Source of the DNA: Kordiimonas laminariae
GTDB taxonomy: Bacteria > Pseudomonadota > Alphaproteobacteria > Sphingomonadales > Kordiimonadaceae
Length of the DNA: 64,000 nt
Assembly: GCF_023008165.1 (NCBI RefSeq)
Contig: NZ_JAKQZA010000002.1
Span: 434,001 to 498,000, forward strand
Reading direction: 5' to 3'
A program made the translations under genes and the position numbers. This document shows, piece after piece, positions 1 through 64,000 of this stretch. The notes beneath the pieces were generated by a model. That model saw nothing but the letters and a program-made list of their open reading frames with translations. It searched no databases and had not been told where the DNA came from. The first letter of the stretch is position 1. Every line of letters begins with the position of its first letter.

Positions 1-88
1 CGGTCGCCGGGTTAATGATATCACGCATATTCGCGCCATCAACTGATACCCATTCACCACCGATATAATGCTTATGCAGCTGCCGCAT
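1..88 (-). CDS. Aldehyde dehydrogenase, N-terminal fragment
   Basis: Only the first 29 codons lie in the window; the gene runs off the left edge. The visible residues include HYIGGEWV followed by DIINPATG, the standard start of an NAD(P)-dependent aldehyde dehydrogenase (substrate entry strand, then the INPAT element). The ATG at 86-88 is preceded by a good AAGGAGAG ribosome site at about 91-98. It is the third gene of a leftward run after an alpha/beta hydrolase and a short-chain dehydrogenase, which suggests catabolism of an ester-, alcohol- or aldehyde-bearing compound. Family assignment is fairly safe from the motif; the substrate cannot be told. Confidence 0.8.
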   Translation of the reverse strand, partial: MRQLHKHYIGGEWVSVDGANMRDIINPAT

Positions 89-153
89 TGCTCTCTCCTT
101 GAAACAAAACCTTTTCCTTTAAGTGGGGCAAACACGCCCCAGAGGCAAGGGCT

Positions 154-969
154 TTAAAAAGCTGTGCTCTTTTTATCCATTTCCTTTTTGAAACGGTTAA
201 TCCACAAGTTCGGGAACCAGCGCTGGAAACGGTCAATAAAGCGCGCATCTTTACCCACCAGAATACGGTAATCACCTCGGTCCATACCTTTCAGGATAAT
301 CTCCGCGGCTTGATCAGGTGTGGTAATCGCCAGTGTTTTAAAATTCTTTTGAAGAGCATCCGCATCCACTTCACCGTCTACATTGTGGCGGTGCCTGCCG
401 CCGGAGACGATCCCCGTATCAACACCACCCGGGTGCACAGAATGTACCTGCACATTTGTATCCTTCAGCTCGTACATGAGGGACTCGTTAAAACCCTTCA
501 CCGCGTGCTTTGCCGCACAATATGCAGACTGGCTTGGGATACCGACATGCCCGAAGATACTGGATACGTTCACAATATGCCCGCTATTACGCTCCAGCAT
601 TTTCGGCAAAAAAGCCTTGGTTCCGTGCACAACGCCCCAGAACACAATATCCATCAGCCATTCAAAATCATCATAGCTCATTTTCTCAACTGTATCTGAG
701 AGCGAAACACCTGCATTATTGAAAGTAGCATCAATAGGGCCTAGGGTTTTCTCGGCTTCATCAGCCGCGGCAAAAACAGCATCTTTATCGGCCACATCAA
801 GCTTGCGAGCCTGCACGTTCACTTGTTTCTGTTTCAGCTCTTCCTCAACCTTCTTGAGGTTATCTTCATTGATATCAGTGATGAAAACACCGTAACCCCG
901 ATCCGCCAAAGCATGTGCGAGTGCACGCCCAATCCCTGAACCTGCGCCTGTAATGAAAGCGTTTTTCAT
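154..969 (-). CDS. Short-chain dehydrogenase/reductase (SDR)
   Basis: 271 residues, the normal length for a classical SDR. The cofactor motif TGxxxGIG is at residues 7-14, NNAG at 84-87, the catalytic serine region (VNVSS) near 133-137, and the YxxxK pair at Y150 and K154, so the enzyme should be active. Asp31 after the second beta strand (FITDIN) suggests NAD(H) preference. A C-terminal extension of about 60 residues beyond the Rossmann core is rich in basic and aromatic residues (WFPNLWINRFKKEMDKK) and may touch the membrane. It starts 13 bases after the hydrolase gene ends and precedes the aldehyde dehydrogenase, so the three are probably cotranscribed. Substrate unknown. Confidence 0.9.
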   Translation of the reverse strand: MKNAFITGAGSGIGRALAHALADRGYGVFITDINEDNLKKVEEELKQKQVNVQARKLDVADKDAVFAAADEAEKTLGPIDATFNNAGVSLSDTVEKMSYDDFEWLMDIVFWGVVHGTKAFLPKMLERNSGHIVNVSSIFGHVGIPSQSAYCAAKHAVKGFNESLMYELKDTNVQVHSVHPGGVDTGIVSGGRHRHNVDGEVDADALQKNFKTLAITTPDQAAEIILKGMDRGDYRILVGKDARFIDRFQRWFPNLWINRFKKEMDKKSTAF

Positions 970-982
970 AAATCCCCCTTAA

Positions 983-1891
983 TTAACCCCAATATGGTTC
1001 AAAAAAATTGCCAATATCTTTAATAGCGCGCTTGCCTTCCGGAATAATCCTCGCGCTGAAATGCCAGACATGATGCACCTTCGGCCACACGTCCAGTTGT
1101 ACCGTGCCACCTTCCTTTTCCACCATTTCAGCAAGCCGCACGGCATCATCCCTGAGGATTTCATCTTGCCCCACCTGAAGGATCATAGGCGGCAACCCAG
1201 CCTGACTACCAAAATGCGGCGAACAGCGCGGGTCATCGACGGCACAGTCGCCACGGAACTGGTCTGCCGCAAAACTGATCCCACGCGGATCAAGCATGCT
1301 GTCTTTTTCAGCATTCTCTGTTGTGCTTTTCCCGGAACCTGTCAGGTCTGTCCAAGGTGCAATCATTGCAAGAGCTACAAGCTGCTTGCGTTCGCTATCC
1401 CTAATGGCGTGCGCCATGGAAAGCGTTAATCCGCCTCCCGCAGAATCGCCGCCCATGGTGATAGAAGCCTCAGGCTTTTTCGCTACAACATAATCATATG
1501 CCGCAAGGCCTTCTTCTAACTGTTGTGGGCACTTCGCTTCAGGCGAAAGGCCATAATCAAGAAGGAATACGACTGATTTAGAAGCAGCCGAAAAACGGTA
1601 AGCCAACTCACGGTATGCCTTGGGGCTACCCCACGCATAACCACCACCATGATTATAAAAGAAGATGCGATCCTCTCGAGCACCGGGTGCGCTTAGCCAT
1701 TCACCTTTAACACCATTTTCATCCACCTTTTCGATTTTAACATCTTTAGGCGGCGGTGGCAGGAGCTTTTCCATCCCGCCAAGAACTTCAATAAAATGAT
1801 TACCAAGCATCTCAGGTGAAGCATCTTTATGCTCCTTCGGCCTGAAAGCCTTCCTAATCTGGCGTCTTACTAACCATGCACGAAGTGACAT
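983..1891 (-). CDS. Alpha/beta hydrolase, hormone-sensitive-lipase family
   Basis: 302 residues from the chosen ATG. The oxyanion-hole motif HGGG is at residues 81-84 and the nucleophile elbow GDSAGG at 148-153 (Ser150). A later aspartate in VGQDEILRDDA and a histidine in KVHHVWHF complete the triad, as in HSL/acetyl-esterase family carboxylesterases. The reading frame is open to 2005, but that start would overlap the divergent GST-like gene. The ATG at 1889-1891 has a GGGGAG site about 6 bases upstream and gives the usual family length. First gene of the hydrolase-SDR-aldehyde dehydrogenase run. Probably cytoplasmic, since no signal peptide is seen; acts on short-chain esters by family analogy. 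Confidence 0.87.
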   Translation of the reverse strand: MSLRAWLVRRQIRKAFRPKEHKDASPEMLGNHFIEVLGGMEKLLPPPPKDVKIEKVDENGVKGEWLSAPGAREDRIFFYNHGGGYAWGSPKAYRELAYRFSAASKSVVFLLDYGLSPEAKCPQQLEEGLAAYDYVVAKKPEASITMGGDSAGGGLTLSMAHAIRDSERKQLVALAMIAPWTDLTGSGKSTTENAEKDSMLDPRGISFAADQFRGDCAVDDPRCSPHFGSQAGLPPMILQVGQDEILRDDAVRLAEMVEKEGGTVQLDVWPKVHHVWHFSARIIPEGKRAIKDIGNFFEPYWG

Positions 1892-1992
1892 ATGGCTCCC
1901 CTTCCAAATCACAACTTCTTCAGGTGCCTTGACACCTTCACAGCGAGCCATATTAATGACAATCATTACATAGTCAATGACCGGAGCTACAT

Positions 1993-3153
1993 ATGACCAA
2001 TTCATCTGCCTACATTATGTATGGCTGCCCTGTTTCGCTTTATACCGGCAAAGCCCGCAGCTATATGCGCAAGAAAGGCATATCCTATACAGAACGGCTC
2101 CAGAGCCATCCTGACTATTTTGGAAAAATCGTTCCGAAGGTTGGCCGCATTGTTATCCCGGTTATTGAAGCAGAAAACGGGGATACGGTTCAGGACACCA
2201 CAGAAATCATTGATTATCTTGAAAGCAAGCACGATAGCGGTAGCGCCTATCCCACTGGTCCCAGACAGAAAATCCTGTCCCTTATTTTTGAACTATTCGG
2301 TGATGAAGGCCTTCTCAAACCTGCCATGCATTACCGCTGGAACTTTGATGACGACAATGATGATTTCATTTCGCTAGAGTTCGGGCGTTTCATGAACCCG
2401 GTGGCGGAAGACGGTGATGCAAAGCAGTTAGCCGCCATGCCAAAAGCCAAAATGAGCGGCCTGTTACCGGCCCTTGGCATTACTGACGAAACCAAAGGGG
2501 CTATTGAAGCCAGTTATCATGATCTACTCGACGCACTGAACGCCCATTTCTTGAAACACCCTTATCTGTTTGGCGGCACTCCATCCATCGGTGACTTTGG
2601 TCTTTATGCACCACTTTATGCGCACCTGGGCAGAGACCCTGCCCCTAGCATGATCATGAAGAAAAAAGCCAACAGAGTTTGGCGCTGGGTGGAACGCATG
2701 ACAGCATCTGATGCCGATATGCCCGAATTCCCTAATCTCGCACCAGCATTCTATGATGATGATCAAATCCCGGAGACAATTGCCCCTATCCTGAAAGTAA
2801 TCGCGAAGGATTATCTGCCTGAACTGAAGGGGCTTGTTGGTTTTATCAACCAGCACCTTATTGATAATCCAGAAATTGACGAAGGCGATGCTATTATCAA
2901 AGATGCCAATGCTCGTTCGCTTGGTTTCTTTAAAGCAACCATCAGAGATACGGAATTCAGTCTTGTGGCGCGCCATTACAGCATTTGGATGCTACAACGT
3001 GTGCAAGATGCATTTGCTACGCTTTCGAGCACTGATGCTGAAGAAGTTCGCTCCTACCTATCAGAAACTGGTCTTGAGGAAATACTTGATCTAAAAACGA
3101 AACGCAGAATTGAGCGCGATACCTTCAAAGAGGTTTGGGGCAAAACCCAATAA
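1993..3153 (+). CDS. Glutathione S-transferase-family protein with long C-terminal extension
   Basis: 386 residues. Residues about 6-80 form a thioredoxin-like GST N-terminal domain (YGCPVSLYTGKARSYMRKKG, then IVIPVIE and the DTTEIIDYLE element where the cis-Pro and glutathione gamma-Glu contacts lie). Residues about 165-235 form the helical GST C-terminal domain, ending in PFLFGGTPSIGDFGLY-like sequence (here HPYLFGGTPSIGDFGLY). About 150 further residues follow, roughly 1.7 times the length of a normal GST, and I do not recognise that extension. Divergent from the hydrolase operon with only about 100 bases between starts. Either a detoxifying transferase or a non-catalytic GST-fold protein. 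Confidence 0.8.
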   Translation: MTNSSAYIMYGCPVSLYTGKARSYMRKKGISYTERLQSHPDYFGKIVPKVGRIVIPVIEAENGDTVQDTTEIIDYLESKHDSGSAYPTGPRQKILSLIFELFGDEGLLKPAMHYRWNFDDDNDDFISLEFGRFMNPVAEDGDAKQLAAMPKAKMSGLLPALGITDETKGAIEASYHDLLDALNAHFLKHPYLFGGTPSIGDFGLYAPLYAHLGRDPAPSMIMKKKANRVWRWVERMTASDADMPEFPNLAPAFYDDDQIPETIAPILKVIAKDYLPELKGLVGFINQHLIDNPEIDEGDAIIKDANARSLGFFKATIRDTEFSLVARHYSIWMLQRVQDAFATLSSTDAEEVRSYLSETGLEEILDLKTKRRIERDTFKEVWGKTQ

Positions 3154-3157
3154 AACT

Positions 3158-3185
3158 AAAAGGGCGCCCACAGCGCCCTTTTTTT
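3158..3185. terminator. Rho-independent terminator shared by convergent genes
   Basis: Stem AAAGGGCGC / GCGCCCTTT with a CCACA loop, followed by a T-run on the plus strand and a shorter one on the minus strand. It sits between the convergent GST-like gene and the ElaA-type acetyltransferase, so it can serve both. Confidence 0.85.
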
Positions 3186-3630
3186 AGAACTTCAACACCA
3201 TGTCCACATGGTCAATGTTATCGAGATCATAAACCTCTGAACAAGTTACAAAACCAAGATCACCGTAAAACTTCTGAAGGTGTGCTTGTGCAGCGATGAA
3301 TATCTCTGAGGCATCAGTTTGCCTGATCACATCAATTGCATCAGCGATTAAAACGGCGCCCAGTTTCTTACCGCGATATTGCTCAGCCACAATCACACGA
3401 CCAAGCTTCATTACAGAACTATCATCAGGGCTCATAAAATACCGGAGATAAGCGGCTAAATCCTCACCTTCAACAATCGAACAGTGAACTGATATTTGAT
3501 CAAGGCCATCAATATCCTGATAAGCGCAGTCCTGCTCAACCACAAAGACTTCAGACCTTAGCTGGAGTATACGGTAAAGCTCCTCGTTCGTCAGTTCCGT
3601 AAACGTCTGATATCTGATTTCACTATTCAT
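3184..3630 (-). CDS. ElaA-type GNAT N-acetyltransferase
   Basis: 148 residues. The N-terminal half has the ElaA-like signature LYRILQLRSEVFVVEQDCAYQD. The acetyl-CoA binding region is LGRVIVAEQYRGKKLGAVLIADAI (the R/QxxGxG/A loop appears as RGKKLG). Members transfer acetyl from acetyl-CoA to an amine; the physiological substrate of ElaA is unknown. It is followed upstream, 17 bases away, by another GNAT gene in the same direction, so the pair is probably cotranscribed. No signal peptide. Confidence 0.85.
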   Translation of the reverse strand: MNSEIRYQTFTELTNEELYRILQLRSEVFVVEQDCAYQDIDGLDQISVHCSIVEGEDLAAYLRYFMSPDDSSVMKLGRVIVAEQYRGKKLGAVLIADAIDVIRQTDASEIFIAAQAHLQKFYGDLGFVTCSEVYDLDNIDHVDMVLKF

Positions 3631-3647
3631 AACTTAATACATCTTTC

Positions 3648-4223
3648 TTATTCTGAAGTGCTCGGGTTGATCTTTGCCCTCAGGACATGATCTTCCCACT
3701 TACCCGCAATTTTCAGATAGGCTTTCGCTAGACCTTCTTCTTCAAACCCAAGCTTTTCGAGCAGTGCTGCCGAGCGCCTGTTTGCGGGCATATGGTTTGC
3801 CATTACCCGGTGCAAATGAAGCTTTTCAAAGGCGAACGTTACGACTTCACTCACCGCATTGAACATAATGCCATTACCTTCATGTGCCTGAGCGATGGAA
3901 AAGCCAAGATTACACGCATTGAAAGGCCCCAACACAATGTTCGAAAGCTCACACATACCAAGCATTTCTTCTTCCGCATCATCCATGACGCAGAAGAAAA
4001 CACCTTTACCTTCAGCGATATCATCAAGCTTATTCTGAATACGTATTTCCCATGCATCCACGGAATGAAAGCCTTCAGGCCTAAGCGGTTCCCAAGGCGC
4101 AAGATGTGCTTCGTTATTCTGATAATAATCAGAAATCATCTGCGCCATTCCGTGCCTTGGAGTAATGAGTTTCAACGCGGCATCATCCCAGATAAACACG
4201 TTCTGCGAACCAGAACATTCCAA
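3648..4223 (-). CDS. GNAT N-acetyltransferase, RimJ/RimL type
   Basis: 191 residues from the upstream ATG. The layout is that of ribosomal-protein-alanine or aminoglycoside-type RimJ/RimL transferases: LKLITPRHGMAQMISDYY at the start, SIAQAHEGNGIMFNAV as the acetyl-CoA loop, and the closing LHRVMANHMPANRRSAALLEKLGFEEEG block, which is highly typical. The start is uncertain: the ATG at 4223 overlaps the end of the HupE/UreJ-like gene by 41 bases, a GTG at about 4196 gives a more usual N terminus, and neither has a strong ribosome site. The overlap implies translation coupled to the gene upstream. Confidence 0.83.
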   Translation of the reverse strand: MECSGSQNVFIWDDAALKLITPRHGMAQMISDYYQNNEAHLAPWEPLRPEGFHSVDAWEIRIQNKLDDIAEGKGVFFCVMDDAEEEMLGMCELSNIVLGPFNACNLGFSIAQAHEGNGIMFNAVSEVVTFAFEKLHLHRVMANHMPANRRSAALLEKLGFEEEGLAKAYLKIAGKWEDHVLRAKINPSTSE

Positions 4224-5349
4224 CCATCACAAGGCCCACGCTTGTCGCTAATTCCAAAACAGGTCTTGCTTCTTTAACCAGTTTGTCCAGCATCCACACC
4301 ACCGTGAGCGCAGCACTAAGGAAGATCAGCTGCCCGATTTCAACACCCACATTAAACCCTAGAAGCGCCCAAATGGTATCTGTTTGCGGCAAACCAATTT
4401 CAGAAAGCACTCCATAGAAACCAAAACCATGCAGCAGGCCAAAACCGAGGGTTACGATAGGAAGCATATAGCGCGGCTGTTTTTCTTCGGCTTCCATTGC
4501 GGCACCCCAAACACAGTATGACAAAAGCCCAATCCCAGCCCATACGAGCAACGGCAAAGTTTGAAGGAGCAGATAATCAGCGACAGCAAGAGCGCCAACA
4601 AACATAAGCGCCCCAACAAACACTTTACCCGGCTTCTCCGCTACATGAAGTGCTCGCTCAATCACTGTGAAAGCAATGGTGAAGGCAATAAGCGGTTCCA
4701 CCACTTCAGGGATCGGGTCAAGTACCCCCAGGGACCCAAGGATAAGAGTAAGGCTGTGCCCAAGTGTAAAACCTGTCACACACCAAAACAGTGCCTTCAC
4801 CGTACGAACGGCAATAAGAAGCGCCAAAAGAAATGCTAAGTGATCAAAACCTTCAAGGATATGGAAAACACCTAAACCTCCATATTCAACAGGAGAGGCG
4901 CTTATAGTACCTTCACCGAATTCAAGAACTGGCTTTCCAACAGAAAGTAAGTTCTCACCATTTTCCATATGAGCCAAATGCACGTGGCTTGGCGCACTTT
5001 CAAACAAATGCGAAAGTGAAGCAGAACTAGCAGTACAGTTATGAGCAACCAGTGAAACAACATAATCGCCATTAGCTTTTACGCGCACTTGTTCCACTTC
5101 CACCGAACACTGCCTCTCACCGGTGATATTCATCACCTTGGAGGCATACTGAGAAAGTGCAGCATTTAAGCTCATGCCATCTGCAAGTTTATCCGCAACT
5201 AAGGCTTCCGCCTCAGCTCCAGACAAGTTCCAATCAACCTTCACACCGCCATCAGATACATGCCAATAAGATGAGGACCGACCAATTGAATGAGCCTTTA
5301 CCGCAACGCTGGCAAACAGCATCAAACATAATAAAAATATATGACGCAT
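4183..5349 (-). CDS. HupE/UreJ-family membrane protein
   Basis: 388 residues. A signal peptide (about 1-19, ending VAVKA) is followed by a soluble extracytoplasmic part of about 140 residues. The C-terminal half has roughly six to seven membrane segments beginning at the diagnostic LEGFDHLAFLLALLIAVRTVKALFW region and a later GFTLGHSLTLIL and GFGLLHGFGF, all histidine-bearing helices typical of HupE/UreJ_2 proteins. Classical relatives are metal (nickel) permeases, but no hydrogenase or urease gene is seen here, and this long form with an N-terminal ectodomain is usually of unknown function. It overlaps the isomerase gene by one base, so the two are an operon. Confidence 0.85.
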   Translation of the reverse strand: MRHIFLLCLMLFASVAVKAHSIGRSSSYWHVSDGGVKVDWNLSGAEAEALVADKLADGMSLNAALSQYASKVMNITGERQCSVEVEQVRVKANGDYVVSLVAHNCTASSASLSHLFESAPSHVHLAHMENGENLLSVGKPVLEFGEGTISASPVEYGGLGVFHILEGFDHLAFLLALLIAVRTVKALFWCVTGFTLGHSLTLILGSLGVLDPIPEVVEPLIAFTIAFTVIERALHVAEKPGKVFVGALMFVGALAVADYLLLQTLPLLVWAGIGLLSYCVWGAAMEAEEKQPRYMLPIVTLGFGLLHGFGFYGVLSEIGLPQTDTIWALLGFNVGVEIGQLIFLSAALTVVWMLDKLVKEARPVLELATSVGLVMVGMFWFAERVYLG

Positions 5350-6149
5350 TATCTCAGCGCCTCATTCAATTGGATATCAGCTTCCGCTCTGAGCTTCTCG
5401 ACATACTCTGCGAACAGTTTTTCACCTTCAATGCGAGTATAATCCGCCTGAACCAGCGCTTTCACATCATCAAAACTACGTGGCGATTGCTGTTCAATCT
5501 CATCAACAATCATATAAAGATAATCACCTAACCGCTTATACGGGCCCGATACCTCACCAACCTGTACTTGTGTTATTTGAGCAGAAGCATCTTTCCCCAG
5601 ATAGCGCCTCAGTAAACCAGCAGGCAAAGGGCGGTCAGGCATTTCAATCGCCTCAGCATTCGCTTTTAAAGTATCAACAGTAACGTCACCCCCAAAGTCA
5701 GCCTTCGCCAGATAGGCCGAAATCAGATATTTGGGCGAAGGTGTATACCGCCCGATATTCTCATCATAGAAAGCGCGTAATTCACCTTCTCCAACTTCTG
5801 CGCCTTCTTTTTCACTGATAATAAATTCTTTAAAGGCATCAATGATGGTGGCCTTCACCGTAGCGTCGCTTTCAGCTAAACCAAGTTCTGCCGCACGCTC
5901 CAAAAGCAATTGCTCATTCACTAAACTAGTAAGAAGTGCAGATTTTTCGTTTTCACTTAGCGCCGCTTCACGCGCTTTTTCGATTTGATCAATCTTAGCC
6001 TTCAATTGATTTTCAGAAATCCCAACACCATTCACAACAGCAAGCGTATCTTGCGGGAACACATCATTTTCGCTATTAACGGACCCTACTGCGGCCAAGG
6101 CAATACCAGCCACTGCCCCCAAAAACAGTAAAACTTCTTTGTTTTTCAT
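5349..6149 (-). CDS. Parvulin-like peptidylprolyl isomerase / SurA-type chaperone
   Basis: 266 residues. An N-terminal hydrophobic segment (about 5-24) acts as signal or anchor. A SurA_N-like helical region follows (VNGVGISENQLKAKIDQIEK, then SLVNEQLLLERAAELGLAESD). The middle and end resemble a parvulin PPIase arrangement (KYLISAYLAK, LPAGLLRRYLGKD, QVQVGEVSGPYKRLGDYLYMIVDEI), but it is divergent. Probably a periplasmic folding helper. The one-base overlap with the HupE/UreJ-like gene suggests it folds or escorts that protein or its partner. The start is ATG; divergent from a TetR gene with a palindrome between. Confidence 0.8.
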   Translation of the reverse strand: MKNKEVLLFLGAVAGIALAAVGSVNSENDVFPQDTLAVVNGVGISENQLKAKIDQIEKAREAALSENEKSALLTSLVNEQLLLERAAELGLAESDATVKATIIDAFKEFIISEKEGAEVGEGELRAFYDENIGRYTPSPKYLISAYLAKADFGGDVTVDTLKANAEAIEMPDRPLPAGLLRRYLGKDASAQITQVQVGEVSGPYKRLGDYLYMIVDEIEQQSPRSFDDVKALVQADYTRIEGEKLFAEYVEKLRAEADIQLNEALR

Positions 6150-6185
6150 TCTGTTATCACCTTTTTAAATACACGCTTGCGTTCA

Positions 6186-6202
6186 TTAATGGTCACCATT
6201 AA
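6186..6202. promoter_or_regulatory. Perfect palindrome, probable TetR operator
   Basis: TTAATGGTCACCATTAA is a perfect 8+1+8 inverted repeat, the size and symmetry expected for a TetR-dimer site. It lies between the divergent PPIase-HupE operon and the TetR gene, about 42 bases before the TetR start, where it can control both. Binding by this TetR is inferred from position. Confidence 0.7.
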
Positions 6203-6244
6203 AATAGTCAGCCACGCACAAAAACAATCCATAAGGGGACACAC

Positions 6245-6868
6245 GTGACCAATCAATCTGATGGCAAGACCAGACGCGCAGACGCTACACGAACCGCTCT
6301 TATTGAAGCCGCAGAAAGATTGATTGCTCAAAATGGTCTCGCTGATGTTTCAACGCGCGAAATCCTACAAGAAGCAGGGCAAAGAAATCAATCCGCTCTT
6401 CAATATCATTTTGGTTCAAAGGAAGGATTGATCAGCGCTACCATCAATGAACGTACTGGCCAGATGGATAAACGCCGTCAGGAAATGATTGAAAAACTGA
6501 GCGATGACCCCAGCATGCGTGAAATCCTGGAAGTAATGGTTCTGCCGCTTTGTGAGCTTATTGAAAATGATGCAGCCGGTAAGAACTATCTTATCTTTCT
6601 CGCGCAAGCTATCACTCAACCAAGCTGGGACTTGCGTGCCATCATCAAAGAATATGATATTAAGGGCCTCGATCTAGCGTATCAGTTTTATGATAAAAAA
6701 CTCGCACACCTAAGCAATGAGGAACGCAAGCTACGCCAAGCTGTAGGTTATGACCTTACAATATTGTCCCTCACCCGCTGGTGCCTTTCAGACGATGAAA
6801 ACAAACGGTCACTTGAAGATATGATTGAGTTTGTCATCAACAGTACCATTGCTGTGGTTGAAGGCTGA
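6245..6868 (+). CDS. TetR/AcrR-family transcriptional regulator
   Basis: 207 residues from a GTG start with an AAGGGGA site a few bases upstream. The helix-turn-helix occupies about residues 12-60 (RTALIEAAERLIAQNGLADVSTREILQEAG, then QSALQYHFGSKEGLI, the typical YHFGSKEGL end of the TetR domain). The C-terminal ligand domain is not diagnostic. It lies divergent from the PPIase-HupE operon with a perfect palindrome between, and upstream of a GST and a saccharopine-dehydrogenase-like gene on the same strand, which may be its other targets. Confidence 0.92.
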   Translation: MTNQSDGKTRRADATRTALIEAAERLIAQNGLADVSTREILQEAGQRNQSALQYHFGSKEGLISATINERTGQMDKRRQEMIEKLSDDPSMREILEVMVLPLCELIENDAAGKNYLIFLAQAITQPSWDLRAIIKEYDIKGLDLAYQFYDKKLAHLSNEERKLRQAVGYDLTILSLTRWCLSDDENKRSLEDMIEFVINSTIAVVEG

Positions 6869-6971
6869 TAGAAGCCTCCCACGAAATTACAGAAGCGTGA
6901 TTAGTCAGGTAGACTTTTCGCGCTAGCTTACTTTGAAACTACTATCAAAATTCAGCTCAAGGGGAGTTCAC

Positions 6972-7664
6972 ATGGGGTTGACAGTATGTGGTCTGGCAGG
7001 ATCACCATTCTTTAGAAAAGTCTGCACGGTACTTAATGAAAAAGGCGTTGCTTACGATATTGAAAATCTAAGCCCGTTTGGTGCTGGGGATGAATTCACA
7101 AAAATGAACCCTGCCCGCAGAATTCCGGTTTTGAAGGATTCTGATGTCGGCGATGATTTTGTACTGCCTGATTCCAGCGCTATCGTTCATTACATCGAAC
7201 GCAAATACTCTAAAAACTCTTTGATGCCATCTGATCCAGTTGAATACGGCCGTGCCATGTGGTTCGAAGAATATGCTGATAGCGAAATGGCCAGTAAAAT
7301 AGGCCTTGGTGTATTCCGCAAAGTTGTTTTTCCTCAAATGGCTAAACAAGCACCTGACCTTGAAGGCGCTATCGAAGTAATCCGTAACACTCTACCCACC
7401 ATCCATGATTATATTGAGGGCGAACTTGAAGGCAAAGAGTGGTTAGCTGGAGACATGTTCTCCATCGCTGATATTTCAGTTGCTGTTCAGTACGGCAACC
7501 TTGCATTCACTGGATACGCACCATCCGCTGAACGCTGGCCTAACCTTGCTGCCTTCATGCGCCGTGTTGGCCAGAAAGAAAGCTTTGCAGGGCTTCACAT
7601 GCGGGCTGCCACATACTTTGCAGAAATGAAGAAGATTGAACTAGATCCTGCCGAAGGTCTCTAG
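6972..7664 (+). CDS. Glutathione S-transferase family protein
   Basis: 230 residues, a normal GST length. The N-terminal thioredoxin-like domain spans about residues 1-85, with GSPFFRKVCTVLNEKG, the RIPVLKD strand-loop containing the cis-proline, and LPDSSAIVHYIERKY, where the Ser-Ser pair binds glutathione. The C-terminal helical domain ends in the usual GEWLAGD-like N-capping box (here KEWLAGDMFSIADISVA). The frame is open upstream to 6933, but ATG 6972 has an AAGGGGA site 6 bases before it. It lies between the TetR regulator and an oxidoreductase gene, suggesting a detoxification or stress role. Confidence 0.88.
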   Translation: MGLTVCGLAGSPFFRKVCTVLNEKGVAYDIENLSPFGAGDEFTKMNPARRIPVLKDSDVGDDFVLPDSSAIVHYIERKYSKNSLMPSDPVEYGRAMWFEEYADSEMASKIGLGVFRKVVFPQMAKQAPDLEGAIEVIRNTLPTIHDYIEGELEGKEWLAGDMFSIADISVAVQYGNLAFTGYAPSAERWPNLAAFMRRVGQKESFAGLHMRAATYFAEMKKIELDPAEGL

Positions 7665-7700
7665 GCAATATCGTTAAAGTCCACTGAAGAGGAACTACCC

Positions 7701-8750
7701 ATGTCAGATAACTGGATGATCTATGGAGCTACAGGCTACACAGGCCGTCTTATCGCAGAAGAAGCCAAAGCCAGAGGCTTAAAACCCACATTGGCCGGTA
7801 GAAATGCTGAGAAGGTGAAAGCTATTGCTGAAGAATTTGGTCTACCGTGGGCAGCTTTCTCTGTGGGCGACAAGCATGCAGTTGAGGCCGCGTTACAGGA
7901 TAAAGCACTGGTGCTTTCCGTGGCAGGCCCCTTCTCTGCAACAGCAGATCAGATGACAGATGCCTGCATTGCAACAGGCACGCATTACCTTGATGTAACT
8001 GGAGAAATCGCTGTTTTTGAACTTGCTGCAAGTAAGTCTGACAAAGCAGAGAAAGCAGGTGTCACCCTTCTTCCTGGTGTAGGTTTTGATGTGGTTCCCA
8101 GTGACTGTATTGCAGCTCATACAGCAAAGAGAGCCGCTAACCCTACAGACCTTACTCTTGCGATCTTTGGTCTGGGTGGCGCTTCTCGCGGCACCGCAAA
8201 AACGGGTGTGGAATCGCTTGGCACTGGCACAAGTATTCGCCGAGGCGGCCAAATCAGTAAAACATCAAAACCAATGTTCCGTAGTTTTGAATTTGACGGC
8301 GAGAACCATGAATTCATCGGCGTATCATGGGGGGATGTATCAACGGCATACCACAGCACAGGTATTGATAATATCGACGTATATTTCCCAAATGCCGGCC
8401 CTATTAAGAGCATGGCAAAGATGAGTAAGAACTTCGGTTGGTTAATGCGGCGCAAGTTTGTGCAAAACTTCCTCAAAAAGAAAATTGATGAAATGCCAGC
8501 TGGCCCAACAGCGGAGCAGCGCGCCCAAGCTGGTACACAAATTCTAGCGGAAGTAACTGATAAAGATGGCACCATTTACCGTTCCATGCTTAGCTGCCCT
8601 AACGGATATTCACTCACCGCAGACTCAGCCGTAACTTGTGCAGAAAAGATACTCGCAACCAACGAAAAACCGGGCTTTCAAACACCATCCAGAGCTTTTG
8701 GAGTGGAACTGTTAAAAGACTTAAAAGGTTGCTCTATAAAGGATTTATAA
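7701..8750 (+). CDS. Saccharopine dehydrogenase-like / trans-acting enoyl reductase-type oxidoreductase
   Basis: 349 residues. The N-terminal Rossmann motif GATGYTGRLIAEEA (residues 9-22) is characteristic of saccharopine-dehydrogenase NADP-binding-domain proteins, followed by LAGRNAEKVKAIAEEFG and VAGPFSATADQMTDACIATGTHYLDVTGE, the signature of the family that includes trans-acting enoyl reductases. True lysine metabolism is not implied. It lies 36 bases after the GST gene and has a GAGGAAC site. Ends at a strong terminator. Likely a cytoplasmic reductase with an unknown, possibly lipid-like, substrate. Confidence 0.85.
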   Translation: MSDNWMIYGATGYTGRLIAEEAKARGLKPTLAGRNAEKVKAIAEEFGLPWAAFSVGDKHAVEAALQDKALVLSVAGPFSATADQMTDACIATGTHYLDVTGEIAVFELAASKSDKAEKAGVTLLPGVGFDVVPSDCIAAHTAKRAANPTDLTLAIFGLGGASRGTAKTGVESLGTGTSIRRGGQISKTSKPMFRSFEFDGENHEFIGVSWGDVSTAYHSTGIDNIDVYFPNAGPIKSMAKMSKNFGWLMRRKFVQNFLKKKIDEMPAGPTAEQRAQAGTQILAEVTDKDGTIYRSMLSCPNGYSLTADSAVTCAEKILATNEKPGFQTPSRAFGVELLKDLKGCSIKDL

Positions 8751-8753
8751 AAT

Positions 8754-8775
8754 AAGGGGCTACAAGCCCCTTTTT
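8754..8775. terminator. Terminator between convergent genes
   Basis: Stem AAGGGGCT / AGCCCCTT with an ACA loop and a following T-run, between the oxidoreductase stop and the end of the EAL gene. It can work in both directions. Confidence 0.85.
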
Positions 8776-8777
8776 CT

Positions 8778-10394
8778 TTAACTTGCTTTTGCCTTTGGCA
8801 TTACCAGCCCGGCATTAGGTTTACCAAAATAGTATCCTTGGCCAAAATCCACACCCATGCTGCGCAACAACTCAGCATGCTCTTTTGTCTCAACCCACTC
8901 ACCTACAGTTACAATTCCTAAATCTCGGCATAAAGTAACCATTGATCTTAAGAAAGCTCTGTCTTCCTTACTTTCCGTGGCATTTCGCACATAATCTCCA
9001 TCAATTTTCAGCGCATCAATCTGTAGTTTCTTGAGATACTGAAAACCTGAAGCTCCTGCGCCAAAATCATCCAAGTATACCCGGAAGCCTTCATTGCGAA
9101 TTTCACTTAGAACCTCACCAAGAGAATCCAAATCTGAAATTTTTGCAGACTCTGTGATCTCAATTGATAGATAACGCTTCAGGTCTTTATTACCTTTAAG
9201 AGTAGCGACTAAATCCAGCTTAAATTCTGTATCAGATAAAGACCGTCCAGAGATATTGACGGCGATTGAAGGCGTTTCACCAACATTACCAAGCTCTCTA
9301 ATTTTCCGGATGGTACGGTAAAGAACTGCTTTATCAAACTCGAGGATCAATCCAACGTCTTCAGCGAAGCGGATCATTTCCCATTGACTACCGATCATCT
9401 CTGGCAAGTCAAAACGAGCGAGCGCTTCATAGTGATGAACATCGTTAGATTTCAAATTCACAATTGGCTGATATACAAGCGAAAAAGCACCTTCATCAAG
9501 AACCTTACGAAAAGCCTTCACACGTTCAGCAGTGCCACCAATTAATTCATCGCTTTTCGCCGCAATTTCCGAAACATCAAAACCATCCGAACCATCTGCA
9601 AACTGCTGCAAACTGAAAGCAAGCGCCCGCATGCTATCTTTTTCGCTTAAGTTCGCATCAGCAGCGTTAATTGTTGCAGCTTCAAGAGCAACACCCGTTG
9701 CTTTCTTGATGGTCTCAACATAATCAACCTTTTCACTGCCCTCTTTACGTTCATGAACAAAAGCAAACTTGTCGTTAGCCAGCATGGCTGCATGGCTGCC
9801 GCCCACAGAAAAGCTTTTCAGATAATTTTCCAGGTCACGCTGCTGGCCAGTATCCAGCCTTTCGCCATCCCCAGCTTCAATAACAGTTACCTGCATATTG
9901 TCTTCAGCTTCGGGATTGCCTTCAAACAAATCTTCCAGTCGTTCAAAGAACTCAGCTTTATTCTCTTCTAGTTGAGCTGGAGAAACCGTGGATGAAACAT
10001 TGCTACTTTCTTTTTGGCCCAAGCGATAAGGCTTGGATAATACAATATAGAGTTCATCCGGCGTATGTGGCAGTTTAGACATGAAAATGGAATAGCGTTC
10101 TCGAACCGTTCCTTCACCGCCAACTGAAACCATAAAAGGACCAAGCCGGTTGGCACCCGTTAAGGTTTTAGCGGCAGAGGTAATAATCCCCGCGCCTTTT
10201 TCCGTAAGTAGATCAAGAAAACAAAAAGACTGGTCGGGCGTGATACCCAATGTGCTTTTCACAGCCCCATCTGCATTCAGAACCTTATAATCTTTATCCA
10301 GTTCCAACAGCAAATCGCCTACGCAAAACGCGTAGCCCAAAAACCTTCCTGGGACTTTGCCTGCAATATTAGCCACCGAAAAGAATACCCCCAC
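8778..10394 (-). CDS. EAL-domain cyclic-di-GMP phosphodiesterase
   Basis: 538 residues from GTG 10394. Residues about 20-125 look like a PAS-type sensor, 145-290 like a degenerate GGDEF-type middle domain, and 295-525 form an EAL domain. Catalytic features are kept: EAL at 323-325, N380, E412, D442-D443 (LDDFG), K463, E499 and Q519 in GQGYYFGKP. It should hydrolyse c-di-GMP to pGpG. No membrane segment is evident. The start is problematic: GTG has no ribosome site, while an ATG-ATG pair at about 10426-10431 with an AGGAGA site is one base out of frame across a T7 tract at 10395-10401. Removing one T would join them into one sensible N terminus. A degenerate EAL-like protein of the same layout is encoded at 31086-32582. 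Confidence 0.9.
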   Translation of the reverse strand: MGVFFSVANIAGKVPGRFLGYAFCVGDLLLELDKDYKVLNADGAVKSTLGITPDQSFCFLDLLTEKGAGIITSAAKTLTGANRLGPFMVSVGGEGTVRERYSIFMSKLPHTPDELYIVLSKPYRLGQKESSNVSSTVSPAQLEENKAEFFERLEDLFEGNPEAEDNMQVTVIEAGDGERLDTGQQRDLENYLKSFSVGGSHAAMLANDKFAFVHERKEGSEKVDYVETIKKATGVALEAATINAADANLSEKDSMRALAFSLQQFADGSDGFDVSEIAAKSDELIGGTAERVKAFRKVLDEGAFSLVYQPIVNLKSNDVHHYEALARFDLPEMIGSQWEMIRFAEDVGLILEFDKAVLYRTIRKIRELGNVGETPSIAVNISGRSLSDTEFKLDLVATLKGNKDLKRYLSIEITESAKISDLDSLGEVLSEIRNEGFRVYLDDFGAGASGFQYLKKLQIDALKIDGDYVRNATESKEDRAFLRSMVTLCRDLGIVTVGEWVETKEHAELLRSMGVDFGQGYYFGKPNAGLVMPKAKAS

Positions 10395-10623
10395 AAAAAA
10401 ACAAATGAACTCTAATGCCCATATTCATCATGTCTCCTAAACCTATTTGGCACAGATTCAGTTAGGAAAAGGTAAACTTCCTAACCAAACAGTCAAAACG
10501 AGAGCACGAATAACTAAACTCTAGTGTGTAACGTTAACCAAAATGTAAAATCATAAGTGTTGATTTCCAGTTTTGGGCACGCCATTGTCTCCTCTAATCA
10601 CTGTCATTAAGAGAGATATATTT

Positions 10624-12471
10624 ATGTTTAACAAGCCAGTTTCAGGGCCGAACAGGCGGCATATTCTTACAGGTATCGGTGCAACCACAGCTCTGTTGGC
10701 AACAGCAGGCACCGCAGCAAGAGCTGCTACAAAAGCGGGCTTTCATCATGGGGTTGCGAGCGGCGACCCTCTTCAGGATGCTGTTATCATCTGGACCCGC
10801 TATTACAGCGAAGATATTGCTAACAAAAATATTTCTGGCACATGGCAAATATCTGAAACCCCTTCGTTTGAGAGTGTAATTAAAGAAGGTAGTTTCAAAA
10901 CGGGACCATCCAGAGATTTCACCGTCAAGGTAGATGTTAAAGGCCTAAAATCTGGTACCCAATATTATTACCGCTTCTCAGTTGGGAATGCTGTTAGCCC
11001 AACAGGTTCTACCAAAACATTGCCGGCCGACGCAAAGGAAGCAAAATTGGCAGTGGTATCATGCTCTAATTACCCACAAGGGTATTTCAATGTTTACCGT
11101 AAGGTAGCTGCCCGACCTTTTGATGCTGTACTTCACCTCGGCGACTACATCTACGAATATGGTGACGGCACATATGATAACCCGGAAGCTAAGGAAAAAG
11201 GGCGCACAGTAAAGCCTAAAACTGAAATCATCTCGCTGGATGATTACCGTACACGTTACGCCCTTTACCGCAGCGATGATGATCTGCAGGCAGTTCATGC
11301 TGCTCATCCTTTCATCTGTGTTTGGGATGATCATGAAGTAGCAAATGATACCTGGAAAGATGGTGCACAAAACCACAATGAAGGGGAAGGCCCGTTTGCC
11401 GCACGCCGAAAAGCCGCCATGAAAGCCTACTATGAATGGATGCCAATTCGCGAAACAACCGCAATGAACGGTGATGCCATATACCGTACTTTTGAATTCG
11501 GTGATCTCGCATCACTCATCATGCTGGATACAAGAAATATCGGGCGTGACCGGGGTTACGACTATCAGAAAGACCTACCTTACCGCTCTATTCCGTTTAA
11601 TTTCTCAGATCAGGCAAACCCAGTAGCGGTACTAGACCCTGCAGCACTGAAGAATATTCCTGCAGCTGCGATTAAATTTATTCCAGTACCTTTTGATCTT
11701 CGCGGAAAACAACCTGTTCCAATGACAAACCTTGCGGAAATTCAAAAGCTGGACCCTAAGAAACTTCCAAAGGGTTTCAGTTACCTGCCAGATGTGGAAA
11801 AATTCAACAAAGAAATGCTGCGCTACGAAGAACGCACACTTTTAGGCAGCACTCAAGAAAATTGGTTATCGGAAGAGCTTCAAAAATCAAAAGCTGCTGG
11901 CAAACCATGGCAAATCCTTGGACAACAGGTTCTCGCTGGTAAGCTGGGGATGCCATCTATCGCCGATGAGCATATTGATATTGGTAAATCCAAATATGTT
12001 TCCAAAGAGGTCATCGCGTTTATGCGTATGTTGGGCCAAATGGGTATGCCCCTCAATCTTGATGCATGGGACGGTTATCCAGCTGCCAGAGAACGCGCCT
12101 TTAAAGCCATTAAAGAACATGCGAACAATGCTGTATTCCTCGCGGGCGATACTCACAATGCTTGGGCCTTCAACCTCACGGATCAAGCGGGAGATAATGT
12201 TGCAGTTGAGCTCGGCACACCAAGTGTCAGCTCACCCGGCTTAGAATCTTATCTCCCTGCCCCAACCAATATTGTTGAAAAGGCACTCATGGATGCCAGC
12301 CCGGAACTGGTGCACATGAACGGTAAAGACCGTGGCTGGCTAGAACTTACTATTAGGCCAGAGGAAATCTCTGCTGAGTGGTTCTATGTTTCCTCGGTTC
12401 TCGAAAAAGAATGCTCTGTTGAAACCGGCAAAAAGCTAGTTTCAAAAGCTGGTAAACACACGCTCACATAA
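10624..12471 (+). CDS. phoD: PhoD-type alkaline phosphatase/phosphodiesterase, Tat-exported
   Basis: 615 residues. The N terminus has a twin-arginine signal (NRRHIL, then an alanine-rich hydrophobic stretch ending AARAA), so it is probably exported folded to the periplasm. Family motifs are visible: ASGDPLQDAVIIWTR near the start, SCSNYPQGYFNVY and HLGDYIYEYGDG in the catalytic core, CVWDDHEVANDTW, and FLAGDTHNAWAFNL near the end, giving the metal-ligand Asp/His set. PhoD enzymes release phosphate from mono- and diesters, typically under phosphate limitation. The start at ATG 10624 (AGAGAGATATATTT upstream) is preferred to an upstream frame extension. A phosphate-box promoter was looked for and not seen. 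Confidence 0.92.
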   Translation: MFNKPVSGPNRRHILTGIGATTALLATAGTAARAATKAGFHHGVASGDPLQDAVIIWTRYYSEDIANKNISGTWQISETPSFESVIKEGSFKTGPSRDFTVKVDVKGLKSGTQYYYRFSVGNAVSPTGSTKTLPADAKEAKLAVVSCSNYPQGYFNVYRKVAARPFDAVLHLGDYIYEYGDGTYDNPEAKEKGRTVKPKTEIISLDDYRTRYALYRSDDDLQAVHAAHPFICVWDDHEVANDTWKDGAQNHNEGEGPFAARRKAAMKAYYEWMPIRETTAMNGDAIYRTFEFGDLASLIMLDTRNIGRDRGYDYQKDLPYRSIPFNFSDQANPVAVLDPAALKNIPAAAIKFIPVPFDLRGKQPVPMTNLAEIQKLDPKKLPKGFSYLPDVEKFNKEMLRYEERTLLGSTQENWLSEELQKSKAAGKPWQILGQQVLAGKLGMPSIADEHIDIGKSKYVSKEVIAFMRMLGQMGMPLNLDAWDGYPAARERAFKAIKEHANNAVFLAGDTHNAWAFNLTDQAGDNVAVELGTPSVSSPGLESYLPAPTNIVEKALMDASPELVHMNGKDRGWLELTIRPEEISAEWFYVSSVLEKECSVETGKKLVSKAGKHTLT

Positions 12472-12738
12472 CACGCCAATCCTAAAGGGGTGGGTGAAAA
12501 TCCTACCCCTACTGCCATTTACTGACATACCGATCCAATAAAACTAACTCCCGTAAAACTCATGACCACTTTTTTTAAAATTAAGAGTGACTCTTAAAAA
12601 GACATCTGAAACAGTATGGATGTTGCACCTGAGTTTTGAGTTACTATATACATATTTATATAGTTATCCTCTGCTGATCTAATATGATACCATATTCACA
12701 TGGGCCAGCAGTGAGGCACTTTGTTTGGGGAGTTAACA

Positions 12739-13797
12739 ATGTCAGACAAAAGCGAGCTGTTAAACCAGCTCAAGATTGAACGGGAAGAGGAAACACCCTC
12801 CGGCGGCGTATCAATTGTAACCGTTATTATCGTTGCGCTTCTATCGCTCGGCGGAGGTGGGCTTGGTGCCTATGCTCTATTGGGCAATCAAACAATCAAC
12901 ACAGAAGCAGCAGCCCCACCACAAACTTTATTACATACTGAAGCACAAACAACCGAAGACAGTGGTAAGATTACTGAAGCTGCTCCAAACAAGCCAGCAC
13001 CTTCTGTAACAGCAAGAAATAATAAAGTATTGGATGCCGCTGGCTATATTACAGCCCGCCGTATTGCAACTGTTTCTGCCCAAACACTTGGCCTTATCAC
13101 CGAAGTATATGTTGAAGAAGGTATGATGGTAGAAAAGGGTCAAGTTCTGGCAGAACTGGATAGTGCGATCCCGCAAGCCAACCTCAGGTTTGCTCAAGCG
13201 CAAGTCAGGGCTTCAGAAACACGCGTCGCCAGTATTCGAGCTAACCTTGAGGAAGCAAAACGTGTTCTCGCACGTAGAGAAGACCTGGTAAAAAATGAAT
13301 TCTCCAGTGTCGCTCAAGTAACCAGCGCGCAAGCGAGCGTTGCCAGCCTGGAAGCAAATCTTGCCACCGCCATAGCTGATATTGAAGTTTCACGTGTTGA
13401 AGCACAGCGCCAACAAGAACTGCTTGATGATCACACAATCCGCGCGCCATTTGCTGGTGTAGTAACTGTGAAGAACGCACAAACCGGCGAGATCGTTGCA
13501 CCGAGTTCTGCTGGCGGAGGTTTCACTCGAACAGGTATCTGCACCATCGTTGATATGGCTTCGCTTGAAATTGAAGTAGATGTGCAAGAATCTTTCATTG
13601 GTCGGGTAAAGCCAAACCAACGAGTAGAAGCAAAACTTGATGCCTATCCTGATTGGACAATTCCAGCTTCCGTAATTGCCATTATTCCAACAGCTGACAG
13701 GGCAAAAGCCACAGTACGCGTACGCATAAGGCTAGAATCAAGTGATCCGCGCATCCTGCCAGATATGGGCGTGAAAGTAGCCTTTCTAAAAGCATAA
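12739..13797 (+). CDS. HlyD/MacA-type efflux periplasmic adaptor
   Basis: 352 residues from ATG 12739, which has a GGGGAG site. A cytoplasmic N terminus is followed by one membrane anchor at about residues 24-45 and then a proline/alanine-rich linker. The membrane-fusion core starts with AAGYITARRIATVSAQTLGLITEVYVEEGMMV (biotinyl-lipoyl half), has a long coiled-coil hairpin (FAQAQVRASETRVASIRANLEEAK and onwards), the second lipoyl half (IRAPFAGVVTVKNAQTGEIV) and a beta-barrel. It would link an inner-membrane ABC transporter to an outer-membrane channel. First gene of a four-gene operon with an ATPase and two permeases; no outer-membrane channel gene is adjacent. Confidence 0.9.
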   Translation: MSDKSELLNQLKIEREEETPSGGVSIVTVIIVALLSLGGGGLGAYALLGNQTINTEAAAPPQTLLHTEAQTTEDSGKITEAAPNKPAPSVTARNNKVLDAAGYITARRIATVSAQTLGLITEVYVEEGMMVEKGQVLAELDSAIPQANLRFAQAQVRASETRVASIRANLEEAKRVLARREDLVKNEFSSVAQVTSAQASVASLEANLATAIADIEVSRVEAQRQQELLDDHTIRAPFAGVVTVKNAQTGEIVAPSSAGGGFTRTGICTIVDMASLEIEVDVQESFIGRVKPNQRVEAKLDAYPDWTIPASVIAIIPTADRAKATVRVRIRLESSDPRILPDMGVKVAFLKA

Positions 13798-13822
13798 CTG
13801 ACGTTGATCAGAGGGGACCAAC

Positions 13823-14518
13823 ATGACAGACGAAACACTTTACAGCCTTCAAAAAGTGTCAAAGGGCTTTGTTAAAGGTAAAGAAAAAATCACCATCTTT
13901 GATGGCCTGGATATGAGCATAGAAAAAGGCGATTTTCTTGCTATCATGGGCCCTTCAGGCTCTGGTAAAACCACACTTCTCAATATGCTTGGAGGCGTTG
14001 ATCAGCCAACAGGTGGTGAAGTTTGGTTTGATGGTAGCCGCGTTGATAAACTTTCTGAGGGCAATCTTGCCAAATGGCGCGCTAATAATATCGGTTTCAT
14101 TTTCCAGTTCTATAACTTGATGCCAATGCTTAATGCAGCCAAGAATGTTGAACTCCCTCTCTTACTTACAAACCTAAATAGTAAACAGCGCAAAAAAAGC
14201 GTTGAAGCTGCTTTGGAACTTGTTGGCCTGTCTGACCGCGCTAAACATATGACCAATGAAATGTCTGGGGGGCAGCAACAACGTGTCGCTATTGCCCGGG
14301 CTATTGTTTCTGATCCGAAACTACTTCTCTGTGACGAACCAACAGGTGATCTGGACCGCGCAACCGCAGATGAAATTCTTGAAATGCTTCAACTTCTGAA
14401 CCGGGAGTTTGGCAAAACCATTGTTATGGTAACGCACGATCCAGCCGCCGCCAAATATGCCAAACGTACCCTTCACCTGGATAAAGGTGAATTCGTCGAG
14501 AAGGACTTGGTGGCATGA
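13823..14518 (+). CDS. MacB/LolD-type ABC transporter ATPase
   Basis: 231 residues, standard for the family. Walker [10 protein letters not shown] lies near residue 43, the Q-loop near [10 protein letters not shown], signature SGGQQQR near 150, Walker [14 protein letters not shown] and the H-loop VTHDP. The IFQFYNLMP region and the DEPTGDLD text are characteristic of MacB/LolD-type (FtsE-like) mechanotransmission ATPases. It overlaps the next permease gene by four bases (ATGA), so the two are translationally coupled. Confidence 0.94.
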
Positions 14519-15804
14519 ACGGCGTCCTTACATTACTAAAATGGGTATTCAGGATAATAACGGCACCCGTCTGGGTACCTTTTTGGATACTTTGGAAACT
14601 TGGGGAAGTAACAGGTTTAAATGCTGTTATTGAAGCCATTGCAATGTCTACAGGCTTTTATGTCGTCTATAAAAACCTGACAAGAAAACCGCTAAGGTTA
14701 TCCCTTACTATGCTGGCTATTTTTGTAGCCTTTACCATTTACGGTACGCTTACAGCCTTCCAGAACGCATTTGATGCTGGTGTTGAACTATCTGCTGATG
14801 ATCGTCTGGTGTCCGTGAACAAGATCAACTTCACGCAGCCTCTACCAATCAGCTACGTAAACCGCGTACGCCCAATGGAAGGTGTAGCCAGCGTTACCCA
14901 TCTCAATTGGTTTGGCGGTTACTATCAAGACCCGCAGAATGTCATCGTTACATTTGCTGTTGATGAAGGCAGCTTTTTCGATGTCTACGGTGAAGACCTT
15001 GTCATGAGTGAGGAAGCAAAAGCCGCATGGCTTGGCAATCGCCAAGGACTAATCGTTGGAGAATCTATAGCTCGCCTAAACGGCTGGGAAGTAGGACAGC
15101 GTATTCCTTTAAATTCAAACATATTCTCACAGCAGGATGGTTCTTCTGACTGGGACTTTGACATCGTCGGTATTTATACCGGGTCTGATCCCCAGATTGA
15201 TACAAATTCAATATACTTCCACTATAAGTATTTTAATGAAACACAGTCGTTTGGCGGTAATTTCATTGGCTTCATGGCGATTAAAACCGAAGACCCAGAT
15301 CTAAATGAAGCCGTTATCAAACAGGTGGATGACTTGTTCGCCAATTCACCATTTGAAACTGAAACGGTACCTGAAAAGGTATTCAATAAAGGTTTCATTG
15401 AGCAAATTGGCAATATCCGTCTGATCCTTTCTTCAGTTGTCTTGGCGGCATTCTTCATCATTCTAGTTATCGTTGGGAACTCAATGGTACTGGCTGTACG
15501 AGAACGCACCAGCGAGATCGGCGTGCTTAAAACACTGGGCTTTACATCCCCCCGGATCTTCCGAATGGTTCTAGGAGAAAGCTTCCTGCTGTCTATCATG
15601 AGTGGCAGCCTGGGTATGCTTGCAGCCATGGGAATGATAGGCGTGGTAAACAATGCACCAATCCAACTACCAACGCTTATCATGACACCTGACCTGGCTA
15701 TTGAAGCATTTACTTACATGGCGCTACTCGGCTTCATCACAGGCATTATTCCCGCGGTGAATGCCCTCCGTCTCAACATTATCACTGCGCTCAGCCGTAA
15801 CTAG
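14515..15804 (+). CDS. FtsX/MacB-type ABC transporter permease 1
   Basis: 429 residues. A membrane segment near residues 60-82 (PLRLSLTMLAIFVAFTIYGTL) is followed by a large periplasmic MacB_PCD-like domain (about 85-290). Three more membrane segments follow, with the FtsX signature VVLAAFFIILVIVGNSMVLAVRERTSEIGVLKTLG. An extra N-terminal hydrophobic stretch (about 5-45) lies before the usual first helix. Probably pairs with the second permease as a heterodimer that, with the adaptor and ATPase, expels a substrate from the periplasm. Substrate unknown. Confidence 0.9.
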   Translation: MNGVLTLLKWVFRIITAPVWVPFWILWKLGEVTGLNAVIEAIAMSTGFYVVYKNLTRKPLRLSLTMLAIFVAFTIYGTLTAFQNAFDAGVELSADDRLVSVNKINFTQPLPISYVNRVRPMEGVASVTHLNWFGGYYQDPQNVIVTFAVDEGSFFDVYGEDLVMSEEAKAAWLGNRQGLIVGESIARLNGWEVGQRIPLNSNIFSQQDGSSDWDFDIVGIYTGSDPQIDTNSIYFHYKYFNETQSFGGNFIGFMAIKTEDPDLNEAVIKQVDDLFANSPFETETVPEKVFNKGFIEQIGNIRLILSSVVLAAFFIILVIVGNSMVLAVRERTSEIGVLKTLGFTSPRIFRMVLGESFLLSIMSGSLGMLAAMGMIGVVNNAPIQLPTLIMTPDLAIEAFTYMALLGFITGIIPAVNALRLNIITALSRN

Positions 15805-15817
15805 AAAGGAACGAGAC

Positions 15818-17008
15818 ATGACGAAAATCCTTTCACAAATCTGGGTCGTTATCGTGATGAATATCACCAGTATCGGCCAGCGTATCTGGATGTCACTCGC
15901 AGCTATCTTTGCTGTAGCTGTTGTGGTTGCTGTACTACTGTCCTTCCTTGCGATGACAGAAGGCTTTTCAAAAACACTTGAAGGTTCAGGCTCAAACACT
16001 GTGGCTATTGTAACCCGCAGTGGTTCTCAGTCTGAGCTAAACAGCGTATTAAGCCGCGAAACGATCAATATCGTAACAACCGCTCCCGGCATTGCAAAAG
16101 ATGCAAACGGTGACCCGATATATTCTCCGGAACTTTATGTAATCGTGGACGGGATCAAAAAAACAAGCGGTACTGAAGTTAACCTGCCAATGCGCGGTAT
16201 TTCATCAGTTGGTTTTGAATTAAGGGATCAGGTTTCTATTACCTCTGGTCGCATGTTTGAAACCGGTAAAAATGAGATTATTGTTGGTGAAGGTGTACTC
16301 CGTGAGTTCGCCGGATTTGAACTTGGCACCACTGTACGTTTTGGTAAAACCGAATGGGAAGTAGTTGGAACCTTCTCAACAGGAGGTAACGCGTTCGAAA
16401 GTGAACTTTGGGCTGATGCACCAACACTTCAAAGCCAATTCCAAAGAGGCAGTTCCTTCCAAACCATACGGGTACTACTTGAGACACCAGACGACGTCTC
16501 CGGCATGGCTGAGATGGTTGAAAATGACCCTCGCCTCTTCCTTGATGTAGTAACAGAGGCCGATTATTTTGCGCAGCAAGGAGAGGCACTGAACGGCATT
16601 GTTATCTTTGGTTGGATAATTAGTATTTTCATGTCTGTTGGCGCTCTCGCCGGCGCTCTTAATACCATGTACACATCCGTTGCCAACCGTGCAGGAGAGA
16701 TTGCCACACTAAGAGCCATTGGTTTTAGTAACACCTCTGCTTTCTTTGGCACGCTGGCAGAATCTATAGTGCTGTCGGTAATAGGCGGCTTTGTTGGCGC
16801 AATGGCATCCTACCTGTTTATGGACGGTTTATCTGCGTCCACTCTTGGCGCAAGCTTTACGCAAGTGGTGTTTAAGTTTGAACTAACTACAGACCTATTT
16901 ATCAACGGTGCTTTCCTTGCTTTAGGTATTGGTCTCATTGGCGGCATTTTCCCAGCTGCGAGAGCTGCTCGCTTGCCAGTGATTGTTGCCTTCCGAGGAG
17001 CTAACTAG
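15818..17008 (+). CDS. FtsX/MacB-type ABC transporter permease 2
   Basis: 396 residues from ATG 15818, with AAGGAACG upstream and 13 bases after the first permease. It has the same plan as its neighbour: first membrane segment at about 20-45, periplasmic domain at about 50-260, and three C-terminal segments including IFMSVGALAGALNTMYTSVANRAGEIATLRAIG. The frame is open upstream into the previous gene, but that start is less likely. The two permeases are diverged paralogues, consistent with a heteromeric exporter. Confidence 0.9.
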   Translation: MTKILSQIWVVIVMNITSIGQRIWMSLAAIFAVAVVVAVLLSFLAMTEGFSKTLEGSGSNTVAIVTRSGSQSELNSVLSRETINIVTTAPGIAKDANGDPIYSPELYVIVDGIKKTSGTEVNLPMRGISSVGFELRDQVSITSGRMFETGKNEIIVGEGVLREFAGFELGTTVRFGKTEWEVVGTFSTGGNAFESELWADAPTLQSQFQRGSSFQTIRVLLETPDDVSGMAEMVENDPRLFLDVVTEADYFAQQGEALNGIVIFGWIISIFMSVGALAGALNTMYTSVANRAGEIATLRAIGFSNTSAFFGTLAESIVLSVIGGFVGAMASYLFMDGLSASTLGASFTQVVFKFELTTDLFINGAFLALGIGLIGGIFPAARAARLPVIVAFRGAN

Positions 17009-17029
17009 TTAAGCGTACAAGCCAAAACA

Positions 17030-17058
17030 AAAGGCAGAGCTTTGTCTCTGCCTTTTTC
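17030..17058 (+). terminator. Terminator of the efflux operon
   Basis: Stem AAAGGCAGAG / CTCTGCCTTT with a CTTTGT loop and a short T-run, just after the last permease gene. Confidence 0.85.
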
Positions 17059-17137
17059 ATATTTACCATTGATGACGCTACGGAAACTGCTAATAATTTC
17101 GCTTCCCTGACTAATTACTGATTAAGCGGATTTCATT

Positions 17138-17581
17138 ATGCAAAAAGAACTTCAGGATTATCTTTTCAGCCATATCCCAATTTCAAAAGCAATGGGCGCT
17201 GAAGTTATAGAGGCATCAAATGAAACGGTAGCTGTAAAAGCCCCCCTTAACATTAACATCAATCACAAAAGCACGGCCTTTGGCGGCAGCCTGCAAGCCA
17301 TCGCCACCCTATCATGCTGGAGCTTACTGCACATAAACCTGCGAGGGATGACCAATACTGGTGAGATCGTTATCACCAACAGTAATATTGATTACATTAA
17401 ACCCGTAACCGCAGATTTCACAGCCTATGCCAGTTTGCCAGACGAGCGCCGCTGGCAGCAGTTTATTCGCACATTTGAACGCCGAGGTAAGGCCCGTATT
17501 CAGCTTACAGCCCACATCTATCAGGATGATGAACTAGCGCTGGATTACACAGGTACTTTCGCCGCCATCGTGCCAGAATGA
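17138..17581 (+). CDS. Hotdog-fold thioesterase, YiiD C-terminal-domain type
   Basis: 147 residues, all within one hotdog domain. The pattern SKAMGAEVIEASNETVAVKAPLNININHKSTAFGGSLQAIATLSCW matches the YiiD_C putative thioesterase group, where NHKxTAFGGS marks the central helix and the catalytic-site region. The second half (VITNSNIDYIKPVTADFTAYA) gives the remaining strands. It would hydrolyse an acyl thioester; substrate unknown. It may be transcribed with the NTF2-like gene 60 bases downstream. Confidence 0.82.
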   Translation: MQKELQDYLFSHIPISKAMGAEVIEASNETVAVKAPLNININHKSTAFGGSLQAIATLSCWSLLHINLRGMTNTGEIVITNSNIDYIKPVTADFTAYASLPDERRWQQFIRTFERRGKARIQLTAHIYQDDELALDYTGTFAAIVPE

Positions 17582-17641
17582 TTGCCAATAAAGCAGCTCG
17601 GCCTACATCATCTTCAAGATGATTATTGAGGGAGTTTTTTT

Positions 17642-18031
17642 ATGGCAGACACAGCTGTATTTTTAGAAAAATGGCACAAGGCCGTTCATGATCAAGACCT
17701 TGAGTTACTATCCTCTATCATCGCAGATGATGCCTCCCTACTATCTCCAGCCTTCTGGCGGCCCAGAGAAGGTAAAGCAAAGGTGGTCGCTGTACTCAAA
17801 GCGGTAACCGAAACCTTTGAGGGACTGACCTATACAAAAGAATGGATCAGCGGGAACGAAGTTATCCTTGAATTCAATACTGAAGTTGAGGGTAAAAACT
17901 TAAAGGGTATCGACCGTATTACGCTCAATGATGATGGTCAGCTCGCTGAGATTGAAGTTCTCATCCGCCCAATGAACGGCCTGATGGCACTTGCACAAGC
18001 CTTGGGGCCTAAGCTCGACGGTGTTGCATAG
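17642..18031 (+). CDS. NTF2-like / SnoaL-like family protein
   Basis: 129 residues. FLEKWHKAVHDQDLELLSSIIADDASLLSPAFWRPREGKAKVVAVLKAVTETFEGL is the usual opening of a cone-shaped NTF2-fold protein, and the rest forms the curved sheet (TYTKEWISGNEVILEFNTEVEGKNLKGIDRITLNDDGQLAEIEVLIRP). Such proteins are small-molecule isomerases, hydrolases or binding proteins; which one cannot be told. Preceded by GGGAG and followed by a strong terminator. No signal peptide. Confidence 0.85.
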   Translation: MADTAVFLEKWHKAVHDQDLELLSSIIADDASLLSPAFWRPREGKAKVVAVLKAVTETFEGLTYTKEWISGNEVILEFNTEVEGKNLKGIDRITLNDDGQLAEIEVLIRPMNGLMALAQALGPKLDGVA

Positions 18032-18041
18032 CCCTTAAATG

Positions 18042-18068
18042 AAAAGCCCCGCTTATCACGGGGCTTTT
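18042..18068. terminator. Terminator between convergent genes
   Basis: Stem AAAAGCCCCG / CGGGGCTTTT with a 7-base loop, followed by T residues, between the NTF2-like gene and the leftward amidohydrolase. Confidence 0.87.
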
Positions 18069-18071
18069 TTC

Positions 18072-19448
18072 TTACTTCAGGTTATCTTCAACAGGCTGGC
18101 CGTTCGTCTTATAAACGGTACCGCCCTTCATAACAAAATCCACCTTTGAAAGCAGGTTGATATAACGGAGCACATCACCTTCAACAGCGATAATATCAGC
18201 GTACTTACCAGCTGATATAGTACCAAGGTCTTTATCAACACCCATCATCACCGCCGGCCAATATGTAGCGGAACGGATGGTATCCATCACCGGGATATCA
18301 AATTCATAAACCCATGCCGCCATTTCATTCCATGTGCTTTGGCAGTGGAATTTCATTGGAATACCGCTGTCTGTTCCCACAAGAAACACAAGGCCTGCTT
18401 CTCTTAGTTGGCTTATTTTTTTCTTCAGCGTTGGTTTTCTAAGCGGCGTTAGAGCGGAATACCCAAGCTGCCCCGGGTTTGAAATTGATGCTTTGATATC
18501 TGCAATCGTTTCTGGCTCTAACCCACGGTGCCAACATGTACTATCCAGTTTCTCTGGGTTATCAACTGTCAGGTCATAGTTAAAAAGTCCCTCAACGGTT
18601 GGTGTCCAGTAAAGCGGGCCACCAGCAACTCGGCCTTTTGCGGTGCGTTCCTTGAGCTTTTCCATAATATCGGCGGGATACTCAGGCGCTGTGGTTAACC
18701 CTGTGTGTTCAAAATTATCTACACCGATCTCCAAACCGCGTCTGATTTCATCTGGTCTGTGGGAATGAGCAACAACCTTCATACCGCGCTTATGCGCTTC
18801 ATCAACAATGGTCTGCGCTACCTTCAGGTCCATCTTATCCTGATCAATCAGCTTGATGATCTCCATCCCGCTATCAGCCAGCTGATTAACGCGAGATTTT
18901 GCTTCCTTCACTGTTTTAACAGACCAACGGAAAGCCTCGGTGCCAGCGGGTACCTCATATTGAAGGAAAGGGCCAGACGCAAAAACACGCGGCCCCGAAA
19001 TTGTGCCATCATCCAGTCGCTTTTTCAGAGATACTGTATCTTCAAGCGGTGCACCAAGATCGCGCGTAGAGGTAACACCCGCAAGCAACAGATGCTGAGC
19101 GGTAGCCGGCATAATCTCACTAGATAATTTATGGATATATGCTTTATCCCAATAAGGATAATCACTGTGCCCGCTGAGCATAAGATGGGCATGGCTTTCC
19201 CAAAGCCCCGGCAACACATCCATGCCTTCCGTTGAAATCACTTCATAACCATCAGGCACCTGGAGTGTCTTAACTGTACCGACCTTCTCGATACGGTCGC
19301 CATCAATTAAAATAACACTATTGGCGATTGGTCTGTGACCAAAACCATCAATAAGCCGCCCGCCAACCAGCGCTTTTTTATCGCCAGCTAACAAATCGCC
19401 TGTAAGCATGCTGGTGGCAAGCGCGCAAGCAAGTATCAATTTTTTCAT
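18072..19448 (-). CDS. Secreted amidohydrolase, imidazolonepropionase/prolidase-like
   Basis: 458 residues from ATG 19448, which has GGGGAGAG just upstream. A signal peptide (about 1-21, ending GDLLAG) sends it to the periplasm. Metal-binding motifs of the amidohydrolase superfamily are present: the first strand motif WESHAHLM, the KVVAHSHRPDEIRRGLEIGVDNFEHTG region with two later histidines, and GTDSGIPMKF with the catalytic aspartate. The AGKYADIIAVEGD closing text is typical of the group. Substrate could be a peptide, an N-acyl amino acid or a cyclic amide. One of four amidohydrolases in this window. Confidence 0.87.
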   Translation of the reverse strand: MKKLILACALATSMLTGDLLAGDKKALVGGRLIDGFGHRPIANSVILIDGDRIEKVGTVKTLQVPDGYEVISTEGMDVLPGLWESHAHLMLSGHSDYPYWDKAYIHKLSSEIMPATAQHLLLAGVTSTRDLGAPLEDTVSLKKRLDDGTISGPRVFASGPFLQYEVPAGTEAFRWSVKTVKEAKSRVNQLADSGMEIIKLIDQDKMDLKVAQTIVDEAHKRGMKVVAHSHRPDEIRRGLEIGVDNFEHTGLTTAPEYPADIMEKLKERTAKGRVAGGPLYWTPTVEGLFNYDLTVDNPEKLDSTCWHRGLEPETIADIKASISNPGQLGYSALTPLRKPTLKKKISQLREAGLVFLVGTDSGIPMKFHCQSTWNEMAAWVYEFDIPVMDTIRSATYWPAVMMGVDKDLGTISAGKYADIIAVEGDVLRYINLLSKVDFVMKGGTVYKTNGQPVEDNLK

Positions 19449-19532
19449 GAAACTCTCCCCTTTTCCGAGCAAAGCTGAACAAAAATATTCAACTCAGTCA
19501 ACAAGAGGAGCAAACACCTTCCTGTGAGGCAT

Positions 19533-19560
19533 AAAAAAGGCCCGCAATAATGCGAGCCTC
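19533..19560 (-). terminator. Terminator of the desaturase gene
   Basis: On the minus strand, stem GGCTCGCA / TGCGGGCC with a TTAT loop is followed by six Ts, just beyond the end of the leftward desaturase gene. Confidence 0.82.
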
Positions 19561-19580
19561 AAAACTTTATATAAGATAGC

Positions 19581-20648
19581 CTATTCCGCAGGCTTTACCT
19601 TCACTTCACGCTGCGCTTCTTTAGCTTCTTTCCATAATCGGGCAAGAGCAACGAACAGGTTCTTACGGGTCGCATACAGATACGGACGATTATCCTCAAG
19701 TTCCGCAATCAAACGCCTACGTGCTTCACCAAGATGGTGGTAAGGCATACTTGGGAACAAATGGTGTGTAGCGTGGAACCGCAGCCCAACAGGCGCCCAA
19801 AGCGGGGTAATAAGCGGGTTACCAGGCACATCGATAGAATCGTAAAACTCTTCTGTACGAGACATACGTTCATCACCTGGGTTTTTATATGCGTGAGCAA
19901 CAAACGTGCGAACAGTATTCAGGATGAAAATCACCACTTCCACCGCATACCAAACACCTAAAAGTTCAAGTGGTAATACACCTGTATAAAATCCAGCGAT
20001 TGCTGCAAGCCCGAACAAACACGCACCCCATTCCTGTAGTGCCCATGTACGGTCATTCTGCTTAGTGCTTTCAGGACGCTCGTACATCAGATCAACGGTA
20101 AGCGAAGATACATGACGCCATAGAAGTTCACGGAATTTCGGATGCAAATATGAAATCGGCGTAAGTACGATAAAGCGGAACGCAAATACAATAGGTACCA
20201 CACCCGCCACAATAATATAAAGCGGCAGTTTCCAAGGCGTCTCAATACCAATTGGCAGATATTCACCATCTTCTTTGGTGCCGTAAATCTGCGGCTTATG
20301 ATGATCAATGTGCACACCAGCATAGGTGAAAGAAGGCACCATAAGCGGCACGCCACATGTAGCATTCCACACAAAACGGAAAAGCTTAAAGGTATTGCGT
20401 TTCAGGTGAGAAAGCTCGTGAATGAAAATAACGGCACGGTAAAGCGCAACAGCAGCAACAAGTACGCCGGCAACCTGCATACCTGACATAAATGGACTGA
20501 TCGTGGCCATCCAGATGGCCGCCCAGCCAATAATATTGCTCACCATAAAATCTACCCAGTAGATTGTAGGATTAGGCGTTTGCAGCTCTTTAACAATTTT
20601 TCGTGCTTCTCTCAGAGGAAATTCCATCTGAGTTACATCCGTAGACAT
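19581..20648 (-). CDS. Membrane fatty-acid desaturase
   Basis: 355 residues from ATG 20648 (GGAGAAAGAA upstream); a TTG 18 bases earlier is less likely. Three histidine boxes typical of the di-iron integral-membrane desaturase family are present: HELSH at 77-81, HIDHH at 113-117 and HATHH at 292-296. About four membrane helices lie around them. It would introduce a double bond into an acyl chain, or act on a related lipid, using O2 and an electron donor. A 16-base inverted repeat lies about 95 bases upstream and may control it. The exact substrate is not evident. Confidence 0.88.
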   Translation of the reverse strand: MSTDVTQMEFPLREARKIVKELQTPNPTIYWVDFMVSNIIGWAAIWMATISPFMSGMQVAGVLVAAVALYRAVIFIHELSHLKRNTFKLFRFVWNATCGVPLMVPSFTYAGVHIDHHKPQIYGTKEDGEYLPIGIETPWKLPLYIIVAGVVPIVFAFRFIVLTPISYLHPKFRELLWRHVSSLTVDLMYERPESTKQNDRTWALQEWGACLFGLAAIAGFYTGVLPLELLGVWYAVEVVIFILNTVRTFVAHAYKNPGDERMSRTEEFYDSIDVPGNPLITPLWAPVGLRFHATHHLFPSMPYHHLGEARRRLIAELEDNRPYLYATRKNLFVALARLWKEAKEAQREVKVKPAE

Positions 20649-20741
20649 TTCTTTCTCCGAACTCAACTAATGTGCACCTCACCATCGAGGTTGGGCGCTC
20701 TGATATCATAGTTTTCACTAGCTTACATCAAAAGCTTTGGG

Positions 20742-20757
20742 TTTGACCGTGGTCAAA
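20742..20757. promoter_or_regulatory. Inverted repeat upstream of the desaturase gene
   Basis: TTTGACC-GT-GGTCAAA is a perfect 7+2+7 inverted repeat in the 181-base gap between the desaturase start and the M16 peptidase stop. Its position and size suit a dimeric repressor of the desaturase. The TTGACC text could also be part of a promoter. Confidence 0.45.
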
Positions 20758-20829
20758 ATTGACGCACTAAACCTCTGTGCCTCTATCAGCCATGAAATAA
20801 GGATTAAATTATGGCAAACAAGCCCTACC

Positions 20830-23643
20830 CTATTCCGTTGGCACAATCTTAATGATAAAGGCTTTCTCTGGTTGAAGATATTTAGCGGCCAATTCCTGCA
20901 TATCCTCGCTGGTAGTTTCCTTCCAACCCGCTTCCACAATCTTGATACGCTGAACGCTCTCAGGTTCGCTTTGCGCCCGACTGATGCGGCTAAGCCAATG
21001 ATTGTTAGATTTCATACTGGCTTGAACACCTTCCAGAAGCGGCTTGCGTGCACGCTCAATCTCATCGTCCGTGAAGCCATTTGCTACCGCCTCAGAAATT
21101 TCAGCATTCACCACATCAATAATCTGGCTGATATCTTTTGGATCAAGATCTGCTCCAACAGCAATATAGCCGAAATCAGGGAATACATTTGATTCAAGGT
21201 TACTCACGCTCGGTGCATAAGCAGCACCAACACGTTCACGTACCGCGTCACGCACCTTCTGGTTTAAAGCGGACGTCAGAATATCCAGTTTCGCACTGCG
21301 CGTAATGTCGGAATAATCTACAGTTGGCCAGTACATCTGAAGAATGGCCTGCTCTTTACCACCTTGGTGAGTAAGTACTTCCGTGCCTGCCGATGGGAAA
21401 TGAACTTCGCGTCCCGTGTCATAGGGGCGAGGCATCGCTTCACGGAGCGGTAAAGCACCAAGTGTTTGTGCGAAAGCGTCTATAGTTTCTTCCACATCAA
21501 TATCACCCACGATTGTTACCTCCAAAGCACTGGCAGTAAGAGGTTCCTTCAAAAGGGTGCGAACATTTTGTTCATCAATCGCCAGCAGTTCATTTTTCTC
21601 AGGCAGGAAGAAGCGGTTGTCGCCACTATAAATCAAACGGCCGACCTGATTACCCGCTACAGCTCCCGGCGAGCTATCAAGGGATTGATATATTGTTTCT
21701 ACAGACTTCCGGAACTGCACTAAGGGTTCTTTACGGTAGGCAGGATCAAGCAAGTATGCGCCCCAAAGCTGCAACTGTAGAAGCACGTCTTTTGGTGTAA
21801 CTGCCGAACGGAAGCTGTAGTTATCAAGCCCGGCCGCAATATTCGCGGAAGCCGTTCTGCCTGCCAGGACCTTTCTCAGATCTGTCGCACTATGTGCGCC
21901 AAGGCCACCACCCGTGAATACTGTTCCCATCAGGATATTAATGCCTGGCTTATCTTGCGGTGTGGCAATAACACCTCCACCAAACCTTGCTCGCATTTGA
22001 ACCGTATCATCCTGATAATCGGTTTTCATAATATTCAGCATGACATTATTTTCAAAAAGAACTGCTTCACCGTCAGTACCTGCAATAGGCGTACGAGAAA
22101 CAATTTTTCCTGCTGGGCCAAACTCCGTATAAGCGAAAGCTTTAACCTCACCATCCTCATGCGGTGTCACTGCAACCTGCCCGGCCGCTGCTACCGCAGC
22201 CATTATTCTGGCTTCTGCGTTTTCCACCTGTTCATTGCTTACAAAGAAGAATTTTGGATGGGCTTTTGACCAAATCTCACGCATCGCATTCAGCATTGCA
22301 TCTGCCGTAACCTGTTGCAGATACCGTTCGAACACTTCCATGTTTGTATCCGGCGCAGTGGCAACGCTATTACTGTGAAAACTACCGAGAATGTAATTCG
22401 CCAAACCACCATTAGGGCGCTTGTCTGCTGCATTTACACCGTATTCATAACTTGTACGCCAGTTGGCATGCAGCTCTTTAATTTCAGCCTGCGTAAAACC
22501 AAATTCCAGTGCACGGCGAAGCTCCACGATGGCTTCAACAAAAGATTGTTCCCATTTTTCAGGTTCAGAAGAGGCCGACAATGTAGCGCTCTGTGCAACT
22601 TCATAAACACTGCCAAAGTTTGCACCAGCCCCCAGGAAGGTAGCCTTTCCTTCTCGCACTAAATCTGTCATCCGGTTTGCAACAATCGAGTGTGCTGCGC
22701 GCTTCACGAGGTTCTCGACCCGAGTTTCGACAGTATCTTCCGTTTTTTCATAAGGGGAATAAAGAGACATACTGATACTTGGCGTATCTTTTTCACCGTA
22801 ATGAAATTTAGCCTTTGGGGCATCATTCTTTAGGTTCGCAGTATCCTTTGCATACTCGAGATTGCGCGCATCACCTACTGGCTGCCAATCACCGAACACT
22901 GCATTGATTTTTTCCTCTATAGCCGCTTCATCAATATCGCCAACGATCACGAAAAACGCGTTATCCGGGCGGTAAAAAGCATTATAGAAATCCACCATAG
23001 TTTCTCTTGGCACAGTTGAGATTACCTCTTCAGTACCAATCGGGCGGCGCTTCATAAGACGAGAGTCAGCTAAAAGGAAATCAATACGCGCTTCATATGT
23101 TGCAAGAGCATGTGGGTTAATACCGCGCTTCTCGGCAAGCACAACACCACGTTCACGTTCAATTGCATCAGCATCAAAGGTTATATTTCCTGCCACCTCA
23201 CGCATGAGCATAAAAGATGCATCCAGCGTCTCCTGTTTTACATTGGGCAGATCAAGCTGGTAAATCGTTTGATCGTAAGAAGTAGATGCATTCACATCAG
23301 CACCAAACGCCAGACCGTGACGCTGAAGGATTTTTACCATTTCACCTTCAGGAACATTCTTTGAACCATTGAAAGCCATGTGTTCAACAAAATGTGCGAT
23401 ACCGCGTTCATTATCATATTCATAGCGCGAACCAACACCTATCAAAAATCTGATAGCCGCCTGTTCAGCTGGACCTTCATTTGCCATCACGGCATAACGC
23501 ATGCCGTTTGCAAGTTGACCGTATTTGATTTTCGGATCTGGTTTCAGGTTACTGGTTGTATGAGGCCACTGAACAGTACCTGCGGCGTAAGCTTGCTGGA
23601 AGGAAACAAAAAACAGTAACGCTATAAAAACAAACTTACGCAT
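20830..23643 (-). CDS. Secreted M16-family zinc metallopeptidase
   Basis: 937 residues from ATG 23643. A signal peptide (about 1-20, ending FQQAYA) predicts periplasmic location. The inverted zinc motif HFVEH is at residues 84-88 (HxxEH), with the downstream glutamate in ERERGVVLAEKR, so the first M16 half should be catalytic. The second half (from about 510) carries the usual inactive M16 fold (LLMGTVFTGGGLGAHS, then VRERVGAAYAPSVSNLESNVFPDFG). Length fits a pitrilysin/two-domain M16 enzyme degrading short peptides. The frame extends six codons upstream from a TTG. No close operon partner. Confidence 0.92.
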   Translation of the reverse strand: MRKFVFIALLFFVSFQQAYAAGTVQWPHTTSNLKPDPKIKYGQLANGMRYAVMANEGPAEQAAIRFLIGVGSRYEYDNERGIAHFVEHMAFNGSKNVPEGEMVKILQRHGLAFGADVNASTSYDQTIYQLDLPNVKQETLDASFMLMREVAGNITFDADAIERERGVVLAEKRGINPHALATYEARIDFLLADSRLMKRRPIGTEEVISTVPRETMVDFYNAFYRPDNAFFVIVGDIDEAAIEEKINAVFGDWQPVGDARNLEYAKDTANLKNDAPKAKFHYGEKDTPSISMSLYSPYEKTEDTVETRVENLVKRAAHSIVANRMTDLVREGKATFLGAGANFGSVYEVAQSATLSASSEPEKWEQSFVEAIVELRRALEFGFTQAEIKELHANWRTSYEYGVNAADKRPNGGLANYILGSFHSNSVATAPDTNMEVFERYLQQVTADAMLNAMREIWSKAHPKFFFVSNEQVENAEARIMAAVAAAGQVAVTPHEDGEVKAFAYTEFGPAGKIVSRTPIAGTDGEAVLFENNVMLNIMKTDYQDDTVQMRARFGGGVIATPQDKPGINILMGTVFTGGGLGAHSATDLRKVLAGRTASANIAAGLDNYSFRSAVTPKDVLLQLQLWGAYLLDPAYRKEPLVQFRKSVETIYQSLDSSPGAVAGNQVGRLIYSGDNRFFLPEKNELLAIDEQNVRTLLKEPLTASALEVTIVGDIDVEETIDAFAQTLGALPLREAMPRPYDTGREVHFPSAGTEVLTHQGGKEQAILQMYWPTVDYSDITRSAKLDILTSALNQKVRDAVRERVGAAYAPSVSNLESNVFPDFGYIAVGADLDPKDISQIIDVVNAEISEAVANGFTDDEIERARKPLLEGVQASMKSNNHWLSRISRAQSEPESVQRIKIVEAGWKETTSEDMQELAAKYLQPEKAFIIKIVPTE

Positions 23644-23732
23644 AAGAAAATCAGCCTTCAATATATACCCAAAATAACATTGCCGCAGCTTTGCACAAAA
23701 ACTACGGCAATATGGAGGCTATTTCCTAATAA

Positions 23733-24281
23733 TTACTTTAACCTGCGCTGCGCCGTTGCAAGAAGTGCGACATATTTTTCTTTATAAGTTGTCTCAACAT
23801 CTTGGCAGAATGTCATCTTACTCTCACCACTATCACGGATTTTTGTATCTTGCTGAGCGATACGGTTACCGTATTCAAAAGACATAATATCACCTGCCAT
23901 ATCCTCTAGAAATGCCGCCTGAGCATCACCTTGCAGGCTGTTAACGATATCAATTTCAGGTTCAGTAAAATGTGCAGGAATAACCTGTTTTACATATTGT
24001 TTAGAAAGCAGGGTTAAAGGCTCAATATCAATATTCAACTGATGACGTTTGCACACATATTGATATGCCCGAAAGTCCGCAGCTTCATTAATATAATTAT
24101 AAGCCGCCTGATTGGTTCTTCTAAACTTCAGCCAAAAATCCAGAGTAAGATTTTTCAAATCCTCCACCGTTTCAGGCACAGGCAACCCGCCCCTATCATC
24201 AAAAGGGCTTGGTGCTGCTCTATCTTGCGCACTCGCCGCTACCGACATCCCCAACAGTAGCCCTACTACTAAAAACCGCAT
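23733..24281 (-). CDS. Predicted secreted protein of unknown function
   Basis: 182 residues, not recognised. A clear signal peptide (MRFLVVGLLLGMSVAASAQD, cleavage near residue 18) is followed by a mostly helical, mature domain with two cysteines (YVCKRH and MTFCQDV) that could form a disulfide. There is no transmembrane segment and no catalytic motif I can name. It lies alone, 89 bases downstream of the M16 peptidase start and transcribed in the same direction, so it is read before the peptidase and might share its transcript. Confidence 0.72.
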   Translation of the reverse strand: MRFLVVGLLLGMSVAASAQDRAAPSPFDDRGGLPVPETVEDLKNLTLDFWLKFRRTNQAAYNYINEAADFRAYQYVCKRHQLNIDIEPLTLLSKQYVKQVIPAHFTEPEIDIVNSLQGDAQAAFLEDMAGDIMSFEYGNRIAQQDTKIRDSGESKMTFCQDVETTYKEKYVALLATAQRRLK

Positions 24282-24384
24282 AAAGTTTCCCCATCCTAAT
24301 CAATGCTTGAATGGTGTATTTTTTACCATAAACTCCGCAGAGTTCAATTTTGAAAACTAACGACGTATAAAGATCAGGTATTAC

Positions 24385-24858
24385 ATGATTGCTGTTCTCT
24401 TTTCTGCCGCACTCCTTCTAAGCGACACGTCTTGTGAAATCACAACGTCATCCGTTACCGGAAATTCCATGCAGGGCATCCTATGGGATAAGCAAGCCAT
24501 CAGCATCAGAAGTATGGGTTGTGAAGGCTTTAAGCGCTATGACCACCTGGTTTTTACGCATGAAGAAACCCCAAACGCCATCATTAAACAATTATGGGGT
24601 TTCCCTGGCGACAAAGTAACTGTGCATAAAGATGGCAGTTTTTCCGTGAACGGCGAAAAAGCTGTTACCCCCTTCAAACGCACATACAAGCTTCTTGGCG
24701 CCTACAAAACTCGCTTAAAAAAAATGGAAACTGAAGGCCCGCTAAAAGGGTATCTAGTTCTGGGCCATCCCGGGAGTTTAGATTCAGCCCGTGTTGGCCT
24801 TATCAGCGAAGGACAAATTCTCGGTTGGGTATCAAACGCAGAGCCGTTTAAAGAATAG
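24385..24858 (+). CDS. S26-family signal peptidase-like protein
   Basis: 157 residues. The catalytic serine lies in GNSMQGIL (S28) and the general-base lysine in IIKQLWGFPGDKV (K68), followed by a late DSARVGLISEGQILGWV box, all typical of S26 (LepB/TraF-type) serine-lysine peptidases. The serine comes right after a short N-terminal hydrophobic stretch (about 1-13), as in small TraF-like members, not as in housekeeping LepB with its two anchors. Probably a dedicated processing peptidase. No obvious partner gene adjacent; it converges on, and overlaps by 11 bases, the TauE gene. Confidence 0.82.
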   Translation: MIAVLFSAALLLSDTSCEITTSSVTGNSMQGILWDKQAISIRSMGCEGFKRYDHLVFTHEETPNAIIKQLWGFPGDKVTVHKDGSFSVNGEKAVTPFKRTYKLLGAYKTRLKKMETEGPLKGYLVLGHPGSLDSARVGLISEGQILGWVSNAEPFKE

Positions 24859-25600
24859 CATCTAAAGTTATTCCTGCCCCCACAACAAAAAGCGCCCCAA
24901 TTGCGATATTACGGTATGCCGCCGTGCCGTAATTTTCAAATAACCAAAACCCCACTCTGTCACCAATCATCATTGCGGGGTATGCAGTAGCAAACAAAAC
25001 AAGCTCCTTCAGGGTCATAATACCATTCAAGCTATATGTAATTGCTGCAAAAACAGCCGAAAACAGGAAAAACATCATCAAGAATGCCCTGCTATCTTTC
25101 GCTTCCGCAAATACTGCCATTGCATAAACGATAATCGGCGGCCCAGGGATTGCTACGGCACCATTCATCAGCCCCGAAGTCACCCCAGCAACCCAGGCTT
25201 TCACACCACCTATTTCTGTATGCTCAGGTTTAAAGCGCGTTAGCAAGAAGCACGCAACCATTACTGTCACACCGATAGTGATGGTGAACATTTCAGGATC
25301 AATGAATAGCAGTATCTGTGTCCCGAGTATGGTCCCAATTGCAGAAAGCATAACAACCAAAGCCATTGGCTTTACTTCAACATCCTTGGCGTAAGACCGA
25401 AAAGTCTGAAGCGAAACGCCCAGTGTTAACAGCACAACGATGCTAGCAGCTGTTCCCGGCGCTAAAAATAAACTGAGCACAGGAAGAGCCGCGAGTGCAA
25501 ATCCGAACCCTGTGAACGCACGCAAAACGGCAGCCGCAAATATTGCGCCTGCCATCCCTAAAATCTGAAGCCAGCCAAGCTCTGAAAATACATCAAGCAT
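24848..25600 (-). CDS. TauE/SafE-family membrane permease
   Basis: 250 residues from ATG 25600, four bases after the D-aminoacylase stop, so coupling is likely; no separate ribosome site is seen there. About seven to eight membrane helices with the family repeat GMAGAIFAAAVLRAFTGFGFALAALPVLSLFL at the start and VAGVTSGLMNGAVAIPGPPIIVYAMA in the middle, the two halves being a repeated unit. TauE/SafE proteins export or import sulfonates, sulfite or small organic acids. Linked to D-aminoacylase and a BASS-type transporter, it may move an organic anion. Convergent with the S26 gene. Confidence 0.85.
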   Translation of the reverse strand: MLDVFSELGWLQILGMAGAIFAAAVLRAFTGFGFALAALPVLSLFLAPGTAASIVVLLTLGVSLQTFRSYAKDVEVKPMALVVMLSAIGTILGTQILLFIDPEMFTITIGVTVMVACFLLTRFKPEHTEIGGVKAWVAGVTSGLMNGAVAIPGPPIIVYAMAVFAEAKDSRAFLMMFFLFSAVFAAITYSLNGIMTLKELVLFATAYPAMMIGDRVGFWLFENYGTAAYRNIAIGALFVVGAGITLDAIL

Positions 25601-25604
25601 AAAA

Positions 25605-27383
25605 TTATGCAGCCTGTTTTCCTTTATTACCAAGCCGTACTAAACGCCCCGGCAACGCTCCTGTCAATTGGTCATTCTCTACCACAACTTCACCTGCAAC
25701 AATGGTAGCTTTATAACCCTCCGCATCTTGCAAAAGGCGTTGACCGCCAGCAGGAAGGTCCTGCACCATTTTGGGCGGATATAGACGAATATTTGCATGA
25801 TCAATCACATTGATATTTGCTTTCCTGCCTACCTCTAAACGGCCCCTGTCATTAAACCCTGCGTAGTCCGCCACATCTGCTGTAAGCATTTGTATGGCAC
25901 GTGGCAGCTCGATCTGAGGCCCTTGCTGGCGGTCACGCGTCCAGTGACACAGGAGATAAGTTGGGAAGCTCGCATCACATACGGTACCCACATGTGCTCC
26001 ACCATCAGTAAGGCCAAGCAATGCCTTTGGGTGGCTCATCATCTGGTGAACCGCCTTATAGTTCAAATCCGTATAGTTATAGATAGGGAAATAGATGAAT
26101 TCCCTGCCGTCATTCTGCAGCAGCAAGTCATAGATTTTGCTGAGAACTGGCACGCCATCATTATGAGCCATCTTGTAGATAGAATTTTCAATAGACTGCT
26201 CATAATCGGGGTTTTCACCAAGAAGAAACATCTTACAGGCAATGAGTTCAATCTGCGCGAGGAGTGTATCAGTAAGTGGCGGAATTGGAGTGCCGTCACC
26301 TGCCATCTTTTCTGATTTTTCGGTAAGGAGTTGCGCTTTAAACTCGGGGTCGCGCATAATCGTCACACGTTCCTCTAGGGAGAGATGACTGATTTTCTTG
26401 TAGCTTGGAAACCCAATAAAAGGGTGGAAAGTACACTGCAAACCAAGGATTACGCCAATACCGCGCGGTGCCACCTGCATGCGCATATTCATGCCTTTAT
26501 CATTGGCTTTTTCCACGCGGTCGATGATTTGGTGCCACTGTTGTGGTGCGAAATCCCGCTGCATTAATGAAATTGAAAATGGCCGGCCACCAGAGGCGTC
26601 TACGAATTCTTCCAACAAATCGAATTCCCGGTCAAACGCGCCCGCATCTTCACGTTCCAGATCAAAGTCATTCACCGCCTGTAGCACACCGTGATCAAGG
26701 CCATCAAAGGCTGAAGCAATACCCATAAGCTCTTTTGCACTGGCCTCTGATGCTGGTGTCCACTGCCCATCTGCACTGCGGTGTACATCTGAACGCCCTG
26801 TTGAAAAACCAACTGCGCCTGCTTCAAGCGCTTCACGAGTTAAATCACGCATCCGAGAGATATCTTCATCTGTTGCGTTTTGATCAAACACAGCGCGGTC
26901 GCCCATTACGTAAACACGGAGCGGGTCATGCACCACTTGGGCAGCAAAATCGATGGTATGCGGGAAATCAATCGCATTCATATATTCAGGGAAGCTCTCC
27001 CATTCCCAAGTGAGCCCTTCAAAAAGCGCTGTACCAGGAATATCTTCCACCCCCTCCATCAAACGTACCAGCTTTTCATGATCCGTTTCCAGAACTGGGG
27101 CGAAACCAACGCCGCAACTCCCCATCACTGCAGTCGTCACACCGTGGTTCACGCTGGGCTCAAAGTTCGCGTCCCAGGAAACCTGCCCATCATAGTGGGT
27201 GTGAATATCAATGAACCCAGGTGTTACAATATGGCCAGAAGCATCAATCTCTTTCGCTGCATTCCCGGAAACATCACCAATTTCGGCAATAATACCGTCT
27301 TTAACGGCAATATCTGCTTTATAGGCTTCACCACCGTTACCGTCATAAATAGTACCGTTTTTGATAAGTAGATCGAATGCCAT
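25605..27383 (-). CDS. N-acyl-D-amino-acid deacylase (D-aminoacylase-type amidohydrolase)
   Basis: 592 residues. The amidohydrolase opening FDLLIKNGTIYDGNGGEAYKADIAVKDG is followed by the metal motif GFIDIHTHYDGQVSWD and the family-typical HGVTTAVMGSCGVGFAPV. Near the end, GLTDGGAHVGTVCDASFPTYLL carries the catalytic aspartate, and GRLEVGRKANINVID closes the barrel. D-aminoacylases release the acyl group from N-acyl-D-amino acids, in a zinc-dependent reaction. No signal peptide, so cytoplasmic. Middle gene of a leftward run with the BASS transporter and TauE protein; an AraC regulator faces the run. Confidence 0.87.
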   Translation of the reverse strand: MAFDLLIKNGTIYDGNGGEAYKADIAVKDGIIAEIGDVSGNAAKEIDASGHIVTPGFIDIHTHYDGQVSWDANFEPSVNHGVTTAVMGSCGVGFAPVLETDHEKLVRLMEGVEDIPGTALFEGLTWEWESFPEYMNAIDFPHTIDFAAQVVHDPLRVYVMGDRAVFDQNATDEDISRMRDLTREALEAGAVGFSTGRSDVHRSADGQWTPASEASAKELMGIASAFDGLDHGVLQAVNDFDLEREDAGAFDREFDLLEEFVDASGGRPFSISLMQRDFAPQQWHQIIDRVEKANDKGMNMRMQVAPRGIGVILGLQCTFHPFIGFPSYKKISHLSLEERVTIMRDPEFKAQLLTEKSEKMAGDGTPIPPLTDTLLAQIELIACKMFLLGENPDYEQSIENSIYKMAHNDGVPVLSKIYDLLLQNDGREFIYFPIYNYTDLNYKAVHQMMSHPKALLGLTDGGAHVGTVCDASFPTYLLCHWTRDRQQGPQIELPRAIQMLTADVADYAGFNDRGRLEVGRKANINVIDHANIRLYPPKMVQDLPAGGQRLLQDAEGYKATIVAGEVVVENDQLTGALPGRLVRLGNKGKQAA

Positions 27384-27398
27384 GTCGCTCTCCTGATG

Positions 27399-28337
27399 TT
27401 ATTCCGCAGCTTGATGCTTTGCCGCATTAATTCTGTCTGAAAGTCTGAAACTACTGGCGAGCAGAAAGCCCACGAAGAGATGCCATATGCTCCACGTACC
27501 AACGATTAGCGCAGTACTGCCCACACCGCCCATCTGGGTAAGTACAATGAGCAAACCCAAACCCGTGTTTTGAATACCTACTTCAAACGTAAGCGCCCTT
27601 ACCTTGCGAACGGATTTAAGTGTGAATTTACCAATCGAAAAACCAACTAGGAAAGCCAGCGCATTATGCCCAATCACGATCGGGTATATGGTGCTTCCAT
27701 ATTTCAAGATCAGATCCGAATTGTTGATCAATCCAGACACAATCAAAAACACCAAAATACCAATCGCGACCGGCAGGAAATAACGGTTCATCTTTGCTGC
27801 TAAAGTAGGTTTGTGATGCGAGATCGTGAGCCCAAGGGCGAGTGGGATAAGCAATGTTACGCTGGTCCCGATGATAAAGTCCACTCGGTCTATGTTGATT
27901 GTATCGAGAAGGGTAGAGGTTGGGCCATATAGGCCCGTCCAGAACAAAATGGCGAAGGGAAGTGCAGCAGTTGAGAAAATACTGGAAACCATAGTAAGCG
28001 AAACAGAATATGCCGCATCTCCACCCGCTATTCGTGTTAGCAGGTTGGAAATAGTTCCCCCCGGACAGGCTGCCGCAATGAGCATTCCCAAGGCAATTCC
28101 AGCTTCTGGCGTTATCAAATAAATCAACCCAAGCGTCACGACCGGCAGCGCCAGCAACTGTGCCAACGAACCAATCACCACCGATTGTGGGTGTTTTTTG
28201 ATAAATCTAAAATCTTCAGGTTTCAGTCCAAGCGCCACTGTCAGCATCGTAAAAGCAAGCGATACAGATAAGAGCTTTTGAACAGAAGGGTCCATCTTTA
28301 TGACCGCATCCTGAATAGCATCCGCATTTTCTAACAT
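27399..28337 (-). CDS. Bile-acid:sodium symporter (BASS)-family transporter
   Basis: 312 residues with about nine membrane helices. Motifs of the family are visible: LSVSLAFTMLTVALGLKPEDF, AACPGGTISNLLTRIAGGDAAYSVSLTMVSS (the crossover region with the GGxxSN-like Na+ site) and FEVGIQNTGLGLLIVL. It would import an organic anion with sodium. It is the first gene of the operon with D-aminoacylase 15 bases downstream, so its likely role is to bring in the substrate of that enzyme or release its product. Substrate is inferred only. Confidence 0.87.
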   Translation of the reverse strand: MLENADAIQDAVIKMDPSVQKLLSVSLAFTMLTVALGLKPEDFRFIKKHPQSVVIGSLAQLLALPVVTLGLIYLITPEAGIALGMLIAAACPGGTISNLLTRIAGGDAAYSVSLTMVSSIFSTAALPFAILFWTGLYGPTSTLLDTINIDRVDFIIGTSVTLLIPLALGLTISHHKPTLAAKMNRYFLPVAIGILVFLIVSGLINNSDLILKYGSTIYPIVIGHNALAFLVGFSIGKFTLKSVRKVRALTFEVGIQNTGLGLLIVLTQMGGVGSTALIVGTWSIWHLFVGFLLASSFRLSDRINAAKHQAAE

Positions 28338-28452
28338 AGTCCTCCACTTCCCACTTTGTTTGTACTTGACGAACTACACAAAAAGAATGACAGTGAGCGC
28401 CGAATAATTGATATTTTACGCCAATACTAATTTATGTCAGGAATGGGCCCAC

Positions 28453-29448
28453 ATGAATGAAGGAGTGCTGGTTCGGTATTTGTCAACCATAGAGGAGGTT
28501 TTACTCCTCGATTATGGTATCGATACCGCGCGCCTTTATGAAGAAGCGGGCGTAAAGCCTCTTTCTGGATATAAGCTCTCTGACCGTGTACCAATGAGCT
28601 ACTCAGATCAGTTGTGGGAAGCAGCTTTCAAGCTGTCCGATCATATGCTGGGCATGCATGTGGGCAAGCGGGTTCGCTATACATCCTTTGCTAGCCTCGG
28701 TCATATGCTGATCACCAGTAAAACAGTTGGTGACGCTATCAAGGCATCCTGCGAGAACACAGCTTATGTTGGATCGGGCAGCTTTCAGGTAGAAGAAACT
28801 TCTGAACAGTTACAAGTTACCTATTTCCCTTATCAGGAAAAAATCCCTGCCCAAACATGCCGTATTGAAGCATCCCTCCTGCCCTTCAGCCAACTTGGAC
28901 GTCTTGCTGCACAAACCGCTATTCCCTCTGAAGTCTGGCTCAAACGCGAGAAACCTGAAAATGCAGATGACTACGCTCGTATGTTTAATGCCCCCGTTCA
29001 ATTTAGTGCCCCGAGCAACAGCATCTTCTGGCGACAAAAAAGCCTGAAGCTTCACATGATTGAGGCAAATCCTGCCCTCCACCAAACACTGCTTAAGCAT
29101 GTTAGGAAGGAGCTGGAAAACCCTTTCACCATCAAAGCACAATTGAAGGAACTGCTGGAAAACTGGTTTGCCGCCCGCCTACCAAGTGACCTATCCGTTC
29201 AAACTGCTGCCAAAGAGCTTGGTTTGTCGACGCGGTCTCTCCAGAGAAAACTTGAGGACGAAAATACAACTTTCCGCTCTGAACTGCTAGCATGCCGTAT
29301 GCAAAAAGCCCATTCTTTGCTGGAAGAGACCAAGCTTTCGGTCTCCGAAATAGCAACACGCCTCGGCTACTCGGAACCTGCACCGTTTGTACGTTCTTTT
29401 AAGAAGCATAAGGGCTTATCACCAGCTCAATTTCGCTCTGCATCGTAA
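28453..29448 (+). CDS. AraC-family transcriptional regulator, OruR/ArgR-like
   Basis: 331 residues. The N-terminal three-quarters is the AraC ligand domain of the 'arabinose-binding 2' type (YGIDTARLYEEAGV, then FASLGHMLITSKTVGDAI). The C-terminal about 90 residues are a double helix-turn-helix: LSVQTAAKELGLSTRSLQRKLEDENTTF and LSVSEIATRLGYSEPAPFVRSFKKHKGLSPAQFR. It is divergent from the BASS-D-aminoacylase-TauE operon with 115 bases between starts and is its probable activator. Start ATG 28453 has AGGAATG upstream; an earlier in-frame ATG at 28408 is less likely. Confidence 0.9.
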   Translation: MNEGVLVRYLSTIEEVLLLDYGIDTARLYEEAGVKPLSGYKLSDRVPMSYSDQLWEAAFKLSDHMLGMHVGKRVRYTSFASLGHMLITSKTVGDAIKASCENTAYVGSGSFQVEETSEQLQVTYFPYQEKIPAQTCRIEASLLPFSQLGRLAAQTAIPSEVWLKREKPENADDYARMFNAPVQFSAPSNSIFWRQKSLKLHMIEANPALHQTLLKHVRKELENPFTIKAQLKELLENWFAARLPSDLSVQTAAKELGLSTRSLQRKLEDENTTFRSELLACRMQKAHSLLEETKLSVSEIATRLGYSEPAPFVRSFKKHKGLSPAQFRSAS

Positions 29449-29525
29449 AAATGCATTGCAGAGATCTTGTTTCCTCACGTATCACAATGCTTAATATTAT
29501 TTGGTCTGGGTTAAAGGAAGTGACC

Positions 29526-30947
29526 ATGAAGATGTTTAAATATGTTGCCTGTGCAGTCTTTTCGTTGTTTGCATTATCGGCAGCAGAAGCTGGAGAAAAA
29601 AAGAAAATGGATAAGCTCTCCGCAGATATGATTGTGGCTGGCAGCTATGTTGTAACCATGGATGAAAAACAGCCGCTTATTGAAAATGGCGCTGTTGCTG
29701 TGAAAAACGGTGAAATCATCTATGTGGGCAGCAAAGATGATGTATTTGCGAAATACACCGCTGCTGAGATGATTGACGGTGAAGGCAAAGCCTTGATGCC
29801 GGGCTTTGTAAATGGTCACACTCATTCATCCATGGTGCTATTCCGCGGCATGGCAGATGATCTTGAGCTGATGACATGGCTTCAAAAATACATCTTCCCC
29901 ATGGAAGGTCGCTATGTTGACCCTGAGCTGATTGAAGCAGGCACCTCTCTTGCTTGTTACGAGATGATCCAGAGCGGTACCACAAGTTTTGTGGATATGT
30001 ATTTTTATCCAGATGTGATTGCAGATGTTGTAGATCGGTGCGGCATGCGAGCGATCATTTCTGCCCCGATGATTGATTTCCCAAGCCCTGGCTTTAAAGG
30101 CTGGGATGACAGTTATGCGGCTGGTGTTGAATATGTGAAGCGCTGGAAAGAAAAAGCACACCCACGCATCAAACCTGCTCTTGCCCCTCACGCACCCTAT
30201 ACAGTTTCAAAAGAACATTTAGAAGTTGCTTTCAAAACAGCTCAAGAACTTGATGTTCCGGTATCCATCCATGTGGCTGAAGATCAGGCCGAAACCAAAA
30301 CCATTGGCGACAAATACGGTAAATCATCCATCCAGCTTCTTTCAGAAATTGGCATGCTTGATCAACATACAATTGCAGCTCATGTAGTATGGCCAACAGA
30401 AGAAGATATTAAGACCGTAGCTGGCAAAAGCTTTGGCGCTATCCATAACCCAACATCCAATATGAAAACGGGTGCTGGCGTGGCTCCCGTGCCTGCCCTT
30501 CTGGAAGCTGGCGTACATGTTGGCCTCGGCACAGATGGTGCCGCTTCCAATAATGATCTGGATATGTGGGAAGAAATGCGTCTTGCAGCCCTTATTCACA
30601 AAGGTGTCGCAACCAACCCAACTGTTGTTCCTGCATATGAAGCACTTAAGATGGCAACACGCGGCGGCGCTATTGCTGCAGGCATGGAAGAAACAGGTGC
30701 ACTTATCCCCGGCCTGAAGGCTGACATGATCCAGATTTCACTGGATAGCCCACGCCTAACACCGCTTTATGACATCATGTCTCAGCTGGTTTACGCGGCT
30801 AATTCAAGTGATGTAGTGACATCTATCGTCGAAGGTAAAGTTCTGATGAAAGACCGTACGATCCTTACGCTAGATGAAACAAAAATCAAAGCGGATGTAG
30901 AGAAAATCGCTTCTAAGATTAGAGCTGACCTGAAAGCTCAAAAATAA
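29526..30947 (+). CDS. Secreted amidohydrolase, chlorohydrolase/MTA-SAH deaminase type
   Basis: 473 residues from ATG 29526 (AAAGGAAGTGACC upstream). A signal peptide (about 1-22, ending SAAEA) is unusual for this mainly cytoplasmic group. The superfamily metal motifs are complete: NGHTHSSM, ALAPHAPYTVSKEHLE, VSIHVAEDQAETK and GLGTDGAASNNDLDMWEEMR. Homologues remove amino or chloro groups from purines, triazines or methylthioadenosine, or open guanine-type rings. Zinc or iron should be bound. Gene stands between an AraC gene and a terminator. Substrate unknown. Confidence 0.88.
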   Translation: MKMFKYVACAVFSLFALSAAEAGEKKKMDKLSADMIVAGSYVVTMDEKQPLIENGAVAVKNGEIIYVGSKDDVFAKYTAAEMIDGEGKALMPGFVNGHTHSSMVLFRGMADDLELMTWLQKYIFPMEGRYVDPELIEAGTSLACYEMIQSGTTSFVDMYFYPDVIADVVDRCGMRAIISAPMIDFPSPGFKGWDDSYAAGVEYVKRWKEKAHPRIKPALAPHAPYTVSKEHLEVAFKTAQELDVPVSIHVAEDQAETKTIGDKYGKSSIQLLSEIGMLDQHTIAAHVVWPTEEDIKTVAGKSFGAIHNPTSNMKTGAGVAPVPALLEAGVHVGLGTDGAASNNDLDMWEEMRLAALIHKGVATNPTVVPAYEALKMATRGGAIAAGMEETGALIPGLKADMIQISLDSPRLTPLYDIMSQLVYAANSSDVVTSIVEGKVLMKDRTILTLDETKIKADVEKIASKIRADLKAQK

Positions 30948-30960
30948 CCTACACACCAAG

Positions 30961-30987
30961 AAGGCCTCGCATCAGCGGGGCCTTTTT
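30961..30987 (+). terminator. Terminator after amidohydrolase gene
   Basis: Stem AAGGCCTCGC / GCGGGGCCTT (one G-T pair) with an ATCA loop followed by TTTTT, 13 bases after the stop. Confidence 0.85.
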
Positions 30988-31085
30988 CAATCAATTTGAA
31001 TTCAATTTGAATTGTTACTTTACCAAGCCTTAAAAGCAGCTGTGATACCACAATACCCTCAGGCAACTTATCATTCGAGGCAACC

Positions 31086-32582
31086 GTGGGCGCAGTTGAG
31101 TTCAGTTTATTCCTTGTAAAAAACAGCCTTATTAGCGAGGCTGATGACCGCTTCAAAACCATCATGCGCTGGTCGGATACCGACCTGTTTCGCCGCCCTT
31201 TAAGTTTCCTTTTCCCGGCTGATGCTTCTGACCGCTTAGGCAAGCTTCTTGAAAAAGATAGCAGTACGCTTTCTGATGTTTTGTTTCCGCGAGTACCGCT
31301 CAGGGTAAAAACGGGTGGCTACATTAACTTCGATATGAAAATGGAACAAACAGGGCCGGAAGAGCGCCGGCTGGATTTCTATAAGCCAAGCAATATCAAA
31401 CACACCGATGAGCCAAAGCAACCAGCGGCTGATATGCATAGCTTCTTCAATTTTGTAGAAGAACTACTAGCATCCCCTTACGAAGGCGATATGGAGCTCA
31501 CGATGGTGAGCGTTGATGCCCTTAAAGATACGTCCAAACTCACACAAACGGATAAAAAAGCAGCCCGTGAACAAATTGAACAGGAACTGCAAACCAAAGC
31601 GATCGGCGGTAAAGTTGGTAAGCTCGACGAAGCTAGTTATGGCTTAATCACTTCGGGTGATTGGAGCGAAACGGCCTTCCATAAGGAAATGCTAACGGTC
31701 GCAGAAAAATTAAACCTGCCACCTGATACCTTTGTGCCCAAAACATCAAACATTGAGCTTGATGATCGGGATATCCCTGCTGACAAACTTCATAAGGCTC
31801 TGAACCACTCGCGCAGTGTCTTTCTGGGAGAAATTGAACCATCTGAGGCTTCAGAAAAACTTTCAGGCGTTGTTGACGGCATTGAGCATAACAGAAACCT
31901 GATCCTGAATGCTCTTAACCGCTACAAATACCAGCTTACTCCACGAGACATGATGGATACAAACGCTTCATCAATGGTTGGGCTTTTGCAACAGGGCAAA
32001 GTCAATCTTGAAGGTCAGATCAGGTTGCCTGAAGAAATTCTAGTGATGGCTGATCATCCAGATATATCCCTTCAACATGATTTAGCCCAACTCGAAGACT
32101 TAATACGAATGCGTTCAAAGAAACTAGAAAACGATAAGCGTACGCCAGAATTTTATGAACTTTGTCGCTCCACCCTTATCCAGGAACGGTTCCATCTTGA
32201 ACTCGCCTTCATCATGGAAAAGTATGAAGAACCAACCAACAGTATCGGTTTCCGGGTGAAGGGTATTCCTCCAGTTAAAATGGGCGGCCCTCACTGGGAC
32301 GCTTTACGGCATCTTAGAAACCTTGGCCACCCAATCTGGATTGACCGCTTCAGTGACGCGGTAATGGCACAAGATGCGCTTGGATGTTTGCGTTACGGTT
32401 TTGTAGAAGTTCCCACTGCGTTAATCCGACGGCTTTCAGATCACCCCGAAGGTAATGACCTGTTAACGCAGTTAGTAAACACCTGGAGCAGCCTTCAGGT
32501 GGGCGTGGTTTCAGCAGACATTGAAGATCAGTTAAAACCAACCGCAAGGGATCTCGGCATTCGTATTATGGTTACTGACTAG
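31086..32582 (+). CDS. Degenerate EAL-like protein (pseudo-phosphodiesterase)
   Basis: 498 residues from GTG 31086 (GAGG about 7 bases upstream). Not recognised by motif, but its layout follows the EAL phosphodiesterase at 8778-10394: PAS-like region (about 5-105), a middle domain (about 120-260), then an EAL-fold-like region. Residues about 417-490 align with 439-512 of that enzyme without gaps by eye. Catalytic residues are gone: the DD pair is D420-R421, the active-site lysine position is E441, the E499 position is A477, the EAL triplet is not found, and the protein ends before the GQGYYF block. It probably binds without hydrolysis, or is a scaffold. Overlaps the convergent LysR gene by 11 bases. 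Confidence 0.72.
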   Translation: MGAVEFSLFLVKNSLISEADDRFKTIMRWSDTDLFRRPLSFLFPADASDRLGKLLEKDSSTLSDVLFPRVPLRVKTGGYINFDMKMEQTGPEERRLDFYKPSNIKHTDEPKQPAADMHSFFNFVEELLASPYEGDMELTMVSVDALKDTSKLTQTDKKAAREQIEQELQTKAIGGKVGKLDEASYGLITSGDWSETAFHKEMLTVAEKLNLPPDTFVPKTSNIELDDRDIPADKLHKALNHSRSVFLGEIEPSEASEKLSGVVDGIEHNRNLILNALNRYKYQLTPRDMMDTNASSMVGLLQQGKVNLEGQIRLPEEILVMADHPDISLQHDLAQLEDLIRMRSKKLENDKRTPEFYELCRSTLIQERFHLELAFIMEKYEEPTNSIGFRVKGIPPVKMGGPHWDALRHLRNLGHPIWIDRFSDAVMAQDALGCLRYGFVEVPTALIRRLSDHPEGNDLLTQLVNTWSSLQVGVVSADIEDQLKPTARDLGIRIMVTD

Positions 32583-33552
32583 CCAACAAATCTTTGTTGG
32601 GATCAAGGCTTACATTCATATAATGCTCGAATCCGTGTTGAATAAAATCATCTGAAGCACGCTTGATAAGCTGCCTGAACCACGTATGAGCCGGATGGTT
32701 CGTTAATCTATTATGCCAAATCATAACACCACCTGTTAACTCCTTCGGTGGCTGAATTGGGCTAGGCATAATATGAAGATCGAAGAACTGAGCACACTTC
32801 CCTGCCATACGGCTCGGGATAGTAAGGATCAGATCACTCGACATAACAATCATTGGGCCTGGACCAAAGCTGTTTATGGTCATTGATATCTGGCGTTTCA
32901 AACCACGTTTTTCGAGCTGCTCATCCATAAAGCCGCGTGCATCACCACGAGGTGTAACCAATAGATGCCTTGCCGCAGAATATTCTTCGAGCGGGATAGA
33001 ATTTTTATGCCTCGCGAGTGGGTGATCAGGCCGCATCATCACAACAAACTCATCTGAGTGCATATCCATTCGGCCGAACCGCTCAGGTGTTTCACTGAGC
33101 GCTGTGATACCAAAGTCCGCTTCCTGTGAGTCCAGTTTTTCGTAAAGCCTTCCCTGAATGGGTATCGTGTGAATATTCACTTTCGGTGCTTCATCGGAAA
33201 TATAGGAAGCAAGATAAGGCATAAGGGTCATGGAGGCATAATCTGTTGTGGCAATCACAAAAGTGCGCTCTGCATTGGCCGGATCAAATGACGCTGGGTT
33301 AAGTGCTTCCTCGATTTCAGCCAAGGCATGTCGGATAGGGTTCGCAAGTTCCTGCGCTCTTGATGTAGGACGCATACCGTCAGGCCCACGAACAAAAAGA
33401 TCATCTTTCATAATATGGCGAAGGCGATTTAAGGCATTAGAAACAGCTGGTTGCGACATACCAATTGCCATCCCTGCACGCGTTGCATTGCGTTCTTTCA
33501 TCACAGCGTCAAAAACAAGAAGTAAGTTCAGATCAATACCAGCCAAATTCAT
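32572..33552 (-). CDS. LysR-family transcriptional regulator
   Basis: 326 residues from ATG 33552. The helix-turn-helix is at about residues 18-65 (VFDAVMKERNATRAGMAIGMSQPAVSNALNRLRHIMKDDLFVRGPDGMRPTSRAQEL), with the substrate-binding domain after residue 90. It is NodD-like in sequence. It is divergent from the RND-LolA-barrel operon and is therefore its likely regulator. The effector binding pocket gives no clue to the inducer. Overlaps the pseudo-EAL gene's end. Confidence 0.92.
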   Translation of the reverse strand: MNLAGIDLNLLLVFDAVMKERNATRAGMAIGMSQPAVSNALNRLRHIMKDDLFVRGPDGMRPTSRAQELANPIRHALAEIEEALNPASFDPANAERTFVIATTDYASMTLMPYLASYISDEAPKVNIHTIPIQGRLYEKLDSQEADFGITALSETPERFGRMDMHSDEFVVMMRPDHPLARHKNSIPLEEYSAARHLLVTPRGDARGFMDEQLEKRGLKRQISMTINSFGPGPMIVMSSDLILTIPSRMAGKCAQFFDLHIMPSPIQPPKELTGGVMIWHNRLTNHPAHTWFRQLIKRASDDFIQHGFEHYMNVSLDPNKDLLASQ

Positions 33553-33773
33553 GATGTGAATTTCCAATGTTACGAATATCAATTTCAATTATGTACATTG
33601 GATGTCCATATAGAGGCAAGAGAAAAGGAAAATAGGCTGCGGCGTATTATCCTATTTCAAAAACACCAATAGTTTAGTGAAAATAATTCTGAGTTTGTCC
33701 GTTCTGCTGGTTTTTCGCCTCTTCCCCCCTAGAAAGGCCAGCAGAGCGGGCATGGCATTTGATGGAGCAGGCT

Positions 33774-36146
33774 ATGCCGAAAACCATGACCGCAATGGAC
33801 GAGTTTGCAGTTAGACTTGCAAACGGTGTTATAAAAAAACGGTGGCTGGTAATTCTCGCCACTATTCTTCTTACCTTTGGTATTGCATCGGGCATGCAGT
33901 ATCTGGGGTTCTCAAATAATTATCGCGATTTCTTTTCTGAAGCTAACCCTGAACTTCAAGCGTTTGAAGAGTTTCAAGGCACTTATACCAAGAACGATAA
34001 TTTCTTTTTTACCATTGTTCCCAACTCTGGCGATGTATTTAATAATGAAACCCTCGCCCTTGTTGAAGAAATGACAGAAAAAGCGTGGCAAATCCCTTAT
34101 TCACTACGCGTAGATTCTATCAGCAACTTCCAGCATACTTGGTCAGAAGAAGACGATCTGATCGTTGAAAATCTTGTCGAAGGCGCTGTTGATCTGTCGC
34201 AAGAAGATCTTGAGAAAAAACGTGCAATTGCTATTGCCGAACCTCTTCTACGGGACCAGTTGGTTACAGAAGATAGCCGTGCTATCGCGATTAACGTTGT
34301 TGTTCAATACCCTGAAAAATCCATGAATGAAGTCCCAGAAGCCGTTGCACATGTACGTCAGCTTCGCAGTGAAATCATGGCAAAATATCCTGAGCATAAA
34401 ATCGCCATCACAGGTGTTTCAATGCTCAACACTTCCTTCCAGGAAGCCGGTTTTGGTGATGTATCAACCATTATTCCAATCATGTATCTTATTCTGATTG
34501 TTCTAATGGCTGTTACAGTGAGAAGCATTTCTGGCACAGTTGTAACCGTTGCCATGATCCTTTTCGCCTCCCTGATCGGGATGGGCGTTGCAGGCTTTGG
34601 CGGTGTTGCGCTAACCCCTATTTCCCTATCAGCGCCGACCATTATCCTAACGCTCGCGATCGCAGATGCAGTGCATATTCTGCTTACAATGCGCCAACAT
34701 ATGCGTGAAGGCGAAAGCAAACACGACGCTCTTGTTGAAGCACTTCGTGTAAACTTCATGCCTGTGATGGTTACTTCGCTTACTACCGCAATTGGCTTCC
34801 TGGCTCTTAATTTCTCAGATGCGCCTCCGTTCTGGCACTTGGGTAATATTTCAGCTGTTGGTGTTGTTGCAGCATGGTTGATGTCAGTAACATTCCTCCC
34901 AGCAATGATGAGCTTCCTACCTGTAAAAGTTGCTGCCAAGAAGGGAACATCTGACAGTAACTTTATGGGTAACCTCGCAGAATTTGTTGTGGCACATAAC
35001 AAAAAGCTGTTTTACGGCATCGGCGCTTTCGCTATCGCGATGATCGCAATGATCCCGCAGATTGAGTTTAATGATCAGTGGACTGAATATTTCGATCAGC
35101 GCATCGAATTCCGCCGCGACGCTGATTACGCAAATGAGTTTTTCGGTTTCTACCCAATCGAATTCTCAGTGCTGGCTGAAGGCGAGCAAGGTGTGAATGA
35201 TCCAGCATACTTGGCAAAACTCGATGCCTTTAACCAGTGGGCTAAAAAGCAACCAAACGTAACGCACGTATATTCCATTTCAGACATTATGAAACGCCTG
35301 AACAAGAATATGCATAGTGACGATGCAAGTTGGTATAAACTGCCTGAAAATCGTGAACTAGCTAGCCAATATCTGCTATTATATGAAATCTCGCTACCAT
35401 ACGGGCTTGATCTCAATGACCGCATCAATATTGATAAATCTGCCTCACGGATGACAGTAACTCTAAGCAATGTTTCAACCACTGAAACAAAAGAGTTCCT
35501 TGATAATGCACGTGCATGGATTACTGAAAATGCTGAAGGCACCATGAAAGCAACAGTACCAACAAGTGCGCAGGTGATGTTTACCTATGTTGCAGAGCGT
35601 AATGTGGAAAGCATGATTGCGGGTAACGTTATTGCAATCCTTGCAATTGCTGTTGTTATGATCTTCGCATTGAAATCCTTCAAGATTGGTACGCTCTCGA
35701 TCATTCCGAACGGTCTACCAATTCTTGTCGCATTCGGTACATGGGCTTTGCTTGTAGGCACAGTAGGTTTCTCTGTAGCTTCTGTTGCCAGTGTATCCCT
35801 TGGTATTGTGGTGGATGATACGGTGCATTTCCTTTCCAAATATATCCGCGGTATTCGCGAAAAAGGATATGACCGCGCTGGCGCCATTAAATATGCGTTC
35901 GAAATGGTTGGTAATGCCCTTGTCATCAACACAGTTATTCTGGTGATTGGTTTTGCGTATCTTGCAACATCAAACTTTAAAATCAATGCGGATATGGGCC
36001 TGCTGACAGCACTGGCAATTGCCTTCGCCCTTATCTTTGACTTCCTGTTCCTGCCAGCTCTTTTGATGCGCGGTTCAGGCAAACTAATTGCAGCAAAGCC
36101 TGCTGAAACTAACGACAGTAATGTGGAGAAAAAAAATGCAGCTTAA
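33774..36146 (+). CDS. RND-superfamily (MMPL/HpnN-like) inner-membrane transporter
   Basis: 790 residues from ATG 33774, which has GGAG six bases upstream. Two MMPL-type halves are visible: a first membrane helix at about 25-45, a periplasmic loop (about 50-240), helices at about 240-390; a second start at about 410-430, another periplasmic loop (430-620) and helices to the end. Signature text includes ITGVSMLNTSFQEAGFGDVSTIIPIMYLILIVLMAVTVRS and SVASVSLGIVVDDTVHFLSKY, and IADAVHILLTMRQHMREG. Length is that of the hydrophobe- or lipid-moving branch of RND proteins, not of the AcrB type. First gene of an operon with a LolA-like protein and a beta-barrel. Confidence 0.9.
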   Translation: MPKTMTAMDEFAVRLANGVIKKRWLVILATILLTFGIASGMQYLGFSNNYRDFFSEANPELQAFEEFQGTYTKNDNFFFTIVPNSGDVFNNETLALVEEMTEKAWQIPYSLRVDSISNFQHTWSEEDDLIVENLVEGAVDLSQEDLEKKRAIAIAEPLLRDQLVTEDSRAIAINVVVQYPEKSMNEVPEAVAHVRQLRSEIMAKYPEHKIAITGVSMLNTSFQEAGFGDVSTIIPIMYLILIVLMAVTVRSISGTVVTVAMILFASLIGMGVAGFGGVALTPISLSAPTIILTLAIADAVHILLTMRQHMREGESKHDALVEALRVNFMPVMVTSLTTAIGFLALNFSDAPPFWHLGNISAVGVVAAWLMSVTFLPAMMSFLPVKVAAKKGTSDSNFMGNLAEFVVAHNKKLFYGIGAFAIAMIAMIPQIEFNDQWTEYFDQRIEFRRDADYANEFFGFYPIEFSVLAEGEQGVNDPAYLAKLDAFNQWAKKQPNVTHVYSISDIMKRLNKNMHSDDASWYKLPENRELASQYLLLYEISLPYGLDLNDRINIDKSASRMTVTLSNVSTTETKEFLDNARAWITENAEGTMKATVPTSAQVMFTYVAERNVESMIAGNVIAILAIAVVMIFALKSFKIGTLSIIPNGLPILVAFGTWALLVGTVGFSVASVASVSLGIVVDDTVHFLSKYIRGIREKGYDRAGAIKYAFEMVGNALVINTVILVIGFAYLATSNFKINADMGLLTALAIAFALIFDFLFLPALLMRGSGKLIAAKPAETNDSNVEKKNAA

Positions 36147-36960
36147 CCTCCTGAATAAAACAATTTCCGCTTCCATTCTGGGAGCGGTTCTTGCCACAAG
36201 CGTTGCTTTTGCGCCCTTACAAGCTGATGAAGCAGCCGACAAGCAAAAAGGCTTTGATATAGCCGCACGGTCAGACCGTTCAGATAATGGTTTCACAAGC
36301 TCTGAAGTTGAAGCGATTATGACACTTGTGAACGCTGCTGGCCGCGAGACAACACGTGAACTTTCTTTCAAAACTCTTGAAAGAGAAAATGAAGATGTAG
36401 GTGATAAAGGCCTTACGGTCTTTTCCACACCACGTGATGTGAAAGGTACAGCCCTTCTTTCTCATGCCAAAATTCTTGAGCCTGATAACCAGTGGCTATA
36501 CCTGCCAGCGCTAAAGCGGGTGAAGCGTATTTCCTCTGCTAATAAATCCGGCCCGTTTGTAGGTTCTGAGTTTGCGTTTGAGGATTTCACCTCCACAGAA
36601 CTTAACAAATACGAATATAAGTATGTTGGTGAAGAAACACTGGACGGTATGAAAGTAGATGTCGTTGAGCGCTTCCCACGCTATAAAAATTCCGGCTACA
36701 CACGCCAAGTATCCTATATCGATCAGGATGTTTATCAGGTACGCAAAATTGATTTTTACGACCGTAAAAACGCGCTTCTTAAAACCCTGAACTTCTCTGA
36801 TTACAAAGAGTATGATGGTGGTGTATGGCGTGCACACACTCTTGCGATGACAAATCACCAAACAAACAAATCCACTACACTTAGCTATGGTGAATACAAG
36901 TTCAAAACTGGCCTCGCTGACAAAGATTTTGTCAAAGGTGTCCTCAAGCGCGTGCGTTAA
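36136..36960 (+). CDS. LolA-like outer-membrane lipoprotein-sorting protein
   Basis: 274 residues from ATG 36136, whose ribosome site GTGGAGAA lies in the preceding gene, overlapping it by 11 bases. A signal peptide (about 1-32) is followed by a LolA-like fold, with the diagnostic segment KGTALLSHAKILEPDNQWLYLPALKRVKRISSANKSGPFVGSEFAFEDF. These proteins carry hydrophobic cargo across the periplasm. Its position between the RND transporter and the outer-membrane barrel suggests it is the shuttle of one route. Confidence 0.88.
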   Translation: MQLNLLNKTISASILGAVLATSVAFAPLQADEAADKQKGFDIAARSDRSDNGFTSSEVEAIMTLVNAAGRETTRELSFKTLERENEDVGDKGLTVFSTPRDVKGTALLSHAKILEPDNQWLYLPALKRVKRISSANKSGPFVGSEFAFEDFTSTELNKYEYKYVGEETLDGMKVDVVERFPRYKNSGYTRQVSYIDQDVYQVRKIDFYDRKNALLKTLNFSDYKEYDGGVWRAHTLAMTNHQTNKSTTLSYGEYKFKTGLADKDFVKGVLKRVR

Positions 36961-36969
36961 GAAAACCTT

Positions 36970-38169
36970 ATGAAAAAACTGGTATCCAGTATAGCTCTGC
37001 TCGCTGCTACAATGCCTGTAGCAGCGGGTGATTTTGAACTGACAGGCTCTGTCGGATTAGAGAACCGTTTGTTCTTCGAAAAGGGCGCGCTTCCCGGCCA
37101 AATATCAACTTACCAGCCCTCGCTTGAGCTTGAAGCAGATCTTCGCTGGCAAAGCAGCGATCGGGCATGGGATGTTGTTGTTATTCCTTACACCCGGCTG
37201 GACGCAAAAGATGGGGAAAGAACTCATTTTGATTTGCGTGAAGCTTATGTGCGCTGGACAGGAGATGAATGGACCGTTCGCGCGGGGCTTGGAAAAGTTT
37301 TCTGGGGTGTAGCTGAAAGTGTTCATCTAGTCGATATCATCAACCAATCAGATAGTGTTGAGGACATTGATAATGAGGACAAACTTGGCCAGCCAATGCT
37401 TGAGGTTTCCACCCAGCGGGATTGGGGTCAAATCACGGCATATGTTATGCCCGGGTTCAGGAAGCGCACCTTTCCAGGGGCTGATGGTCGCCTGAGGCCT
37501 GCCCTGTTGGTAGATAATGATTTAGCTTTGTTTGATGAAGGAACCGACGATGACAATGACGTTGATTTTGCTCTCCGCTACAGTCACTATTTTGGCGACT
37601 GGGATGTTGGTTTATCTTTCTTCCACGGCGCGAACCGTGAAGCCCGCTTTATCCCGAATTCAGAAGCAACAGCGCTAATACCGCATTATGATGACATCAC
37701 TCAGTTTGGTGTAGATATTCAGTATACCAAAGATGCATGGCTGTGGAAATTTGAAGCCCTTGTCAGAGACAGCGCTTTCGAAACATATGCAGCTGCTGTT
37801 GGTGGCTTTGAATATACTTTTTATGGTGTTTCAGAAGCAGGTGCAGACTTGGGTCTTCTTCTAGAATTCCAGTATGATGGTCGGTCAGATGATCCGGCTA
37901 TCGCCCCTTTCACCGTCGCCGATAACGATGTATTCGTGGGTGCTCGGTATGCCCTTAATGATGCGGATGACACCTCTATCCTTGCAGGTATTGTAACGGA
38001 TGTTGACGATGCTTCCATGTCAGGGGTTATTGAAGCTACTAAACGTTTTGGAGACAACTGGGTCGCAGAAATCGAAGGCCGCTTCTTTATGAATGTTGAC
38101 CCGGATAATGTAGCTTTTGCCTTCAAAGACGATAGCCATGTCATGTTCCGGTTAACTCGCTATTTCTAG
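36970..38169 (+). CDS. Outer-membrane beta-barrel, DUF1302-like
   Basis: 399 residues starting nine bases after the LolA-like gene. A signal peptide (about 1-19, ending VAAG) is followed by repeated alternating strands, and the protein ends in a phenylalanine (LTRYF), as outer-membrane barrels do. AGLGKVFWGVAESVHLVDIINQSD resembles the DUF1302 family, whose genes commonly adjoin RND/MMPL transporters. Closes the RND-shuttle-barrel operon, presumably as the outer-membrane exit or entry. Confidence 0.78.
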   Translation: MKKLVSSIALLAATMPVAAGDFELTGSVGLENRLFFEKGALPGQISTYQPSLELEADLRWQSSDRAWDVVVIPYTRLDAKDGERTHFDLREAYVRWTGDEWTVRAGLGKVFWGVAESVHLVDIINQSDSVEDIDNEDKLGQPMLEVSTQRDWGQITAYVMPGFRKRTFPGADGRLRPALLVDNDLALFDEGTDDDNDVDFALRYSHYFGDWDVGLSFFHGANREARFIPNSEATALIPHYDDITQFGVDIQYTKDAWLWKFEALVRDSAFETYAAAVGGFEYTFYGVSEAGADLGLLLEFQYDGRSDDPAIAPFTVADNDVFVGARYALNDADDTSILAGIVTDVDDASMSGVIEATKRFGDNWVAEIEGRFFMNVDPDNVAFAFKDDSHVMFRLTRYF

Positions 38170-38175
38170 TGCAAT

Positions 38176-38200
38176 AAGGGGCTTCGGCCCCTTCTTTTTT
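38176..38200 (+). terminator. Terminator of the RND-LolA-barrel operon
   Basis: Stem AAGGGGC / GCCCCTT closed by a TTCG tetraloop, then CTTTTTT. Located six bases after the barrel gene. Confidence 0.9.
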
Positions 38201-38266
38201 GTCTTTTTCTATATTTTTATTCCAAAATCTGGCACGCTCTTCGTCATATAGGTCGAGGAGTGAGGT

Positions 38267-38860
38267 ATGAAGTTTCCAAAATACCTCCGAAAAAGGGAGG
38301 AAACCAGCAGCATAAAAGAACAAGCTGCTGGTGACAAAGCATTGGCAAAGGAAGAGATTCAACAACTTTTCCAAAGCCATAATGAAGAGTTAGTGCGCTA
38401 TCTCACCGGCCGTCTTAAAAACCATGACGAGGCCATTGAAGTAGCGCAGGAAGCGTATGTACGGCTATTGCGGCTGGATGATGCGAACACTATTGGTTTT
38501 TTGAGGGCTTTTCTCTTTAGGACAGCTACCAACATTGCCATAGATCGCATTCGCCGCAAAGGCAGATCACAGGCCTACACAGAAGAGGAAACTGCAACTT
38601 CCTCCGCTCAGGTTTTTGATTTCACGCCCGAACGTGAAGTTGCTGGCAAGCAAGCTTTGGAACAGGTTATTTGCTGTATTGAAAGCCTGCCCGAGAAATG
38701 CAAATACGCTTTCGTTGAATATAAATTTAAACACCGTGATTATGATGAAATCGCACTCGACATGGGCATTTCATCAAGCATGGTACGTAAATATGTTGTC
38801 AGAGCGATGGTTCACTGCACCGATGTTTTGGGTGATGAACTTGATGCCTGGCAAAGCTAG
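38267..38860 (+). CDS. ECF RNA-polymerase sigma factor, FecI-like
   Basis: 197 residues. Region 2 is at about residues 38-105 (HNEELVRYLTGRLKNHDEAIEVAQEAYVRLL, then AFLFRTATNIAIDRIRRKGR) and region 4 at about 135-190 (VICCIESLPEKCKYAFVEYKFKHRDYDEIALDMGISSSMVRKYVVRAM). The N-terminal 35 residues precede region 2 and are rich in charged residues. It forms a classical cassette with FecR 14 bases downstream and an STN-type TonB receptor, so it probably activates transcription of the receptor in response to ligand binding. Confidence 0.93.
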   Translation: MKFPKYLRKREETSSIKEQAAGDKALAKEEIQQLFQSHNEELVRYLTGRLKNHDEAIEVAQEAYVRLLRLDDANTIGFLRAFLFRTATNIAIDRIRRKGRSQAYTEEETATSSAQVFDFTPEREVAGKQALEQVICCIESLPEKCKYAFVEYKFKHRDYDEIALDMGISSSMVRKYVVRAMVHCTDVLGDELDAWQS

Positions 38861-38874
38861 CGGGACAGTTCTGT

Positions 38875-39969
38875 ATGAGTAACGATACTGTTGAAAATAA
38901 GCCGGATAAAAAAATCCTGGAAGAAGCAGCAGATTATTATCTGACCCTGCAAGACGGAACGATCTCTAACGCTGAACTTCGTGCCTGGCAAAACTGGTTC
39001 CTGAATTCGAGAGAACACCGCGTTGCCTTCAGAAGGCTTGAAACTCTGTGGGGCAAACTTGATCAACTAGATATAAGCGATTTGGAAGCTCGCGGCCCGA
39101 CCGATTCCATAGAAACCACCGCAGAACGCCCCGTAAACTTTGCTGGCGGTTCCGTACTCAGTCTTATAACGGAAAATAATACAGAGCAGCCCCCTCAAAA
39201 CACTTGGCACAGTAAATATGCTGCCATTGCGGCTTGTTTTGTTTCTCTGTTTATGGCGGGGTACCTGTTCTACTCCCCGTCTACTGATTTACCTGGCCCC
39301 CCAGCCATCCAAGCCTACGCGACTGTCACTGAAGATCAGCAACTTGTTAAACTTTCTGACAGTTCCATTGTAGAACTCGGTCCTGACAGTAAAATTGAGG
39401 TTCAATACAGTAACAGTTCAAGAACCGTACGCCTTCTGGAAGGACAAGCCGTTTTCACAGTCGCCAAAAATCCCCATCGCCCTTTCATTGTTGAAGCAGG
39501 CGACGGCACTGTAACTGCCATTGGAACTGTCTTTAATGTTATAAAAGCACCAGAAGGTGTTGTTGTTAAAGTCCTTGAAGGTACAGTCGCTGTTCGTTCT
39601 GAAGAAGAAAACACAGAAACAACTTCGTCACCAGTGGCACTCGTAACTGCTGGTAATGAAACATCCTATTCCAAAACAGAGGGCCTGACCGAAGTACGCA
39701 CAGTCGATGTACACGAAGGCCTCGAATGGCGTGTTGGGGTCCTCAGGATGTTAGAGAAACCTCTTGATGAAGTAATCGAAGAATTGAACCGCTATGTGGA
39801 AAAGGAAATCCGTATCGGTGACAAGGAAATCGGTGACTACAGCTTCACTGGCACTGTATACCCTGATCAGGTAGATAACTGGCTGGAAGGGCTTCAACAA
39901 GGCTATCCGCTTAAGGTCGTTCGTGTTGGCTCCAGCATTGTTTTGATGAAGGCTGACGAGCAGCAATAA
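38875..39969 (+). CDS. FecR-family anti-sigma regulator
   Basis: 364 residues. The N-terminal DUF4880-type domain (about 13-60, EEAADYYLTLQDGTISNAELRAWQNWFLNSREHRVAFRRLETLW) binds the sigma factor in the cytoplasm. A membrane segment lies at about 115-135 (YAAIAACFVSLFMAGYLFY). The periplasmic FecR domain is at about 145-245 (YATVTEDQQLVKLSDSSIVELGPDSKI, then VFNVIKAPEGVVVKVLEGTVAVR), followed by a C-terminal STN-like domain (about 280-355). Acts as a signal relay between the receptor at 40102 and the sigma factor at 38267. Confidence 0.93.
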   Translation: MSNDTVENKPDKKILEEAADYYLTLQDGTISNAELRAWQNWFLNSREHRVAFRRLETLWGKLDQLDISDLEARGPTDSIETTAERPVNFAGGSVLSLITENNTEQPPQNTWHSKYAAIAACFVSLFMAGYLFYSPSTDLPGPPAIQAYATVTEDQQLVKLSDSSIVELGPDSKIEVQYSNSSRTVRLLEGQAVFTVAKNPHRPFIVEAGDGTVTAIGTVFNVIKAPEGVVVKVLEGTVAVRSEEENTETTSSPVALVTAGNETSYSKTEGLTEVRTVDVHEGLEWRVGVLRMLEKPLDEVIEELNRYVEKEIRIGDKEIGDYSFTGTVYPDQVDNWLEGLQQGYPLKVVRVGSSIVLMKADEQQ

Positions 39970-40101
39970 TTGCCATTGTTGACAGAATATTGCGTGAAAT
40001 CAGATTTATTTTAAAAAAAATTCCAATTTATCCGTACTTCAGCGTCTTAGGAAATAACTGGCTCAAAATATACATGCCAGTACATAGTGGAGGAATAAAC
40101 G

Positions 40102-42939
40102 GTGAAGACTACAAAAAAGAAAAGTGTTAAGCGGATTGTCGGCTCTATGCTCGGCGCCACTGCACTTGCACTTTCCATGAGCACTGCTGCTCTCTCTGAT
40201 GATGCAGCTCGTGACATTAATTTTAAAATTAAACCGCAAAAAATGCAGTCCGCCTTGCTGGCATTTTCAGAGCAAGCAGGCGTTCAGCTTATTCTAGCAG
40301 CAAATACACGTGACCTGCCTTCAAGCAGAGGCTTGACTGGTAAAATGGAATCACGTGAAGCACTTGATATGCTCATTAAAGGCACTGACTTAGAATATAC
40401 ATTTACCAGCGCCAATACAGTTACTGTTAGAAAAAAGCCAGAACCTCAGCCGAGCATAGCCGTAGCGCAGCCAAGCAGCCAAAGCCAGAATAGCGATAGC
40501 GAATCTACAGGCGCGATTGAGGAGATTATTTCTGTAGGTACGCGCGCAAAAGGTAGAACAGCAATCGCAACTCCAGTACCTGTGGATGTTGTAAACGCTC
40601 AAGCACTCGCAGACACAGGCCAAACAGAAGTAGGCCGCATGCTGCAAACCCTTGCACCTAGCTTCAATTTCTCAAGCTCATCTATCTCTGATGGTACAGA
40701 CGCATTACGCCCTGCTACACTTCGCGGCCTTGGTCCCGATCAAACCCTAGTGCTCGTTAACGGCAAACGTCGCCATACAAGTGCACTTCTACATGTAAAT
40801 ACTTCCGTTGGTCGCGGTGCATCTGGTGTTGATATGAACGCAATCCCGGGTGCAGCACTAGGCCGTATTGAAGTTCTTCGTGATGGTGCTGCCGCGCAGT
40901 ATGGTTCGGATGCGATTGCCGGTGTAATTAACCTGGTACTCAAGCAAGGTTCTGAAGGCGGCGAAGTGAATGTTTCTTATGGCCAAACTTATGAAGGCGA
41001 CGGCGAAACATTTGTAGCAAACGCAAATGCAGGCTTCGGCCTTGGTGACGATGGCTTCATTAACCTGACAGCTGAATACCGTGATCGCGGTAATACAAAT
41101 CGAGCTGGTCTTTCTGGCGCAGTTCAATACCCGCTCCTTGATAACGGCGGTGCTTGTAACGCTTCAGATAACAGCGGCTGTGATCCTCGTGAATTTGACT
41201 TTGATCGCCAGAATTTCCGTATTGGTGATGGCGATAGTGAACAAAAAGCGCTGGTTCTAAACGCTGAACTACCTATTGATGACAACAAGCGTTTTTATGT
41301 ATTCGGTACCTATTCTGACCGTGAAAACCAGACCGCTGGTTTCTATCGTCGTGCGAACCAGTTTAACCGCACAGTAATTGAGCTTTACCCGGATGGCTTC
41401 CTGCCACTAATCAATACAACGATTGAAGATTACTCCTTATCTGGTGGTATCGAGTGGTCACTTGATAGTGGTTGGGATTTAGATTTCAGCATCAACCACG
41501 GCTCGAATTCATTCTCTTACCTGATCTCAAACTCGCTGAACGCTTCTTTCGGTGTAAACAGCCCAACATCAGCCGAGGCTGGTACACTTGGCATCAGCCA
41601 AACCACCTTTAATGCTGATGCTGTGAAAACATTTGATTTCAATGGCGTGGAAACAACCATCGCCTTCGGTGCTGAATACAGAGATGAAAGCTTCACAATC
41701 GAAGCTGGAGAACCAGTTTCCTATCAGGATGGTGGCGCTCTTAACACCAACTGCCCAGGCTGTGATGTAAATCCTGTTCCGTATTCAAGCGGCTTTCAGG
41801 TATTCAGAGGTTTCTCACCAGCAAATGAAGTAGATGAAGGCAGAAACAACTTCTCGCTTTACGCCGATGTGGAAGCGCAAATCACAGATTCATGGATGAT
41901 CGCTGTTGCTGGTCGCTATGAAGATTACAGCGACTTCGGCAGCACCCTGAATGGTAAGTTCTCTACTCGTCTTGAAGTTACTGAAAACTTTGCCCTACGC
42001 GGTTCTATTTCAACGGGTTTCCGTGCACCATCCCTGCAACAGAAATTCTCAAACAGTGTTTCTACACAGTTTGTAACTGTTGATGGTCAAACGGTGGCGC
42101 AAGAACGCGGTACATTCAGAAATGATAGCGAAATTGCCCGCCTGGCTGGCGTGCCTGAACTTCAGGAAGAAACATCTATCAGTTTCAGCGGTGGTTTTGT
42201 GGCTACTATGGGTGCCCTCACGATTACGAGTGACTATTACCATATTGAAATTGATGATCGCATCGGTATTTCAGCAGGTATTGATCTAACCCAACCAGGC
42301 TTTGAAGCCGTTGCAGGGGCAGCCTCTTCAGGCCAATTCCTGCTTAACATCGCAGATACCACAACAGATGGTGTAGATGTTGTTTTAACTTATGATGTGG
42401 AGCTTCCAGGTGATCAAAGCCTCAGGCTTTCAGCATCCGGCAACTACACGAACACCTCTGTAAAAGATGGTTCCATCGTGAACTCAATCGGCGGTGTTAA
42501 TGTTGGCCCACTGTTCACCCCACAGGATATCTCCATTGTGGAAGAATGGCAGCCTAAAACACGTATAAACCTATCTGCCAACTATCAGACAGGCCCTTGG
42601 GCAATCATTGCTCGCCTTAACCAGTTTGGTTCTTACACAGTTTGTGAAGGCGCGTGTGATACACCAACAGGTGCTGGCCAAAACGTTCAGGACTTCGGTT
42701 CAAAATGGCTGACAGACCTTCAGGTAAGCTACACCTTCGGTGATAGCGGCCTGAAACTGACAGTCGGCGCAAATAACCTGTTTGATGTAACACCAGACCG
42801 TAACCTTATTGGTCAGTCTCGTGGTGGCACCATTGCAGGTATCGTCGATTCCCCGGGTGTATTCCAATTCTCACGTCGTTCGGCGCCATTCGGTTTCAAT
42901 GGTGGCTACTGGTACGCGCGAGCAACCTACGCTTTCTAA
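40102..42939 (+). CDS. TonB-dependent receptor with N-terminal STN signalling domain
   Basis: 945 residues from a GTG start with a strong GGAGGAATAAAC site. A signal peptide (about 1-32) precedes an STN (secretin/TonB short N-terminus) domain at about 38-105. The TonB box is EEIISVGTRAKG, the plug is at about 150-275 (RGLGPDQTLVLVNGKRRHTSAL, IEVLRDGAAAQYGSDAIAGVINLVLK), and a barrel follows, ending in a terminal Phe (RATYAF). With the sigma factor and FecR it forms a FecA-type signalling receptor. Ligand unknown; the NQ-rich, acidic loops give no hint of iron binding. Confidence 0.93.
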   Translation: MKTTKKKSVKRIVGSMLGATALALSMSTAALSDDAARDINFKIKPQKMQSALLAFSEQAGVQLILAANTRDLPSSRGLTGKMESREALDMLIKGTDLEYTFTSANTVTVRKKPEPQPSIAVAQPSSQSQNSDSESTGAIEEIISVGTRAKGRTAIATPVPVDVVNAQALADTGQTEVGRMLQTLAPSFNFSSSSISDGTDALRPATLRGLGPDQTLVLVNGKRRHTSALLHVNTSVGRGASGVDMNAIPGAALGRIEVLRDGAAAQYGSDAIAGVINLVLKQGSEGGEVNVSYGQTYEGDGETFVANANAGFGLGDDGFINLTAEYRDRGNTNRAGLSGAVQYPLLDNGGACNASDNSGCDPREFDFDRQNFRIGDGDSEQKALVLNAELPIDDNKRFYVFGTYSDRENQTAGFYRRANQFNRTVIELYPDGFLPLINTTIEDYSLSGGIEWSLDSGWDLDFSINHGSNSFSYLISNSLNASFGVNSPTSAEAGTLGISQTTFNADAVKTFDFNGVETTIAFGAEYRDESFTIEAGEPVSYQDGGALNTNCPGCDVNPVPYSSGFQVFRGFSPANEVDEGRNNFSLYADVEAQITDSWMIAVAGRYEDYSDFGSTLNGKFSTRLEVTENFALRGSISTGFRAPSLQQKFSNSVSTQFVTVDGQTVAQERGTFRNDSEIARLAGVPELQEETSISFSGGFVATMGALTITSDYYHIEIDDRIGISAGIDLTQPGFEAVAGAASSGQFLLNIADTTTDGVDVVLTYDVELPGDQSLRLSASGNYTNTSVKDGSIVNSIGGVNVGPLFTPQDISIVEEWQPKTRINLSANYQTGPWAIIARLNQFGSYTVCEGACDTPTGAGQNVQDFGSKWLTDLQVSYTFGDSGLKLTVGANNLFDVTPDRNLIGQSRGGTIAGIVDSPGVFQFSRRSAPFGFNGGYWYARATYAF

Positions 42940-42961
42940 GAATTACAAAGTTTCCCAGACT

Positions 42962-42989
42962 GGCTGGCCTCAAGAGGCCGGCCTTTTTT
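42962..42989 (+). terminator. Terminator of the receptor gene
   Basis: Stem GGCTGGCCTC / GAGGCCGGCC (one G-T pair) with a two-base loop followed by six Ts. The T-run overlaps the end of the convergent ABC-transporter gene. Confidence 0.87.
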
Positions 42990-44832
42990 ATGCCTCAAGC
43001 TTCACTAGCTTTTCTTTAGCTTCTTTCACCTCAAGTTGGCGCTGCCACATATCTGCATACATACCTTGCATATCAAGCAATTCGCTGTGGGTACCCCGTT
43101 CAACAATCTCACCGGCATCCATAACAAGAATTTCGTCTGAATCCACGATGGTTGAAAGCCTGTGAGCAATAACAATGGTTGTCCGATCTTTGGAGATTTG
43201 CTCAAGAGATGCCTGAATATCTCGTTCAGTCTGGCTGTCTAGCGCTGATGTCGCCTCGTCGAGCAGCAGAATAGCTGGGTTTTTCAGGATCGTTCGTGCA
43301 ATAGCCACACGCTGCTTCTCGCCGCCTGAAAGCTTCAAACCTCGTTCACCAACTTCGGTGTCATAACCCTCAGGAAGGGCTTCAATGAAACTATGGATTT
43401 GAGCTAACCTTGCTGCCTCAATAACTTCTTCATCTGTAGCATCAGGGCGCCCATAACGAATGTTATAGAGGATTGTATCATTGAAGAGCACCGTATCCTG
43501 AGGCACTACGCCAATCTGTTCGCGAAGGCTTTTCTGGGTAATGGTTCGTATATCCTGTCCGTCTACAGAAACACCACCTTCCGCGATATCATAAAACCGG
43601 AAGAGGATACGAGAGATGGTGGACTTGCCAGCACCACTAGCCCCAACGATTGCCGTCGTCGTGCCCGCAGGCACTATAAAATTAATACCTTTAAGGATCG
43701 GGCGGTTTTTCGCGTAATGGAATTTCACATCACGGAACAGTACACCACCACCGTTTATTTCAAGATCTTTGGCATCGACATTATCGGTCACATCAGAATG
43801 AGTACTGATAACTTCAAACATTTTTTCCATATCGGTAAGGGACTGTTTGATTTCGCGGTACACAAATCCGAGGAAATTCAGCGGCATATAAATCTGGATA
43901 AGAAGAGAGTTGATCAGCACATATTCACCAATAGTGTACTTGCCTTGCACCACACCCTGTGCCCCCATCCACAAAACAAACACCAAACCCAAAGAGATGA
44001 TCAAGCCCTGCCCTACATTCAGTAATGTAAGCGAAAACTGGCTGCGAACAGCCGCGCTTTCAAAACGTTCAAGCGCCTTGTCATAACGGCGGCTTTCATG
44101 CTCTTCGTTTGTGAAATATTTCACTGTTTCAAAGTTGATCAAGCTATCAATCGCTTTGGTATTAGCCTTGGTATCCTGATCATTCATTTCCCGACGGAAC
44201 TTAAGGCGCCATTCGGTTACTGCGATGGTGAAATAGATATAACTCGCAAGTGCCGCAAAAGTTACAGCAGCATAAAGGAAACCAAACTTCACCCAGAAGA
44301 TACTGCTAATCAAAACGATCTCAAGCAGGGTCGGCAAGATATTGAACAACATAAAACGCAGTAGAAAATCAATCCCCTTGGTACCGCGTTCAATAATACG
44401 GCTCAAACCACCTGTTTTACGTTCTAAATGAAAAGAGAGCGACAAGTTATGCAAATGACGGAAGGTTTTAAGAGCCACCTGCCTCAGTGCATGTTGACCT
44501 ACTTTTACAAATACAGCATCCCGCAACTCACCAAAGAGAAGGCTAAGCACACGGGCAATGCCGTAGCCAATAATCAGGCCGGTTGGTATCGCGATTGCGA
44601 TAGCCTCAGCTGTAGCTTTTGGACTGAGGGCATCAACCGTATCCTTGAACAGGAACGGCACATAAACCCCGATAAATTTCGCAGCTACAAGAAAAGAAAG
44701 TGCAAGGATAACGCGCCAACGTAAATCCCAGCGGCCTTTCACCCACAGATATGGCAGTAAACTTTTCGCTGTTGTCCAGTGTGACACTGTTTTAGCACCC
44801 TCACTAGCATTCTGCCCCGTCTGTGAAGCCAT
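42988..44832 (-). CDS. Atm1/HMT1-type ABC exporter
   Basis: 614 residues with a fused membrane domain and ATPase. Six membrane helices lie at about 40-330, with the family text ERKTGGLSRIIERGTKGIDFLLRFMLFNILPTLLEI typical of Atm1-type exporters. The ATPase has Walker A GASGAGKST, signature LSGGEKQRVAIARTILKNPAILLLDEATSALD and H-loop IAHRLSTI. Atm1 relatives export glutathione-linked iron-sulfur precursors or metal-thiol complexes. No C39 peptidase domain is present, so it is not a bacteriocin-processing ABC transporter. Nothing in the flanking genes suggests the cargo. Confidence 0.9.
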   Translation of the reverse strand: MASQTGQNASEGAKTVSHWTTAKSLLPYLWVKGRWDLRWRVILALSFLVAAKFIGVYVPFLFKDTVDALSPKATAEAIAIAIPTGLIIGYGIARVLSLLFGELRDAVFVKVGQHALRQVALKTFRHLHNLSLSFHLERKTGGLSRIIERGTKGIDFLLRFMLFNILPTLLEIVLISSIFWVKFGFLYAAVTFAALASYIYFTIAVTEWRLKFRREMNDQDTKANTKAIDSLINFETVKYFTNEEHESRRYDKALERFESAAVRSQFSLTLLNVGQGLIISLGLVFVLWMGAQGVVQGKYTIGEYVLINSLLIQIYMPLNFLGFVYREIKQSLTDMEKMFEVISTHSDVTDNVDAKDLEINGGGVLFRDVKFHYAKNRPILKGINFIVPAGTTTAIVGASGAGKSTISRILFRFYDIAEGGVSVDGQDIRTITQKSLREQIGVVPQDTVLFNDTILYNIRYGRPDATDEEVIEAARLAQIHSFIEALPEGYDTEVGERGLKLSGGEKQRVAIARTILKNPAILLLDEATSALDSQTERDIQASLEQISKDRTTIVIAHRLSTIVDSDEILVMDAGEIVERGTHSELLDMQGMYADMWQRQLEVKEAKEKLVKLEA

Positions 44833-44929
44833 AAGAAAATCCTGTTTAAAAAATTAAAGGCACACCGATTATGGAGTGCCTTACGTAATATATAAATAAT
44901 TTTCTTTATTTTAAGAGATTAAGAGCAAA

Positions 44930-45976
44930 TTACATTAAAATAATTGAAAGCCCACACAACGCGAAAAGCGCTAACCCAATTGTTTGCAGGCTAAGCGCCA
45001 TAAGCGGCCTTGGGCCAACCCCTAAAATTTCTTTCACATTGGTTTTCACACCAAGTGCAGCCACCGCAGTTACCAAACACCAACGAGAAAAACTACTGAT
45101 CTCAGCCGCAGCAAATTCTGGAATAAGACCTGCGCTGTTAATACCAACGAGAAGCAAAAAGCCAATCAGGAAAAGTGGCAATAAAGGACCAGTTGTGGTC
45201 TTGCCATCACACTCGCTACCTTTTTCCCGGTAAACAAGGCCAATCATGAAAACGGCTGGTACAAGACACGCCACGCGCATCAGTTTTACCACCGCACCAG
45301 TCTCCCCTGCGGTATCGGAGATAGCATAACCAGCACCAATGACCTGAGCTACATCATGGATTGTAGCGCCAAGGAACATGCCTGCAGCTTTATCATCCAT
45401 CCCCAAAGATTGAGTGAGAACCGGATACAGAATCATTGCAATGGTGCTAAGAGCGGTAACACCCGCCACAACAAGGATGGTGTGGCGCTCTTTGTTTTCA
45501 TACTTGGGTAATACAGCGGAGATAGCCAGCGCAGCAGATGCACCGCATATTGCCACGGCCCCAGCCGTCAAAACAGCAAACCTGGAAGACAACCCAAGTG
45601 CTCTGGCAATAGCAGCCCCCCCAATAATTGTAACGGCAACCCCCATAGTAACCAGTACAACGATTGGCGCCCCGAGCGCGCTTAATTCTCCGACGGTAAG
45701 CTGTACCCCAAGGAGCGCCACACCAATTCTTAAAATCGTTTTTGATGCAAACTGAATACCCGGCGCATATTTGGTATCTTTACCTAAATGGTTAAAAGCA
45801 ATACCAAACAGAAGCGCAAACAGCATCGTTGGCCCCCCATAGCTTCTGGCAACAAAGGTCGCCGCCATAGCGAGGGTGAGGGTCAGGAAAACTCCCGGTA
45901 TATTATTTTTTGCTGTTTCCCAGTTCAATGTGGGCAGGTCGGCCCGGCCGGGTAAGGCGTTTGATAAAAACGACAT
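44930..45976 (-). CDS. YeiH-family (UPF0324) membrane carrier
   Basis: 348 residues, about ten helices. Family text includes KTILRIGVALLGVQLTVGELSALGAPIVVLVTMGVAVTII, AICGASAALAISAVLPKYE and GAGYAISDTAGETGAVVKLMRVACLVPAVF. Members are proposed sulfate or organic-anion exporters; biochemical evidence is thin. The gene starts 17 bases after a short DUF6356-type gene, so they are probably cotranscribed. Confidence 0.88.
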   Translation of the reverse strand: MSFLSNALPGRADLPTLNWETAKNNIPGVFLTLTLAMAATFVARSYGGPTMLFALLFGIAFNHLGKDTKYAPGIQFASKTILRIGVALLGVQLTVGELSALGAPIVVLVTMGVAVTIIGGAAIARALGLSSRFAVLTAGAVAICGASAALAISAVLPKYENKERHTILVVAGVTALSTIAMILYPVLTQSLGMDDKAAGMFLGATIHDVAQVIGAGYAISDTAGETGAVVKLMRVACLVPAVFMIGLVYREKGSECDGKTTTGPLLPLFLIGFLLLVGINSAGLIPEFAAAEISSFSRWCLVTAVAALGVKTNVKEILGVGPRPLMALSLQTIGLALFALCGLSIILM

Positions 45977-45993
45977 GAAAAACCAGCCTGTAG

Positions 45994-46239
45994 CTACGCT
46001 AATTCTTCAGTATTTGAAACTCTTGGCTTACGACGATCACGGTTTAAAACCATACGATCATGCAACTTCGTAATCGCTTCACTGCCAGTCTTCACAAACA
46101 AAAACGGAAAAAAACCATGAAGTAAACAAGCGATACCGTTCAAAAGCATGCTTGAACCAAAAGAGAACGCCTGCCCCATATGTTCAAAATAGCTTTCGCC
46201 AACTGTCTCTGGATGTTCAGTGAATAATTTTTTCAACAC
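45994..46239 (-). CDS. DUF6356-family small membrane protein
   Basis: 81 residues. FTEHPETVGESYFEHMGQAFSFGSSMLLNGIACLLHGFFPFLFVKTGSEAITKLHDRM follows the DUF6356 pattern, with a helix at about 25-45 carrying a His (LLHGFFPFLF). Function is not known. It sits immediately upstream of the YeiH gene. Confidence 0.82.
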   Translation of the reverse strand: MLKKLFTEHPETVGESYFEHMGQAFSFGSSMLLNGIACLLHGFFPFLFVKTGSEAITKLHDRMVLNRDRRKPRVSNTEELA

Positions 46240-46467
46240 AGCCTCTTCCTCATAGATTACTAGCAGTTACTTCCCTATGAGGGTATTATGGCTCAAAATC
46301 GTAAGAAAAGTCAGTTTTAATTTAATATTTATTCCAACTTTTTTAGCATAAATACACTAATTAATGTCGATTTGTTGGAAAAAATTAAATTATCAAAAGT
46401 TTATATGCGCAATTATTTACCTTTTCACCACACCTTTGGCTTCAGGAATTTAATTGCGCATTTTTTC

Positions 46468-48534
46468 TTATTTTGACAGTACATTGTTGACGTCAATCAC
46501 CAACGCCTTTTGCAGGTATTTCTGTAAGCGCACGCTGGTTTCTTGTTGAAAACGCCCACCAACATGATCATGGAGCGCTTTCTCTAACATATAAAAATAC
46601 GCCTCTCGATGAAGTTGTTTTCTTGGGGAATGGCCTGCACGCGGCTCCACCATTAAACTAATCGGCTTACCAGCTTCCTGCTGTTTAAGGGCATAATCTC
46701 GAACATTCAGAATATTCACTCGATCATCTTTTTCACCAGCCCAAAGGTATAGCGGCTTAATTACTTTACCAGCATGAGCAGCCGGTGATTTAGCGTAGAG
46801 CTCCTCTGTTTGTCCTTCAATATCGGGATCAGCAGAAAGATATTCCAGCCTTGCAAGGCGCCTTAATTCACGATCCGATTTAGCGCGTTTAGTTAAAAAA
46901 CGGACGGCTGCAACCAGATCAACAGGCGGCGCACCTGCAAATCCAACTTTGAACGTCTCAGGCTCATAAGCCAAAGCACCTACTGTTGAAAAGCCACCAA
47001 AGGAATGGCCAGCAATCGCTAATCGATTTCTATCACCAATACCTCGAGAGAGCACATATTCCATGCCATCCATGATATCTTGATGTACACGCCCTTTTCC
47101 AAAATCTCTGTTAGCAGAAATTAAATACTTATACCCGTATCCACGAGAAGCTCGAAAAGCTGGCTCAAAAACGGCATACCCCCGGTTTGCCAAAAAGGCT
47201 GCCTGCCCTTTGTAAGCTCCGTAATCTCTTGCCCATGGACCACCATGAGGAAACACAACAAGCGGCACAGAAGCTGGATCAACACCACGAGGCAAGGTTA
47301 CATAGCCATGCTGGGTCATGCCATCACTCACTTTGTAGCTAATAGCTACGCGCGCTCCAATATCGGCGTCTTCCAGCCTTGGGTCTTCTGCATAAATTTC
47401 ATCAAGATGAGGCTTGAGCGGACGAGTGATTGACTTAGTTTCTTTATCATAAAGGTAAAACTTAGGTGCAGAATGCGTAGCACTTATTCCCATAAGCATC
47501 CATTTGCGCTGCGCATGATCAGTAATAATCTCGTAAAAATTCTCATCAATTCGCGCTGTCAAATCATCAACTACACTCTGTGCTTCATCATTCAAACCAT
47601 ATGTCGTAGAATAGCTATCCTTGTATGAAACCAGAAATGGCTCAGCATTCCTGCCATCTAATATTGTTTCATCTATATCGTAGGTTCCTTTAGGATCTGC
47701 ATGCACCAACTCAGTAGTTCCAGCGTCCAAGTTCCACTTATAAAGAGAGGCAAAATCACCTCCCAAACGTGCTTGTATATAGAAAGCATTTTCGCCATCA
47801 GGTGCGCTTATAAATTGGCATGGATCTCTGAACTCACACGTATGGAAGGGTATTTCTTCACCATCCACAACCTTTAAAATCCGGCTTGTTAAGCCTGCCG
47901 AATTTCTCTTAATAAGCGATATCCCCATATTGGGAATAAAGAGAAAATCCGCTACTTGTTTCTCAGACCGGAAAAACTCTTCTTTCCTGCCATCAGGAAA
48001 AACACGGTACAGACCATAAGTATTATCTGCATCACGCTTAAGCGAGACAAAGAAAGCATGGGGAAGCTTGTCATCAACCCCATAATAGAATTCTTCTTTC
48101 TCAGAATCCAAGTTGATGACAATCTGCGGCAGCGTGCCTTCCTCAAGCTTTATTACATTTACATTTTGTCGCGTCCTTACGAAAAGATGTTGTCCATCGC
48201 CAGACCAGGAAATCCTGTTCACTTCTTTTGAAGTTAGCAGCTTCCTGCGTTCCGACGTTTTAACATCATGCAACCACACCTCATCATGGCGGCCCTTCAG
48301 AACTTGATAGGCGATCATTGAACCATCTGGAGAAAGCTTTACCCCACGCACTGGCTGCCGTTTTATTATTATCGACCGGTCAATAATCGGAGCTTCAGCA
48401 GAAGCTTTCATTTGTTCAATCGCCTCATCTAGATCATCGGCTTTAGTTGCAGTGGATGTTAGAACTAAGGCTCCAGCAGCGGCAAATAGGGCATAGCTCA
48501 CCTGTTGCCGCACCTTGTAAGCAAAGTGCTTCAT
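46468..48534 (-). CDS. Secreted S9-family (prolyl-oligopeptidase-like) serine peptidase
   Basis: 688 residues from ATG 48534 (AGAGGATAAAACA upstream). A long, tat-less signal peptide (about 1-32, ending TKA) exports it. The N-terminal about 380 residues are a WD-like propeller (RQPVRGVKLSPDGSMIAYQVLKG, then ISWSGDGQHLFVR). The C-terminal hydrolase has the nucleophile GHSFGGFS, aspartate in AGEKDDRVNI and histidine in PRAGHSPRK, so the triad is complete. It would cleave short peptides, often after proline. Located next to an ABC operon; the 74-base gap to the permease gene on the same strand leaves it open whether it belongs. Confidence 0.9.
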   Translation of the reverse strand: MKHFAYKVRQQVSYALFAAAGALVLTSTATKADDLDEAIEQMKASAEAPIIDRSIIIKRQPVRGVKLSPDGSMIAYQVLKGRHDEVWLHDVKTSERRKLLTSKEVNRISWSGDGQHLFVRTRQNVNVIKLEEGTLPQIVINLDSEKEEFYYGVDDKLPHAFFVSLKRDADNTYGLYRVFPDGRKEEFFRSEKQVADFLFIPNMGISLIKRNSAGLTSRILKVVDGEEIPFHTCEFRDPCQFISAPDGENAFYIQARLGGDFASLYKWNLDAGTTELVHADPKGTYDIDETILDGRNAEPFLVSYKDSYSTTYGLNDEAQSVVDDLTARIDENFYEIITDHAQRKWMLMGISATHSAPKFYLYDKETKSITRPLKPHLDEIYAEDPRLEDADIGARVAISYKVSDGMTQHGYVTLPRGVDPASVPLVVFPHGGPWARDYGAYKGQAAFLANRGYAVFEPAFRASRGYGYKYLISANRDFGKGRVHQDIMDGMEYVLSRGIGDRNRLAIAGHSFGGFSTVGALAYEPETFKVGFAGAPPVDLVAAVRFLTKRAKSDRELRRLARLEYLSADPDIEGQTEELYAKSPAAHAGKVIKPLYLWAGEKDDRVNILNVRDYALKQQEAGKPISLMVEPRAGHSPRKQLHREAYFYMLEKALHDHVGGRFQQETSVRLQKYLQKALVIDVNNVLSK

Positions 48535-48608
48535 TGTTTTATCCTCTGTCGTATATTTATTGAGTCTTCTTGAAGTGTGGCTGTGAACAGCCACACTTTT
48601 ACTGAGCT

Positions 48609-50441
48609 TTACGCTTTTACATCACGCTTCCATGGGCTCATCAAAACCAGAGCGATAAAACCAGGAAGGCCATAGATCGCGCCCATCGCAGCCCAAGTAA
48701 TGGTTTGGGCTTTCCCTAGGTTGCGTCTCCGGCTCCAGAAGAAGGCAAGCAACGCTGTAAGTACCTGTAAGAACCCTGCAAAAATCCAGACATGGGTATC
48801 ATACCGATTACCTGTAATATCCTTGAATGGGATATTTCTGGTCTCGCTTGGCTCGATATAGTGCAAATATACATTCTTCAGGATGTAATTTGCTGGTGAC
48901 GCAATGAACTCTAGATGCTGGATCCAAAACGGATGCCTCTTGTAAGCATACTGCTCTTCGTGGATAAGTTCTGATGAACCGCCAAGTTTCGCATGTACAA
49001 TCGATGCACCCGGCTTGTTATTCGCGAAGTAATCATTGCCCGAGAAAAGCATCATATACCCATCAGCTAAACGGTATGTCGCTACCCATGCCATCGCTTC
49101 TGGTCTTGTTGGATGTTCAACAACATATTCAGCTTCAGTCGCTTCAAACTCATCAATAAAAGCCACTTTATCAAACAGGTAACTCTTTTTATCAGAAACG
49201 ATCACAATGTAATCTTCGTTGATCTGGAGGCGGCCGATATATTCTTCACCCGCATCAGGCTCGTGTTTCACCAACATATCACGGTCAGCAAAATTCACCT
49301 GATAAAGATGGGAAGTGGTTTCAAGGAAGCTCTCACCGATCATGAATGGTACTTCCCTGAAGCGGTCAGCTTCAGTCACAGCATCCAGGTTATCCAGAAA
49401 CCCGTTCTGCCCAATAACACCAATGATTTCATCAGTTTTATTGTTTCGCCCAATCAGTAACATTGCATCATGAGAGAATTGCCATATCTGGTTCAATCCG
49501 CGAGGTTGAAGCGCATACTGCTTATCCTTCACATACATTTGCCCCTGACGAGGGAAAGTCCACTGATTAAGGCTAAAGAATTCCTGGTCAGCAAGTTCGG
49601 CCTGCTTCGCATAAATATCAGCCGACGGGTGTGTGCTGTTGCGTAATACATATGCCGGACGTTCACCCATTTCATATTCATACATATAGCTGAAGCTACC
49701 ATCATATGGGTTATCGTCAGGATGTTGGCCTGTAATGAAAAGCGGTAGATGGTAAAAGACTGTCGATGACGCCATTATTGCCATTACAATACCAAGTGCC
49801 ATACCGCTAACCTGCAGGAAAATCGCCCACGGCTCTTTTGTATGTGCTGTCAGGTCCGCCTTAAAGCTGTTGAAATTCAACAAAAACAAGCCGGCAAGAA
49901 TGATGATCGCTGGAAAAAATTGCTTAAAATCAGTTTCGGGATTCGGCATCAAATAAGCTGCAATCATCAGAATGATCAGAAATGCCCCCTTACTGGCATT
50001 AAGTACAGAGAAGGTACCAACAGCATAAGCCGCAAAACATGTAAGCAGAAGCTGAAGGATATAAGCATAGTGACGCATATCCACTGTTTCTGCGGTAAAG
50101 GCGTCAAATCCAACCGTCATAATCAAAAGCGGCACAACCACTACAATGGAAATAATGGTCAGCGCTGCACCAGCCAAAGCAATAAATATCTTATGAACTT
50201 CAAGCGGGCGGTGGATCAGATAAGTCCAATGGTTAATGCGCTTATGCAAAATCATTTGCACAATACCAAAGCCAAAACTACCGCCCACAAGGCCAATATT
50301 CATTGCAGCTATCTGCAATGCTTCAGCCTCGAAAAACGGTTTTAACTTTGCCAAAAAACCGTAGAAAGCCAACACAGCAACTACAGCACACAGTGCCCAA
50401 ACTCTATAACGGGCAAATTCAGCTTTATATAATTCAAACAT
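48609..50441 (-). CDS. ABC transporter permease with large extracytoplasmic domain
   Basis: 610 residues. About six helices lie in the first 225 residues (MFELYKAEFARYRVWALCAVV is the first), a large soluble region covers about 255-530, and two helices lie at the C terminus (about 545-600). The layout resembles ABC-2 permeases with an inserted ectodomain. The ectodomain has a repetitive strand pattern (QFSHDAMLLIGRNNKTDEIIGVIGQNG, then MAWVATYRLADGYMMLFSG) suggesting a beta-propeller; I do not recognise it. It starts 9 bases after the ATPase gene ends. Substrate unknown; a stress- or antibiotic-related function is a guess from the YtrA-type regulator. Confidence 0.78.
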   Translation of the reverse strand: MFELYKAEFARYRVWALCAVVAVLAFYGFLAKLKPFFEAEALQIAAMNIGLVGGSFGFGIVQMILHKRINHWTYLIHRPLEVHKIFIALAGAALTIISIVVVVPLLIMTVGFDAFTAETVDMRHYAYILQLLLTCFAAYAVGTFSVLNASKGAFLIILMIAAYLMPNPETDFKQFFPAIIILAGLFLLNFNSFKADLTAHTKEPWAIFLQVSGMALGIVMAIMASSTVFYHLPLFITGQHPDDNPYDGSFSYMYEYEMGERPAYVLRNSTHPSADIYAKQAELADQEFFSLNQWTFPRQGQMYVKDKQYALQPRGLNQIWQFSHDAMLLIGRNNKTDEIIGVIGQNGFLDNLDAVTEADRFREVPFMIGESFLETTSHLYQVNFADRDMLVKHEPDAGEEYIGRLQINEDYIVIVSDKKSYLFDKVAFIDEFEATEAEYVVEHPTRPEAMAWVATYRLADGYMMLFSGNDYFANNKPGASIVHAKLGGSSELIHEEQYAYKRHPFWIQHLEFIASPANYILKNVYLHYIEPSETRNIPFKDITGNRYDTHVWIFAGFLQVLTALLAFFWSRRRNLGKAQTITWAAMGAIYGLPGFIALVLMSPWKRDVKA

Positions 50442-50450
50442 GTTCGCGCC

Positions 50451-51362
50451 CTATCCGATTTTGCTATCTGGAGAATTATGGTTTTTGGAGAGGAATGCGT
50501 TTACCGCCCGTTCAAGGTTCACTGGCATAGACTGTAAATCTGTCAGCCCCAGATGCTTAACCTTTTCCGGAAAATCATCCCCTTGATCTGTCACCATGAT
50601 ATGGTGTTGATCGTCAATGCGTTTGATATTGAGCAGCCCTGGTATTTGTGAACGATCAATAGGTTTACCGTTTACTTCAGCTGCCCAAACAGAAACCCGC
50701 TCGACAAATTCATGCGGGGCACTGTTATTCTTCAAATGCCCTTTTTCCATAATAATGAGCTGATCAGCGACCCGCTCAATTTCTTCCATCTGGTGGGAAC
50801 AATAAATGATTGTCGCTGCACGTTCTGTTTCTGTGAACATCAGTGCTTCCAGGAATGACTGTTTAGCGACAACATCAAGGCCCAAGGTTGGCTCATCCAG
50901 AATAAGTATTTCCGGACTTTGCGCCAGCGCCATGGACAAATTCAGCCCCGCGCGTTCACCGCGCGAAAGGCCCGAAATCTTCTGATTTGGATCAACATCA
51001 AAATAACCAATCACATGGTCATAAATTTTTTGATCCCATAGAGGATAAAAGCTCCTCTGCATATGGGTTGCAGCCTTCGCTGTCATCCATACTGGTAAGG
51101 TATGCTCTTCGTTCACATACCCAACCTTACCCCGTACATCGGTTGTTAGGTTTTGGCTATCCACACCTAGAACCTTCGCCGAACCACTCGTGGGAGCAAT
51201 CATCCCCAAAAGCAAACGGAACAAAGTGGATTTACCCGCGCCATTACTGCCAACAATGGCATGAATGCCGCCCTTTTGGACTTTCAGAGAAAAGTCGTTC
51301 AGGGCGGTCTTCTTGCCATAGCATTTGGTCAGTGCATCTGTTTCTATGCAATAGTCTGTCAT
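50451..51362 (-). CDS. ABC transporter ATPase
   Basis: 303 residues from ATG 51362, which has GAGGATAGC upstream and overlaps the end of the GntR gene. Walker A GSNGAGKST lies near residue 37, signature SGLSRGERAGLNL near 135, Walker B LILDEPTLGLD and the H-loop CSHQMEEIE. A C-terminal extension of about 80 residues follows, as in ABC-2 exporters such as YtrB. Pairs with the permease 9 bases downstream. Confidence 0.92.
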   Translation of the reverse strand: MTDYCIETDALTKCYGKKTALNDFSLKVQKGGIHAIVGSNGAGKSTLFRLLLGMIAPTSGSAKVLGVDSQNLTTDVRGKVGYVNEEHTLPVWMTAKAATHMQRSFYPLWDQKIYDHVIGYFDVDPNQKISGLSRGERAGLNLSMALAQSPEILILDEPTLGLDVVAKQSFLEALMFTETERAATIIYCSHQMEEIERVADQLIIMEKGHLKNNSAPHEFVERVSVWAAEVNGKPIDRSQIPGLLNIKRIDDQHHIMVTDQGDDFPEKVKHLGLTDLQSMPVNLERAVNAFLSKNHNSPDSKIG

Positions 51363-51372
51363 GCTATCCTCG

Positions 51373-51792
51373 CTAGACCTCATGAGTTTTCTTTTTTGCA
51401 GACAGTTTGCTAAGGCTCGCGGCTACATGACCAATGATTTCCGCTTCACTGAAATCCAGATAAGCAACATCACCAACAAATGTTTCAACGGCCTCTTTCA
51501 ACTGTTTTTCCTGCTCTTCTTTGCTTAAAAGCTGTCGTGGCTCGGACACAAATAAGCCCAGTCCTTGCCTTGCTTCTACCAAGCCTTGCGATGTTAGTTC
51601 CGCATAAGCCTTGGCCACAGTATTGGCGTTGATCATCAATTGGAGGGCTAGCCCCCGAACGCTTGGTAACTTGGCGCCCGGTATCAAATTACCGCAAGCT
51701 ATCTCCATTCGAATACCATCGACAATTTGCCGAAATATTGGCCGGGCATCACCTGTTACAATTTGAATATTTACCGAACTCATAGCGCTCAT
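51373..51792 (-). CDS. GntR-family (YtrA-subfamily) transcriptional regulator
   Basis: 139 residues. A winged helix-turn-helix at about residues 15-80 (FRQIVDGIRMEIACGNLIPGAKLPSVRGLALQLMINANTVAKAYAELTSQGLVEARQGLGLFVSE) is followed by only about 50 residues, too short for FadR or UTRA domains and characteristic of the YtrA subgroup, whose members sit at the head of ABC-transporter operons. It overlaps the ATPase gene. Two perfect inverted repeats upstream (51805-51835 and 51961-51986) are probable autoregulatory operators. A second ATG (51783) is an alternative start. Confidence 0.9.
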   Translation of the reverse strand: MSAMSSVNIQIVTGDARPIFRQIVDGIRMEIACGNLIPGAKLPSVRGLALQLMINANTVAKAYAELTSQGLVEARQGLGLFVSEPRQLLSKEEQEKQLKEAVETFVGDVAYLDFSEAEIIGHVAASLSKLSAKKKTHEV

Positions 51793-51804
51793 TTCAGTAT
51801 CAAA

Positions 51805-51835
51805 CCCACTGTACTGCGTGTAGTAGTACAGTGGG
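51805..51835. promoter_or_regulatory. Inverted repeat 1 upstream of the GntR operon
   Basis: CCCACTGTAC and GTACAGTGGG are perfect 10-base arms with an 11-base spacer, 13 bases upstream of the GntR start. A TTGACA at 51851-51856 (minus strand) lies just upstream and could be a -35 element, so a bound regulator would sit on or just downstream of the promoter. Probably a YtrA-type operator. Confidence 0.65.
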
Positions 51836-51960
51836 TACGGTTATAACTTTTGTCAACAGTAATATTTTGCGCATACTTTTACAAAACACAGTAAAAGTAT
51901 AATAAATTATTGATTTTAAATGACTTATTATCTTAGCAAAAAACCACATGTCATTCACAC

Positions 51961-51986
51961 GGTGTACTATATTTCACTAGTACACC
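51961..51986. promoter_or_regulatory. Inverted repeat 2 upstream of the GntR operon
   Basis: GGTGTACTA and TAGTACACC are perfect 9-base arms with an 8-base spacer (TATTTCAC). It shares the GTAC/TAGTAC text with repeat 1, and another GTAGTACA follows at 51987-51994. The spacing and repeated half-site make it a likely second operator for the same GntR regulator. Confidence 0.6.
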
Positions 51987-52015
51987 GTAGTACAGCTAAG
52001 AATCAGGCAAGAAAA

Positions 52016-52600
52016 TTAATTGATGCAGTCGCGCACCTGAGCTTGAAGTTCTGGCACCACTTCAGCCTCGAACCACTGGTTTTTACTAAGCCAGATATTA
52101 TTGCGCGGACTTGGGTGCGGCATCGGGAAATAACCGTCGGCTTGAAAATCTCTCCAAGCCTTCACAGTTTCAGTCAGATTCTTTCTGACTTGCCCTTTCA
52201 TATGCCAGTTAAGTGCATATTGCCCCACCAGCAGTTTAACCTTCAAATTCGGTAGGAACGCCATCAAATCACTTCGCCATGCTTTGGCGCATTCAGGCCT
52301 TGGCGGCAGATCACCCGATTTACCTGTACCGGGAAAGCAAAAGCCCATAGGCAGGATGGCCACTAGTTCAGGATTATAAAACTCTTCCTTGCTAAGGCCG
52401 AGCCATAATCTGAGCCTATCGCCGCTCGCGTCATCAAACGGTACACCGGTTTCGTGCACTTTTCTGCCAGGAGCTTGCCCAGCAATCAGAATGGAAGCTT
52501 TAGGGTGCACCTGCAGGACGGGCCGTGGCTCATGTTCAAAACAAGATGCACATAGACGGCACCCTTTAACCTGCTCCACTAATGTTTCTAAAGCCTGCAC
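52016..52600 (-). CDS. Uracil-DNA-glycosylase-family protein, divergent
   Basis: 194 residues from a GTG start at 52600 with GGGAGAG five bases upstream. The family motifs are IAGQAPGRKVHETGVPFDDASGDRLRLWLG (first motif, GQAPG) and MPHPSPRNNIW (second motif, HPSPRN, similar to the SMUG1/Mug-like type). Two closely spaced cysteines (CRLCASC) near the N terminus could take part in an iron-sulfur cluster as in family 4, but the rest of the cluster set is not convincing. It would remove uracil or a deaminated base from DNA. Frame opens upstream to 52645, but with no ribosome site. Confidence 0.78.
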   Translation of the reverse strand: MQALETLVEQVKGCRLCASCFEHEPRPVLQVHPKASILIAGQAPGRKVHETGVPFDDASGDRLRLWLGLSKEEFYNPELVAILPMGFCFPGTGKSGDLPPRPECAKAWRSDLMAFLPNLKVKLLVGQYALNWHMKGQVRKNLTETVKAWRDFQADGYFPMPHPSPRNNIWLSKNQWFEAEVVPELQAQVRDCIN

Positions 52601-52726
52601 AAAACTCTCCCTAAGACAAAGGCAATTTAACAAGCGACAGTTCACCTTGCCACACTCTGGGATTATTTATCAAAAACTTGGGACAAACTGCATAGTTTTC
52701 ACCAATTTGACTCATATTGCACAGTC

Positions 52727-53869
52727 ATGATAGCGTTTTTAAGGGTCAGCTTTGAAAGGATATCTGCCTTGCTAGAGGCACGGGATATTGAGCTTATATC
52801 ATCGATTTCCGGCATGTCTGGTGAATGCCAGTCCATCACCGAATTTGTCGACGCTGTACTTGTGCCAATGACTGATCTTTTCAAATCGAATTCCAGCCTG
52901 TTTTACACGAATTCAAACCAGACGCCGGGACTATCTCTGCAGGATTGCTTCGCCAATAACCTGGATACTCTTTACTGTGATATATACCAAAGCAACTATC
53001 ACCAACAGGACCCTTGTTACGCATTGCTGGGGCAAAGTTCTCACGAAAGTAAGTGCGTGTCTGTCTCTACCGATCAAGCAATAGATCGCGAACATCATTA
53101 TATTAACAGCGCTTACTATGAAGATTTTCTGCAACCTCAGAACATCCATCAAAGCCTGATTTTCACTATTGCGGACCGGAAAAACTATTATGGTCTCTTT
53201 GGATTGCATCGCCCTTTACATAAAGATGCATATGAACAAAGCGATCACTTAAAGGCAAAGTTACTAGCATCACACTTTTCCACTAGCCTGAAGGCACTGC
53301 AGGCTAGTATGGCCCGCAACGATGAACAGTTGGCTCTCACTGCTATGATGGTACGTTCTTCTATGCTGGGGTTCATCACTGTAAATACACAAGGTATCAT
53401 TACGGCTAAATCAGCAGACCTCACCAATAAAATTCAGGGTTTAGTAGCTATTCCAGATCATCAACTTTGGCCTATGCTTCTAGATAGTTTTACACCGGAA
53501 ATACGTCAATTCTGCATCAATGCCCTGAAGGGTCATACTCTACAGGTAACGGATAGTATTGAGGTGCCATCATGTGCCGAAAAACAATTACCCGCTCTCT
53601 TTATATCTGTGCCTGAAACGGGAAAGCTCACAGTCTTTTTCCTTAATGAAGGTGCGCGAAATAATATCTCACAAGGTAAATTAAAGCACTTCAACCTCAC
53701 ACGCAGGCAGCAAGATGTAATTCATCTGATCAGTGAAGGGCTTACTAACACACAAATCGCGAATAAAATGGGTGTTAGCCCGAAAACACTGGAAAGCCAC
53801 CTAACCGCTATTTACAGGAAAACTGCCTGCCACAACAAAACCGGGCTTCTGTCGGCACTGCGCCCCTGA
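52727..53869 (+). CDS. LuxR-family transcriptional regulator
   Basis: 380 residues. The first about 300 residues are a divergent sensor region, perhaps PAS/GAF-like, with several cysteines and histidines. The C-terminal about 65 residues are a LuxR-type DNA-binding domain: LTRRQQDVIHLISEGLTNTQIANKMGVSPKTLESHLTAIYRKTACHNKTGLLSAL. It is followed at 90 bases by a TonB receptor and then an alpha/beta hydrolase on the same strand, so it is probably their regulator. Start ATG lies at 52727; an autoinducer-binding domain is not evident. Confidence 0.88.
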   Translation: MIAFLRVSFERISALLEARDIELISSISGMSGECQSITEFVDAVLVPMTDLFKSNSSLFYTNSNQTPGLSLQDCFANNLDTLYCDIYQSNYHQQDPCYALLGQSSHESKCVSVSTDQAIDREHHYINSAYYEDFLQPQNIHQSLIFTIADRKNYYGLFGLHRPLHKDAYEQSDHLKAKLLASHFSTSLKALQASMARNDEQLALTAMMVRSSMLGFITVNTQGIITAKSADLTNKIQGLVAIPDHQLWPMLLDSFTPEIRQFCINALKGHTLQVTDSIEVPSCAEKQLPALFISVPETGKLTVFFLNEGARNNISQGKLKHFNLTRRQQDVIHLISEGLTNTQIANKMGVSPKTLESHLTAIYRKTACHNKTGLLSALRP

Positions 53870-53876
53870 TTTATAG

Positions 53877-53887
53877 GGGGTATCCCC
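53877..53887. promoter_or_regulatory. Short palindrome upstream of TonB receptor gene
   Basis: GGGGTATCCCC is a perfect 4+3+4 palindrome about 73 bases upstream of the receptor start and just after the LuxR stop. It could be a LuxR-type operator, or part of a stem. No T-run follows, so a terminator is less likely. Confidence 0.3.
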
Positions 53888-53959
53888 GATTTCCATGACG
53901 AACACTGAAATTTAAAATACTTCCAACCATCAAATTATGGAGAGTGTTGGGAGGAAAAC

Positions 53960-56341
53960 ATGACCAGAAGATCAACCATACAGACATTATCAAAAACACT
54001 TATAAAAGCTTCAGCATCAGCTTCCATTGTCGCGCTGGTGGCAGGAACTCCGGCGGCCGCACAAGAAGGCGAAAAAGAAAACGCGCTCGAAGAAATTATC
54101 ATTACAGCTACGAAACGAGCTGAATCCATTCAAACTGTTGGCCTGAGCGTTACCGCCCTTCAAGGTGAAGACCTGCAAGCTCGCGGCGTCAGTGAATTTG
54201 CTGATTATGCAATTTCAATCCCAAACCTGTCGTTCGGAGCAACCGATGATGGTGTTCTGGCAAACCGTACGATTTCCATTCGTGGTATTGAGGGCCTGAA
54301 CACCACCAGTTTTTATATTGATGATATTCCGCTCGATGAATCTATTGATCCTCTCGTGTTAGACGTTGAGCGTGTAGAGGTACTGCGCGGCCCGCAGGGG
54401 ACACTGTTTGGCGCACGGGGCCTTGGCGGTACTATTCGGGTGATCACCAAAAAACCGGAATTTGATGAAGCAACCATCCGTTTCCATGGCGGCCTGTCGA
54501 ATACCAAAGAAGGTGGCCTGAACTACCTGTTTGATGCTGCTGCCAACATTCCTCTATCTGACCGTTTCGCAGCACGCGCAACGGCTTACTATCAATATGA
54601 GGAAGGTATCTTTGATAAAATCGTAGGGCCATCCACAGCACCCGGTGTTGTTGTACCGGCGGGCACTGTTGGTGCACTGGTGGGCGATACGCCATCCACC
54701 CAAGAAGACATTGACGACCGTGAAATATACGGAGGGCAACTGGCACTCAGGCTTGATGCTACAGACGCACTTACCTTTAACGGGCGCGTGATGTACCAAC
54801 GCACTGAGCTTTCAGGTTTTCCACTTGCTGATTTTGTCACCAATCAAACAACAGGGGAACTTACCCTTGTTGGGGATGATTTCACGCAAGAGCGCCTCTT
54901 TAATGTGGATGAAGGCGGTACAGACGAATGGGTGCAAGTTAGCCTTAACATAAATTATGAAACTGATTTTGGTACCTTCACCTCCGCCACAGGATACTTT
55001 GATCGCACCACCAATGAATTTGAGGATTCGAGCGAATTTATTTCTTTCACTCTTCTTGGCCCGATCCTGCAAGGCGCAGGGTTACCAACCCAGCCAGCCG
55101 CAGTATCTTCACCAATTTTCCAGTCACTTGAATTTAAGACATTTGCAGAGGAAATCAGATTTGTTTCTGATTTTGCTGGCGATTTCCAGGTGACAGTTGG
55201 TGCCTTCTACCAAAACACTGACGACAATGAAGCCTTTGACCCGCCAAACATCGCACCCGGGTTTGATGCTGTCTTTTCAGGCTTCCTAGGGGCGCCCGGC
55301 GGATTAACAGGTACTGGTGATTTAATCTTCACATCTGACACGCATATGCAAATTGAAGAACTCGGCCTGTTTGGGGAATTCACCTATAATTTCACGGACA
55401 AACTAAGTGCCACCCTTGGCGTTCGTTATTTTGATACTGAAGTAACAACAGACGATGTGATTGGCGGATTTGCTGCTGGCGGTCTTAATATAGTGTCACC
55501 AGAAACAGTACAATCAGAAGATGGCTTCAATTTCAAAGGCCTTATCGAATATGAAGCCAACGAAAATGTGTTTGTTTATGCATCTGTTGCTGAAGGTTTC
55601 CGTATTGGTGGCACCAATGGTGAACTACCCGCTACACTTGGTTGCCCTGCTCAGGCGGAAGCGCTTGGATTTGGTTCTGGCGACGACACACGAACCTTCG
55701 GCTCTGATAGCCTTGTCAGCTATGAACTAGGTACTAAAACCACGTGGAACGGAGGTAAGCTCACGGTGAACGCGGCTGCTTTCCACGTGAACTTTGATAA
55801 TATTCAGCAGCGCATTCTGCTTGGGTGTGGCTTTGATTTTGTTGGAAACATTGGTGCAGCGAAAAGCACTGGGTTCGAGTTTGAAATTGCGGGCCGACCA
55901 AATGAACATTGGTTCCTTCAGGCTGGCGCCGGGTACACCAACGCTCGCTTCACTGAAACTGTACCGGGCATTGCAACAGATGGTGACCCGCTTCAACAAG
56001 TACCTGAGTGGACTTTCTCCGCGACAGTTGATTATGAAACTCCGGCATCTTTCGGTGATTTCCAGTGGTTCAGCAGGTCAGATTTCGCTTATGTGGATAG
56101 TAGTATCAGTACTGTAGTGGATAGTAATTCTCCACGTATTCGCCCGTCTTACGCGCAGGTTAATACGCGCTTTGGCCTGAGGAACGATCAGTATGCAATC
56201 ACACTCTTTGTGGATAACCTGTTTAATGAAGATGCCGCTTATTCAGATAACCGCACATTAGCGGCGGAAGCTGGTGGACGTCCGCGTATCGTACGCAATC
56301 GTCCCCGTACTATAGGAATTGATTTCCGGGCAAACTTTTAA
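53960..56341 (+). CDS. TonB-dependent receptor
   Basis: 793 residues. A signal peptide (about 1-34, ending AAAQ) is followed by a TonB-box-like segment (EEIIITATKRAESIQTVGLSVTAL) and the plug at about 50-180 (NRTISIRGIEGLNTTSFYIDDIPLDESIDPLVLDVERVEVLRGPQGTLFGARGLGGTIRVITKKP), then a barrel ending in a terminal phenylalanine (IDFRANF). No STN domain, unlike the receptor at 40102. It would import a ligand across the outer membrane; the ligand may be peptide, sugar or siderophore. Follows a LuxR regulator and precedes a hydrolase gene 11 bases downstream. Confidence 0.93.
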   Translation: MTRRSTIQTLSKTLIKASASASIVALVAGTPAAAQEGEKENALEEIIITATKRAESIQTVGLSVTALQGEDLQARGVSEFADYAISIPNLSFGATDDGVLANRTISIRGIEGLNTTSFYIDDIPLDESIDPLVLDVERVEVLRGPQGTLFGARGLGGTIRVITKKPEFDEATIRFHGGLSNTKEGGLNYLFDAAANIPLSDRFAARATAYYQYEEGIFDKIVGPSTAPGVVVPAGTVGALVGDTPSTQEDIDDREIYGGQLALRLDATDALTFNGRVMYQRTELSGFPLADFVTNQTTGELTLVGDDFTQERLFNVDEGGTDEWVQVSLNINYETDFGTFTSATGYFDRTTNEFEDSSEFISFTLLGPILQGAGLPTQPAAVSSPIFQSLEFKTFAEEIRFVSDFAGDFQVTVGAFYQNTDDNEAFDPPNIAPGFDAVFSGFLGAPGGLTGTGDLIFTSDTHMQIEELGLFGEFTYNFTDKLSATLGVRYFDTEVTTDDVIGGFAAGGLNIVSPETVQSEDGFNFKGLIEYEANENVFVYASVAEGFRIGGTNGELPATLGCPAQAEALGFGSGDDTRTFGSDSLVSYELGTKTTWNGGKLTVNAAAFHVNFDNIQQRILLGCGFDFVGNIGAAKSTGFEFEIAGRPNEHWFLQAGAGYTNARFTETVPGIATDGDPLQQVPEWTFSATVDYETPASFGDFQWFSRSDFAYVDSSISTVVDSNSPRIRPSYAQVNTRFGLRNDQYAITLFVDNLFNEDAAYSDNRTLAAEAGGRPRIVRNRPRTIGIDFRANF

Positions 56342-56352
56342 GGGCTGGCTAT

Positions 56353-57192
56353 ATGTTTTTGCCTAATCTTAAAAAGGAGATGCTTGAAATAGCATCAGGT
56401 ATCTCCCTTGCTTATGTTGAACGCAAACCAACACCAGTGCTCGCTGATGCCCCCACTTTACTGTTTGTACCGGGCTTCACGTTTTCCGCGGAAGTGTTTC
56501 ATCATCAACTGGAAGAATTTTCCAAAACCCACCGCGTGATCGCGCTGGACCCTAGGAGCCACGGCGCTTCTACAATCACCAGTGAGGGGAACGGTTATAC
56601 AACAATTGCCCATGATCTGGAGCTTTTCATCGGTGCAAAAGGGCTAACAAATATCGCACTCATAGGTTGGTCATTCGGTGCACTTGCCACATGGCAATAT
56701 GCAGCCAAATACCCAAGAAACCTCTATTCGCATATCTGTATTGATATGCCGCCTATTGGTATGTCTGAAGATCCTGATATCTGGACAGAGGGCAAAATAA
56801 GCGACCTTGGCGGTGCCTATCATGCCCTAACTTCAAAGGAAGGGCATGCAGTGATGATACGGGAATATGCTGAACATGTGATGTTTAGTGGCACCTTAAG
56901 CGATAGAGAATTAAGCCGTATCGTGGAGATATCCCAACAAACACCATACGTGGTTGCATCACAGCTTTTTGCATCCGGTCTTTTCAGTAACAGGGAAGAA
57001 GAAGCGAAAGCCATTAATGGCGTCGTCCCTACTCGCTTTTACCTCGCTGAACATTGGAGCGCTGAAGCAGAAGCATACCTGATGAGAACGTTACCTGACG
57101 CAAGCATATCCAGCTTTGGCGGTCACATGATGTTTCAGGAGTTTAGCGATCACTTCAACAGAGATTTGAGCGCCTACCTTCAGTCTCTGTAA
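56353..57192 (+). CDS. Alpha/beta hydrolase
   Basis: 279 residues. LLFVPGFTFSAEVFHHQLEEFSKTHRVIALDPRSHGAS is the standard start (oxyanion PGF), GWSFGALATWQYA carries the nucleophile serine, and GGHMMFQEFSDHFNRDL the terminal histidine. An acid residue in the middle is expected but I cannot fix it with certainty. Directly downstream of the TonB receptor (11 bases), so it likely acts on the imported compound or a derivative. No signal peptide; cytoplasmic. Confidence 0.85.
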   Translation: MFLPNLKKEMLEIASGISLAYVERKPTPVLADAPTLLFVPGFTFSAEVFHHQLEEFSKTHRVIALDPRSHGASTITSEGNGYTTIAHDLELFIGAKGLTNIALIGWSFGALATWQYAAKYPRNLYSHICIDMPPIGMSEDPDIWTEGKISDLGGAYHALTSKEGHAVMIREYAEHVMFSGTLSDRELSRIVEISQQTPYVVASQLFASGLFSNREEEAKAINGVVPTRFYLAEHWSAEAEAYLMRTLPDASISSFGGHMMFQEFSDHFNRDLSAYLQSL

Positions 57193-57224
57193 CTGAAGAG
57201 CTTTATGCTCTTCACACTAAAAAA

Positions 57225-57247
57225 GGGGCCTAAAAGCCCCTTTTTCT
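57225..57247. terminator. Terminator between convergent genes
   Basis: GGGGC / GCCCC with a CTAAAA loop, framed by A- and T-runs on either side, so it can work in both directions. A second hairpin (GAAGAGC / GCTCTTC, 57195-57213) precedes it. Confidence 0.85.
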
Positions 57248-57265
57248 TTTATCTAACTCAGCCTG

Positions 57266-60200
57266 TTACTTTGGGCCTTGATCATGGAACCATAGTTTCG
57301 GCAACACGCGCTTACGCGGCCATTCCTCGTTCATGGTATCATCGTCATAAAGACGACCATTCATCATCACCCGATGGATATCCACGGTGTTTTTCAGATC
57401 AGCACGTGGGTCTTTATTCAGAACAACAAGGTCCGCGAACTTACCCGGTTCGATGGAACCCACTTCATCGGCATGACCAATGATATGTGCACCATCAATA
57501 GTCGCTGCTTTGAGCGCTTCCATCGGTGTAGCTTTACCTGAACCAAGGGACCAAAGCTCCCAGTGATAACCAAGCCCCTGGAACTGACCGTGGCTACCAA
57601 CACCAACCTTACCACCTGCGCGCTGGATATCTATGGCACTGTCCGCCACCCGCGTGAAGGCATATTCTTCATCACGGAACCAAGGGGCACGCTTGGTGCG
57701 GCCATCCACAATATTATGCGGCATAAAACGATTTACCTTCTCATCATCGTGCGGGTTCTGGTTGGTGAAATAATAGTTTTCACCCCACGGGCCACCGTAT
57801 GTCACGAGAAGGGTTGGCGTATAACCAATGCCAGTTTGCGCGGCTAACTGCACCACATCCTTATAGAGCGGCACAATCGGGATATTATGCTCATTACCCG
57901 CAAAACCATCGATCATGTGCGTAAGATCAAGCTTCGCATCAAGGCCGCCCTCAGTTGTTGGCATGATACCTACTTCCTTGGAGGCATCCACAATATACTG
58001 GCGCTGTTTCCGGTTGCCGGTAATGTAAGCTTTGATGTTCTTGGTACGGTAATGATCTTTATAGCGGGTCAGCACATCCACCGCATGCTCTTTAGATTTA
58101 ATATTGGTATCGGAGAACACGCCCGGCCCGGTTGACCATGCACGCAGGCCAATCATCCGGCCTGCTTCCACCATATCCTGAGCCACAAATATATCTGTCG
58201 TGCTTGTCTGCACATCGAGGCCGCTGGTTACGCCGTAAGCAACGTTCGCAAGGAACGGCCAGAAGTTTTCTTCCACAACACCGTTCCGGCTCCAGTTACG
58301 CCAGTGACCATGGCTATCCACAAAGCCTGGTGTGATGAATTTACCGCTCACATCACGAACTTCAGCGCCGCGTGGGATATCCACAGAACCTTGAGGGCCA
58401 ACAGCCGCGAACTTGCCGTTTGTTACCACAACATCTGCATTTTCAATGGTGCCTTGCTCTCCCATCGTAAGGACAGTTGCTCCGCGCAGAACAATTGTAC
58501 CTTCGGGGTTATCACGCGGCACTTCTACACGGGCTACATAGGTATGATATTTCTTAGGTTCTTCGGCTTTTTCTTCTTTCTTTTCAGCATCCGTTTTTTC
58601 TGCTGTTTCAGAAGCTGTCTCTTCCGTCTTTTCCTCTTCTTTACTTTCTTCTTTCTCTGGTTTCACCCACTCAACGTCAGAAAGTTTCTGGGTATAGAGT
58701 GTACTCCCCACAGACCACAGGATAGTTTCACCGTCGTCAGACCATTCGAAATAATCAACACCAATATCAGAGAGTGTTTTAAGCGGTACGCTTGGGCCTG
58801 CAACATTCACAGTTACAGCTTTTCGGCCAGTTGGCGGCACGTTAATGAGCTGCAATTGTTCCTGTGAACGTGCTAGTGCAAATCTGCCGTTCGGGCTAAG
58901 GCGCATATCACGTGCAGGCACTGGTTTTGCCGCGAAATAGAGACCCTTACCCGTTACCTTCAAGTGATCTCGGCGATCCGTACCATCAAGACGTACAGAG
59001 AAAAGCTTATCGCCATCATAAAGATTCACGCGGTCAGCCTGATCACCAAAATGAATGCTGCCAAAACCTGAACCCGGCATAATCACCCGCGTTGCACCGG
59101 TTTTCACATTCACCGCAATCAAATCACGCTGAGCACCAGCGTTGCCGAGATTGAACTGGTGGTTAGAGGAACGGATCGCAACAATTTCATCACCTGCTGG
59201 TGTGAAATGTGGCTCACTATAATAACCAGAGACTTTTGTTATCTGCTCAGGCTTGCTCCTACCATTCGCGCGCATACGGTAAATCTGCCCACCATCTGTA
59301 TCCCAGCTAATATAAGTGATATAGCGCCCATCTTTTGACCATGACGGCTGGTGTACATTGGTACCTGCCCGGCCAATTTTCTTTGGTGCACTACCCTCTG
59401 CCAATTGCATGGAATAAAGCTCACCAAGTGCCGAGAACACAACTGTATCACCGCTTGGCGACATCGCTGGTGTTTGCGCCATGCGCGCCACCACTGGGCC
59501 TTCTGGGTCTTTTTCCTGATGAACAAGATCAGCGCCAATATCCAGCTTCACTTTGGCGGTAAACGGAATAACTGTGCGCTTGCCGTCTGCAATATCAATA
59601 CGTTCGATCTTACCGCCACTTGTTGTGATGATCGCACTGCCATCAGGTGTGAAGCTATAAGCAGGCATAAGATCACGTGTCGCGCGGGATTCCTGATCAT
59701 CCCGTGTTACAGGATAGGCTAGCCAACGGTCTTCGCCTGTCGCGAGATTGCGCACACGGAAACCAGTGTCTGTTTCATGGCGCGTACCATAAACAAGCAT
59801 CGTACCATCTGGCGAAATAGCTGGGCGCATCGCGCCACCATAAGCAGTTACAATAGTATCTGTCGTGCCTTCCTGAAGGTCACGGCGTACCACCCGCCAA
59901 GGGAAGTTAGACATATTGTAAGAAAAGCCACCTTGCTTGGTGCTGTAATACAGATACTGACCATCTTTTGAAACGGAAACGCCCTGTGCATTTGGCTGAC
60001 GGTTCCTAGGTGTATTCGCACCTTGCGGACGAGAGTTAGTTACCTGAATACCTTTGCCGCCATGCTTATGGTACATCCAGATTTCATTAGCACCGATACC
60101 GTTCGGCAGTTGAGATACATATACGTAGTTACCGTCAGCTGACCATGCGGGGCTCATAAGTTCGCCGGATGCCAGTGATGAAAGCTTCTTTGTCCTAGAG

Positions 60201-60658
60201 CCATCAGCATTTGCAATATAGAGATTTTCCGAACCATCCTGATCGGAAATGAAAGCAATCTGTGTCCCATCAGGTGAATAGGATGGCTGAGACTGGAAAC
60301 CCATGCCAGTTAAAACAGCTGTCGCTTCACCTCCTGCCATTGGCACGGTGTAGATATCACCAAGAATTTCGAACATGATGGTGCTGCCATCAGGCGATAC
60401 ATCAAGCGCAATCCATGTTGCTTCATCAGTTTCAAACTCAACAGTACGTGACGGTTCAAGTGGCAGGCCTTTTTTCTTGTCTCCGCCTTCACCTGGCTTT
60501 TCAGTTACCACACTTGTCATTCGCATATGAACAGGTGGCTCTGTCCATTTTTCATGAATTGATGGTGGTGTTGCATCCGCAGATAAAACTGCTGGTGCAT
60601 AAAATAAACTTGTTGCAAACAGCGCTGCAGACAGCGCCTTCTTCGAAGTGCGTGACAT
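57266..60658 (-). CDS. Large secreted propeller-amidohydrolase fusion
   Basis: 1130 residues from ATG 60658 (GAGGGGGCAACT upstream). A signal peptide (about 1-27) exports it. The first about 660 residues are a TolB/WD40-like beta-propeller with many WD-like repeats (YSPDGTQIAFISDQDGSENLYIANADGS, MSPAWSADGNYVYVS). A Glu/Lys-rich low-complexity linker of about 40 residues follows (nucleotides 58546-58665), then an amidohydrolase domain with the metal motif GFVDSHGHWRNW, KAYITGNRKQRQYIVDASKEVGI, and a late GVGSHGQFQGLGYHWE. Similar fusions in proteobacteria are thought to act on peptides or amides. Divergent from the two double-glycine peptide genes, across 252 bases. Confidence 0.88.
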   Translation of the reverse strand: MSRTSKKALSAALFATSLFYAPAVLSADATPPSIHEKWTEPPVHMRMTSVVTEKPGEGGDKKKGLPLEPSRTVEFETDEATWIALDVSPDGSTIMFEILGDIYTVPMAGGEATAVLTGMGFQSQPSYSPDGTQIAFISDQDGSENLYIANADGSRTKKLSSLASGELMSPAWSADGNYVYVSQLPNGIGANEIWMYHKHGGKGIQVTNSRPQGANTPRNRQPNAQGVSVSKDGQYLYYSTKQGGFSYNMSNFPWRVVRRDLQEGTTDTIVTAYGGAMRPAISPDGTMLVYGTRHETDTGFRVRNLATGEDRWLAYPVTRDDQESRATRDLMPAYSFTPDGSAIITTSGGKIERIDIADGKRTVIPFTAKVKLDIGADLVHQEKDPEGPVVARMAQTPAMSPSGDTVVFSALGELYSMQLAEGSAPKKIGRAGTNVHQPSWSKDGRYITYISWDTDGGQIYRMRANGRSKPEQITKVSGYYSEPHFTPAGDEIVAIRSSNHQFNLGNAGAQRDLIAVNVKTGATRVIMPGSGFGSIHFGDQADRVNLYDGDKLFSVRLDGTDRRDHLKVTGKGLYFAAKPVPARDMRLSPNGRFALARSQEQLQLINVPPTGRKAVTVNVAGPSVPLKTLSDIGVDYFEWSDDGETILWSVGSTLYTQKLSDVEWVKPEKEESKEEEKTEETASETAEKTDAEKKEEKAEEPKKYHTYVARVEVPRDNPEGTIVLRGATVLTMGEQGTIENADVVVTNGKFAAVGPQGSVDIPRGAEVRDVSGKFITPGFVDSHGHWRNWSRNGVVEENFWPFLANVAYGVTSGLDVQTSTTDIFVAQDMVEAGRMIGLRAWSTGPGVFSDTNIKSKEHAVDVLTRYKDHYRTKNIKAYITGNRKQRQYIVDASKEVGIMPTTEGGLDAKLDLTHMIDGFAGNEHNIPIVPLYKDVVQLAAQTGIGYTPTLLVTYGGPWGENYYFTNQNPHDDEKVNRFMPHNIVDGRTKRAPWFRDEEYAFTRVADSAIDIQRAGGKVGVGSHGQFQGLGYHWELWSLGSGKATPMEALKAATIDGAHIIGHADEVGSIEPGKFADLVVLNKDPRADLKNTVDIHRVMMNGRLYDDDTMNEEWPRKRVLPKLWFHDQGPK

Positions 60659-60836
60659 AGTTGCCCCCTCGCCCAATTTCCCAATTCCAAATTTATATAT
60701 TCAGACTGCTACACCGTAACATTAGAGAAAAGAGGCATTAAATAAAGAATCTGTCAGAGCACATGGTAACTCCACAAATAGTATCAAAAATACAACATCA
60801 ACACTTCATTATGTACTAAATCGAACAAAAACTAAT

Positions 60837-60897
60837 AAGTTGTATTGATACACTAAATAAAAGATGCATGATTATTTTTGCACGAAAAATACAACTT
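60837..60897. promoter_or_regulatory. Inverted repeat upstream of the first small peptide gene
   Basis: AAGTTGTAT (60837-60845) and ATACAACTT (60889-60897) are perfect 9-base arms about 43 bases apart. A third copy of ATACAAC lies at 60790-60796. The right arm ends just before the GGGGAG ribosome site (60898-60903) of the first peptide gene, so a regulator bound there, or an RNA stem, could control its expression. Confidence 0.45.
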
Positions 60898-60910
60898 GGG
60901 GAGACATATC

Positions 60911-61141
60911 ATGTCTATTGAAGCATTATCATTCGAGCAAACCACTCAGGTATTTGGCGGTAGCGGCCGCACTGCTGAGGACCCACTATTCAGCAGCCCT
61001 CCGGCCGGTTTTGTAGCAACTGGTTTATTCGACTGTAACGGTAGTACCCGTTTTCAGATTTACATCAATCTAGACACTTTTGAGACGGTTTGTGTTTTTG
61101 AAGGCACCGGTTGCTCCGGCGGCCCGCACATAGGCCTCTAA
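60911..61141 (+). CDS. Double-glycine-leader peptide precursor 1
   Basis: 76 residues from ATG 60911, with GGGGAG upstream. The N terminus (MSIEALSFEQTTQVFGG) fits the double-glycine leader pattern: L at -12, S at -11, Q at -8, V at -4 and GG at -2/-1. Cleavage after GG would leave 59 residues, with three cysteines (the first two 18 residues apart), a hydrophobic middle, and a glycine-rich tail. It is a paralogue of the next gene: the leaders share 14 of 17 residues. No modifying enzyme or C39-peptidase transporter lies beside it, so export route and modification are unknown. Family unrecognised; the leader pattern is the main evidence. Confidence 0.78.
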   Translation: MSIEALSFEQTTQVFGGSGRTAEDPLFSSPPAGFVATGLFDCNGSTRFQIYINLDTFETVCVFEGTGCSGGPHIGL

Positions 61142-61231
61142 TAATTAAACGGGGAAAACCAATACAGTTTCCTGCGTTTCATCACGAAAATAGGGTCAAC
61201 TATTCTTCAACCACAATCAAGGGGACACGCT

Positions 61232-61471
61232 ATGTCTATTGAAACACTATCGTTCGAACAAACTGATCTGGTATTTGGCGGTGATGGCACCTCAGCCGAT
61301 AATCCGCTATACAGCACCGCGCCTTCTGGTTTTATTGCTACGGGCGCTTTCCAATGCCTCAATGGCCAAAGATCACAATTCTTTTTCAACCCTACAACAC
61401 AGGAAGTTATCTGTGTCGCGGCAGGTGGCTGTGATGGTAGCCACGGGCCAATCCTCGAAGGTGGGTTTTAA
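61232..61471 (+). CDS. Double-glycine-leader peptide precursor 2
   Basis: 79 residues, 90 bases after precursor 1, with its own GGGGACACGCT site. The leader MSIETLSFEQTDLVFGG has the same pattern, and the core (62 residues) again has three cysteines, the first pair 18 residues apart as in precursor 1. Shared core residues include PL, GF, ATG and FxC, about 13 of the first 25 positions, falling to 6 of the next 19, so the leader and first half are better conserved than the second. A tandem duplication and divergence fits. Confidence 0.78.
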   Translation: MSIETLSFEQTDLVFGGDGTSADNPLYSTAPSGFIATGAFQCLNGQRSQFFFNPTTQEVICVAAGGCDGSHGPILEGGF

Positions 61472-61481
61472 CCTATAAAAA

Positions 61482-61511
61482 AGGCGGGGACCATATCATA
61501 GGTTCCCGCCT
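61482..61511 (-). terminator. Terminator of the aminotransferase gene
   Basis: Arms AGGCGGGGACC and GGTTCCCGCCT (one G-T pair) around an 8-base loop. Read on the minus strand the hairpin is followed by TTTTTT, so it ends the leftward aminotransferase transcript. On the plus strand no T-run follows, but the stem may still slow the peptide transcript. Confidence 0.82.
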
Positions 61512-61532
61512 CCTGAATTCAGCTATGACTGC

Positions 61533-62708
61533 TTATTCATCAAGCACAACTCTAGCAGCTTCAAGTGCTGCGATACCGTCAACCGGATACTGATGCGCTT
61601 TAAGTGCATCTGCGATTGCAGTGATACATAGCTCCACATTCTCTTCAGATGCGCTTGAACCCATCAAACCAATGCGCCAAACCTTACCAGCCATAGGCCC
61701 AAGTCCGGCGCCAATTTCAAGATTATGCTTTTCAAGCAGGTAGGCACGAACGGACGCTTCATCCACTCCGTCAGGTACAACCATTGCATTCAATTGAGGT
61801 AAACGGATTTCCTCATCCACAAGGAATTTAAGGCCAAGCTTCTCAAGACCCGCAGCCAACGCTTCATGCATTACCGCATGGCGTACCCATACATTTTCAA
61901 GACCTTCCTCTGAAACCATAACCAGAGCTTCATGAAGTCCGTAAAGTGCATTCACAGGGGCCGTATGATGATAACTACGACCACCTTCACCATCCCAGTA
62001 ACTCATCACCAATGATAAATCGAGGAACCAGCTACGAACCGGTGTTTTTCTAGCTTTAACCTTTTCTATGGCTTTATCGGAAAATGAAACGGGTGAAAGC
62101 CCTGGCGTACAGGAAAGGCATTTCTGAGAACCAGAATATACCGCATCAATCTGCCAACCATCTATTTCCACAGGAATACCGCCAAGGCTTGTCACCGCAT
62201 CCATAATGGTTAGACAATCATATTTGCGTGCAAGCTCAGCAAGCGATTCAGCATCAGCCCAAACACCAGTTGATGTTTCCGCGTGCACAAAGGCCAGAAT
62301 TTTAGCATCCGGATTTGCTTCAAGAGCAGCTTCCACATCTTCAAGCTTTGGCGCAGTACCCCATTCTGCATCGACCATAACGGCGTTACCACCTGCACGA
62401 ACAACATTTTCACGCATGCGTTCACCAAACACGCCATTGCGAATAACTACAACCGTATCACCTTCATCAACAAGGTTGGCAAAACAAGTTTCCATACCTG
62501 CGGAACCTGGTGCCGATACCGGGAAAGTGAGTTTATTCTCTGTTCTAAACAGCGCTTTCAAACCCTCTTTCACTTCTTCCATCATTCGCTGAAAATCGGG
62601 ATCAAGATGACCAAGTGTAGGACGCGCCATCGCTTCCAGAATACGGTCCGAAACATCCGATGGTCCCGGGCCCATCAAAGTGCGTTTTGGCGGTATAAAT
62701 GATTTCAT
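61533..62708 (-). CDS. Class V pyridoxal-phosphate aminotransferase (alanine-glyoxylate/serine-pyruvate type)
   Basis: 391 residues, usual for the family. RTLMGPGPSDVSDRILEAMARPTLGHLDPDF is the hallmark start of alanine-glyoxylate/serine-pyruvate aminotransferases, and APGSAGMETCFANLVDEGDTVV follows. The cofactor lysine is in SGSQKCLSCTPGLSPVSF, with the aspartate in IMDAVTSLGGI. It would convert glyoxylate and alanine or serine to glycine and a keto acid. Start ATG 62708. No obvious metabolic partners adjacent. Confidence 0.9.
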   Translation of the reverse strand: MKSFIPPKRTLMGPGPSDVSDRILEAMARPTLGHLDPDFQRMMEEVKEGLKALFRTENKLTFPVSAPGSAGMETCFANLVDEGDTVVVIRNGVFGERMRENVVRAGGNAVMVDAEWGTAPKLEDVEAALEANPDAKILAFVHAETSTGVWADAESLAELARKYDCLTIMDAVTSLGGIPVEIDGWQIDAVYSGSQKCLSCTPGLSPVSFSDKAIEKVKARKTPVRSWFLDLSLVMSYWDGEGGRSYHHTAPVNALYGLHEALVMVSEEGLENVWVRHAVMHEALAAGLEKLGLKFLVDEEIRLPQLNAMVVPDGVDEASVRAYLLEKHNLEIGAGLGPMAGKVWRIGLMGSSASEENVELCITAIADALKAHQYPVDGIAALEAARVVLDE

Positions 62709-62907
62709 TTCTAACTCCGAATATTGAAAACGTGGTGCAGAACTTTAAAAGCCATATAGGCCAATTAAATCACGATTAAATAGTGAACTGCGCACAAAAT
62801 GTCAGAAATCCAGCACTTCTTCCAGCAGGAAATGTTGAAACATGGCAGTTTGCAGTCAAAGCAGATCGACACATTCTAAAATCAAGTCAGTAAGAATGAT
62901 CAGGTGT

Positions 62908-62936
62908 TTGACACATTTTTAAAAATGAACTAAATT
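62908..62936 (+). promoter_or_regulatory. Promoter of the TetR regulator gene
   Basis: TTGACA (62908-62913), a 17-base spacer, and TAAATT (62931-62936) form a near-consensus sigma70-type promoter about 30 bases upstream of the TetR start. The -10 element lies within the palindrome at 62931-62950. Confidence 0.68.
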
Positions 62937-62950
62937 CGAATTCAAATTTA
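62931..62950. promoter_or_regulatory. Palindrome overlapping the TetR promoter
   Basis: TAAATTCGAATTCAAATTTA is a 20-base near-palindrome with one mismatched pair, centred on GAATTC and covering the -10 element. This is the place and size expected for autorepression by the adjacent TetR protein. Confidence 0.6.
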
Positions 62951-62966
62951 TACATCAGGGCCATTT

Positions 62967-63689
62967 ATGAGTATTCAGGAAAAACGCCAGCAGCGCGAAC
63001 AATTGATATTGGACCATGCTATTTCACTTATTGAAGAAGCAGGCTTCTTCAGCATGAAAATGTCTGATCTGGCGAAACGCGCCAAGCTTTCGGTGGGCAC
63101 ACTATACAGTCATTATCCCTGTAAGGAAGATTTATTGATTGCGCTCGCTATCAAGTTTTCCGAACAGCACCTAGAATGGTTTAAAAATTCTCAAAAATTT
63201 GGGAATACGCCAGCTGAAAAGCTGATAGCTGCCTGCCTGAATGATATGGTAGAGACCGCTGATCAGGTTGCCATGAGTGAGCTTGCGCATCTATCCATGG
63301 CTCCTTCAATCTGGAAACGCGCCTCCCCTCTTTTGACAGACCGCCTGCACAGTTTTTTTAACGAGGCGTGGCAGCTATTTTCAAATCTCGTAGCTGAAGC
63401 TGCCCCCGAATTTGGCAGAGACGCTTTTACGGAAAAAGAGAACAGGTCACTTAACTTGGGTTGCTGGTCTTTAGCCGTAGGCATCGATGCTCTTACCTTT
63501 TCTTCCATTATCGAATCTGAAACAGCAAATGTCACTCAAACCAATTTTGCCAGAGAAGATTGGGGTGCAATCTTCATTGAAAATTTAGCAAAGCATCTCA
63601 CTGGTTGGGGCTGGACTGAGCCTAACCCTATTGAAAAAGTGACTGAAATTTTCGACACTATTCAAAACAGTCAAACAACTTCCGAATAA
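62967..63689 (+). CDS. TetR/AcrR-family transcriptional regulator
   Basis: 240 residues. The helix-turn-helix is at about residues 10-58 (REQLILDHAISLIEEAGFFSMKMSDLAKRAKLSVGTLYSHYPCKEDLLIAL), typical of the AcrR group. The C-terminal domain is unrecognised. It lies just upstream of an efflux-type adaptor gene, whose promoter region has a related AATTCG inverted repeat, so it probably represses that efflux system and itself. Confidence 0.92.
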   Translation: MSIQEKRQQREQLILDHAISLIEEAGFFSMKMSDLAKRAKLSVGTLYSHYPCKEDLLIALAIKFSEQHLEWFKNSQKFGNTPAEKLIAACLNDMVETADQVAMSELAHLSMAPSIWKRASPLLTDRLHSFFNEAWQLFSNLVAEAAPEFGRDAFTEKENRSLNLGCWSLAVGIDALTFSSIIESETANVTQTNFAREDWGAIFIENLAKHLTGWGWTEPNPIEKVTEIFDTIQNSQTTSE

Positions 63690-63744
63690 GATTCATTTTT
63701 TCCTTGAAATTAACAAAATAATAGTTATTTATGCCCAAAATGAA

Positions 63745-63771
63745 TTTAATTCGATTTTATTACGAATTAAA
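63745..63771. promoter_or_regulatory. Inverted repeat upstream of the efflux adaptor gene
   Basis: TTTAATTCG and CGAATTAAA are perfect 9-base arms with a 9-base spacer. The AATTCG half-site also occurs in the palindrome upstream of the TetR gene (62931-62950). A likely operator of the efflux operon. Confidence 0.55.
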
Positions 63772-63812
63772 ATCTTAAGTAGATAGCCTGAGTAACGGCA
63801 GCGGGGTCTGTA

Positions 63813-64000
63813 ATGAAAAAAATAGCAAAAAATATCGTATTAACTGCTTTGGTTGGTTCGTCAATCATAGCGCTATCAACTGTCAGTTTCGGTCAGGATG
63901 ATGAAGGCGGCTTTCAATTACCGCCTATGCCTGTAGCTACCACAGAGGTCGCACCACAAGCTCTTCCGCAATATCTTTCAGGCATTGGGCGTCTTGAAGC
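63813..64000 (+). CDS. Efflux periplasmic adaptor (RND-type), N-terminal fragment
   Basis: 62 codons are visible before the right edge. The protein begins with a signal peptide (MKKIAKNIVLTALVGSSIIA, then LSTVSFGQ), followed by PMPVATTEVAPQALPQYLSGIGRLEA. That is the start of an RND-type membrane-fusion protein (the VATTxVxxxxLxxxLxGxGxLxA pattern). The gene is probably first of an operon for a multidrug exporter regulated by the adjacent TetR. ATG 63813 has GCGGGG upstream. The remainder lies outside the window. Confidence 0.8.
   Translation, partial: MKKIAKNIVLTALVGSSIIALSTVSFGQDDEGGFQLPPMPVATTEVAPQALPQYLSGIGRLE

Follow-up and report, generated by a model that had tools for sequence, protein, structure and literature searches.

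A tandem pair of small genes without a linked exporter

The window, the whole 64,000-nucleotide stretch of Kordiimonas DNA that was analysed (C20:434001-498000), belongs to a 3.65-Mb genome in 27 contigs. Between the genes for a beta-propeller amidohydrolase and an aminotransferase it carries two small genes, pepA and pepB, both preceded by a GGGGA-type ribosome site (Table 1). The leaders of their products agree at 14 of 17 residues, the aligned cores at 27 of 58. Three cysteines are present in each core, with 18 residues between the first and the second in both, and a PL...GF.ATG.F.C segment is kept in the two of them. An earlier sequence-only reading had pointed out the two open reading frames, the likeness of the leaders, the three-cysteine cores, their spacing and the common segment, and all of these were confirmed at the coordinates given here. 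We read pepA and pepB as a tandem pair of paralogous double-glycine precursor genes with no linked exporter.

Table 1. Features of the pepA/pepB locus, in window coordinates
Feature	Coordinates	Strand	Description
Divergent upstream region, amidohydrolase to pepA	60677..60910	.	AT-rich, 33% GC; candidate promoter/operator
Three AATACAAC copies upstream of pepA	60787..60897	60789 +, 60839 -, 60888 +	two direct, one inverted
pepA	60911..61141	+	76-aa precursor; ATG 60911, stop 61141
pepA leader	residues 1-17		MSIEALSFEQTTQVFGG
pepA core			59 aa; 6.16 kDa reduced (unmodified mass 6158.8 Da); pI 4.3; Cys at 25, 44, 51
pepA-pepB spacer	61142..61231	+	90 bp; holds second ribosome-binding site (AAGGGGAC)
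pepB	61232..61471	+	79-aa precursor, pepA paralogue; ATG 61232, stop 61471
pepB leader	residues 1-17		MSIETLSFEQTDLVFGG
pepB core			62 aa; 6.33 kDa reduced (unmodified mass 6328.9 Da); pI 4.1; Cys at 25, 44, 50
GC-rich inverted repeat GGCGGGGACC...GGTTCCCGCC	61484..61512	.	between convergent pepB and aminotransferase genes; terminator-like by eye

A terminator scan listed none, the 61484..61512 repeat included, and Rfam gave no match anywhere in the window. No immunity gene was found beside pepA/pepB, nor any small membrane protein between or beside the neighbours, and the pair has neither a sensor nor a regulator next to it.

AlphaFold was run with two sequences. Mean pLDDT was 55.7 and 59.8, with a three-stranded beta arrangement of low confidence for both, and a Foldseek search of the predicted structures against the PDB returned no E-value lower than 2.7. 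Therefore we make no claim of fold; according to the models, the acidic cores are probably beta-rich. When the two cores were compared, no GxxxGxxxG motif common to both was found.

Purifying selection and restricted distribution

The same locus is found at the same place in a sister Kordiimonas species (G013), which is 95.6% identical to the window over 12 kb. Eight substitutions separate the two versions of pepA and pepB: all eight lie at third codon positions and all eight are synonymous (p = 1.8e-4 for the latter, if substitutions of these types are scattered randomly). Divergence in 250-bp bins falls to 0.8-2.4% over the two genes and their upstream region, against about 4.5% in the flanks. 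Because all substitutions are synonymous and divergence is locally lowered, pepA and pepB are real genes under purifying selection at the protein level.

The pair is present in 2 of 20 Kordiimonas genomes. In G002 the flanking genes are neighbours about 600 bp apart, and a pair-like open reading frame is missing between them; pepA/pepB is thus an accessory gene pair inside a conserved neighbourhood. This also bears on the amidohydrolase, which shares the upstream region and had been thought capable of acting on peptides. A functional link finds no support and was rejected: close orthologues of the enzyme occur in Kordiimonas genomes devoid of the pair, and in G002 the two flanking genes adjoin each other without a peptide gene in between.

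The sequence-only reading had suggested looking for further copies in databases and relatives, and the copy in the sister species was the outcome. Viral contigs, GTDB genome contigs, plasmids and phages contained no homologues outside the two Kordiimonas species, and none was found in 385 alphaproteobacteria sampled across the class or in other relatives. Weak matches were discarded, as they fell in unrelated long frames (one in G013 within a 426-aa open reading frame) or ran across stops. Similarly, neither precursors nor cores matched a curated family in Pfam, NCBIfam, PHROGs or PDB sequences. The pepA/pepB family and its alphaproteobacterial setting appear to be new in the collections searched; the orphan arrangement itself is known in kind, with a precedent in pneumococcus (PMC7018657).

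The leaders resemble those of C39-exported peptides

C39 domains bind leader positions -15, -12, -7 and -4, which matter little to some exporters (PMC7018657). Both leaders of the pair carry Ile at -15, Leu at -12, Thr at -7, Val at -4 and GG at -2/-1. They are atypical in having Thr at -7 for a hydrophobic residue and Glu at -9 in place of -8. A first, stricter regular expression missed even exporter-linked precursors and was replaced. We built a leader matrix from 67 GG/GA leaders near C39 transporters, taken from 62 named contigs and Kordiimonas with the pair left out, and ranked 953 Shine-Dalgarno-preceded open reading frames from Kordiimonas DNA at a distance from C39 genes. The two leaders came first and second with 16.1 and 15.1 bits, the third-ranking frame scoring 9.5, and among 20,000 shuffled N-termini 1 and 7 reached these two scores, respectively. 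The earlier reading of the pair as of secreted-peptide type, with double-glycine leaders, is supported.

The double-glycine leader could nevertheless be a coincidence and the products small cytoplasmic or otherwise targeted proteins. This would fit the departures at -7 and -8/-9, the unlinked exporter and the behaviour of a leader profile from which the pair had been left out, as this profile did not list it at E 0.1 in a whole-genome search. Against it, GG and the leader pattern were kept in both copies while the rest diverged, and the matrix ranks and the shuffles leave little room for chance. In addition, the precursor directly behind the transporter of the same genome (IEEINSEDTTSVSGG) is identical to pepA (IEALSFEQTTQVFGG) at 8 of 15 positions and has the same departures, E at -9 and T at -7. 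We hold a coincidental leader to be quite improbable. The T at -7 also recurs in a precursor on contig C22 that is described below (IQELKYDETNLVAGG, 7 of 15 positions identical to pepB).

A single exporter and scattered precursors

As the sequence-only reading stated, the window itself has no C39 transporter. C39 was matched exactly once in the genome, by an intact protein of 739 aa on another contig, C21 (E 9e-37). Pfam recognises the C39, ABC membrane and ATPase domains in this C39/ABC protein, which is preceded by an HlyD protein. Both partners expected elsewhere in the genome were thus found, and the proposed orphan, trans-processed arrangement is supported by a single C39/HlyD exporter unlinked to the pair. 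In G013, assembled as a single contig, about 572 kb separate the exporter from the pair.

Four small precursor open reading frames, with leaders of the GG, GA or AG type, and one CPBP (PF02517, immunity-type) gene lie around the exporter on C21. Comparison with G013 showed that the HlyD-C39 part is 96-97% identical, while the precursor and CPBP block behind it has been replaced in G013, in part by a glycine-zipper-like precursor. The resident cargo of the exporter has turned over and the distant pair has stayed identical in protein sequence. Beside the intact copy in G013, the beginning of the C39 gene region and a precursor next to it are partly duplicated in tandem (L098 11217-11631), which suggests a route to expansion of precursor arrays.

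A leader profile also recovered two more orphan precursors in the genome of the window. One, with a GG/GA leader, at C24:159010 (MSGQIQELTFDEIDSVTGA), is directly followed by the gene of a CPBP membrane protein (PF02517, E 1.6e-8), and the 3 kb covered there hold no exporter; judged by its gene content, this locus (L180 1498-2262, C24 about 159007-159771) appears to combine a peptide with its own immunity gene in a self-contained unit. The other, with a GG leader, at C22:129925 (MIIQELKYDETNLVAGG, followed by CPLDL...; L182 1498-1728, C22 about 129922-130152), lies upstream of an rpsD-like gene, with a methyl-accepting chemotaxis-like gene on the other side. Two more orphan leader precursors were found in G013. 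Among 30 genomes of the family, short-frame leader matches were found in 12 of the 14 that have C39 and in none of the 16 that lack it (p about 1e-6), most of them adjoining the transporter. For orphan precursors alone the counts were 3 of 14 C39 genomes (one a fragmented assembly) and 0 of 16, which is not significant (p = 0.09). The overall picture looks like one exporter serving dispersed precursors.

We also compared the regions upstream of pepA and hlyD, which have AATAAGTTGT (inverted) and CACTAAATAA in common. Seven 9-mers are common to both against 1.7 expected, a value reached in 15 of 1000 shuffles, in a post hoc comparison of AT-rich DNA. These words hint, weakly, at a possible co-regulation of pepAB and hlyD.

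From the leaders and the gene content, we consider it likely that the C21 C39/HlyD system cleaves and exports both cores in trans. The C39 peptidase domain would recognise the 17-residue leaders and cut after GG, and the cores would leave through the transporter, its HlyD partner and a TolC-type pore.

Modification of the cores by an unlinked enzyme before export, which would make the pair RiPP precursors, was also considered. G013 has a second C39 locus (L099 8662-17211) that also encodes HlyD, a radical SAM enzyme, a MacB/FtsX-type permease and a protein bearing an HExxH-like motif; by this composition it is probably a RiPP cluster. The existence of this cluster in the sister species and the Ser/Thr/Cys content of the cores are in favour of modification. 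However, the cluster is absent from the genome of the window, which has only one C39, and no modifying enzyme was recognised at the C21 exporter locus. Searches of the same genome for YcaO (PF02624) and LanC-like (PF05147) domains gave no match, a result that counts against these two kinds of RiPP only. Altogether we regard a modified product as very unlikely. In another Kordiimonas genome (G019), a C39 contig carries two precursors with the common core DGSLTFCS beside an ATP-grasp-like gene (L107 1115-3310), possibly a graspetide-type cluster to judge from these genes.

Relation to known systems and possible role

Class II microcins, which have a five-component definition, are exported by a CvaAB/TolC-type system in Enterobacterales (PMC9746304). 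Like them, the pair consists of short precursors with GG/GA-type leaders and cores below 10 kDa, in a Gram-negative host whose genome encodes a C39 ABC transporter and an HlyD partner. It differs in its alphaproteobacterial host, its paired paralogues, its unlinked exporter, the missing adjacent immunity gene and the lack of any detected relation to a curated family. On sequence grounds the pair behaves like a double-glycine exported peptide. Since a nearby immunity gene was looked for and not found and no sequence relation to a known family was detected, we do not count it among the class II microcins.

The Caulobacter Cdz system (CdzC/CdzD with CdzAB) is likewise alphaproteobacterial; its two small precursors have leaders of the bacteriocin type and leave the cell through a type I system (PMC5380434). 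For the pair, export in trans is predicted. The Cdz genes are clustered together with the immunity gene CdzI, and the cores are glycine zippers (PMC5380434), whereas PepA and PepB have three cysteines and an unlinked exporter. Assignment to the Cdz type was rejected, as the pair has no common glycine zipper. The closest parallel in arrangement is pneumococcal: 'orphan' double-glycine peptides have no closely associated transporter, and ComAB and BlpAB jointly serve a pool of precursors (PMC7018657), as proposed here. Pneumococcus is Gram-positive and its export was shown experimentally (PMC7018657); that of the pair is predicted.

Once released, the 59- and 62-residue acidic cores may fold as small three-stranded beta domains, in which three cysteines would permit one internal disulfide and a spare thiol possibly linking PepA to PepB. 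As the most tentative step, PepA and PepB together could act outside the cell as a two-component, bacteriocin- or microcin-like antagonist. With C39-exported class II microcins and the Cdz peptides as models, such antagonism is the likeliest single function, at a little short of an even chance. The acidity of the cores, as most bacteriocins are cationic, and the missing immunity gene beside the pair speak against it.

Alternatively, the same export route might deliver secreted signals or surface or matrix proteins with no antibacterial action. Double-glycine peptides serve signalling and biofilm roles besides competition (PMC7018657), no immunity gene adjoins the pair, its cores are acidic, and its protein sequence is fully conserved in two species as opposed to the turnover of the precursor block 3′ of the exporter. 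Competition is nevertheless the better fit for tandem paralogues with a conserved leader and a divergent core and for the CPBP genes that accompany precursors at two further loci of the same genome, and no sensor or regulator adjoins pepA/pepB. We rate a signal or surface role as less likely than antagonism.

More speculatively, and with a low probability in our estimate, the single Kordiimonas C39/HlyD exporter, serving the four precursors of its own locus, the pair and the two orphans, would constitute a mix-and-match arsenal, in which the pair founds a novel family of two-peptide antagonists with three cysteines and a beta sheet, perhaps joined by a disulfide.

Implications for the search of secreted peptides

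Mining for double-glycine peptides usually looks beside an exporter; a 2003 survey, as far as it is described in PMC9746304, searched next to it. The genome of the window has precursors with no exporter beside them and offers a test case in one organism, where a single transporter stands against eight or more candidate precursors spread over four contigs. Should export in trans prove true, proximity-based surveys would undercount the secreted peptides of Alphaproteobacteria, and the pair would represent a new peptide scaffold.
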